IMG/VR virus record: IMGVR_UViG_3300031999_000132
Location: 1 to 32,024 of that record
Strand: one strand, 5' to 3'
Source of the DNA: a virus
Length of the DNA stretch: 32,024 nucleotides
Below are positions 1 to 32,024 of this stretch, piece by piece (positions within the stretch are counted from its first letter, which is position 1; each line of letters begins with the position of its first letter). Made by a program: the position numbers and the translations under genes. The notes under the pieces were generated by a model. That model saw only the letters and a program-made list of their open reading frames with translations, made no database searches and was not told the origin of the DNA.

Positions 1-185
1 ATCTTACCCCCAAGTTTTTTAATCATGCTCTCCCAGCGTCGAATCCATAGCTTACTGGTCTTGATGGGTTCTTTCTCAGAGCCATCCGTAACATTACTGT
101 AGGCATCCATGAAATTGAGCTCACCATCAATAGCGGACTTGCAAGCTCTTGCCAGGTACCCTTTTTGTATCTTTGAAAGATTCAT
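1..185 (-). CDS. Hypothetical protein, truncated at window edge
   Basis: An open frame starts at the ATG complementary to 183-185 and runs off the left edge without a stop, giving about 61 residues beginning MNLSKIQKGYLARACKSAI. It is the last visible gene of the leftward operon and starts 7 bases after the stop of the zinc-ribbon gene. No strong Shine-Dalgarno sequence is seen, so translation may be coupled to the gene before it. The visible part is basic and probably helical, with no motif I recognise. Only its position in an early-type phage operon can be stated. Confidence 0.55.
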   Translation of the reverse strand, partial: MNLSKIQKGYLARACKSAIDGELNFMDAYSNVTDGSEKEPIKTSKLWIRRWESMIKKLGGK

Positions 186-191
186 AACGGC

Positions 192-425
192 TCATTTGAA
201 TGGCAGGCCATTACTGCAACCCGCTCGAGGAAGATGATCTATTTTGACCACTGCATGACACTGACAACACCGTTTAGCCTTTAGACCCTTGTATTTAATA
301 TCGTCATGCATGTCCGAAGAATCCTCAGAACTTCCGTCCCATTTGTAGGTGGTCTTAGCTAACCCGGAAACTCGAGCTAAGGTATAAAACCCATAGGTAC
401 TCCCACATTTTGGGCATGCATCCAT
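192..425 (-). CDS. Small zinc-ribbon protein (77 aa)
   Basis: The protein starts MDACPKCGSTYGF and has two CxxC knuckles: CPKC near the N-terminus and CCQC about 50 residues later. This is the usual four-cysteine zinc-ribbon layout of small phage proteins. The start at 425 is preferred because AAGGAG lies 6 bases before the ATG, and because the longer frame back to 506 would overlap the preceding gene. The gene follows another Cys/His-rich small gene in the same operon. Zinc binding is inferred from cysteine spacing. A role in nucleic-acid or protein binding is typical of such folds, but the actual function is unknown. Confidence 0.7.
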   Translation of the reverse strand: MDACPKCGSTYGFYTLARVSGLAKTTYKWDGSSEDSSDMHDDIKYKGLKAKRCCQCHAVVKIDHLPRAGCSNGLPFK

Positions 426-442
426 TTCATACTCCTTAAGGG

Positions 443-748
443 CTACACCACAGGGTTTAAGGACATTTGATGTATAGGCCCAATAAAATGGATCCCGCCT
501 TGGCACCTCTCAGAGTCTTCCCGCTCCCGGTGTTCCACATGATCGGCCGGCCCATTAGCTTTTCTCTGCTTATGGATCCTCACGGCGCCGTAACAATGCA
601 TGCACCGTATTTCAACGCCGGTTAACTTGAGGCTTGAGACATCTACCGTGACCCAGCGGTTCTCCCGTTGACCTGTAGCCTTTTTGTTCTCGTCAAGAAC
701 CATGTGAGGCTTCTTCTGCTGGCACTGAATCATCATGTCTTTGGCCAT
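443..748 (-). CDS. Small Cys/His-rich putative zinc-binding protein (101 aa)
   Basis: The C-terminal half has a C-x2-C pair (C49, C52), then histidines in a DHVEH segment (about 70-73) and a further cysteine near 82. This could bind one zinc ion. The N-terminal 40 residues are basic and Gln/Lys-rich. No clear Shine-Dalgarno sequence precedes the ATG at 748, which lies only about 16 bases beyond a 14-bp repeat (765-778) that also bounds the TnpB-like gene. Its leader may therefore have been altered by the arrival of that element. I do not recognise a specific function. Confidence 0.6.
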   Translation of the reverse strand: MAKDMMIQCQQKKPHMVLDENKKATGQRENRWVTVDVSSLKLTGVEIRCMHCYGAVRIHKQRKANGPADHVEHREREDSERCQGGIHFIGPIHQMSLNPVV

Positions 749-763
749 GCTAAGCCTGGTTTA

Positions 764-906
764 GAAAATCTGTCGAAATTGAAAATGGCTCGACATGATT
801 TTCAAGGAGTCCTTTCAACTCCTGAGTGTTTTTACCACTTACGGACTCGACCAGAAATAGAGTCCGATTACCACTAACCCTGAACCATTACTGATTCACG
901 AATCAG
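764..906 (-). ncRNA. Candidate structured (omega-RNA-like) region 3' of the TnpB-like gene
   Basis: Four inverted repeats lie in a row directly downstream of the TnpB-like stop codon: 891-897/900-906 (overlapping the stop), 842-848/860-866, 805-810/818-823, and a long stem 764-776/790-803 broken only by a bulged base at 796. No U-run follows, so a simple terminator is less likely. In IS200/IS605 and IS607 elements the guide (omega) RNA is made from the 3' end of tnpB and the adjoining right end, which is this position. The stems are seen in the sequence. The RNA itself is inferred by analogy. Confidence 0.35.
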
Positions 907-2175
907 CCAGTGCCGTAATTCCCCAACACGGGAGTAAGGCACGGCGGTGTGACCGCTGGCGTTTTAATCTCAATTACCTTGTACAGATATTTGAGATAGG
1001 AGTAAGCCTTCACCGTGAGAGCAATCTTGAGGCCTCTTCCTGCAAGGTTCAGCTTCTTGTTCTCTCCCGGTTCCAACCTAACCCTTACTGTTTCTATAAT
1101 ACCCATACCGCGACGGCCTATCACTAACGCCGCTGCGGTATGCCTGTTCAATGAATACTGCTCCTGATACTTCAAGATCCCAACCTTGGAAGTAAAGGCA
1201 GGGTTAATCTTCTTAACTTCTACTCTGTACTTAACAGCCCTACGTTCAATAGCCTGAAGCAGACTCGCATAAATAAAATTGTGCTTCATCCTGTTAAACT
1301 TCCGAGACTTTGAAGGCTTCTTATTATTGAACTTCAAGTCCTCAAGGACAATACCCTTCTCCTTAGAGATGGCATAGTCCACAATCTTTACGGCCAGGGC
1401 TTCGATATCATTCTTTCTCTTTTCAAACCGGGTAAACTGAAGCCTGTCTGCATGGAGATAAAAGTGCTCCAGAAGGTTTCCATCCTGACCTATGTTTACC
1501 ACGGCCAATCCGTCAGGGTTAGTATCAATTCCTATAGCCCCGGACTCATACTTATAGTATGGTGAGGCATCTGGAATGGCTATGCCTATGAAGGCATAGA
1601 ATTTATTATCCCTGTACTTGATCCGAACATCATAGCATTCAGAGTTCAGATCAAACTCTTCCTGAAACTTCTCAGGGATATACAGGGTAAACATAAGGAA
1701 CTGCCGAGCACCTGGAAGTCCTACCCTTAGCTTATAGTCTTCCGGTGTCCTTATAACCCGTATGTTGGGGTTCCCTTGCTTGGTTACATCCCCACGAGAG
1801 TAAAGCTCTGAGTCCCTTACTGTATGCCACTCCTGTTTCGTTATAAGGCCGGATAGCATCCTACCCCAGGACTTCTTACCGCCGAAGATTACATGCTCTT
1901 TATCAATGCCCTTGGCCTTCAGGACAGCGTCTGCTATGTAACGCTGATTAAGTTTGGCCATGTAGAGAGGTTTGGAAGCCTTAACTACATCATTACCCTT
2001 CAGCCCATCCTTATGGATACGTTGGTAGGCGTACCGCATACAGGAAGACCAGTTCCTCATAAGCTGTTTGAGGGTTTCAAAATCCCCTGCATGGATGGTT
2101 CCTGTAATTACTTTATTCATAGGTTTTCTTGTTCAGGAAAAAATCAACAGGTTTCTTTAGGTTTCGACAGATTTT
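765..2175. mobile_element. Possible tnpB-only element bounded by 14-bp inverted repeats
   Basis: The 14-mer AAAATCTGTCGAAA at 765-778 is matched by its exact reverse complement at 2162-2175. The two copies enclose the TnpB-like gene and its downstream hairpins, giving a unit of about 1.41 kb. It sits neatly between two small operon genes, one ending at 2186 and the other starting at 748. No clear target-site duplication is seen. IS605-type elements normally lack terminal inverted repeats, so the boundary assignment is tentative. Confidence 0.4.
903..2120 (-). CDS. TnpB-like (IS605 OrfB family) protein, divergent RuvC-type nuclease
   Basis: The 405-residue protein carries RuvC-like motifs in TnpB order: GIDTNPDGLAV (D199), GIVLEDLKF (E260) and NRHTAAALVIGRRG (about 325-338). 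Canonical TnpB proteins are RNA-guided DNA nucleases with Asp-Glu-Asp at these sites and a CxxC...CxxC zinc ribbon before the last motif. Here the third position appears to be His327, and the segment from FTSKVG to YSLNRH is too short for a ribbon and has no cysteines. This resembles a divergent TnpB-related subfamily. No TnpA or serine recombinase lies nearby. The ATG at 2120 has a weak ribosome site. Activity cannot be judged: it may be a non-canonical nuclease, a nuclease-dead RNA-guided regulator, or a domesticated gene. Confidence 0.8.
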   Translation of the reverse strand: MNKVITGTIHAGDFETLKQLMRNWSSCMRYAYQRIHKDGLKGNDVVKASKPLYMAKLNQRYIADAVLKAKGIDKEHVIFGGKKSWGRMLSGLITKQEWHTVRDSELYSRGDVTKQGNPNIRVIRTPEDYKLRVGLPGARQFLMFTLYIPEKFQEEFDLNSECYDVRIKYRDNKFYAFIGIAIPDASPYYKYESGAIGIDTNPDGLAVVNIGQDGNLLEHFYLHADRLQFTRFEKRKNDIEALAVKIVDYAISKEKGIVLEDLKFNNKKPSKSRKFNRMKHNFIYASLLQAIERRAVKYRVEVKKINPAFTSKVGILKYQEQYSLNRHTAAALVIGRRGMGIIETVRVRLEPGENKKLNLAGRGLKIALTVKAYSYLKYLYKVIEIKTPAVTPPCLTPVLGNYGTG

Positions 2176-2185
2176 TCGCAACTGT

Positions 2186-2485
2186 TTAAACCTCCTTTTC
2201 GATTTGTTTACCTGAAAAATAATGATTGACTTCACATTCTCCTTCAAATTCCCAGGCTCTATTTACGTAACTAAAATCAGCCGGTATCGGTTTTTGATTC
2301 CAATAAACAACCAGAGTTCCTTTATGGTCGCCAATTTTCTCAATTTTTAATTGAGTAACTTCGGGAATCAAATGCAAAACTCTTAAAACTCTGGCTATGC
2401 GGTCCTGTTCCCTATATCCTGTTACTATCAAATTGAATTCTTCGCATGAATTACAAATTTGTGGTAATGGATAATTAATTTTCAC
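2186..2485 (-). CDS. Hypothetical protein (99 aa)
   Basis: The start is GTG at 2485, supported by AGGGGG about 8 bases upstream. The protein is mixed alpha/beta in character, with a CNSC pair near residues 11-14 and no full metal site, and ends in a charged tail. It lies between the SNF2 helicase and the TnpB-like gene in the leftward operon and was probably contiguous with the zinc-protein genes before the tnpB unit entered. No family is recognised. Confidence 0.6.
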   Translation of the reverse strand: MKINYPLPQICNSCEEFNLIVTGYREQDRIARVLRVLHLIPEVTQLKIEKIGDHKGTLVVYWNQKPIPADFSYVNRAWEFEGECEVNHYFSGKQIEKEV

Positions 2486-2496
2486 TTGTAACCCCC

Positions 2497-3825
2497 TTAT
2501 TTTGTTCTTAACAATTTAAGTAATAATTCTCGCTGGCTGATATCTTTACCGTGTAATCTATCAAGTACGTCAACATCCACGGTATCGGCGGCTAAAATAT
2601 GATGTATAAAAACCGTGGATATCTGTCCTTGTCGATGTAAACGCGCACAGGCTTGCTGATATAATTCCAATGACCACGGTACTCCGTACCAGATTATAAT
2701 ATTACCACCACTCTGCATATTAAGCCCGTGCCCGGTACTGGCGGCATGCGCGACGCCAAGGTTTATTTTACCCGCCATCCAATCTGATACGGATACGGGA
2801 GTACGTATTTCACGCGCAGTCTTAAAACGTCCGAGAATACTTTTAAGATCGAAGGTAAACTGATAATACACCAGAACATTTCTACCATTCGCTGCCTCAA
2901 TAAGATCTTCCAGCATATCCAATTTAGCCGTGTGAATATATCGAGCAGTACCGGTTTCATCAAATATGGCACCATTACAAATTTGCAGTAATTTGTTTAT
3001 CCGTACAGCTGCGTTTGCCGCTAAGATATCACCGTCAGCTATATAATCCTTAAGCATACTATCATAATCATCCATCGGTATGTCAACGAAATGATTAGTA
3101 TCAATGCGAGGTGGTAGTTTAACCAACCCGGATTCTACGGACACGGTTATATCAGCCAACCGATCATATATCTCGTGTGATGCCCCTTCCTTGGGGGTCC
3201 ATTCCCATATAATTGCGGGATTTCGCGGATCACTCTGCTTGGGCACAAACCATTTATTACGATAAGCCGTTATACCCTTAAGTAATCGAAAGCCACGATC
3301 CAAGAGATAAATTTGTGACCACAAATCCAATAAACCGTTCGGGGCGGGAGTACCAGTCAAACCATATAGCCGTGTTATCCGGGGTAAAACCCGCCTTAAA
3401 GATTTAAACCGTTTAGACGTGTGTGATTTAAAAGAAGACAGTTCATCTATTACGACACAATCAAAATCCCAAACCCGAACACTAACCAGCCATTCGACAT
3501 TTTCACGGTTTATTACATATATATCGGCCGGTACCAGCAAGGCATTAAGGCGCTCTGTTTCGCTTCCGAGTATTTTGGAAATACTCATGGAGCCCTTGAG
3601 GTGGTCCCACTTATTCAATTCCTGTGACCAGGTGTCCCGGGCTACCCTTAACGGCGCTATTATAAGGCATCGACGCACATCAAAACGGTCAGTAATCAGC
3701 TCTTTAAGGGCGGTTAATATGATAACCGTTTTACCGAGCCCCATCGGTAACAACAAGCCAAAATGGCGACGTCGCACAATCTGCGACGTCGCCCATGACT
3801 GGAATTCATGTGGGCAATACTGCAT
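2497..3825 (-). CDS. SNF2-family DEAD-like helicase
   Basis: This is a superfamily 2 ATPase of the phage SNF2 type (442 aa). Visible motifs are Walker A GLGKT (residues 29-33), motif Ia IIAPLRVARDTW, motif II DELS (127-130), motif III LTGTPAPNG, and in the C-terminal RecA lobe GLNMQSGG and QQACARLHRQGQ (motifs V and VI). Such proteins translocate on DNA and are thought to help phage replication or recombination. The ATG at 3825 overlaps the TAA of the upstream DUF2815 gene (TAATG), implying translational coupling. A TTG at 3831 is an alternative. There is no Shine-Dalgarno sequence of its own. Two copies of the 10-bp palindrome GCGACGTCGC lie within its 5' part. Confidence 0.9.
   Translation of the reverse strand: MQYCPHEFQSWATSQIVRRRHFGLLLPMGLGKTVIILTALKELITDRFDVRRCLIIAPLRVARDTWSQELNKWDHLKGSMSISKILGSETERLNALLVPADIYVINRENVEWLVSVRVWDFDCVVIDELSSFKSHTSKRFKSLRRVLPRITRLYGLTGTPAPNGLLDLWSQIYLLDRGFRLLKGITAYRNKWFVPKQSDPRNPAIIWEWTPKEGASHEIYDRLADITVSVESGLVKLPPRIDTNHFVDIPMDDYDSMLKDYIADGDILAANAAVRINKLLQICNGAIFDETGTARYIHTAKLDMLEDLIEAANGRNVLVYYQFTFDLKSILGRFKTAREIRTPVSVSDWMAGKINLGVAHAASTGHGLNMQSGGNIIIWYGVPWSLELYQQACARLHRQGQISTVFIHHILAADTVDVDVLDRLHGKDISQRELLLKLLRTK
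3766..3792. repeat. Tandem 10-bp palindromes inside the helicase gene
   Basis: GCGACGTCGC occurs at 3766-3775 and again at 3783-3792, separated by 7 bases. Each copy is self-complementary, and the two can pair as a 10-bp hairpin. They fall near the 5' end of the helicase coding sequence. This may be coincidence in a run of Arg/Ser/Thr codons, or a protein-binding site. Confidence 0.6.
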
Positions 3826-4370
3826 TAACAATCAGTGCCGTCGGGAGGCGTATAATCATCAAACGCATCTTTGGCATCCATCCGGCCCTCGAGACTTGGT
3901 CCGTCCGAGGTTTTTTGCAAATTATTAAGATAACAACCTATCCCGCTGGAAGTAGGCAGCTTATACGGAGCAAAAGCAAGCTGCCACCGATAATTTGCGC
4001 CCGAATAAATCTGTGCGGGGTCAATTACCTCTTGACGCTGGGCGTCGACGATACCGGGCTTAGTCTTGCTACTTGCATTGATTACAAAACACCCTTTCGT
4101 CTCCGGCCGCTGTTCACCCGTTTTGCTGTTAGTCAGACCATCACCATCTTTAAGTGGTGATTTGAAACCCTTCGGCAGTTTACCGTTTGGCCAACCGATT
4201 GACGTTTCCGCGGCAATGGCGGCTTTCACTGCGCTAACAGTAGCGGTGTCCTTCTTATTAATAAGGACACAACCGGAATACTTGGCCTCTTGTCCTTCCT
4301 GGACGGCCCGAGGTGTGAAAACATGCAAAAAAGAACCCCGGCACGGACCTACTACAATAGTTGTAGCCAT
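3825..4370 (-). CDS. DUF2815 family, ssDNA-binding-like protein
   Basis: The 181-aa sequence follows the DUF2815 pattern: an N-terminal beta segment, then EGQEAKYSGCVLINKKD, WPNGKLPKGFKSPLKDGD, a CFVINASSKTKPGIVD block, IDPAQIYSGANYRWQ and a CYLNNLQKTSDG block near the end. DUF2815 proteins are encoded beside phage polymerases and are usually annotated as single-stranded DNA-binding proteins with an OB-like fold. Here the polymerase gene is divergent and less than 1 kb away, which fits. The ATG at 4370 follows AAAGG about 10 bases upstream. Its stop overlaps the start of the helicase. The role of coating ssDNA during replication comes from the family, not from direct evidence here. Confidence 0.82.
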   Translation of the reverse strand: MATTIVVGPCRGSFLHVFTPRAVQEGQEAKYSGCVLINKKDTATVSAVKAAIAAETSIGWPNGKLPKGFKSPLKDGDGLTNSKTGEQRPETKGCFVINASSKTKPGIVDAQRQEVIDPAQIYSGANYRWQLAFAPYKLPTSSGIGCYLNNLQKTSDGPSLEGRMDAKDAFDDYTPPDGTDC

Positions 4371-4375
4371 TTTAC

Positions 4376-4723
4376 TCAGCCTTTCGATAAAGTGTCAATT
4401 GCGGCATAAACGGCATTACGTTGTTCTTCGGGTATTAACGCAGCCTTGTCGCGGACGAACTTGAGATACCGGTCCTGCTGATCACGTTTGGTCAACTCAG
4501 CAATACCGCTGACTTTCATATCTTCTTCCAACACCTCCTTTATAAGTATAACCTGGTTTACAGCTTTAAACGGAGCAGACACCGTTTTTAATTCTTCATT
4601 TGTAAAGTCACGCTTCGAAATGGTGACTGGCCCGGCGGGAGTGGCCCGGTCGGCGGCCCGCCCGAGGGCCTCTAGAGCCACGGCGATGCGTTCGAGGGCT
4701 GCAACAATACGATCGTCACTCAT
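4376..4723 (-). CDS. Hypothetical operon protein (115 aa)
   Basis: The sequence opens with a short amphipathic helix (DRIVAALERIAVALEALGRA) that could form a coiled coil. An Ala/Pro linker follows, then a charged helical domain to the end. The ATG at 4723 has AAGGAG 6 bases upstream and overlaps the preceding stop by four bases (ATGA). It directly precedes the DUF2815 gene, so a role in replication or as a partner of that protein is possible. No family is recognised. Confidence 0.65.
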   Translation of the reverse strand: MSDDRIVAALERIAVALEALGRAADRATPAGPVTISKRDFTNEELKTVSAPFKAVNQVILIKEVLEEDMKVSGIAELTKRDQQDRYLKFVRDKAALIPEEQRNAVYAAIDTLSKG

Positions 4724-4890
4724 GCTTTCTCCTTGTAAAGGGTCTCGTTTACTATGTTTCTTAAAAGATCATTAACGCGGATTTTCTCCTTCTCACAAAA
4801 CTTTTCAAGGTCGCGTTTCGTTGTTTCATACAGTGAAAACGCAATATAAACCTTAGGTTCTTTGAGTTTTTTCAATGATTTTAGATCCAT
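4720..4890 (-). CDS. Small ribbon-helix-helix-like protein (56 aa), first gene of left operon
   Basis: The real start is probably the ATG at 4890 (MDLKSLKKLKEPKVYIAF), which has AGGAGA 5 bases upstream. A longer frame to 4938 would begin inside the promoter. The core has a short beta-like stretch (KVYIAFSL) followed by two helices (TTKRDLEKFCEKE and VNDLLRNIVNETLYK). This matches the size and pattern of RHH/CopG-type DNA-binding proteins. As the promoter-proximal gene of the leftward operon and close to a divergent start, it could be an autoregulator. This is an inference from pattern only. Confidence 0.55.
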   Translation of the reverse strand: MDLKSLKKLKEPKVYIAFSLYETTKRDLEKFCEKEKIRVNDLLRNIVNETLYKEKA

Positions 4891-4909
4891 GATTTCTCCT
4901 TTCCCCAAT

Positions 4910-4938
4910 AATATAATATCAAAAACAAAATAAATCAA
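4910..4938 (-). promoter_or_regulatory. Sigma70-like promoter for the leftward operon
   Basis: On the minus strand a -35 TTGATT (4933-4938) and a -10 TATATT (4910-4915) are separated by exactly 17 bases. Transcription would begin near 4902-4904, just before the AGGAGA of the first gene. The 4891-5007 spacer is very AT-rich and also contains the inverted repeat ATAAATAT/ATATTTAT. No equally convincing promoter was found facing the polymerase gene. Confidence 0.5.
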
Positions 4939-5007
4939 TAGCTTTTTATAAATATTTTATATATATTTATGATACTGGATTAATAATGTTTTATTATGCG
5001 GAGGAAC

Positions 5008-6768
5008 ATGAAAAAACTGCACCTTGATATTGAGACGGAAAGCCCCGTAGATTTGAAGTTATCCGGGATACATGTATACGCAGAAAAAGCCACCATAGCT
5101 CTGTTTGGCTTCGCTTTCGATGATGACCCCGTTTCGGTGGTAGACCTTGCACACGGCGAAACGCTGCCGGATAAAGTAGTGGTGGCTTTAAAAAATGACT
5201 CTATTTTAAAAATAGCACACAACGCGGCTTTCGAGCGCACCCTTATAAAAGCCTGCCTTAAAATAGACTGCCCACCTGAGGCCTGGCGATGCACCATGGT
5301 GTTATGTCTTTATAATGGTCTGCCTAAAAGCCTCGATGCTGCCTGCCGTGTACTGGGGTTGCCCGGTAAACTTAAAACTCTGGACGTTACATCTGACAAA
5401 GCTTATAACGCTAATGACGTGGTAATAGAACGACGGCTATGGGCGCAATTGGACCCCATGCCCGAGGATGAATGGCGACTGTGGGCGATGGATCAGCATA
5501 TTAATGACGCGGGTGTTTTAATAGATGAGTTATTTGTTTACAAGGCGGTTAGGCTCCTGACCGAAAACCGAGCCAAACTTATGGCTGAGGCCAAAAAATT
5601 AACTAACTTGGCTAACCCCAACAGTCCCGCGCAACTTGGCAAATGGCTAGGCCTAGATAATGTGAAGAAAGAAACAATTACTGAGGAACTTAAAACCGCA
5701 GAAGGCGATCGCAAAAGGGTGCTTGAAATCCGACAAGTGTTGGCGCTATCATCAGTGAGTAAATACCAGACATTTCTGCATTATAGAGGATCGGATGGCC
5801 GGGTACGCGATAGCTTGCAATTTATAGGAGGCCACACGGGCCGGTGGGCCGGCCGCGGCATACAACCGCAAAATTTGCCACGACGAGTATGCTCGGATGA
5901 AACCTTCGGAAAAACGCTTGACAATGCGGAAGATATAGAGCTTTTTTTTGGCAGCCTGCCTGCGTTTATGTCAAGCATGCTCCGCTCGGTAATAATAGCT
6001 CCCCCGGGCGGCTACCTGCGTATTGATGATTATAGCTCAATTGAAGCCCGTGTATGTGCCTGGCTGGCGAAAGAAGAATGGATATTAAAAGTATTCAGAG
6101 ATAAGGGACCTTATTATGAAATAACCGCCACCAAACTTTATAACTTAACCCTTGACAAAGTGGATAAACCCATGAGACAGAAGGGTAAAGTTGCCGCGTT
6201 GTCGCTCCAGTATCAAGGCGGCGTAGCCGCTTTAAAAAAACAAGGGGCGAGCGATTACATGACGGAAGAAGAGATGGAAGAATTAAAACACCTCTGGCGC
6301 AGACAATGCCCACATATCGTCCGGTACTGGTACGCTCTGGATGAGGCCGCACAGGCTGCGGTACGGACCGGAACCACAATAAAAGTAGGCTGCATAGCTT
6401 TCAGATATCAGAATAATAATCTTTATATAGATCTTCCGTCGAAACGCTACCTTATCTATCGTAACGCGCGTCTTGGCATCAGCGCCCATACAGGAGGACC
6501 AACGGTGGGCTACGACGCCCCTAAGGGTAAAAATATGGTCTATATACAACTTTATGGGGGCTTACTGACGGAAAATATAGTCCAAGCATTATCGCGGGAC
6601 ATAATGTGTGAACAACTAAAACATTGTTATGAACATTGCATTTTGACAATACATGATGAAATTGTGCTCGAAAACCACACACTGGCCACTCTCTACATGC
6701 CCGGCTGGGCATCCGGATTACCAATGGAAATAAAAGGCTACAACTCTCCACACTATACAAAGGATTGA
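5008..6768 (+). CDS. Family A DNA polymerase with 3'-5' exonuclease domain
   Basis: The 586-aa phage-type Pol I has an N-terminal proofreading exonuclease and a C-terminal polymerase. Exo I is LDIETE (D7, E9), Exo II lies in AHNAAFER (70-77) and Exo III in YNANDVV (Y133, D137). Polymerase motif A is RIDDYSSIEARV (about 338-349), motif B RQKGKVAALSLQYQGG (390-405) and motif C LTIHDEIVLE (D550, E551). The ATG at 5008 has GGAGG 4-8 bases upstream, so the longer frame from 4996 is unlikely. The protein is shorter than relatives of this type because the stretch between Exo II and Exo III is compressed. It would replicate phage DNA together with the adjacent primase/helicase. Confidence 0.93.
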   Translation: MKKLHLDIETESPVDLKLSGIHVYAEKATIALFGFAFDDDPVSVVDLAHGETLPDKVVVALKNDSILKIAHNAAFERTLIKACLKIDCPPEAWRCTMVLCLYNGLPKSLDAACRVLGLPGKLKTLDVTSDKAYNANDVVIERRLWAQLDPMPEDEWRLWAMDQHINDAGVLIDELFVYKAVRLLTENRAKLMAEAKKLTNLANPNSPAQLGKWLGLDNVKKETITEELKTAEGDRKRVLEIRQVLALSSVSKYQTFLHYRGSDGRVRDSLQFIGGHTGRWAGRGIQPQNLPRRVCSDETFGKTLDNAEDIELFFGSLPAFMSSMLRSVIIAPPGGYLRIDDYSSIEARVCAWLAKEEWILKVFRDKGPYYEITATKLYNLTLDKVDKPMRQKGKVAALSLQYQGGVAALKKQGASDYMTEEEMEELKHLWRRQCPHIVRYWYALDEAAQAAVRTGTTIKVGCIAFRYQNNNLYIDLPSKRYLIYRNARLGISAHTGGPTVGYDAPKGKNMVYIQLYGGLLTENIVQALSRDIMCEQLKHCYEHCILTIHDEIVLENHTLATLYMPGWASGLPMEIKGYNSPHYTKD

Positions 6769-6771
6769 CAT

Positions 6772-8961
6772 ATGAATATAACTGTCGGTAAGAGCCGCTA
6801 CAGTACCAGCTGGCAGACCCGGGGCTTCTCGTGGGAAGGCCTCGTTAAACATCTCCAAAACAATATAAAACTGACCCCCGAGACGCTCGAACAGTATCAA
6901 AGCATGACCAAAGAGGCTCGTGACGCGGTAAAAGACGTCGGGGGCGTATGCGCGGGCATAATAGCGGCAGGCTCCGGGCGTCGTAAGATAGACGGCATCA
7001 ACACGGCACAAGTACTTATCTATGACGCCGACAAAGCTTCCCCGGATTTTATTAATAAAATAAAAGCCACCCCCTATAGTTATGTAATGTACAGCACGCG
7101 CAGCCATACCCCCGAGCATCCCCGGTGGCGCTTACTTTTACCACTCAACCGCGTTGTAACTGCGGAAGAATTCATGCCCATATTACTGCGAATAGCTGAG
7201 GATCTTGGCGTAGAAAACTTCTGCCCGTCGACGTACCGGATTAATCAGCTCATGTACTACGGCTCTTACAGCACCGGGGGGCAGCCTCCCGCGTTTGAAT
7301 CAAGAGCCGCCGCCAGTATCGATGCCGATGCTACTTTAGCGCGACCGTACACTCTCGAGCTGTTCGAGGGTAAAGTAACGATAGGTGGAGCTGGTAAGCG
7401 CCTGGGCGATCCAAGACAGTATGCGGGACTCGTAGGGGCCTTTTGCCGCTGTTATACAATAACTCAGGTTATTAATTTGTTTCTCTCCGATATTTATTCG
7501 TCTACTGATGATCCGTGCCGTTTTATGAGAATAGGAGCTACGGGTGGGCCTGGATTACTTGTTTTTAATGACCTGTGGGCCTGGTCAGCTCATGCTACCC
7601 ACGATGTCTGTGCCGATGGACATGACCATAATGCTTTTAATCTGGTAAAAATGCATAATTTCAGTGGTGATTTCGTGGCATGCTGCGACTGGATAAGCAC
7701 AAAACTACCCCAGGTCACATCCGAATCCGCTTCAGCTGCCTTCGCGGAAATGCAAGCCGTGGTCGCCGCGGCCGTAGAAACGCACGGAGAGTGGGCTTCA
7801 GGCTTCGAAAGGGCGGATGATGGCTCCATACTACCTACTACACTTAACTGCATGCTGGCGGCCAAATATGACCCTAATCTGGCTGGTATAGCATACAATA
7901 CCCTTGTAGAACGTATAATGGTTCTGCATCCCCTACCCTGGCGTGGTATAGAAGATGGGCAATGGGGTGATAATGATGACATACAGCTGGACAACTACAT
8001 GACCAAGACTTATACTGAGTTCTCGAACCGTAGCTTGTTAAAGGCGCTCATAGAGGCCGTAATGGCGCGAAAGTATAACCCCCTGCATGATAAACTTAAC
8101 AATTTACCCGCGTGGGATGGCACCAAAAGGGTTGAAACATTGTTTATAGATCATTTAGGTGCTCCTAATACTCTTTTAATACGTACGATGACCTGCAAGT
8201 GGCTATCCGGCTGCTGGCAGCGTGCCTTCAAGCCTGGAATAAAATTTGACCAATTACTGGTACTGGTAGGTGATCAAGGTATACGTAAAAGTGCCATACT
8301 ACAAATATTGGCTATGGGATACTTTACCGACAGCATATCGTTGCGCGACATGGAACGCGCTAAAGATGCTTGCGAAAAGATGCATGGCACCTGGATAGCT
8401 GAACTGGGTGAAATGAAAGGCCTGTCGTCAGTCGATAAAGAAGCCATAAAATGCTTCCTCAGTTCACAGGCAGACACGTACAGGCCTTCTTACGGCCACC
8501 ATGCTCAGCTCTATCGACGGCTAACTTGTTTCGCTGGTAGTACTAATCGTGAAGACCAATTATCGGATGAGACCGGCAACCGGCGATGGTGGATAATACC
8601 CTGCTCCGGTTTCGTGCGCGAACTTACAGAAGTAGAACAGGTGTGGGCAGAAGTAAAAGCTTCTTATAGTCAGGAGCTCTTATATCTGAATAAGGAAATG
8701 GAAAAAGAGACTATACAATACCAGGAGCAATTTACAGAGCATGATGCGTGGGAAGATGACATACGTAAGTATATTACGGATAAAACTACCATTACTGTCG
8801 CTGAAATCTGGAAGGAGTGTTTTTTGAAATCACCGGACCTGTTGGATTGGAATAAACAGAGGCGTATTGGTAAAATACTTCGACATATAACCAGTAAAAA
8901 ACCGGTAAAGATTCATGGTCAATGTTATTGGAATTTGGGCACCAAGGCACCAATAAAATAG
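6772..8961 (+). CDS. Primase/helicase with VapE-like ATPase domain
   Basis: This is a 729-aa replication protein starting 3 bases after the polymerase stop. The N-terminal part looks like an archaeo-eukaryotic primase-type domain: LIYDADKAS (DxD at 85-87), then YSTRSHTPEHPRWRLLLPL (107-125). The C-terminal part is VapE/VirE-like: LPAWDGTKRVETLFIDHLG (445-463), P-loop GDQGIRKS (500-507), Walker B-like TWIAELGEM (540-548) and NRRWWIIP (603-610). Proteins of this layout prime and unwind DNA at phage origins. The P-loop has Arg where Gly normally precedes the Lys. An iteron-rich region lies immediately downstream. AAAGGA about 8 bases before the ATG serves as ribosome site. Confidence 0.88.
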   Translation: MNITVGKSRYSTSWQTRGFSWEGLVKHLQNNIKLTPETLEQYQSMTKEARDAVKDVGGVCAGIIAAGSGRRKIDGINTAQVLIYDADKASPDFINKIKATPYSYVMYSTRSHTPEHPRWRLLLPLNRVVTAEEFMPILLRIAEDLGVENFCPSTYRINQLMYYGSYSTGGQPPAFESRAAASIDADATLARPYTLELFEGKVTIGGAGKRLGDPRQYAGLVGAFCRCYTITQVINLFLSDIYSSTDDPCRFMRIGATGGPGLLVFNDLWAWSAHATHDVCADGHDHNAFNLVKMHNFSGDFVACCDWISTKLPQVTSESASAAFAEMQAVVAAAVETHGEWASGFERADDGSILPTTLNCMLAAKYDPNLAGIAYNTLVERIMVLHPLPWRGIEDGQWGDNDDIQLDNYMTKTYTEFSNRSLLKALIEAVMARKYNPLHDKLNNLPAWDGTKRVETLFIDHLGAPNTLLIRTMTCKWLSGCWQRAFKPGIKFDQLLVLVGDQGIRKSAILQILAMGYFTDSISLRDMERAKDACEKMHGTWIAELGEMKGLSSVDKEAIKCFLSSQADTYRPSYGHHAQLYRRLTCFAGSTNREDQLSDETGNRRWWIIPCSGFVRELTEVEQVWAEVKASYSQELLYLNKEMEKETIQYQEQFTEHDAWEDDIRKYITDKTTITVAEIWKECFLKSPDLLDWNKQRRIGKILRHITSKKPVKIHGQCYWNLGTKAPIK

Positions 8962-9165
8962 TTATTAGTACCACTTTAGGTGCCCTTTATAAGTTATTGA
9001 TATATATAATAAAATACGAGACTGGGCACCAAGGCACCCATTTTTATATATAAACTAATATATGATAATATAAGTGGTATAAAGGAGGAGGTAGTATATT
9101 CCCAATATGCTAGAAGGAAAAATGGGTGCCCTTGGTGCCCGCGTTAAATTGGTGCCCGCGGTAAA
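8937..9165. repeat. Iteron cluster, candidate replication origin
   Basis: GGCACC or its complement GGTGCC occurs eight times: 8938, 8946, 8979, 9025, 9033, 9125, 9134 and 9151. A near-perfect inverted repeat pairs 9024-9045 with 9118-9140 (one extra base), enclosing 72 bp of very AT-rich DNA. A 17-bp tandem repeat, TTGGTGCCCGCGTTAAA, occupies 9132-9148 and 9149-9165 with one mismatch. The block follows the primase/helicase gene, as expected for a phage origin with iterons and an AT-rich unwinding element. A strong GGAGGAGG at 9084-9091 lies inside, but no convincing gene follows it. Confidence 0.5.
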
Positions 9166-9189
9166 TATCGATATAAAAGGTTGATTTTA

Positions 9190-9462
9190 ATGGAGAAAGA
9201 CATACAAAAATATTTAAGTAAGTCGTTAAGTGGCAATAATTGCCTAGTGATCAAAATTATTTTAGCTAATATAATAGGAATACCAGACCTTCTCGTCATA
9301 TCCCCGGCAACAATATTCATGATTGAGGTGAAATCGGAAACAGGGCGACTATCTCCCGCACAGTCCCTGATGATCAAAAGATTGCGCGAACATGGTATGA
9401 AAGTCTATGTAATAACCGGCATGGAAGAGGCAAAACAATTTATACTTGGAAGGAGTGTTTAA
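9190..9462 (+). CDS. VRR-NUC domain nuclease
   Basis: The 90-aa protein has the minimal VRR-NUC (PD-(D/E)XK) pattern: MEKDIQKYL helix at the start, IGIPDLLVI with the PD aspartate, MIEVKSETGRLSPAQ with E-x-K and the conserved Gln, and HGMKVYVI at the C-terminal strand. Stand-alone VRR-NUC proteins of this size are common in phage replication modules and act as structure-specific or Holliday-junction-type endonucleases. The ATG at 9190 is preferred over an in-frame TTG at 9181 because AAAAGG precedes it by 9 bases. The coding start lies immediately after the iteron cluster. Confidence 0.88.
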   Translation: MEKDIQKYLSKSLSGNNCLVIKIILANIIGIPDLLVISPATIFMIEVKSETGRLSPAQSLMIKRLREHGMKVYVITGMEEAKQFILGRSV

Positions 9463-9473
9463 TACGAAAAATT

Positions 9474-9508
9474 TATATTAAGTTTAGGGAGTTTAGGTCA
9501 TTAATATA
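9474..9508. promoter_or_regulatory. Operator-like nested repeats
   Basis: An 8-bp inverted repeat TATATTAA/TTAATATA (9474-9481 and 9501-9508) encloses two direct copies of AGTTTAGG (9481-9488 and 9491-9498) spaced 10 bp apart, one helical turn. The site sits just after the VRR-NUC stop at the head of a 206-bp spacer (9463-9668). The spacing suggests cooperative protein binding on one DNA face. The binding protein is unknown. Confidence 0.35.
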
Positions 9509-9577
9509 AGGCCGATTTAGCGCCGGCTCCGAGGATTAAATAAGGGGTGTGGCAATCTGGGTACTCGAGGATCATAG

Positions 9578-9619
9578 TATAATTATAACATATTTCAGAG
9601 TACAATATATTAATACTCT
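9578..9619 (+). promoter_or_regulatory. -10-like box and downstream inverted repeat before the sigma-like operon
   Basis: A perfect TATAAT lies at 9578-9583, but no good -35 is found 16-18 bases upstream. An inverted repeat AGAGTA/TACTCT (9597-9602 and 9614-9619) follows at about where the start of transcription and an operator would be. Together they could control the 41-aa gene and the sigma-like gene. The weak -35 would fit an activator-dependent promoter. Confidence 0.3.
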
Positions 9620-9668
9620 ACTAATATTTTTTGCCCGATATACACTTTAACTTAACCGGAGGATTGGT

Positions 9669-9794
9669 ATGGACGCAACAACAAATGCCCTGGCCTGCGC
9701 GATAGCTCAGCTCGCGGAACATCTTGGAGTGGATCGGCTGTATCTGCGTGATGCCCCGCCCGAGGTTGCAAATGGTCAAGCACAGGAAGTATAA
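9669..9794 (+). CDS. Small hypothetical protein (41 aa)
   Basis: A short frame starts at the ATG at 9669 with a strong GGAGGA (9659-9664) upstream and ends at TAA 9792-9794. The peptide begins MDATTNALACAIAQLAEHLG and ends in an acidic/Gln-rich tail. The first half is a predicted amphipathic helix. It lies 22 bases before the sigma-like gene and is probably cotranscribed with it. Coding support comes from the ribosome site and GC-rich codon pattern in an otherwise AT-rich spacer. Function is unknown. Confidence 0.55.
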   Translation: MDATTNALACAIAQLAEHLGVDRLYLRDAPPEVANGQAQEV

Positions 9795-9816
9795 TTAGAT
9801 CAGGAGATCGGACACC

Positions 9817-10284
9817 ATGGTGCAATGCTCGGACACTACATCATTTTATGCAGCCAACTTGTCCGATCTCCAACGCTTTGTCAACTACTCAAATGTCAAC
9901 CACAATGATTCTTCCGATGTGATCCAGGATTTCTTTCTTTACAATTGCGAACGTAATGCCCTGGCAAACTGGGATGCGTCCCGCGCAAGTTACTCCACTT
10001 ACGTGTTCACGGTTTTACGCTGGCAGATGCAGCCATATACTAAGTACAACAGGATATCACAGCAGACCATGCCTGAGACGATGCCTGATGAGACAACGGA
10101 TATATCCATGCGCGTCCGGGAATTGGCTGATTATATTCGCAAGCATGGCGGGGATTATGTTGAGAGATTATTAAATCATTTACATAAGAGAGTGCAGGGC
10201 TTTCCGCTTACGGAGGATGATAAATACATCGAAATTTTATTTCATAAATTAGTTCGTGCATTTAAAATGGCGGAGAAAGTATGA
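9817..10284 (+). CDS. Sigma-70 region-2-like putative late transcription regulator
   Basis: The 155-aa protein contains, at about residues 30-75, SSDVIQDFFLYNCERNALA followed by NWDASRASYSTYVFTVLRW. This resembles sigma-factor region 2 (an acidic DxxQDFFL helix, then a [YF]DxxRAxFxTY helix that contacts core polymerase and the -10). The C-terminal half is a charged helical region without a clear region 4. Proteins of this kind in phages are annotated as RNA polymerase sigma factors or late activators. It is the last gene before a terminator and lies between the replication genes and the virion genes, fitting an early-to-late switch. AGGAG is 10 bases before the ATG. The sigma assignment is from pattern recognition only. 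Confidence 0.55.
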   Translation: MVQCSDTTSFYAANLSDLQRFVNYSNVNHNDSSDVIQDFFLYNCERNALANWDASRASYSTYVFTVLRWQMQPYTKYNRISQQTMPETMPDETTDISMRVRELADYIRKHGGDYVERLLNHLHKRVQGFPLTEDDKYIEILFHKLVRAFKMAEKV

Positions 10285-10385
10285 TGGTACGGGGAGTATT
10301 TGCATTGTCGAGCGTGGGCGTGGTGCAATCGTCTGCCTGTACCGGGTGGCCCACGCCCTTTTTAGGAGAAATGACGGGCAAGTAA
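10281..10385 (+). CDS. Possible 34-aa lipoprotein-like peptide
   Basis: A short frame (MMVRGVFALSSVGVVQSSAC...) starts at 10281, overlapping the sigma-like stop by four bases (ATGA), with GGAG 6 bases upstream. Its hydrophobic stretch followed by SSAC looks like a lipobox, as in small outer spanins. Against it, the frame runs through a strong terminator hairpin and into the opposite-strand tail-completion gene. It is listed as a weak candidate only. Confidence 0.18.
   Translation: MMVRGVFALSSVGVVQSSACTGWPTPFLGEMTGK
10312..10363 (+). terminator. Rho-independent terminator between convergent operons
   Basis: The stem GCGTGGGC (10312-10319) pairs with GCCCACGC (10349-10356). Inside the loop GGTGCA (10322-10327) can pair with TGTACC (10338-10343). 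An alternative register pairs 10316-10323 with 10351-10358. A run of five T follows (10359-10363). It ends the rightward replication/sigma transcription unit and lies at the 3' end of the convergent packaging operon. Confidence 0.75.
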
Positions 10386-10745
10386 TTCTTCGATAGCGTC
10401 CATATCAGATTCCTGAATCATCATGAACGGACGCGCCACCATTTTTTCCGTGCCTTCGTTTAGATAGCCCGCATACGACGCGCTATTAGTCACGGATACT
10501 ATATCTCCATTGATATCAGTACCTAATGATGCGATAAGGTTGCCTGTTTTATTAAGCAAGGGCCAGGAGCCTGTTGGTTCTACCCGGGGGTCCCAGCGGT
10601 CTGGCCGGCCTTCTTCATCAAAATTACGCTGTACAGAGGCCAGCAGGAGCTCGGCGATTTCATCCATGGGTAAGTTGCGACCGTCATCCGCGATGCGGTC
10701 TATGCCGTTTAGAACGTCAACCACGTCTATGCTTGTATTGATCAT
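10362..10745 (-). CDS. Phage virion morphogenesis / tail completion protein (Mu gpG / P2 gpS-like)
   Basis: The 127-aa protein matches the phage tail-completion pattern: LLLASVQRNFDEEGRPDRWDP, WPLLNKTGNLIASL, then SASYAGYLNEGTEKMVARPFM near the C-terminus. Family members act late in head or tail joining. It is the last gene of the leftward packaging cassette and overlaps the upstream membrane-protein gene by four bases (10742-10745). In Mu the equivalent gene lies just before the protease/scaffold gene and points the same way. Here the cassette is inverted, so it is the most distant from that gene. Confidence 0.85.
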   Translation of the reverse strand: MINTSIDVVDVLNGIDRIADDGRNLPMDEIAELLLASVQRNFDEEGRPDRWDPRVEPTGSWPLLNKTGNLIASLGTDINGDIVSVTNSASYAGYLNEGTEKMVARPFMMIQESDMDAIEELLARHFS

Positions 10746-11014
10746 TTGTTTTCCTTACGCGCAACGAGGATATCCAATTTCTTATTGATTTCGGCGTCCA
10801 GTCTATCGATACGTTGCTCATTGGCAACAGCCTTTTCCTTGAGTGTCACAATGGAGGAGTTCGTGGTGAAGGCCCAGGTCACGGCACCGCCTATGCCCGC
10901 GATAATTAATCCGCTGGCAAGCCATAAGCATACCAGGGCTTTATCTAATGTCAAGAAGGTTTTCTTGCAGAGGTCCGGGATTTCTTCTTCGTCGGCGATT
11001 TTAGGGTGCTCCAT
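10742..11014 (-). CDS. One-TM protein with coiled-coil tail, possible lysis accessory
   Basis: The 90-aa protein has a charged N-terminus, one membrane segment of about 24 residues (around 26-50, LVCLWLASGLIIAGIGGAVT), then a heptad-rich coiled coil (TLKEKAVANEQRIDRLDAEI) and a basic end. Its size and layout resemble small phage membrane proteins of the XhlA or holin-accessory kind. AAGGAG lies 7 bases before the ATG. No endolysin gene is adjacent in this window, so a lysis role is not supported by context. A virion-assembly membrane anchor is an alternative. Confidence 0.6.
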   Translation of the reverse strand: MEHPKIADEEEIPDLCKKTFLTLDKALVCLWLASGLIIAGIGGAVTWAFTTNSSIVTLKEKAVANEQRIDRLDAEINKKLDILVARKENK

Positions 11015-11016
11015 AA

Positions 11017-11940
11017 TCAGGCTCCTTCATTCAGTGGTACATTAGTCCAGACACACTCAGACCTGTTATCCTCTGATCGATCCTTGTTATAACCAGCGCC
11101 CCGTTTCCAGTCCAGAACCCTCAGTGGACTGTCTGGCCATTGCTTTAATTCTCCACATAAAATTATTCGCAGGTCTTTGTTCGTGTGATTATCTATCACC
11201 CATTGCTTAGCCCTGTCCCAGACCGACCCATCCTTGTCGTCAGCCTCATAACACTCATAATCAGCCATATAAGGCGGATCAAGGAACACGGCCGTGGATC
11301 CAAATTTTGTTGTGTAGGATGGCGTTAATAGCCTTTCGAAATCTCCGTGCAAAATGGACACATCAACGAGTCTGTCAAATACAGCGGATACCATAGAGTC
11401 AATGATGTCACGTCTATTGCCTTTATTCAGAACGCCCTTGTTCCCGGCCACGGGCTTTTTGGAACTTGTGAGCACGCCCTGGTTATAGGCCACGGGCTTT
11501 TTGGACCACGATTGTCCCTTTATCGTATGATTCACCGAGCACCAATTACTACCAATCCACAAGTTAATCCCCCAGATCCACCAGGCTGCCAATTCCGGGT
11601 CACAAAACTTAGGATCAGACCTCATCATCTCCAATGTAAACTCGTGCTTATGATTAACCAGATAATCGTGCCTGGCGTGCAGGTCTATTTCAAACCGCGG
11701 ATTGTACAGGTGCTCTATGACGGCCTCATGATGATACTTCACCGCCCTAAAAGCGTTAACCACATAGCAGTCCGCATCATTGATGGCCTCAAAGGTGTGC
11801 TCATAAGGAGAAGCAAGCAGCATAGATGCACAGCCACAAAATGGCTCCACATAGGCCTTGGTCGGGCCAAAGATGTCCCAGCACACTTTAGCTATACGCT
11901 GCTTGTTACCAAAATAAGTGAAAAGTTTATCTACTGCCAA
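11017..11940 (-). CDS. DNA N6-adenine methyltransferase (D12 class, Dam-like)
   Basis: The 307-aa protein has the D12-class signatures: FTYFGNKQRIA at the N-terminus, AdoMet-binding motif I YVEPFCGCASMLLASP (about 31-46) and catalytic motif IV FLDPPYMADYE in the C-terminal half. It would methylate adenine in phage or host DNA, most likely protecting phage DNA from restriction or marking it for packaging. The start is TTG at 11940, chosen because GGAGGA lies 4 bases upstream and the frame closes immediately before it at the portal stop (TAATTG). Its place inside a packaging cassette, between portal and membrane protein, is unusual. Target specificity cannot be read. Confidence 0.85.
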   Translation of the reverse strand: MAVDKLFTYFGNKQRIAKVCWDIFGPTKAYVEPFCGCASMLLASPYEHTFEAINDADCYVVNAFRAVKYHHEAVIEHLYNPRFEIDLHARHDYLVNHKHEFTLEMMRSDPKFCDPELAAWWIWGINLWIGSNWCSVNHTIKGQSWSKKPVAYNQGVLTSSKKPVAGNKGVLNKGNRRDIIDSMVSAVFDRLVDVSILHGDFERLLTPSYTTKFGSTAVFLDPPYMADYECYEADDKDGSVWDRAKQWVIDNHTNKDLRIILCGELKQWPDSPLRVLDWKRGAGYNKDRSEDNRSECVWTNVPLNEGA

Positions 11941-13311
11941 TTAGTCCTCCAAATCGTTTGACTTTGCAGAACCTCCTGCAGTGTCTTTGGTCTCGTGTGT
12001 CAATGTAGCCGTATCACCTGATTTATCATCAGGGCTAACGTCTTCAGGAGATACTGGTTTGATGGCGGGAGCCATTTCTGCTGCGGTTTTTAATTCGAAT
12101 TCAGTGTCCAGCAGATCAAACCTGTTTTGATAAAATTCTTTGGTATACTTGATACCCGTTTGTTCCAGGTAAACTGCCATTTGTGCATCGTCTTTGGTCG
12201 GGTTAGGCGGGGAGATCATCTGGAACTTGGGCTGATTACCAGCGGCAGGCCAGTTAAGCTCGTAGATCCAGCCTATTAGCGTATTGTAAACCATTTCTAT
12301 GATCTTGGTATCTTCGGATACGATATCATCACGGATGCCTCCATGTACCTTGGCTGCGGCAAAGCTTCCACCAGACTCATCCATTTTGGTGGTTAAGGTC
12401 TGGCCAAGGATTCCAATGGATATTTCCTCGTTCATCAGCTGGATATATTTATCATGTATATCCGAAGAAGATCCATCGTTCATTTTGAGAGCTTCAACTT
12501 TGAACTCGGACGGGTGTGCGATGATACCATCCTGCACGGTTGTATCCAACATGTTAATCATTTCCTGCACCCGTGCAGCCTGTGCGCCCAGAGGGTATTC
12601 AGCACGAAGCCATGGTGTCCCGTACTTCTCGACGAAGGCGCAATAAAATCTTAATCCGCTGTGTCTAAATTTTACTGGCCAATAGACTACTGACCCAAGC
12701 GGACGGCCGTATGGGCGTTCATAGGACGGGCGGTACCGGGGCATGATAAATTTATAGTTGGGTACGGGTACGCCTTCAATCTGATTCTCTTGTGTTAAGT
12801 AGCGCAGTTCATTCTCTTCATTAAAACGGAACCAGTTCGGGTCTTTGGGTGCGATAGCTTTTGGCAGGAGCATTCCGCCAGTAGATTCCCAGAGTACTTC
12901 GACAGGCTGATAGCCGAAGAACACAGCGTAAAGAATTTCGTGCATGATGTCGGACATCGGCCATCCATCCAGGATAGCTTTAATCGTGGTATACTGTCTG
13001 GATAAGCTGCCATTGCGATCCAGGGTCCAGTCCAGACTCAGAGTCCCTGCAATGCGCGACTCCATACAGCCATTAACATGTGCATCTTCCAGCAAGTATT
13101 TATACTCGCTGATTTCCCGCCCGATCTTCCGCAGCGTCTCGGATGGGTTTGGCAGATACCCCATGGTCTTGAAAAAGTCGAATGCTGTTTCGCGTGTAGC
13201 TATTTCCTGGCTGAGCCTGGTCGAGGACGGCGCAGCGAAGGTCATGGCACCACCAGACTGTAACGGAATCTGGATCATACGTTCAGGTCTGTATTTTTTA
13301 TAGCGTCCCAT
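11941..13311 (-). CDS. Portal protein (DUF935, Mu gp29-like)
   Basis: The 456-aa protein has the DUF935 pattern: an N-terminal segment with YLPNPSETLRKIG, a DAHVNGCMESRIAGTLSLDW block (about 76-95), FFGYQPVEVLWE, a central KYGTPWLRAEYPLGA segment, then LGQTLTTKMDESGGSFAAAKVH and a C-terminal acidic tail. Portals form the dodecameric ring at one head vertex through which DNA enters and leaves. The gene follows terL by one base, with TGGAG 6 bases before the ATG. The Ser/Asp/Lys-rich C-terminus (last 50 residues) is probably disordered. No MuF-type minor head gene follows, unlike Mu. Confidence 0.9.
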   Translation of the reverse strand: MGRYKKYRPERMIQIPLQSGGAMTFAAPSSTRLSQEIATRETAFDFFKTMGYLPNPSETLRKIGREISEYKYLLEDAHVNGCMESRIAGTLSLDWTLDRNGSLSRQYTTIKAILDGWPMSDIMHEILYAVFFGYQPVEVLWESTGGMLLPKAIAPKDPNWFRFNEENELRYLTQENQIEGVPVPNYKFIMPRYRPSYERPYGRPLGSVVYWPVKFRHSGLRFYCAFVEKYGTPWLRAEYPLGAQAARVQEMINMLDTTVQDGIIAHPSEFKVEALKMNDGSSSDIHDKYIQLMNEEISIGILGQTLTTKMDESGGSFAAAKVHGGIRDDIVSEDTKIIEMVYNTLIGWIYELNWPAAGNQPKFQMISPPNPTKDDAQMAVYLEQTGIKYTKEFYQNRFDLLDTEFELKTAAEMAPAIKPVSPEDVSPDDKSGDTATLTHETKDTAGGSAKSNDLED

Positions 13312-13312
13312 T

Positions 13313-14692
13313 TTAGCTCCAATATCCTGTTAAAGTTTTCTCTCGTTTGCCTTTTAAAGTCAGATTGACAAAATCAAATGATTGCGATTGCTGCTGGACA
13401 GGATCATGCAGAATAGATTTTGTAATGGTTGGTCGTACGCTGTTATCGAAGTTGCCCATACCTTGCGACATATATAAGAGGGCTTGACTTAGACTGTCGC
13501 ATAAATCATCGAATTGACCATTGGGAAACAGACTGCATTGACTTGTGAGAAGCTTGTTCCAGGGGCCCTTCATAAGTAATACGGCACCTTGTTCGATGAG
13601 CGGGGTAACTGCAATAGCGCGGGAAGTTTTATCCCGATCGATTTTATAAGCTACGACGGGCATGGTAGTACGTTGAAACATCTGGATGAGGGATTGGCCG
13701 CTTGCTTTATCTTCGATCAGCACACAGTCAGGTTTCCATTTGGTATAAAGCTCAGTGGTTTTGAGGATCAGGTCCGGGAAATTCAGATGCTCCATGCCAG
13801 CGTCCAGGCAAATAAATTTATCATTGGTCTGGAGCCACATAGTCCAAGCTGAGTAGTCCGAAGATTCTTTGTCCTTGAAAGCGGTATCCAGACTCAGGAT
13901 TCGCCGTTTAATGGTGTAGTCTGGAGGTGTAAGCTCGGTGTATTGCCACCACTGTTCTTTAAATAATTCATCAATCCCCTGATCTATGAACTCGGCATAA
14001 ATTTCTTGCCTGCGAATTACGGAAGGTACATCATCCTCGAGCTGTTTGATTTCTTTAGGGTCGAGCAGCGGATTTTGATAGCTCGATACCTGGTGGGTTT
14101 TCCAGTCTGGATTGGCTACAGGATCCATACCCTTTTTATAGAAGGTATAAAACAGGTGCTCGGAACCGTCTTTGCAGAGCTTGCCCTTGGGCGTGCCGAT
14201 AAAATATACATTAGCCTTGTGATCCATAATCATTGGATACAAGGTGTTATACCATAAAGTTGAGTTATCTTTGAAGACGATGCCAGCCTCATTGACCACG
14301 ATAGTATTATAGGCAAAACCTTCGATGTTTTCAGGTCGTTCCGCGGATTTCATACTGAGAGTTCCACCACAGACCTTTAGAATTTTTTTCTGTTCATTCC
14401 AGGCCCAGAGGTTGGTCTTGATTTGTCGACATAGAGGAGCAAAATATTTTTCAAAGTATGCGCTTAAATTGGCTTGGATCGTATCTACCCAGAGGATAGA
14501 TTTGCCTGCGATTAGCTGCTCCATGCAATAGGTTACAGCGCCATAGGTGCCTCCACAGCGTCGCCCTTTGGCGAAGACGATGAAGCGGTGGGGATCATCG
14601 AAGACTTCTTGTTGGCAGGGTGTCTGCGTGAGTTTAAAGTCTCCCCCGTCCTTGGTGATCGGATTGGAATCGTCTACCATTTCAAATTTCAT
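13313..14692 (-). CDS. Terminase large subunit
   Basis: The 459-aa packaging motor has an N-terminal ATPase and a C-terminal RNase H-like nuclease. The adenine-motif-like TPCQQEVF lies at 24-31. The Walker A is of the deviant type FAKGRRCGGTYG (40-51), with the Lys ahead of the loop as in lambda and P2 terminases. Walker B with catalytic Glu is IVVNEAG (131-137), and the coupling motif is FIGTPKG (164-170). The nuclease acidic residues appear as LSLDTAF (D269), VLIEDKASG (E327, D328) and FDDLCDS (395-401). It overlaps the small-subunit gene by four bases. It cuts and pumps DNA into the prohead through the adjacent portal. Confidence 0.92.
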   Translation of the reverse strand: MKFEMVDDSNPITKDGGDFKLTQTPCQQEVFDDPHRFIVFAKGRRCGGTYGAVTYCMEQLIAGKSILWVDTIQANLSAYFEKYFAPLCRQIKTNLWAWNEQKKILKVCGGTLSMKSAERPENIEGFAYNTIVVNEAGIVFKDNSTLWYNTLYPMIMDHKANVYFIGTPKGKLCKDGSEHLFYTFYKKGMDPVANPDWKTHQVSSYQNPLLDPKEIKQLEDDVPSVIRRQEIYAEFIDQGIDELFKEQWWQYTELTPPDYTIKRRILSLDTAFKDKESSDYSAWTMWLQTNDKFICLDAGMEHLNFPDLILKTTELYTKWKPDCVLIEDKASGQSLIQMFQRTTMPVVAYKIDRDKTSRAIAVTPLIEQGAVLLMKGPWNKLLTSQCSLFPNGQFDDLCDSLSQALLYMSQGMGNFDNSVRPTITKSILHDPVQQQSQSFDFVNLTLKGKREKTLTGYWS

Positions 14693-15042
14693 TGCGCGGG
14701 TCCTGTCAGGATTTCTTTGGTAATATGCACGGTCAGTTGGCCTGCCAGGTCAAGAGAAGAGGCCACGTCGACATTACGCCACCGACGCGCAGCCCTGTTT
14801 TCCAGGTAGTATTTGAGGGGTATCCATTCTCCTGCGATTATGCGCTCCCGGACCTTGGATTCGCAGAAATCGATAAAGCCTGCTTCGATAGATTCGCATT
14901 CTTCCCGAAAATTTTTATCATCCTTGTACCATTTATAGAATCCTGAACGGCTCATCTTTACCGCCTGGATCGATTTGCCGATATCGCCCAGGGTCTTGGC
15001 GTATGCTTCCAGAAAAGCAACTTTTTTATTGTCCGTTCGCAT
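14689..15042 (-). CDS. Terminase small subunit
   Basis: The 117-aa protein has an N-terminal helix-turn-helix (FLEAYAKTLGDIGKSIQAVK, then MSRSGFYKWYKDDKNF) followed by helical oligomerisation segments and a short C-terminal tail. This is the common layout of small terminases that bind the packaging site and recruit the large subunit. AAGGAG lies 10 bases before the ATG. It is the first gene of the leftward packaging cassette and is divergent from the protease/scaffold gene. The ATGA overlap at 14689-14692 couples it to terL. Confidence 0.82.
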   Translation of the reverse strand: MRTDNKKVAFLEAYAKTLGDIGKSIQAVKMSRSGFYKWYKDDKNFREECESIEAGFIDFCESKVRERIIAGEWIPLKYYLENRAARRWRNVDVASSLDLAGQLTVHITKEILTGPAQ

Positions 15043-15148
15043 AATCAGTTAACTCCTTAGGTTTGAACAGGTTACAAGGGTTTTACCAGAATTCGTAGAA
15101 TTTAGGTGCAATTCAGGTACAAAACCCACGGGTTATTCCCTCTTTTGC

Positions 15149-15254
15149 GTACCAAAGTACCCTTTTTTGGTACAATATCCCGTCAAAATGGGACATTTAA
15201 ACTTATTTAACGCCTCATATTATAATTGTGTCAAAACAGGACAATTATAATATG
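15149..15254. promoter_or_regulatory. Divergent control region between packaging and capsid operons
   Basis: The 241-bp spacer 15043-15283 contains several dyads. The strongest is a perfect 14-bp inverted repeat, CATATTATAATTGT (15216-15229) with its complement at 15241-15254 and an 11-base loop. Each arm contains TATAAT on both strands. GTCAAAANNGGACA occurs twice as a direct repeat (15182-15195 and 15230-15243). A further 8-bp dyad GTACCAAA/TTTGGTAC lies at 15149-15156/15166-15173. On the minus strand TTGACA (15229-15234) is followed by a poor -10. Good -10 boxes with weak -35 boxes suggest late promoters needing an activator. Confidence 0.5.
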
Positions 15255-15283
15255 GGTAGTAATTTAACCTTTAAGGGGTGCTT

Positions 15284-16531
15284 ATGGGTTGTGATAAGGA
15301 AGACAAGAAGATGTCCGACGAAGACGAGGATGATGAAGTTCTTGACGAAAACTGGGTACAGGCGTTCAAATCAGGAACTCACACGGACTCTGCGGGGGCC
15401 ACTAAAACCTGGACCGATGCGGATGTGGAAAAAATTGCCGCATCCTACAATAAGTCTGTAGCAACCGACAATCCTGCCCGACGCATCGCCCCGGTAGTTC
15501 TCGGGCACCCGACCATGGATGCGCCCGCGTACGGGTGGATTGAGAAAGCCAAGGCCATGGGCGGGAAGCTCATGCTCAAGCTCACCGAACTGCAGCCCCA
15601 ATTCGTCTCCATGCTCAAGCAGGGCATGTACAAGACCCGTTCCATAAGTCTCTATCCAGACAACAACATCCGGCACCTCGGTTTTCTTGGTGCAGCGCAG
15701 CCCGCGGTGGCTGGTCTTGCCCCGTTCAAATTCGCTGAAGAAAAGTATGAGACCTATGATTTCCAGGAGGAACCAACGGATCTGGCCCAAGCCAATATGG
15801 TTAACGAGCTTAAACAGACTTTGAACTGGTATGAAAAACTTTTCAAGATTTTTAAGATTGATACAGATAAACATTTACAAGGAGTAAATATGGCAGCAGC
15901 AACAGTAGAGAAACCCGTTGAAGTAACCCCAGTCGTGACCCCCGAAGCTGTTGTGGCACCCGTCGTAGTTGCCCCAGCCCCCGTCGTACCCGAGCCGATC
16001 AAGCCCGAAGCCGTTGTGGCTGAGGCGATTAAGTCTGAGGCGGAAGTTAAATATGCTGAAGCTCAGGCCAAGATCGCTACGCTCCAGACTGAACTGGATG
16101 CGCTCAAGGCATCGAGTCTGGTAGACAAGGCTACTCAGGCCGTTAAGAGTTACACGGAATTTTGTGATGGACTTGTTGCGGTGGGAAAACTGAAACCCGC
16201 AGACAAGGCCATTGTTGTTGAGAATCTCAGGCTCCGCGCTGAATCAGACAAGACCAATAATTTTTCAGAAGCTGACGAAAAAAGTCAGCTTTCCGAATAT
16301 AAATCTTACCTTCAATCCATGCCTGTCGTGGTGGAGATGTCCGAGCTTATCGTTGGTAAAGCTCCTGTCGCACCAAAGCCCGAAGATAAAAATCGGGTGT
16401 TCTGCGAAACGGCGATATCCGATATGCTCAAGGCAAATCCAAAGATGCTGTATCACGAGGCATTTAGTCAGATAACAAGAACCAACCCGGTTGAAATGCA
16501 ATCATTTATTGAGTCCGGGTTGACAAACTAA
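15284..16531 (+). CDS. Prohead protease with C-terminal scaffold domain (Mu gpI-like)
   Basis: The N-terminal part of this 415-aa protein (about 20-155) follows the pattern of Mu-type head maturation proteases: GTHTDSAGATKTWT, PARRIAPVVLGHPTMDAPAYG with a GHP motif, then KQGMYKTRSISLYPDN and FLGAAQPAVAGLAPF. After residue 202 comes a Pro/Val/Ala-rich linker and a helical coiled-coil domain typical of scaffolds. Such proteins guide capsid assembly and are cleaved out before DNA entry. The ATG at 15284 follows AAGGGG by 5 bases, and GTG at 15278 is an alternative. A second strong start inside the frame gives a separate scaffold. Confidence 0.82.
   Translation: MGCDKEDKKMSDEDEDDEVLDENWVQAFKSGTHTDSAGATKTWTDADVEKIAASYNKSVATDNPARRIAPVVLGHPTMDAPAYGWIEKAKAMGGKLMLKLTELQPQFVSMLKQGMYKTRSISLYPDNNIRHLGFLGAAQPAVAGLAPFKFAEEKYETYDFQEEPTDLAQANMVNELKQTLNWYEKLFKIFKIDTDKHLQGVNMAAATVEKPVEVTPVVTPEAVVAPVVVAPAPVVPEPIKPEAVVAEAIKSEAEVKYAEAQAKIATLQTELDALKASSLVDKATQAVKSYTEFCDGLVAVGKLKPADKAIVVENLRLRAESDKTNNFSEADEKSQLSEYKSYLQSMPVVVEMSELIVGKAPVAPKPEDKNRVFCETAISDMLKANPKMLYHEAFSQITRTNPVEMQSFIESGLTN
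15890..16531 (+). CDS. Nested scaffold protein from internal start (Mu gpZ-like)
   Basis: An in-frame ATG at 15890 has a near-ideal AAGGAG (15879-15884) 5 bases upstream, better than that of the full-length gene. It would give a 213-aa product starting MAAATVEKPVEV: a Pro/Val-rich linker and then a helical region from about AEAIKSEAEVKYAEAQAKIA onward. Independent expression of the scaffold from inside the protease gene is known for Mu I/Z and lambda C/Nu3. Here it is inferred from the ribosome site and domain boundary. Confidence 0.7.
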   Translation: MAAATVEKPVEVTPVVTPEAVVAPVVVAPAPVVPEPIKPEAVVAEAIKSEAEVKYAEAQAKIATLQTELDALKASSLVDKATQAVKSYTEFCDGLVAVGKLKPADKAIVVENLRLRAESDKTNNFSEADEKSQLSEYKSYLQSMPVVVEMSELIVGKAPVAPKPEDKNRVFCETAISDMLKANPKMLYHEAFSQITRTNPVEMQSFIESGLTN

Positions 16532-16548
16532 CATTAAGGAGATTCACA

Positions 16549-16932
16549 ATGTCTTATCAACTCAAGTATGATGCGAACAGCATCACAGGTTCTGCAGCCC
16601 AGGATTTTTCACTGATCACGGGTCCGGTGTTCATCGCAACGGACGCGACCAACCGTGCTATCGTCAGCACAGCCACAACGATTCCTGTTGGGATTCTGGA
16701 AAATGCTCCTCCTCTCGGTAGCATTTGCTCAGTCTCGTATGCGGGTATCACGAAGCTCACGGTTGACGGTTTGTATCCCAAAGGCACATTCCTTGTTCCG
16801 ACTTCGGTTGGTCTGGGCAAGGGTGTGGGCACGGATGCGACTTGCATTTACACGTATCCGTACATCAAGGCTGTCACGCTTGATGATTCAACGGCTGCCA
16901 ACGACATCGTTACAGTCCGGATTATCAATTAA
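16549..16932 (+). CDS. Head decoration-like protein (DUF2190-like)
   Basis: The 127-aa beta-rich protein resembles small capsid decoration proteins: SLITGPVFIATDATNRAI, then PVGILENAPPLGSICSVSYA and GITKLTVDGLYPKGTFL, with a C-terminal TAANDIVTVRIIN strand. AAGGAG precedes the ATG. It lies between scaffold and major capsid protein, the normal place for a decoration protein. Its core is clearly related to the first 120 residues of the collagen-like protein at 18044, so the two genes are paralogues. Trimeric binding to the capsid surface is the family expectation. Confidence 0.72.
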   Translation: MSYQLKYDANSITGSAAQDFSLITGPVFIATDATNRAIVSTATTIPVGILENAPPLGSICSVSYAGITKLTVDGLYPKGTFLVPTSVGLGKGVGTDATCIYTYPYIKAVTLDDSTAANDIVTVRIIN

Positions 16933-16950
16933 CGCTAACAAGGAGTAAGT

Positions 16951-17988
16951 ATGTCTTTTCCTAGTTCGACATCAGTAGTGGTACGTGGTGCTTTACAGAA
17001 CGTAAGCATCCTGTATCGCAACCAGAGCTACATCGGGGACAGTATTTTCCCGTTGATTTCTGGTTTGAACTATCAGACCAAGATTGTAAAGTACGGCAAG
17101 CAGCCGTGGTTTACGCTTGCGGTTGATGGTTACAGAGCGGAGAACGCGACCGCGAAGCGCGTTGATTTCAAGATCGCAACCAGCAACATGGATCCGTCAG
17201 AGATCGCCTTTGCGGGCGTCGTCTCCGATGAGCTTCTGTTCGCCAGCCAGCAGCCCGGGAATCTTCCGATCCAGCCGATCAGCGACACCGTGTTGCTCAT
17301 CAGCGACTACATCGATCGTTTCCGCGAGAAGCTTGTTGCCGATACCATTTTCGGTACCAGCGACAAGTATGCCGGTATCACATGGGCGGACGGAGCGGTT
17401 GGCGGGACCATTCCGAGTGGTGGAGCAGGAGCATGGGCATCGGACAGCACGACTAATAGTATCATAGCCGACGTGGAAAATGCCAAGTCATCGATTCTTT
17501 CGAAGACTGGTGTTCTTCCTAACACGCTCGAGATGGACTATGCCACGTTCCAGGCGCTCAAGGTTCATGCGACAGCAACGGGTGGGATCTTTGAACGTAT
17601 TAAGTACACGCAGTCAGCAGCTCCGGCTCAGCTTACCGAGTCCTTGCTTGCGGGCATGCTGGGACTTGATTCGGTGATCGTGGGTAAAGCGATTTACACC
17701 ACGGACAAAGAGACAAAGCTAGGCACGATGACAACCAGTAAGTTTATCTGGGATCCGACTGCCAAGGGTAATGCGTTCCTGTATTACAAACCAGCCGCTG
17801 CTGGACTCAAGCAGGTTGCTGCAGGGTATCAGTATCGTCTGTCAGTGGACGGAGCCAGCCCGCGTAAGATGATATCATATCGGGAAGAGGCCCCGCACCA
17901 CACGGTGTACGAAGTTGCCGAACTTGTGGATATTGTCCCAATGTGTACGGACGTCGGGTACTTATTCAAACAGACATATTCAGCATAA
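16951..17988 (+). CDS. Major capsid protein
   Basis: The 345-aa protein has the features of an HK97-fold major capsid protein of the kind found after scaffold and decoration genes. The N-terminus includes FPSSTSVVVRGALQNVSILY and YIGDSIFPLI, and the middle has a long helix region (TVLLISDYIDRFREKLVADT). The A-domain-like part includes TLEMDYATFQAL and LGLDSVIVGKAIYT, and the C-terminus SYREEAPHHTVYEVAELVDIVP is typical. AAGGAG lies 5 bases before the ATG. Codon use is more GC-rich than in the surrounding tail genes, as expected for a highly expressed gene. A strong stem-loop follows. Confidence 0.87.
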   Translation: MSFPSSTSVVVRGALQNVSILYRNQSYIGDSIFPLISGLNYQTKIVKYGKQPWFTLAVDGYRAENATAKRVDFKIATSNMDPSEIAFAGVVSDELLFASQQPGNLPIQPISDTVLLISDYIDRFREKLVADTIFGTSDKYAGITWADGAVGGTIPSGGAGAWASDSTTNSIIADVENAKSSILSKTGVLPNTLEMDYATFQALKVHATATGGIFERIKYTQSAAPAQLTESLLAGMLGLDSVIVGKAIYTTDKETKLGTMTTSKFIWDPTAKGNAFLYYKPAAAGLKQVAAGYQYRLSVDGASPRKMISYREEAPHHTVYEVAELVDIVPMCTDVGYLFKQTYSA

Positions 17989-17993
17989 CCGTC

Positions 17994-18024
17994 AAAGGAC
18001 TGGGACTAATACTCCCAGTCCTTT
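17994..18024 (+). terminator. Stem-loop terminator after the capsid gene
   Basis: A perfect 12-bp inverted repeat (AAAGGACTGGGA at 17994-18005 and its complement at 18013-18024) has a 7-base loop. It begins six bases after the capsid stop codon. Only three T at the end of the stem are present, then CCCC, so termination may be partial. It could equally act as an mRNA 3'-end stabiliser that sets capsid expression above the tail genes. Confidence 0.65.
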
Positions 18025-18043
18025 CCCCACATAAAGGAATATT

Positions 18044-18883
18044 ATGTCTTCACAACAACAGTTCTTTGCCGAGAGTTTTCGCACCCCGCGTGTGATGACA
18101 GAGTACCCGCAAAGATTCATCCATATCGATAGTAATGGTTTAGTGGATCTGTGTCAAGCGGGCGAATATGCTGAAGGGGTGCTTGAAAATACAACGTCTG
18201 TTGCAGGCTGTCCTGTATCAGTATCATTTGTAGGTATTACAAAAATAACGGTTGATGGACCTTATGCTATTGGCACATATCTTATGTCGGGTGCGGATGG
18301 CATAGGCACGCAATCCACAGCGGGTAACCTGCAGTATAGCCGGGCCAAAATGCTTGAGGCTTCAGTCGCATCAGGAGATATTGTATCCTGTCGATTGCTT
18401 GATGACCAAATCGGTGGCGCTCAAGGAAGCACAGGCATTGTGGGTATAGGGGCCACGGGTATACGCGGCATGACGGGTATTGCTGGTATGACAGGTATTC
18501 AGGGTCTTGTTGGTTTGACAGGGCTTCAAGGTATAGATGGTCAAACAGGTATTCAAGGATTGACAGGAGAAACCGGGATACAGGGTCTTGTTGGTTTGAC
18601 GGGGCTTCAAGGTGTTGTTGGTTTAACCGGGCTGCAAGGCATGACTGGTATTCAAGGTCTTGTCGGTGAAACGGGGATTCAGGGATTAACTGGAGAAACT
18701 GGAATCCAGGGTCTTACAGGATTTTATGGACAAACCGGTATTCGAGGTCTTAACACCACGGCCGATCCTTGGGCTGTTGCAGCGACGTTGGGATCTGTGT
18801 CGGGCTGGGATTCTACGGCTGGCGTGTACTTTAATTTGTCAAGTGGTCAAACCGGAATATTTTATGTCCTGTATAATACCTGA
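18044..18883 (+). CDS. Decoration-domain / collagen-like fusion, putative head fibre
   Basis: Residues 1-120 are a paralogue of the decoration protein at 16549: YAEGVLENTTSVAGCPVSV and GITKITVDGPYAIGTYL align with its GILEN and GITKLTVDG blocks. Residues about 128-236 are Gly-X-Y repeats such as [19 protein letters not shown] with almost no proline. The last 40 residues (ADPWAVAATLG to the end) form a small beta-like head. The layout suggests a trimeric triple-helical fibre anchored on the capsid surface. Internal DNA repeats underlie the collagen tract, so its length may vary. It directly follows the capsid gene and its stem-loop. Confidence 0.8.
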   Translation: MSSQQQFFAESFRTPRVMTEYPQRFIHIDSNGLVDLCQAGEYAEGVLENTTSVAGCPVSVSFVGITKITVDGPYAIGTYLMSGADGIGTQSTAGNLQYSRAKMLEASVASGDIVSCRLLDDQIGGAQGSTGIVGIGATGIRGMTGIAGMTGIQGLVGLTGLQGIDGQTGIQGLTGETGIQGLVGLTGLQGVVGLTGLQGMTGIQGLVGETGIQGLTGETGIQGLTGFYGQTGIRGLNTTADPWAVAATLGSVSGWDSTAGVYFNLSSGQTGIFYVLYNT

Positions 18884-18891
18884 GGAATGGC

Positions 18892-19359
18892 ATGGCTTAT
18901 TGCACAACAGTCGATATCAAAAACTTTATACCCGCATCGGTCGTGCAGCAGTTGTCGGATGATAATGATGCCGACCAGATCGACGCAGAAAAAGTCACGT
19001 TCTGTACGCAACAAGCTGATGATCTTATTGACAGTTATTTGAGGGGACGGTATACGGTTCCTCTTGTAACTGTTCCTTCGATGATTCGGGACTTATCTGT
19101 ACGCGCAACGGTTTATTTTTTGTTTAAACGATCATTGTATACGGTATTGCCCGACCCGATAAAGGATGATTTCAACTACATAATAAAAACTTTGGAAGGC
19201 ATGCAGCAAGGCAAAATAAACGCATTTCCTGTGGGCAATGAGCCTGTATTTTTCGGGACTAACAAGGTTGATTCGGATCGAGTATTTACGAGCAAGGAAG
19301 TAACGGCCGGCGCTTTTAATGGAACTGGCCAGAACAGCTGGAGCGCATACCCGATATGA
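18892..19359 (+). CDS. Head-tail connector (DUF1320, Mu gp36-like)
   Basis: The 155-aa protein has the DUF1320 pattern: a start reading CTTVDIKNFIPASVVQQLSDD, an AEKVTFCTQQADDLIDSYLRGRY block (about 33-55), and PSMIRDLSVRATVYFLFKR (about 62-80). Such proteins bind the portal and prepare the neck for tail joining. TGAGGA lies 6 bases before the ATG. Its stop overlaps the start of a homing endonuclease gene (ATGA), whereas in relatives the next gene would be the gp37-like tail-terminator gene that now starts at 20032. Confidence 0.83.
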   Translation: MAYCTTVDIKNFIPASVVQQLSDDNDADQIDAEKVTFCTQQADDLIDSYLRGRYTVPLVTVPSMIRDLSVRATVYFLFKRSLYTVLPDPIKDDFNYIIKTLEGMQQGKINAFPVGNEPVFFGTNKVDSDRVFTSKEVTAGAFNGTGQNSWSAYPI

Positions 19360-20030
19360 TGTCAACTTTTATATATGCACTGTGTGACCCAAGAACTTTT
19401 GAAGTTAGGTATGTAGGTAAATCAGATGATCCTTATAAAAGATATTGTCATCACCTAATGGATAAAGCTAAAACTTATAAAGTAAATTGGATACAATCAC
19501 TATTAAAAGTAGGTTTATTACCCATTAGACAAATCCTGGAAGAGTGTGATAAATCAATATGGGAACAACGAGAACAAGACTGGATAAATTTTTACAAAAA
19601 AATAGGGTCTAATCTAACTAATATAGCTGATGGTGGTGTAGGAGGCTCAGGACACAAAGGAAAGCACCACTCTGAAGAAGCAAAAAGGAAAATAAAAGAA
19701 GCTAATTTAGGCAAAAAGATTTCTGAAGAAGTTAAAAATAAGATGAGAGGATCACATTTAGGTAGAAAATATAAGAGTATGACTCCCGAGGGTAGAAAGA
19801 ACATAGGATTATCAATGGTCGGGAGGCCGGGGCACAATGAAGGTAATCATGCCTCTAAAGAATCAAGATTAAAGATGAGTCTCTCTCACATAGGGAAAGA
19901 TAATCATCAAAAAGGAAGAAGCCCATCAGAAGAGATCCGAAAAAGAATTAGCGAAAGTTTAAAAGGTAGAAAACATGATAGCTCAAATAACAATATGACC
20001 CCCGTACTCGTGGGCGATAAGGTGATATAG
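19356..20030 (+). CDS. GIY-YIG homing endonuclease with NUMOD3 repeats
   Basis: The N-terminal nuclease domain (residues 1-95) has FIYALCDPRTFEVRYVGKS as its GIY-YIG block and an Arg/His pair in YKRYCHHL. WEQREQDWINFYKK and LTNIADGG complete the domain. The C-terminal half holds several NUMOD3-type DNA-binding repeats (HSEEAKRKIKEANLGKK and similar). It is a free-standing selfish endonuclease placed between two neck genes. Its AT-rich, Lys/Asn-rich coding differs from its neighbours, indicating acquisition. The 9-mer TATGATGTC occurs at both ends (19355-19363 and 20031-20039). Either ATG at 19356 or 19359 could start it. Confidence 0.88.
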   Translation: MMSTFIYALCDPRTFEVRYVGKSDDPYKRYCHHLMDKAKTYKVNWIQSLLKVGLLPIRQILEECDKSIWEQREQDWINFYKKIGSNLTNIADGGVGGSGHKGKHHSEEAKRKIKEANLGKKISEEVKNKMRGSHLGRKYKSMTPEGRKNIGLSMVGRPGHNEGNHASKESRLKMSLSHIGKDNHQKGRSPSEEIRKRISESLKGRKHDSSNNNMTPVLVGDKVI

Positions 20031-20031
20031 T

Positions 20032-20583
20032 ATGATGTCGGAGCTTCATGCTGCTTTAATTGATAATTTTAAGGCTAATGGTCTGGATGTGAGGGAGGTC
20101 GGATTCAAGGACTTGATAGATAAGACAATCAATCTGGACAGGCCGGCTGTAAATATTACGATTAATGAGGGAAGAGGAGCAAAAGTAACACTTAATACGT
20201 ATAAATGGATCATAACAGTCACAATAAATATTGTTTTTGCGCATTTGAAAGGCGGGTCAACAGGGGAAGCACGACGTAAAGAGGGGGTTTATAAACTGAT
20301 AGAGGCGATTACTCAGTATGTAATGTGCCAGAAATTTGGTTTAGAACTTGAGAATCCCCTTTTTCCAATGCGTTTTCGTAATATTACTTCCAGTGATCTT
20401 GCCAGAGCAGGGTTTCAGGTTTACGCTTTGGATTTTTGGGGGTCTTATAACACGACGTATGCTGATCCGGAGGATAAGGACATTGGGCAACTTAATAGTA
20501 TACTCAATCAATATTGGTTGATGCCTGGCGATTCGACAAGTATGCCGACAAGAGCTGAAGACATTTTAACTGTGGGACCATAA
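20032..20583 (+). CDS. Neck / tail terminator protein (Mu gp37-like, DUF1834)
   Basis: The 183-aa protein begins MMSELHAALIDNFKANGLDV and contains DRPAVNITINEGRGAKVTLN, an RKEGVYKLIEAITQYV helix and FQVYALDFWGSY near residue 140. Size, position after the gp36-like gene and before fibre and sheath genes, and the pattern of strands around a central helix fit the gp37-like tail terminators. The start codons ATGATG are recreated at the end of the homing endonuclease, and an AAGGTG within that gene's 3' end can serve as ribosome site. The assignment rests mainly on gene order. Confidence 0.62.
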   Translation: MMSELHAALIDNFKANGLDVREVGFKDLIDKTINLDRPAVNITINEGRGAKVTLNTYKWIITVTINIVFAHLKGGSTGEARRKEGVYKLIEAITQYVMCQKFGLELENPLFPMRFRNITSSDLARAGFQVYALDFWGSYNTTYADPEDKDIGQLNSILNQYWLMPGDSTSMPTRAEDILTVGP

Positions 20584-20587
20584 AAAT

Positions 20588-21745
20588 ATGAGCACCGAAC
20601 GAATACGTTTACCTGATGAAAAAATTAAAGGCGGAGCCTACATGGTGGTGACGCCATTAATTATGGCTACGGCCGGGCCTCAGGGCGTGCCAGGAATGAC
20701 TGGTGTTCAGGGTGTAACAGGTCTTTATGTTCCTTCGGGAATCCCTGGTGAAACAGGATTGCAAGGGGCACAAGGTGTGCAGGGTGATCAAGGTCTTATT
20801 GGCTCCACAGGAATAATAGGTCGTACAGGTATCGCGGGTGGAACTGGAATTAGTGGTGGTGCAGGTGGTAGCGGGGCGACGGGTATTCAGGGTATTACAG
20901 GTCTGCGTGGGAATACGGGATTGCAAGGTGTAACAGGATTCTACGGGCAGACTGGAATACAGGGTATTATTGGAAATCTCGGCCACACCGGTATCCAAGG
21001 TCTTGTGGGTCAGACTGGTATCCAGGGCTTGGGTCTAACTGGTTTGCAAGGATTGACCGGACTCCAAGGGCCGGGTATAATATCCGGCACTACTAATGCC
21101 CTTGCTAAGTTTACGGCCACTACGGTGCTTGGTGACTCGTCTGTTTCAGACAACGGAACTATCATCCAACTCAATAATAATGTTTACGCGAACGGGATAC
21201 TATCTATATCTGGCAGCCCGTTGCCGCAGGGTATTTTTAATGTCTTTAAAGACTCAACTAACGCCCTCGTGGCGGGTGTCCGAAAAAGTTGTGGCAATCA
21301 TGAGATTGGAACTGGTTGGCTGGAGAATACAACGAATTTTAATATCGAGTTGACCGGAAATGGCAAACTTGATTCAAGCGGAGTTTTAAATATTCTGCCG
21401 GAATTGACTTTAGATTCTGGCGATGCAAACAGAGTATGGCTTGGAAAAATTGAGCTCAGTGCTGTCGATGCAACCAATTCCGTTTCTGGTTTTGGTATTG
21501 TTGAATGTGGTGGTGCATTTACTGCCGGTGGTGTAGCAGGAGTACAAACCTTAGCTTTGCCGGTTTATTCGGGTTCTACCATTGCAATTACAGATTCGGG
21601 CGGGGCTATATGTGTGGTTGTCAATAGTAATCCATCAGCGACTACAAGTTCGTCCATCAAAATTAAAAATAATTTTGATGGTGTAGCTATTTTAACTTAT
21701 GCATTCCGTGGTTGTTTATGTGACCCAGCAACCATACCAGTATAA
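20588..21745 (+). CDS. Collagen-like fibre protein with C-terminal head domain
   Basis: This is a 385-aa fibre. Residues about 30-165 are Gly-X-Y repeats (for example GATGIQGITGLRGNTGLQG) with a few prolines near the start. Next comes GTTNALAKFTATTVLGDSS (167-185), a segment common at the base of phage fibre head domains. The C-terminal 190 residues are a Gly/Thr/Ser-rich beta domain. It shares the GFYGQTGI turn with the collagen protein at 18044. No ribosome site precedes the ATG at 20588. An in-frame ATG at 20642 has GGAG 8 bases upstream and is a possible alternative. A putative glycosyltransferase follows after two bases. Confidence 0.78.
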   Translation: MSTERIRLPDEKIKGGAYMVVTPLIMATAGPQGVPGMTGVQGVTGLYVPSGIPGETGLQGAQGVQGDQGLIGSTGIIGRTGIAGGTGISGGAGGSGATGIQGITGLRGNTGLQGVTGFYGQTGIQGIIGNLGHTGIQGLVGQTGIQGLGLTGLQGLTGLQGPGIISGTTNALAKFTATTVLGDSSVSDNGTIIQLNNNVYANGILSISGSPLPQGIFNVFKDSTNALVAGVRKSCGNHEIGTGWLENTTNFNIELTGNGKLDSSGVLNILPELTLDSGDANRVWLGKIELSAVDATNSVSGFGIVECGGAFTAGGVAGVQTLALPVYSGSTIAITDSGGAICVVVNSNPSATTSSSIKIKNNFDGVAILTYAFRGCLCDPATIPV

Positions 21746-21747
21746 TT

Positions 21748-22332
21748 ATGCGTCAAAAAGTAATCTCATTTTTGTATGATGAGGACAAAGATCTTGACAT
21801 ATACAGAGGCCTATATGAGCAGGTTTTGGCTTTACGTAAGATACCTGATTGGATTGACCATGAGGTCATCACAAAAAGGATATTGCCAAACAGGGGATAT
21901 GGTTATCGGACGCAGTCAGATATCGATCGCATAGCATATTTACAGATGCATCCAACTGCCTGGTACATTGATGCAGATGTAATACCTGATTTTGATCGGA
22001 TGATTAATTTTAAAATGAATCCTGGTTTTGTGTATATGTCCCGGCCCGGCCAGTTTGATTTTTGGGCGATTCTCGGAAATGGTTGTCAGAGTTATTTTGA
22101 TTTCTTGATGAATTATTATGAGTCAAAGGACAAAAATCCAAGGCCTTTGTGGCCGCATAAAATTATCAACAACGAACTGATCTATGAAACAAAGCCTGTA
22201 CCAAGAGAGTTTTTCAAGCATCTTCAGCTGAATGGTACAGGAAGATTGGCGATGGAGTCTGGCTTTAAAATATCTGGGCTGGGTTATCAGGTGCAATATA
22301 GAGACAAAAAATGGATGTTGAACATAAATTAA
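21748..22332 (+). CDS. Putative GT-A glycosyltransferase (DXD motif)
   Basis: The 194-aa protein has TAWYIDADVIPDFD at about 70-83. A DxD after a beta strand with an aromatic run-in is the hallmark of GT-A glycosyltransferases that bind a nucleotide sugar through a metal. Upstream, RGLYEQVLALRKIPDW and SDIDRIAYLQMHP resemble helices of the sugar-nucleotide domain. Downstream, FVYMSRPGQFDFWAILGNG and NNELIYETKPVP could form the acceptor side. It is shorter than most GT-A enzymes. It starts 2 bases after the collagen-like fibre gene without its own ribosome site, implying coupled translation. The obvious substrate is Thr in that fibre, but this is inference. Confidence 0.55.
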   Translation: MRQKVISFLYDEDKDLDIYRGLYEQVLALRKIPDWIDHEVITKRILPNRGYGYRTQSDIDRIAYLQMHPTAWYIDADVIPDFDRMINFKMNPGFVYMSRPGQFDFWAILGNGCQSYFDFLMNYYESKDKNPRPLWPHKIINNELIYETKPVPREFFKHLQLNGTGRLAMESGFKISGLGYQVQYRDKKWMLNIN

Positions 22333-22346
22333 CAAGGAGATAGATT

Positions 22347-23828
22347 ATGGCATCACCTTCGATTCAGTTTTCCACTATTCCCTCGAATGTGCGGAAACCC
22401 GGTGTTTACTTTGAGGAGAACGTCTCCAATGCTATCCAGGGGCTGGCACCTGCAAATGACAAGGTATGCCTTATTGCTCAGATGCTTGCCACGGGTACTG
22501 TTGCAGCAAAAACACCGACCAAAGTGTTTTCCGATGCCGATGCTCAGCTTTATTTCGGAGCAGGGTCGGTCGCGCATCTTGCCGCACGTAATGCAATCAT
22601 AGCCAATACTAATATCGATCTCACGGTTGTAGGTGTATCGGATCTTGGCGGTGCTGTGCAAGCAACAGGCAGTATTACAGTTGGATCAGTGCCGTCTACG
22701 GGTGGAACGTTATATGTATGGATTGGCGATGTCATGGGCACGATATCCTATAAGGGTACTGATGTGGCTACTGACATTGCCACGGCTATCGAAACGGCGC
22801 TTCTACCCTATAGCAATTTGCTTCCTGTTACTATGTCTCCATCCAGCAATGTGATTACTTTCACGGCAAAAAATGGCGGCACGGTTGGCAATATGATTTC
22901 TATCAGTACCAGTGACGCCAATGGTATCACATGGCTTACCACAGCGGCAATGTCGGCCGGAGCAGGTGATCCTGATGTCGGAGTATACAGCTCGGCTGGA
23001 ACAGTCCTTGCCTCGGTTACTGCAGGCGGATACACAATTTTTATCAATACTATACCGAACACGGCAGGAAGTTACGACAGCGCGACCAAAGTCATGAACA
23101 TGGTCGAGTTCGTCAGTGGTCCGCTTGAACAGCGACCAGCGATACAGGTTCTTTCAATGACCGAAATGAATGACACCTACGCCAATGCCAAGATTCTGGC
23201 CGGGACCAACCTTAATCATGGTCGCACGACTTTGACCTGGTTGGATTATACTTCAGACAATCTGGCCAAGACGGAATATTTCAAAATCGCAGGCGGATAC
23301 GCGGGCGTGCTCGCATCCAGCAATGATCCTGCAGTACCGTACGATGGGCTGGTTATTACAGCCGTTGCTCCTCCCGCGGTTATTGACAGGCTCACCAGGA
23401 CAGAGCAAGAAGACTTGCTTAATAATGGCGTAACCCCGCTTTACGTCGTACCTGGGGAACAGGTTGCGGTTGTACGCGCAGTGAGCACGTATATCACCAA
23501 TAGCCTGTCTATTCCGGACCCGACCTTGCTGGACATCAATACCATTCGCACTCTGGATTATGTCCGAGCTCAGATCAGGACTCGATTGTCTCTGCGGTTT
23601 GCCAGGACTAAACTCAGTCCTCGCATTCTTAAGAGCATCAAGTCGGAAGTTATCGACGTGCTGTATTTGCTCCAGGGTCTGGAGATAGTCCAAAACGTCG
23701 ACACATATAAAGCGGGTGTCATCGTTGAAGTCGATAATAGCGATGCCACTCGGGCGGACGTCAAAATCCCGAGTAATATCGTCAGTGGCTTGCACGTAAT
23801 TGCGGGCGTCATCGTATTGGTTCTTTAG
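22347..23828 (+). CDS. Tail sheath protein (Mu gpL-like)
   Basis: The 493-aa protein begins with the sheath signature VRKPGVYFEENVSNAIQGLAPA and has NDKVCLIAQMLATGTV, a central variable domain (about 100-290) and the conserved C-terminal core: NNGVTPLYVVP, VAVVRAVSTYIT, RTLDYVRAQIRTRLSLRFAR and EVDNSDATRADVKIPSNIV. This marks the phage as contractile-tailed. The sheath surrounds the tube and drives injection. AAGGAGA lies 7 bases before the ATG. Codon use is GC-richer than in the tape-measure and baseplate genes. Confidence 0.93.
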   Translation: MASPSIQFSTIPSNVRKPGVYFEENVSNAIQGLAPANDKVCLIAQMLATGTVAAKTPTKVFSDADAQLYFGAGSVAHLAARNAIIANTNIDLTVVGVSDLGGAVQATGSITVGSVPSTGGTLYVWIGDVMGTISYKGTDVATDIATAIETALLPYSNLLPVTMSPSSNVITFTAKNGGTVGNMISISTSDANGITWLTTAAMSAGAGDPDVGVYSSAGTVLASVTAGGYTIFINTIPNTAGSYDSATKVMNMVEFVSGPLEQRPAIQVLSMTEMNDTYANAKILAGTNLNHGRTTLTWLDYTSDNLAKTEYFKIAGGYAGVLASSNDPAVPYDGLVITAVAPPAVIDRLTRTEQEDLLNNGVTPLYVVPGEQVAVVRAVSTYITNSLSIPDPTLLDINTIRTLDYVRAQIRTRLSLRFARTKLSPRILKSIKSEVIDVLYLLQGLEIVQNVDTYKAGVIVEVDNSDATRADVKIPSNIVSGLHVIAGVIVLVL

Positions 23829-23851
23829 TCAATTAACAAAGGAGATATAGT

Positions 23852-24232
23852 ATGGCATTATACGTTTCACGTCTGTCACTTGAGGTCAACGGGCAGGTTG
23901 TCACGGACTTCAAAGGCTTTACAGAAAAAGCTCGAGTCCTGCGTAAAAAAGTAAATCTTATGTATCGTAGTGGGACAGCTGATTTAACTCAGCGGTACGA
24001 AGTGGAAGTTGATTATGTCGTACCGCAGATCAACCCTTTTGACTTTGACACTGTCCAGGGCGGAACGCTCGTCGTCGAATACGATAGTGGAGAGCGTACT
24101 GCGTTTGGTGGAGTGGCCACGGCCGAGGTGGGTGATGCATCGGTAGACGGAGAAAATGAACTCGTGAAGAAGATTCGGCTCATCTGCGAATCGCGTAATG
24201 GTAATACTGGCGCTTCCGCAACGCCTATCTAA
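23852..24232 (+). CDS. Tail tube protein (Mu gpM-like)
   Basis: The 126-aa protein directly follows the sheath gene, as tube genes do. Its beta-rich sequence includes SRLSLEVNGQVVTDFKGFTEK, ADLTQRYEVEVDYVVP, TLVVEYDSGERTAFGGV and ELVKKIRLICESR, in keeping with the two-sheet tube fold. AAAGGAGA precedes the ATG. It polymerises as hexamer rings around the tape measure inside the sheath. It is followed by 115 bp of spacer with two interleaved inverted repeats. Confidence 0.88.
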   Translation: MALYVSRLSLEVNGQVVTDFKGFTEKARVLRKKVNLMYRSGTADLTQRYEVEVDYVVPQINPFDFDTVQGGTLVVEYDSGERTAFGGVATAEVGDASVDGENELVKKIRLICESRNGNTGASATPI

Positions 24233-24278
24233 TTTTCCCTATTTTTGTGGGGATTGAATTATCTAATAAACTGCTGAG

Positions 24279-24340
24279 CCGAAAGTCGATCGCCCTTTTC
24301 GAGGAGGGTAGTTGACTTTCGGTTATCGGCATCCTCGAAA
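24279..24340 (+). promoter_or_regulatory. Interleaved inverted repeats, possible pseudoknot leader
   Basis: Two 9-bp perfect inverted repeats alternate: CCGAAAGTC (24279-24287) with GACTTTCGG (24314-24322), and TTTCGAGGA (24297-24305) with TCCTCGAAA (24332-24340). The order of arms is 1-2-1'-2', the topology of an H-type pseudoknot or of two competing hairpins. The last arm ends 7 bases before the chaperone ATG at 24348 and covers most of its ribosome site. No U-run follows, so termination is unlikely. Translational control of the chaperone is an inference. Confidence 0.5.
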
Positions 24341-24347
24341 GGTTGTT

Positions 24348-24863
24348 ATGTCGGGTCTCTTAGATCGTTTAAGGTTAGGCACCAGCAATATAAAACTGGT
24401 GAAATGGCCAGGATCTGACGTACAGGTTACGATCAGGATACTCAGTCAGCAGGATATACAGGAAGCGCATTTTGCAACAGAGCGATTATTCAAAGTCGGT
24501 AAAATTGAAACTAACTTGATGACCGCGGATGAATATGAAAATGAAAAATCCACTCAAATTCTTTTTCGAAGTTTACGAAATCCTGAAAACCTGGAAGAGC
24601 CGATTTGTAAAACTATTGAAGAGTTTCGTCGATCGATTACCAGGGAAGAAAAAAAGCAGTTGATCGAAGAATACCTCGGTTTTGAAAGTGAATGTAGTCC
24701 CTCACCGGACAATCTGTCGGATGATGAGTTCGATAAAGTGCTGTCCGATTTAAAAAAAAAGCCAGCAGAGACACTTGGGAACATTACAAGTATGTCCATG
24801 CTGAAAAAGCTTTTGCTTACTATGGCCTCCCCGCTTGCCGAATTACCACGGGACAATGGTTAG
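24348..24863 (+). CDS. Tail assembly chaperone, short form (gpG-like)
   Basis: The 171-aa zero-frame product starts MSGLLDRLRLGTSNIKLVKW and is followed by a helical, acidic sequence including ILSQQDIQEAHFATERLF, REEKKQLIEEYLGFE and a Ser/Asp-rich linker. It lies between tube and tape measure, the fixed place for tail chaperones that coat the tape measure during assembly. The ATG at 24348 is preferred over TTG at 24312. The ribosome site AAAGG is weak and partly inside the interleaved repeat. A run of nine A at 24752-24760 near the 3' end holds a slippery heptamer for making the long form. Confidence 0.8.
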   Translation: MSGLLDRLRLGTSNIKLVKWPGSDVQVTIRILSQQDIQEAHFATERLFKVGKIETNLMTADEYENEKSTQILFRSLRNPENLEEPICKTIEEFRRSITREEKKQLIEEYLGFESECSPSPDNLSDDEFDKVLSDLKKKPAETLGNITSMSMLKKLLLTMASPLAELPRDNG

Positions 24864-24940
24864 TACTGCTGGCCGTGGACAGAGCAGTATCCGAACGTAA
24901 AAATAATCCAGAGCGCATTCCTGTTTTGAGGCAAAAGTAA
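24348..24940 (+). CDS. Tail assembly chaperone, -1 frameshift form (gpGT-like)
   Basis: At 24755-24761 the zero frame reads A AAA AAG, a classic -1 slippery heptamer. After slipping, an open -1 frame runs from GCC at 24761 to TAA at 24938-24940, ending exactly before the tape-measure ATG (TAAATG). The added 59 residues include WEHYKYVHAEKAFAYYGLP and GQWLVLLAVDRAVSERKNN, a composition typical of the T part of G/GT chaperones, and the frame has no start of its own. The fusion would be about 197 aa. No strong downstream stem-loop was found. The feature joins 24348-24757 with 24755 onward (base 24755 onward is re-read). Confidence 0.82.
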
Positions 24941-26416
24941 ATGGCTACCGACCGCGAACTATCCATACGCCTGCACGCAATAAATAATCTGCTCCCTGGT
25001 CTGGGATCAGCCGAGAAATCTATTAAGTTGTTCGTGGGTAAATCCACCAGTCATTTCAAAGGGTTGAAGATGGCTGCTGCCGCGGCCGTGGGTATCACTG
25101 CTGCTGCTATGTTTGCTATGGGTAAAAGAGTAGTAGATCTTGACGCTAAAATGGTCAGGCTAAAAATCAATTCAGGCCTGTCTTCAAAAGAGATGTTGCA
25201 GTTCAAGGATCAAATTCTAAACACGGGTATAGCCACTGGTAATACCGGTGATGACATGGCTGATTTGGCTACGGCTGCATTACATGGGTCCAATAATATA
25301 GACTTTGTCAAAAATAATCTGGTCCTATTGGCTAAAGTTATGAATGCTACAGGTGCCAGTGCTGAAGACGTAGGTAACAGCATGGGCGAGGCATTTAAAA
25401 AAGCTGGCATGTCGTCAGAAGAATTTAAGACAATGATGGAAACGCTTTATTCCGTATCCCAGGCCACGGGCCGGGAGCAGAGTCTCAAGGAATTTTTTCC
25501 AAGCATGCCTAAGATGATTGAAACGTTTAAAGTTTTACATCCTCAGGCATCTTTAAAGGAGATTACCGACTACCTTGCTCAGGGTATATTCTCTGACAAT
25601 CCTGAAGCATTAAATAAAGCTATGGGTAAGATGATGATGGGTGTTGATTTAAATGTGGTAAAAAATAAATTGGGTATCAAAGGGACATCATTTGAAGAGA
25701 TTATGGGCGGGCTTAATAAAAAGGCCCCGGGCAATTCACAGGATGCCGTCAATAAGCGCCTGCGTCTGATGAAAGAACTCTTCGGCAAAGGTGCGATAGA
25801 AGTAGCTAAACTTTATGATAATTGGGACAAATTACGCAGGGCTTTACAGAGCCCGGACATGGAAAAATTAAATAGAGCTTCAGAAGAAAAAAAGAATTCA
25901 ATATCTGGCCAGATGGCCTCTTTGGGAGCAGCCTTTGATAAAATATCGGGCGTGATAATGGGCCCGGCATTGGCGGCTTTTTTTGAGGAAATTAAAAAAG
26001 CAGGCAAGGATGTGGATGTGCAAGCTCTTATTGATGAGTTTGTAGTACTGGGTAAAGCCCTTGCGGATACGATAGGCTATCTTGCTGCGTTGCCGGGAAA
26101 TCTTGAAAAAGTGGGAGCCGCAATTAGTCGTTTTGTGGGTAATCAGGATTATAAAGATTTGGTGCGAGGTCGTGAGAAATTTGGGTATGGCCCGATGGAA
26201 ATAATAGATCCTAATGCACTTAAAATGCCAGAGGCTAAGCCTATAAACGCATCTATTCCGGGGGCTCCCACGCAGATTTCGGTAGTGGCTCAATTTCCTG
26301 GTTTGCCTGCCGTAGAGGCGAAGACGGTTACGGCTCGAAAGACCGGGTCGCAAATGACTATAGGGAGTTGGGATGTTGTTCCTAATCCACTCAATTTTAA
26401 ACCAGCTGGGTTTTAG
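24941..26416 (+). CDS. Tail tape measure protein
   Basis: The 491-aa protein starts with SIRLHAINNLLPGLGSAEKS, followed by a hydrophobic segment MAAAAAVGITAAAMFAMGKR (about 44-63). A long Lys/Ala/Met-rich helical region follows, containing the TMP-like ATALHGSNNI block, NATGASAEDVGNSMGEAFKKAG and MPKMIETFKVLHPQAS. The C-terminal 60 residues are Pro-rich and probably extended. Tape measures set tail length at roughly 0.15 nm per residue, so a short contractile tail of about 70-75 nm is expected. GAGG lies 9 bases before the ATG, which abuts the stop of the chaperone frameshift product. Confidence 0.87.
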   Translation: MATDRELSIRLHAINNLLPGLGSAEKSIKLFVGKSTSHFKGLKMAAAAAVGITAAAMFAMGKRVVDLDAKMVRLKINSGLSSKEMLQFKDQILNTGIATGNTGDDMADLATAALHGSNNIDFVKNNLVLLAKVMNATGASAEDVGNSMGEAFKKAGMSSEEFKTMMETLYSVSQATGREQSLKEFFPSMPKMIETFKVLHPQASLKEITDYLAQGIFSDNPEALNKAMGKMMMGVDLNVVKNKLGIKGTSFEEIMGGLNKKAPGNSQDAVNKRLRLMKELFGKGAIEVAKLYDNWDKLRRALQSPDMEKLNRASEEKKNSISGQMASLGAAFDKISGVIMGPALAAFFEEIKKAGKDVDVQALIDEFVVLGKALADTIGYLAALPGNLEKVGAAISRFVGNQDYKDLVRGREKFGYGPMEIIDPNALKMPEAKPINASIPGAPTQISVVAQFPGLPAVEAKTVTARKTGSQMTIGSWDVVPNPLNFKPAGF

Positions 26417-26433
26417 TAAATGGGAGTAGGCTA

Positions 26434-27738
26434 ATGGATATTATATCCGCAACACTCGACAATTTTGAATTGAACCTTTTGTCAATCAATGATACCGTTG
26501 ATATGGCTCTTGTCGAGCATGAATTTATCAATACGGATGGTGCCTATATTCAGCATATGGGCAACCACGCAAAGACAATTAATTTTCAGTGTTATTTCTA
26601 TGGTGCGGATCCTGATATCGGGTCTATTAAAAGGGCATCGTATAAAAATCATTATGATTTTATCAACGCCATGACGGATTCTGTGACTGCACCAAGGCAT
26701 AAATTAAAGCATCCGCAATATGGTTTGATTACAGTATATGTTTCTTCGATAGCGATATTTCACGATGACACGCAGCAATTTGCCACTATTGATTTATCAC
26801 TTATCGAAGCTGATATCCAGAAAACGGTTTTTGACACCAATGAGGTGTTTCAAAATGTCGATGGTCAGAATATCGAATTGATCAATTCAAATCTTATTGC
26901 GGCCAGTAATACCATGCAGTCTGCTGGACATAGTACATTGCTGGGAAAAATCATTGATCCTGCACAGAAACTGGCCAGTCAATTCGCGTCTGTCACCCAG
27001 GCGACCAGGATTTTTCTTAATGAATGCGACAAAAATCTTGACACGCTGGATAGTTTTTTGGCGGATGTGACTGCACCAGTTACAGCGATAGAACAAGCCG
27101 TGAATTTTATATCGGATGTTCCTTCCAGAATTCTCGGGTCGATGAACTCTGCATGCAATAGAATCATAACGGCATTTGCCGATGTTAGCAATTTGCCTGT
27201 CCAGTTCACGAACAATGTTATTCTCAACTGTCAAAATATTTATAATACTTTCTCGCTGGCAGGACCAAATTCTTTATTCTTTCAAACACATTTTATGGCC
27301 ATAACGGCTGGCGCAATAGCCAATACATCTTGCAAATTTATTCAAACTGATGCAGAACGGCAGGCGATGGAGAAGGCCAAGGAGTTGCTTAATCCGTTCG
27401 ATCCGACAGGACGCAGGATCAATATCGTTCAATTTAATCCGATCATGACCACCAATGAACTCAATTTTCTATTGTCAATAACAAGGACTTATATCCAGAA
27501 GGCTTTGATACTGGATAGAAGCAATCAGGCATTAAAGGACATGGCGGCGTCTTTGATAAATATCAGCAGCATTGATCGAATGACTATAAAATCAATGACG
27601 GTGAATAGTATTCCGATGCATATGCTTTGTTTGCAGTTAGGGTTGCCGTATAATGCAGCGGACAGGATGCTGGCGCTCAATCCACAGATCAAGAATCCTA
27701 ATTTTTGTGAAGGTGTGATGAATGTCTTCGTCAAATAA
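26434..27738 (+). CDS. DNA circularisation N-domain protein (Mu gpN-like distal tail protein)
   Basis: The 434-aa protein has a beta-rich N-terminal domain with a VEHEFINTDGAYIQHMGNHA segment and TINFQCYFYG (about 47-56), as in the DNA_circ_N family of Mu gpN-like proteins. The middle is helical (MEKAKELLNPFDP region), and the C-terminal RTYIQKALILDRSNQAL block precedes LPYNAADRMLALNPQIKNPN, which resembles a short LysM-like stretch. Such proteins link the tube to the baseplate hub. GGAG is 7 bases before the ATG. The gene overlaps the next by 17 bases. Confidence 0.83.
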   Translation: MDIISATLDNFELNLLSINDTVDMALVEHEFINTDGAYIQHMGNHAKTINFQCYFYGADPDIGSIKRASYKNHYDFINAMTDSVTAPRHKLKHPQYGLITVYVSSIAIFHDDTQQFATIDLSLIEADIQKTVFDTNEVFQNVDGQNIELINSNLIAASNTMQSAGHSTLLGKIIDPAQKLASQFASVTQATRIFLNECDKNLDTLDSFLADVTAPVTAIEQAVNFISDVPSRILGSMNSACNRIITAFADVSNLPVQFTNNVILNCQNIYNTFSLAGPNSLFFQTHFMAITAGAIANTSCKFIQTDAERQAMEKAKELLNPFDPTGRRINIVQFNPIMTTNELNFLLSITRTYIQKALILDRSNQALKDMAASLINISSIDRMTIKSMTVNSIPMHMLCLQLGLPYNAADRMLALNPQIKNPNFCEGVMNVFVK

Positions 27739-28957
27739 AGATGAAGTAAAATTTTTCATTGGACAGACGGATCTTTCAGATAACCTGAAATCCTTTTCGT
27801 TGCGCTATGATATGTTGTCTGGGGCTTCGTCCTTTGATGCGGAATTGAATGTGCGTCTGGATATCAGGTTATCGGATGCTCCCCGTGTATTTTGGTGGCG
27901 TATTAATGGTCAGCCTGTCATGGGCGGATACATCGATCGCGTGGACCGGGCGTACTCGAAGAATGATTATTCTTTACGGCTTTCTGGACGGGATATGATG
28001 CAGGTTCTTATCGATAACTATGTATTAAAGTTTGCAACATATACCAATATCGGTATCAAGGAACTGATCAGAACAATTTTTAATTTGAGCGTATCAGTAC
28101 AATCGTTAAAATCGGGTGCAGTAAAAATGGAGAAGGGGCTGTATCTGCTGCCCTTGGAATTTGTGTATACCGCCGCGGCAGAAAAAAAGATCAAAGATTT
28201 CAAATATTTATCGATAAAAACCAATCCAGGAGAAACATTATTTAATTCTATTTCGAAAATATGCAATCAAATCGGTCTGTTTTTATATAATCTTCCTGGA
28301 ACGGATATCATTTTCATTCATGCCGTGAACTCTCCCGAAGACGACCAAATCGGGTATGACATCAAAGGTAATCCTACTACAGATTATTACACAATATCGG
28401 ACAATGCTTTGTCCTGTGACTTTACAGAAGATATTACGCGCTACTATAAATATATCAAGATTATAGGGAATGCACAGAAGGAAGAAGGATTATCAGGCAA
28501 AATCGACGCTATCCTGGGCACGTCCGGACCACAGTGGATTAAACTCGAAAAGATTGAATCCATCTCGACGGCTAAAACAAAAATTACGTTATCTGATCTT
28601 GATTTGGGCTACCAGGGTGCGACAAAATTTTTAGTTTCTGAGGTTTCAGATATAGACGTCAACACCTGGAAAACGAAAGGCAATGATATTATAGATAATA
28701 TACTCGCTCAACAGAAACGCGCGCTTTTTTCTTTGCGGTATAAAGTTCCCGATTTTAGTCCTGAGGGTTCACAGGCTCCTTATTTTTATAACCGTGTAGT
28801 TTCAGTAACGGATGGTTATCTCGGGTACAAAAATACAAAATTTCAATTGGTGGGTGTCGAGTTTAATGGTAGTAAAGATGGTGGATACACGACTGATCTT
28901 ACACTGTCCGTCCCATCGACAGCAGATATAAATACGCGAACAGGGCCTTTCAAATGA
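27722..28957 (+). CDS. Baseplate hub protein (Mu gpP / gp44-like)
   Basis: The 411-aa protein has the hub pattern of Mu gpP and phage late-control gpD-type proteins: KSFSLRYDMLSGASSFDAEL, an Arg-Trp-rich RVFWWRINGQPVMGGYIDRV block (about 54-73), then YSLRLSGRDMMQVLIDNYV. The middle has PGETLFNSISKICNQIGLFLY and the C-terminus RALFSLRYKVPDFSPEGSQ. The hub trimer closes the tube and holds the spike. Start and stop overlap the neighbouring genes (17 bases before, ATGA after), so the baseplate genes are translationally coupled. Confidence 0.86.
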   Translation: MSSSNKDEVKFFIGQTDLSDNLKSFSLRYDMLSGASSFDAELNVRLDIRLSDAPRVFWWRINGQPVMGGYIDRVDRAYSKNDYSLRLSGRDMMQVLIDNYVLKFATYTNIGIKELIRTIFNLSVSVQSLKSGAVKMEKGLYLLPLEFVYTAAAEKKIKDFKYLSIKTNPGETLFNSISKICNQIGLFLYNLPGTDIIFIHAVNSPEDDQIGYDIKGNPTTDYYTISDNALSCDFTEDITRYYKYIKIIGNAQKEEGLSGKIDAILGTSGPQWIKLEKIESISTAKTKITLSDLDLGYQGATKFLVSEVSDIDVNTWKTKGNDIIDNILAQQKRALFSLRYKVPDFSPEGSQAPYFYNRVVSVTDGYLGYKNTKFQLVGVEFNGSKDGGYTTDLTLSVPSTADINTRTGPFK

Positions 28958-29526
28958 TAAACTTTATTCGAGCTTTAATAAAAACTCTGACCGGAACCGG
29001 AGACCGTTATTATACCGGAACAGGCCGGCCGGATGAAACTACAACCGGCAAGATGTATCAGCATTATGGATTTAGATCGGTGCCGATTGAGAATTGCGAA
29101 TTGATGACGGTACAGTATGGTAATAACAATGTGTCAATAGCGGAAAATGATGGGAACCTTCTTTCCACCAGTCTGGTAACTGGAGATACGGCAGTTTACA
29201 GTGTCCATGGTACTAAATCGAATATAATAGCTTTACATGCAGATCAATTAAATATTCAATCAGATACACTTATTACAATACGAATCAGGGATAAAACTAA
29301 AAGCGTAGTTATAGGCTATATTCCGGACACTCCAGGGCCTCTGGATGTTTCTCCTATGTCGCTGGTAACTGTGAATTTTGTCAATGCCGGATATAATCTG
29401 CACACGCACGGGTCTGTGGCCAGCCCTACGGTACCGATAACGGGTGTACCAATCACGCCACCCGAAATTCCAACAGCGCCGTGGAATACGACATATACAG
29501 GAGCTAATTTATGGACTTTAAAGTAG
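28954..29526 (+). CDS. Baseplate spike protein (Mu gp45-like)
   Basis: The 190-aa protein fits the short spike proteins of contractile tails. The N-terminal part includes YQHYGFRSVPIENCELMTV (OB-like domain), and then comes a beta-helical region with TKSNIIALHADQLNIQSDT. Near residue 152 is the HTH triplet in YNLHTHGSVASPTVP. In Mu gp45 and related spikes an HxH motif binds iron at the tip, which supports the call. It overlaps the hub gene by four bases (ATGA) and the next gene by 16. The Pro/Thr-rich tail after the HxH is longer than a minimal tip and is probably extended. Confidence 0.82.
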   Translation: MINFIRALIKTLTGTGDRYYTGTGRPDETTTGKMYQHYGFRSVPIENCELMTVQYGNNNVSIAENDGNLLSTSLVTGDTAVYSVHGTKSNIIALHADQLNIQSDTLITIRIRDKTKSVVIGYIPDTPGPLDVSPMSLVTVNFVNAGYNLHTHGSVASPTVPITGVPITPPEIPTAPWNTTYTGANLWTLK

Positions 29527-29924
29527 ACACCACCAATGGATTTGGAGTCATGACGTTTGTCAAAAATACGGACATCCGTACTGATATTTATAATTCACTG
29601 GCCACACGGCAAGGCGATTTTTTTCAGAATACGGAATTTGGAAGTCAAATTTATAAAATAAAAAAAGTTACGGATTCCAATCTCGTGCTTGCCAAGCAGT
29701 ATGTCGAATTGGCATTGCAGTGGTTAATCCAAACCGGTAAAGCATCACAAATTTCGGTTATAGTTGAAAAAGATACTGCGCATTATGATCAAATAGATAT
29801 TAAGATTACCGTTGTGCAAACAAACGGAATTGTACTTTTTTATCAACAGTTTAATGATGTGCGGTCAGGGAAAATTGTTTGGACGTCCGTTGGCGGACCA
29901 TCTACAACCTGGGTACCTGTTTAA
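29511..29924 (+). CDS. Baseplate wedge protein (Mu gp46 / gp25-like)
   Basis: The 137-aa protein has IRTDIYNSLATRQGDFFQNT (about 23-42), the gp46/gp25-like wedge signature, followed by a helix ALQWLIQTGKASQISVIVEK and an Ile/Val-rich strand region. T4 gp25-like proteins nucleate sheath assembly at the baseplate. AGGAG lies 7 bases before the ATG inside the end of the spike gene. The C-terminal GGPSTTWVPV ending is Pro/Gly-rich and likely flexible. Confidence 0.85.
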   Translation: MDFKVDTTNGFGVMTFVKNTDIRTDIYNSLATRQGDFFQNTEFGSQIYKIKKVTDSNLVLAKQYVELALQWLIQTGKASQISVIVEKDTAHYDQIDIKITVVQTNGIVLFYQQFNDVRSGKIVWTSVGGPSTTWVPV

Positions 29925-29936
29925 AAAGGAACTATT

Positions 29937-31082
29937 ATGGCTAACCTGTTTTTGAAAAACTATGACGATTTGCTGACCGAGATTCTCACGGATTTTAAAA
30001 ATCTCGATAGTGCTCCCGATGTCAGCCAGGGGTCTATAACCTTTATCAAAGGTGCCTGTCTCGCAAGTGCGCTATGGGGATTGTATCGATATCAGGATTA
30101 TCTAAGCAGGCAAATTTTTCCCGATTCGGCCGATACAGATAACCTTAATCACTGGGCCAGCATATTTGGCATTGCAAGAATCACTGATGAAGCTGATGTA
30201 GACTTCGCGCAACGCATCCTGGGGTTCCTCCAGAGTCCGCCCGCGGGCGGGACAGCCCAGGATTATATCAATTGGGCACTGGCAAGCGTACCCGCGCCTG
30301 GAATACCTGCAAACAGGGCTGAGTCTTTTTCCCCCGGCGTAGTTAATATCGGCACGAACAAAATAACTTTGGACGGAGTATTGAATAAATATGGTTGGGT
30401 AAATGATGATCCGGTTAATTTTTCTACGACTGGTACTTTGCCTTCAGGTCTTGCCGGGGGTGGGACTTTTTATGCTATAAAATCATCGGCCACGGAAATA
30501 CAAGTATCTGCCACGTCGGGTGGTGTTGCTATAGCTTTAGGCACTCAGGGTACAGGTATGCATACGATTACTCATGCAACTCAAGCGGCCGACCCGAATA
30601 TTTTTTATATCCGGGATGCCATTTGCGTAACGCCTAATGACACTATCAGCCCGACGTCTCCCGGTACTGTTAATATTGTAATTGTACCCTCAGATGAATC
30701 AATTGTTAATCCTTTGGACAGTTATTACGCGGCAACCTGGACATTATCAGAGATAGCACGAATCTATATCGATAGTAAAAGACCGGTTACGGCATATGCT
30801 AATCTTGTTTCGATAGAAACCATTGTACAATATGCAATCGCCATCAATGCGGGGCCGTTAGATTGTCCTGTTGCGCAAATGCAGACAGACGTGCAGTCTT
30901 ATGTCAACAGTCTGGATCCTGGACAGCCTTTGTATGAGTCTCAGCTTGTCGCCATATGTTTGCGGGACGGGGCAACCCATGCGGAAGTAACATCACCAAC
31001 ATTTGTTGCCGGTAAGATTACTCCGGCTTATTCATACGAAGCAATTCGATATTCGACAGTTTCGATTACTCCCGAGGTATAA
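29937..31082 (+). CDS. Baseplate J-like protein (Mu gp47-like)
   Basis: The 381-aa protein matches the baseplate J pattern: [22 protein letters not shown] and [22 protein letters not shown] (about 55-77), [27 protein letters not shown], and the C-terminal [19 protein letters not shown]. These proteins form the wedge frame that joins hub, sheath and fibres. The stretch at about 130-220 carries an inserted Gly/Thr-rich beta domain ([19 protein letters not shown] region to [17 protein letters not shown]), which looks like a carbohydrate-type insertion and is not typical. AAAGGA precedes the ATG. Confidence 0.86.
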
Positions 31083-31084
31083 AT

Positions 31085-32024
31085 ATGTCTTTAGTCAATC
31101 CTGTTAACTTTACCATTTTTAATCAGGCGATTCCAACGGGGCAACTGCCGATTGTCGAGATAACATCGGATGCAATGGCGTATGGGACAGTAGTTTATGA
31201 TCTGCCTATTCCCACGGCTACTACACTTACGGCAAATGTTTATCGCGTGGCGGCACCGACATCAGCTGAGGATCGTTGGGCCCGCATTCAGCCCGACTTG
31301 CTGCCAGGATTTCCAAATTGTTTGTACTTTACCTATAAACAGCTTTACGGTGATCAGTGGCAAATCGATTGGCAATTTACTCCTGTCGAACTTACGCCTG
31401 TCTATAATCTTGATGCCTACAGTATAGAGTTTTTTATTAACTCGTCGATACTTGCGGCTACGCCTCAGGCCACAGCCAAGATTATCGTTAAGATAAAAAA
31501 TTCCATCGACTATACTGGACAAACGGGTATTCAGGGTTTTACAGGATTGGATAGTGTTTATCGTGGTGAAACGGGGGTATCCGGGGTTACAGGTTTGCAA
31601 GGTATCACTGGTCTCCACAATATGGTGGGCTCAACGGGTATTTGTGGAGTTACGGGTTTACAAGGCGTCACTGGTCTGCAGGGGCGAACAGGTATACAGG
31701 GATTGGTTGGTGGTACGGGTATATCAGGCGAAACAGGTATCCGAGGCATGACAGGGATACGAGGATTACAGGGTTTAACGGGCGTCTATGGTAATACAGG
31801 TATTCAGGGTAGTACGGGTATCAAAGGTACCACAGGCATCAAAGGTACCACAGGAATTGAGGGTAACACAGGTATCCAAGGTGGTACAGGAATAAAAGGT
31901 TCGACAGGTATCAAAGGTTCGACAGGTATTGAAGGCAATACAGGCATACAAGGCCAAACAGGCATACGCGGAAAGACAGGTATAGAAGGTATTACGGGTT
32001 TACAAGGGCCGACAGGTATTCAAG
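31085..32024 (+). CDS. Collagen-like tail fibre, truncated at window end
   Basis: An open frame starts at the ATG at 31085 (GAGG 7 bases upstream) and runs off the right edge without a stop, giving at least 313 residues. The first 140 residues are a non-repetitive beta-rich domain, presumably the baseplate attachment. From about residue 141 the sequence is Gly-X-Y with a strong hexapeptide rhythm, G-I-x-G-x-T (for example [17 protein letters not shown]). Thr occupies the Y position of every second triplet and Gln, Lys, Glu or Arg that of the other. Its place after the gp47-like gene is where Mu has gp48 and the fibre S. No gp48-like gene is seen. Confidence 0.8.

What the first reader, a model, noticed from the sequence alone, without database searches (positions are those of the whole stretch)
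20588..22332. Glycosyltransferase-like gene coupled to a collagen-like fibre
A short protein with a GT-A type DxD (WYIDADVIPD) starts 2 bases after a fibre gene built of Gly-X-Y repeats with frequent Thr in the Y position. Known cases make a link plausible: BclA of Bacillus spores is glycosylated on Thr of its collagen tract, and Riftia cuticle collagen is stabilised by galactosylated Y-position Thr where proline is scarce. The phage tracts here have very little proline, so sugar on Thr could replace proline as the stabiliser or mask the virion. Coupling and motif are seen; the modification is inferred.
Basis: partly seen in the sequence, partly recalled or inferred. Interest (0 to 1): 0.78.

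Follow-up and report, generated by a model that had tools for sequence, protein, structure and literature searches.

The report
Phage collagen fibre with possible glycosyltransferase
A virus of bacteria carries a gene for a collagen-like fibre followed two bases later by a small gene that may encode a sugar-attaching enzyme; the pair sits together as an extra block in the tail genes, but whether the enzyme really decorates the fibre is untested.

Summary
At 20588-21745 lies a 385-aa collagen-like fibre gene (39 uninterrupted Gly-X-Y triplets; Thr in 33% of Y positions; Pro 3% in X, 5% in Y), and 2 bases later a 194-aa ORF with WYIDADV (DAD at 21970-21978). New here: the 194-aa ORF is the only gene of its 19-gene cluster without a Shine-Dalgarno match (TAA-tt-ATG, so probably translated by coupling to the fibre), and fibre plus ORF form a block absent from the nearest relative (L003) and from Mu-like phages SuMu and ST405-OXA48phi1.1, where only one or two small genes separate the gp37-like and sheath genes. 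Whether the protein is a glycosyltransferase is not settled. It has no relative in any collection searched, no Pfam/PHROG/NCBIfam match, and AlphaFold failed twice (pLDDT 36 and 40). A DxxR...DxD stretch resembles GT32 locally (1/250 shuffles, 0/250 unrelated ORFs), but true GT32 proteins score 3-6 times higher. I rate a GT-A enzyme at about 0.65, and fibre or virion glycosylation as its job at about 0.4. Thr-rich, Pro-poor tracts are common in bacterial collagens, so composition is not evidence for sugar. Closest precedent: C. difficile SgtA-BclA3.

The parts
20588..21745 (+). Collagen-like fibre gene, 385 aa
   Evidence: Pfam Collagen E 2.4e-15, PHROG tail fibre families
20675..21034 (+). 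Gly-X-Y tract (residues 30-149, one short break), 39 triplets, Thr 33% of Y, Pro 3% X and 5% Y
21080..21742 (+). C-terminal non-collagen domain of the fibre, no relative found in the phage collection
21746..21747 (+). Two-base gap between the fibre stop (TAA) and the ATG of the next ORF; no Shine-Dalgarno match upstream of that ATG (anti-SD duplex +0.7 kcal/mol; -3.1 to -12.3 for the other 18 genes)
21748..22332 (+). 194-aa ORF, putative minimal GT-A-like glycosyltransferase
   Evidence: local profile resemblance only; no family match
21916..21930 (+). SDxxR motif (S57 D58 I D R61) preceding the DxD, as in GT32/GT8-type GT-A enzymes
21970..21978 (+). DAD (D75-A-D77), candidate metal/sugar-nucleotide motif
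20032..20583 (+). Left flank: Mu gp37-like gene
   Evidence: Pfam Phage_Mu_Gp37 E 2.2e-07
22347..23828 (+). Right flank: tail sheath gene
   Evidence: Pfam Phage_sheath_1C E 2.1e-13
18044..18883 (+). Second collagen-like gene: decoration-protein-like N-terminus (resembles the 16549-16932 product) plus 34-triplet tract (18449-18754); possible further substrate
31085..32024 (+). Third collagen-like gene after baseplate J, runs off the contig end; Thr 48% of Y; possible further substrate

Best explanation
Fibre (20588-21745) and 194-aa ORF (21748-22332) form a two-gene accessory cassette that occupies the slot between the gp37-like and tail sheath genes of a Mu-like contractile-tail phage. The downstream protein is most likely a small soluble DxD glycosyltransferase of GT-A type, translated by coupling to the fibre and therefore made in smaller amounts, while the virion proteins are made. 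It most likely transfers a sugar from a nucleotide sugar to hydroxyl side chains of the co-made fibre, with Gly-X-Thr of the collagen tract the obvious acceptor and the two other Thr-rich collagen proteins possible further substrates. The sugar would add hydration and stability to a Pro-poor triple helix or change the virion surface. Shown: gene order, spacing, missing RBS, presence/absence of the block, tract composition. Suggested: GT-A-type motif. Inferred: enzyme activity, acceptor, benefit.
For: Two-base gap and no RBS. The block is absent in L003 (67% identical capsid protein; gp37-like ends 12583, sheath starts 12744 with one ORF of about 54 codons between), in Klebsiella phage ST405-OXA48phi1.1 (DUF2635 gene only) and in SuMu (two small genes). 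Residues 38-88 align in the DxxR...DxD register with a GT32 profile of 21 proteins gathered without reference to this motif: score 22.9, 1 of 250 shuffles and 0 of 250 unrelated phage ORFs higher; same register in four jackknife subsets. No base-hypermodification genes seen in the window. Precedent: SgtA, encoded immediately upstream of bclA3 in C. difficile, puts beta-O-GlcNAc on Thr of the collagen region (PMC7157674). Other phage collagen fibres with a GT directly beside them: L055/L103 and L061 (GT1) and L019 (GT2-like).
Against: True GT32 proteins reach scores of 67-152 in leave-one-out tests; this one reaches 21.6-24.6 over about 45 residues. No similarity to an unbiased phage GT2 profile. 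No relative in viral, phage, plasmid or bacterial genome collections, so no conservation of the motif can be shown. Both structure models are unusable and the fold search returned nothing. The survey gives no proof of enrichment: four or five of 88 ORFs beside collagen genes are GTs, but at least 2 of the 86 control ORFs are too. Thr in Y is ordinary.
Confidence: 0.4

Rival explanations
1. The 194-aa protein is not a glycosyltransferase but a fibre accessory protein (assembly chaperone, capping or attachment protein) or an unrelated moron; the DxD is coincidental.
For: Genes just downstream of phage fibre genes are often assembly chaperones (general knowledge: T4 gp38, lambda Tfa, Mu U). No family, no relatives, no fold. 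The DxD pattern alone arises in 4.3% of shuffles. Coupled translation also suits a chaperone.
Against: No Pfam match, so not a recognised Caudo_TAP/Tfa-type chaperone. The fuller DxxR...DxD register beats chance.
Confidence: 0.33
2. It is a glycosyltransferase that modifies the host surface (for example O-antigen), excluding other phages; its place next to the fibre reflects the host-recognition region.
For: In pelagimyophages, GTs clustered with tail fibres were interpreted this way (PMC7029224).
Against: Single small soluble protein without the membrane partners of known seroconversion cassettes (general knowledge); it lies inside the tail operon, coupled to a virion protein, which suits late timing, when exclusion matters less.
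Confidence: 0.17
3. It is a DNA-modifying glycosyltransferase protecting the phage genome.
For: Phages do carry such enzymes; a D12-type adenine methyltransferase gene is in the window.
Against: No hydroxymethyl-pyrimidine synthesis or other base-hypermodification gene seen in the 32 kb; the gene sits in the tail operon, not with replication genes. The window is a fragment, so absence is not proof.
Confidence: 0.04

Closest known systems
C. difficile SgtA-BclA3 (collagen-like spore glycoprotein and adjacent glycosyltransferase)
   Same: A GT gene directly beside a collagen-like gene with Thr acceptors in the collagen region; metal-dependent transfer onto Thr is shown there (PMC7157674).
   Different: sgtA lies upstream of bclA3; bacterial spore, not virion. 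Sequence kinship with the window protein was not tested; modification is not shown here.
Mimivirus L230 (collagen lysyl hydroxylase / glucosyltransferase)
   Same: A virus-encoded enzyme that modifies virus-encoded, proline-poor collagen-like proteins (PMC9614988).
   Different: Bifunctional 895-aa protein acting on hydroxylysine; giant virus of amoebae; no hydroxylase is seen here.
Virion glycosylation of mycobacteriophages Che8, Corndog and Myrna
   Same: Phage-encoded GTs that glycosylate virion proteins (PMC12363180, citing Freeman 2023).
   Different: Targets are capsid and tail tube, not collagen fibres; no sequence relation shown.
EPclA/EPclB phage collagen-like proteins of E. coli O157:H7 prophages
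   Same: Collagen-like phage tail proteins.
   Different: Pro in about half of X positions; recombinant unglycosylated EPclA already melts at 42 C (PMC3368898), so sugar is not generally needed; no coupled GT described.
GT32-type (Pfam PF04488) and phage GT2-type GT-A glycosyltransferases
   Same: DxxR...DxD register (GT32); W[FY]IDAD[VI][VI]P strand (phage GT2).
   Different: Resemblance limited to about 45 residues; family-level similarity absent.

Membership tests
Phage collagen-like tail/virion fibres | Uninterrupted Gly-X-Y repeat tract in a virion fibre protein | tested here: met
   Pfam Collagen E 2.4e-15, 56.5 bits vs cut-off 27.2; PHROG tail fibre families; virion location itself not tested
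GT32 / Pfam PF04488 Gly_transf_sug | Sequence match to the family model | tested here: not met
   No Pfam match up to E 10; 8% hhalign probability against 97-99.7% for true members in leave-one-out
GT32 / Pfam PF04488 Gly_transf_sug | D-x-x-R helix followed by DxD strand | tested here: met
   S57-D58-I-D-R61 ... D75-A-D77; aligned in register
Phage GT2-type GT-A (TRARN...FIDAD...SED) | Profile similarity along the domain, with ARN, DxD and ED motifs | tested here: not met
   Unbiased profile: score 17.8, 10/200 shuffles higher, wrong register. A motif-selected, hence biased, profile gave 46% over 32 residues. No clear ED motif; AMES at the nearest place
GT-A fold in general | Rossmann-like nucleotide-sugar fold | tested here: inconclusive
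   AlphaFold pLDDT 35.9 and 39.6; fold search best E 2.4
SgtA-BclA-type collagen glycosylation pair | Glycosyltransferase gene next to a Thr-rich collagen-like gene | tested here: inconclusive
   Adjacency and Thr in Y met; GT nature not established
SgtA-BclA-type collagen glycosylation pair | Sugar on Thr of the collagen tract | not testable with these tools
   Needs mass spectrometry
Tail fibre assembly chaperones (Caudo_TAP/Tfa type) | Match to a chaperone family model | tested here: not met
   No Pfam match up to E 10, no PHROG match up to E 0.1

The most novel reading that the evidence does not exclude
A bacteriophage carries its own dedicated collagen glycosyltransferase, of an undescribed minimal GT-A type, acquired as one unit with a collagen fibre and translationally coupled to it, that O-glycosylates Gly-X-Thr in a nearly proline-free triple helix.
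Probability: 0.3. Interest if true: 0.7.

Novelty: new variant of a known kind. Interest (0 to 1): 0.42.

Why it matters
Many phage and bacterial collagen tracts have few prolines and no hydroxyproline, and how such triple helices hold together is an open question; sugar on Thr is one candidate. A phage fibre with its own coupled enzyme would be a compact two-gene system in which to test this, and would add a fibre target to the known capsid and tail-tube glycosylation of phages. If the protein is only a chaperone or an unrelated moron, the interest is small.

Tried and rejected
Relatives by pattern scan plus tblastn in viral and bacterial genome collections, and tblastn in phages and plasmids: none. 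Degenerate DxD patterns in viral contigs: a WYIDADV pattern and a DxxR...W[YF]xDxD pattern gave nothing; W[YF]xDADxxP gave phage GT2-type proteins, later judged too biased by motif selection to serve as proof, and an unbiased GT2 profile did not confirm the link. 119 genomes of one bacterial phylum: only two weak hits, one with an internal stop, both unconvincing on inspection. AlphaFold alone and with a 13-row GT2 alignment: unusable; Foldseek on it meaningless. GT/collagen adjacency as a general rule: not shown, because the control ORFs also contain GTs. Thr richness as evidence for glycosylation: rejected as ordinary composition. DNA-glucosylation reading: disfavoured.

Full report
What is there. 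The window is the whole of a 32,024-base virus record, a fragment of a Mu-like contractile-tail phage: Mu I-like protein (weak match), decoration-like protein, major capsid protein, Mu gp36-like, Mu gp37-like, tail sheath and baseplate J in order. The fibre ORF 20588-21745 and the 194-aa ORF 21748-22332 lie between the gp37-like and the sheath gene. The fibre stop is TAA at 21743-21745, two bases follow, then ATG. The fibre has a short N-terminus, a Gly-X-Y tract at residues 30-149 with one short break, and a C-terminal domain without detectable relatives in the phage collection.

Tract composition. Thr occupies 33% of Y positions and no X position; Pro 3% of X and 5% of Y. The two other collagen genes of the window have Thr in 44% and 48% of Y and practically no Pro. 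It is not special: bacterial collagen-like proteins average 31.6% Thr in Y, and a hydration network of polar residues is the usual explanation of stability (PMC8968730). In 116 phage contigs that I fetched with a Thr-containing pattern (a biased sample), median Thr in Y was 50% and a quarter had under 2% Pro.

Coupling. Anti-Shine-Dalgarno pairing in the 22 bases before the start was computed for 19 consecutive genes: all but one fall between -3.1 and -12.3 kcal/mol; the 194-aa ORF has +0.7. With the stop two bases upstream, re-initiation by ribosomes leaving the fibre gene is the simplest way it can be translated. Codon preference in frame is like that of the other tail genes, though the difference from the other frames is small, so it is probably but not demonstrably a real gene.

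A cassette. In the nearest relative found, L003 (capsid protein 67% identical), the gp37-like gene ends at 12583 and the sheath gene starts at 12744, with one ORF of about 54 codons between. Klebsiella phage ST405-OXA48phi1.1 has a DUF2635 gene there, Haemophilus phage SuMu two small genes. Fibre and 194-aa ORF are thus present together or absent together in the four phages compared (one with, three without). A free-standing GIY-YIG/NUMOD3 endonuclease gene (19356-20030), also absent from L003, ends about 560 bases upstream of the fibre and may have helped movement (inference).

Is the 194-aa protein a glycosyltransferase? Against: no match in Pfam (up to E 10), PHROGs or NCBIfam, no relative by sequence anywhere searched, no usable model with or without an alignment, nothing in the fold search. 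A hydrophobic-DxD motif by itself occurs in 4.3% of shuffles, and the very similar W-Y-x-D-A-D-V-x-P occurs in what read as GH36 alpha-galactosidases. For: residues 57-77 read S-D-I-D-R-...-Y-I-D-A-D, the order D-x-x-R then DxD of GT32/GT8-type enzymes (general knowledge). Against a GT32 profile of 21 proteins found through PF04488, and so not chosen for this motif, hhalign aligns residues 41-86 in that register with score 22.9, beaten by 1 of 250 shuffles and 0 of 250 unrelated phage ORFs; an earlier profile of 7 proteins gave 6 of 400 shuffles and 5 of 370 other ORFs. Four jackknife subsets keep the register. But true GT32 members left out of the profile score 67-152 with 97-99.7% probability, against 8% here. 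It is therefore not a GT32 member by sequence. A test against phage GT2-type proteins looked better (46%, 0 of 200 shuffles), but those proteins had been selected by the same DAD motif; with four GT2-type proteins not so selected the signal vanished. I take GT-A type as plausible, about 0.65, on motif, context and size.

Generality. Among 88 ORFs of 140-420 aa next to phage collagen genes, Pfam finds GT1 in three (L055 and, by its near-identical start, L103, one lineage; L061) and a GT2 domain in one; L019 has a GT2-like ORF 53 bases before a collagen ORF. L061 shows fibre followed by GT1 beside what look by eye like a methyltransferase and another GT. The control of 86 other ORFs of the same contigs includes at least two GT2-type proteins (L051:8314, L120:9851), and only the first 25 of its 62 families were shown, so enrichment is not demonstrated. 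These are parallels, not proof.

How it most likely works. The fibre is made as a virion protein; the enzyme is made from the same message at lower level and, in the cytoplasm, transfers a sugar from a nucleotide sugar to Thr of the fibre before or during triple-helix assembly, as SgtA does for BclA3 peptides of C. difficile (PMC7157674). Because collagen chains are modified before they fold in the known systems (PMC8968730, for animal collagen), coupled synthesis next to the nascent fibre would make sense. The other two collagen proteins could be modified too. Benefit (stability, masking) is open. All steps after gene order and motif are inferred.

Verdict. Observation confirmed; coupling strengthened; enzyme plausible; substrate and benefit untested. 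Novelty, if true, is a phage version of a known bacterial arrangement.

Noticed in passing
window 903-2120 (-): 405-aa TnpB-like protein of the IS605/RNA-guided nuclease kind (NCBIfam TIGR01766 above cut-off, NF040570 E 4.7e-16 below cut-off) without a TnpA seen nearby.
   Followed up: no
window 19356-20030 (+): Free-standing GIY-YIG endonuclease with four NUMOD3 motifs between the gp36-like and gp37-like genes; absent from L003, where those two genes overlap.
   Followed up: partly
window 16549-16932 and 18044-18883 (+): Two copies of a decoration-type protein flank the capsid gene; the second carries a 34-triplet collagen tail (possible capsid fibre). L003 has the same second copy with only a short Gly-X-Y end.
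   Followed up: partly
window 31085-32024 (+): Third collagen-like gene, after baseplate J, cut by the contig end; Thr in 48% of Y positions.
   Followed up: partly
L061:2-6102: Collagen fibre of 1144 aa followed by a GT1 gene, beside ORFs that look by eye like an FkbM-type methyltransferase and a further glycosyltransferase.
   Followed up: partly
L139:510-1785: A collagen-carrying phage record with a GT25-type gene (Pfam E 4.5e-11; GT25 includes collagen galactosyltransferases, from general knowledge) next to a GT32-like gene, about 20 kb from its collagen gene.
   Followed up: no
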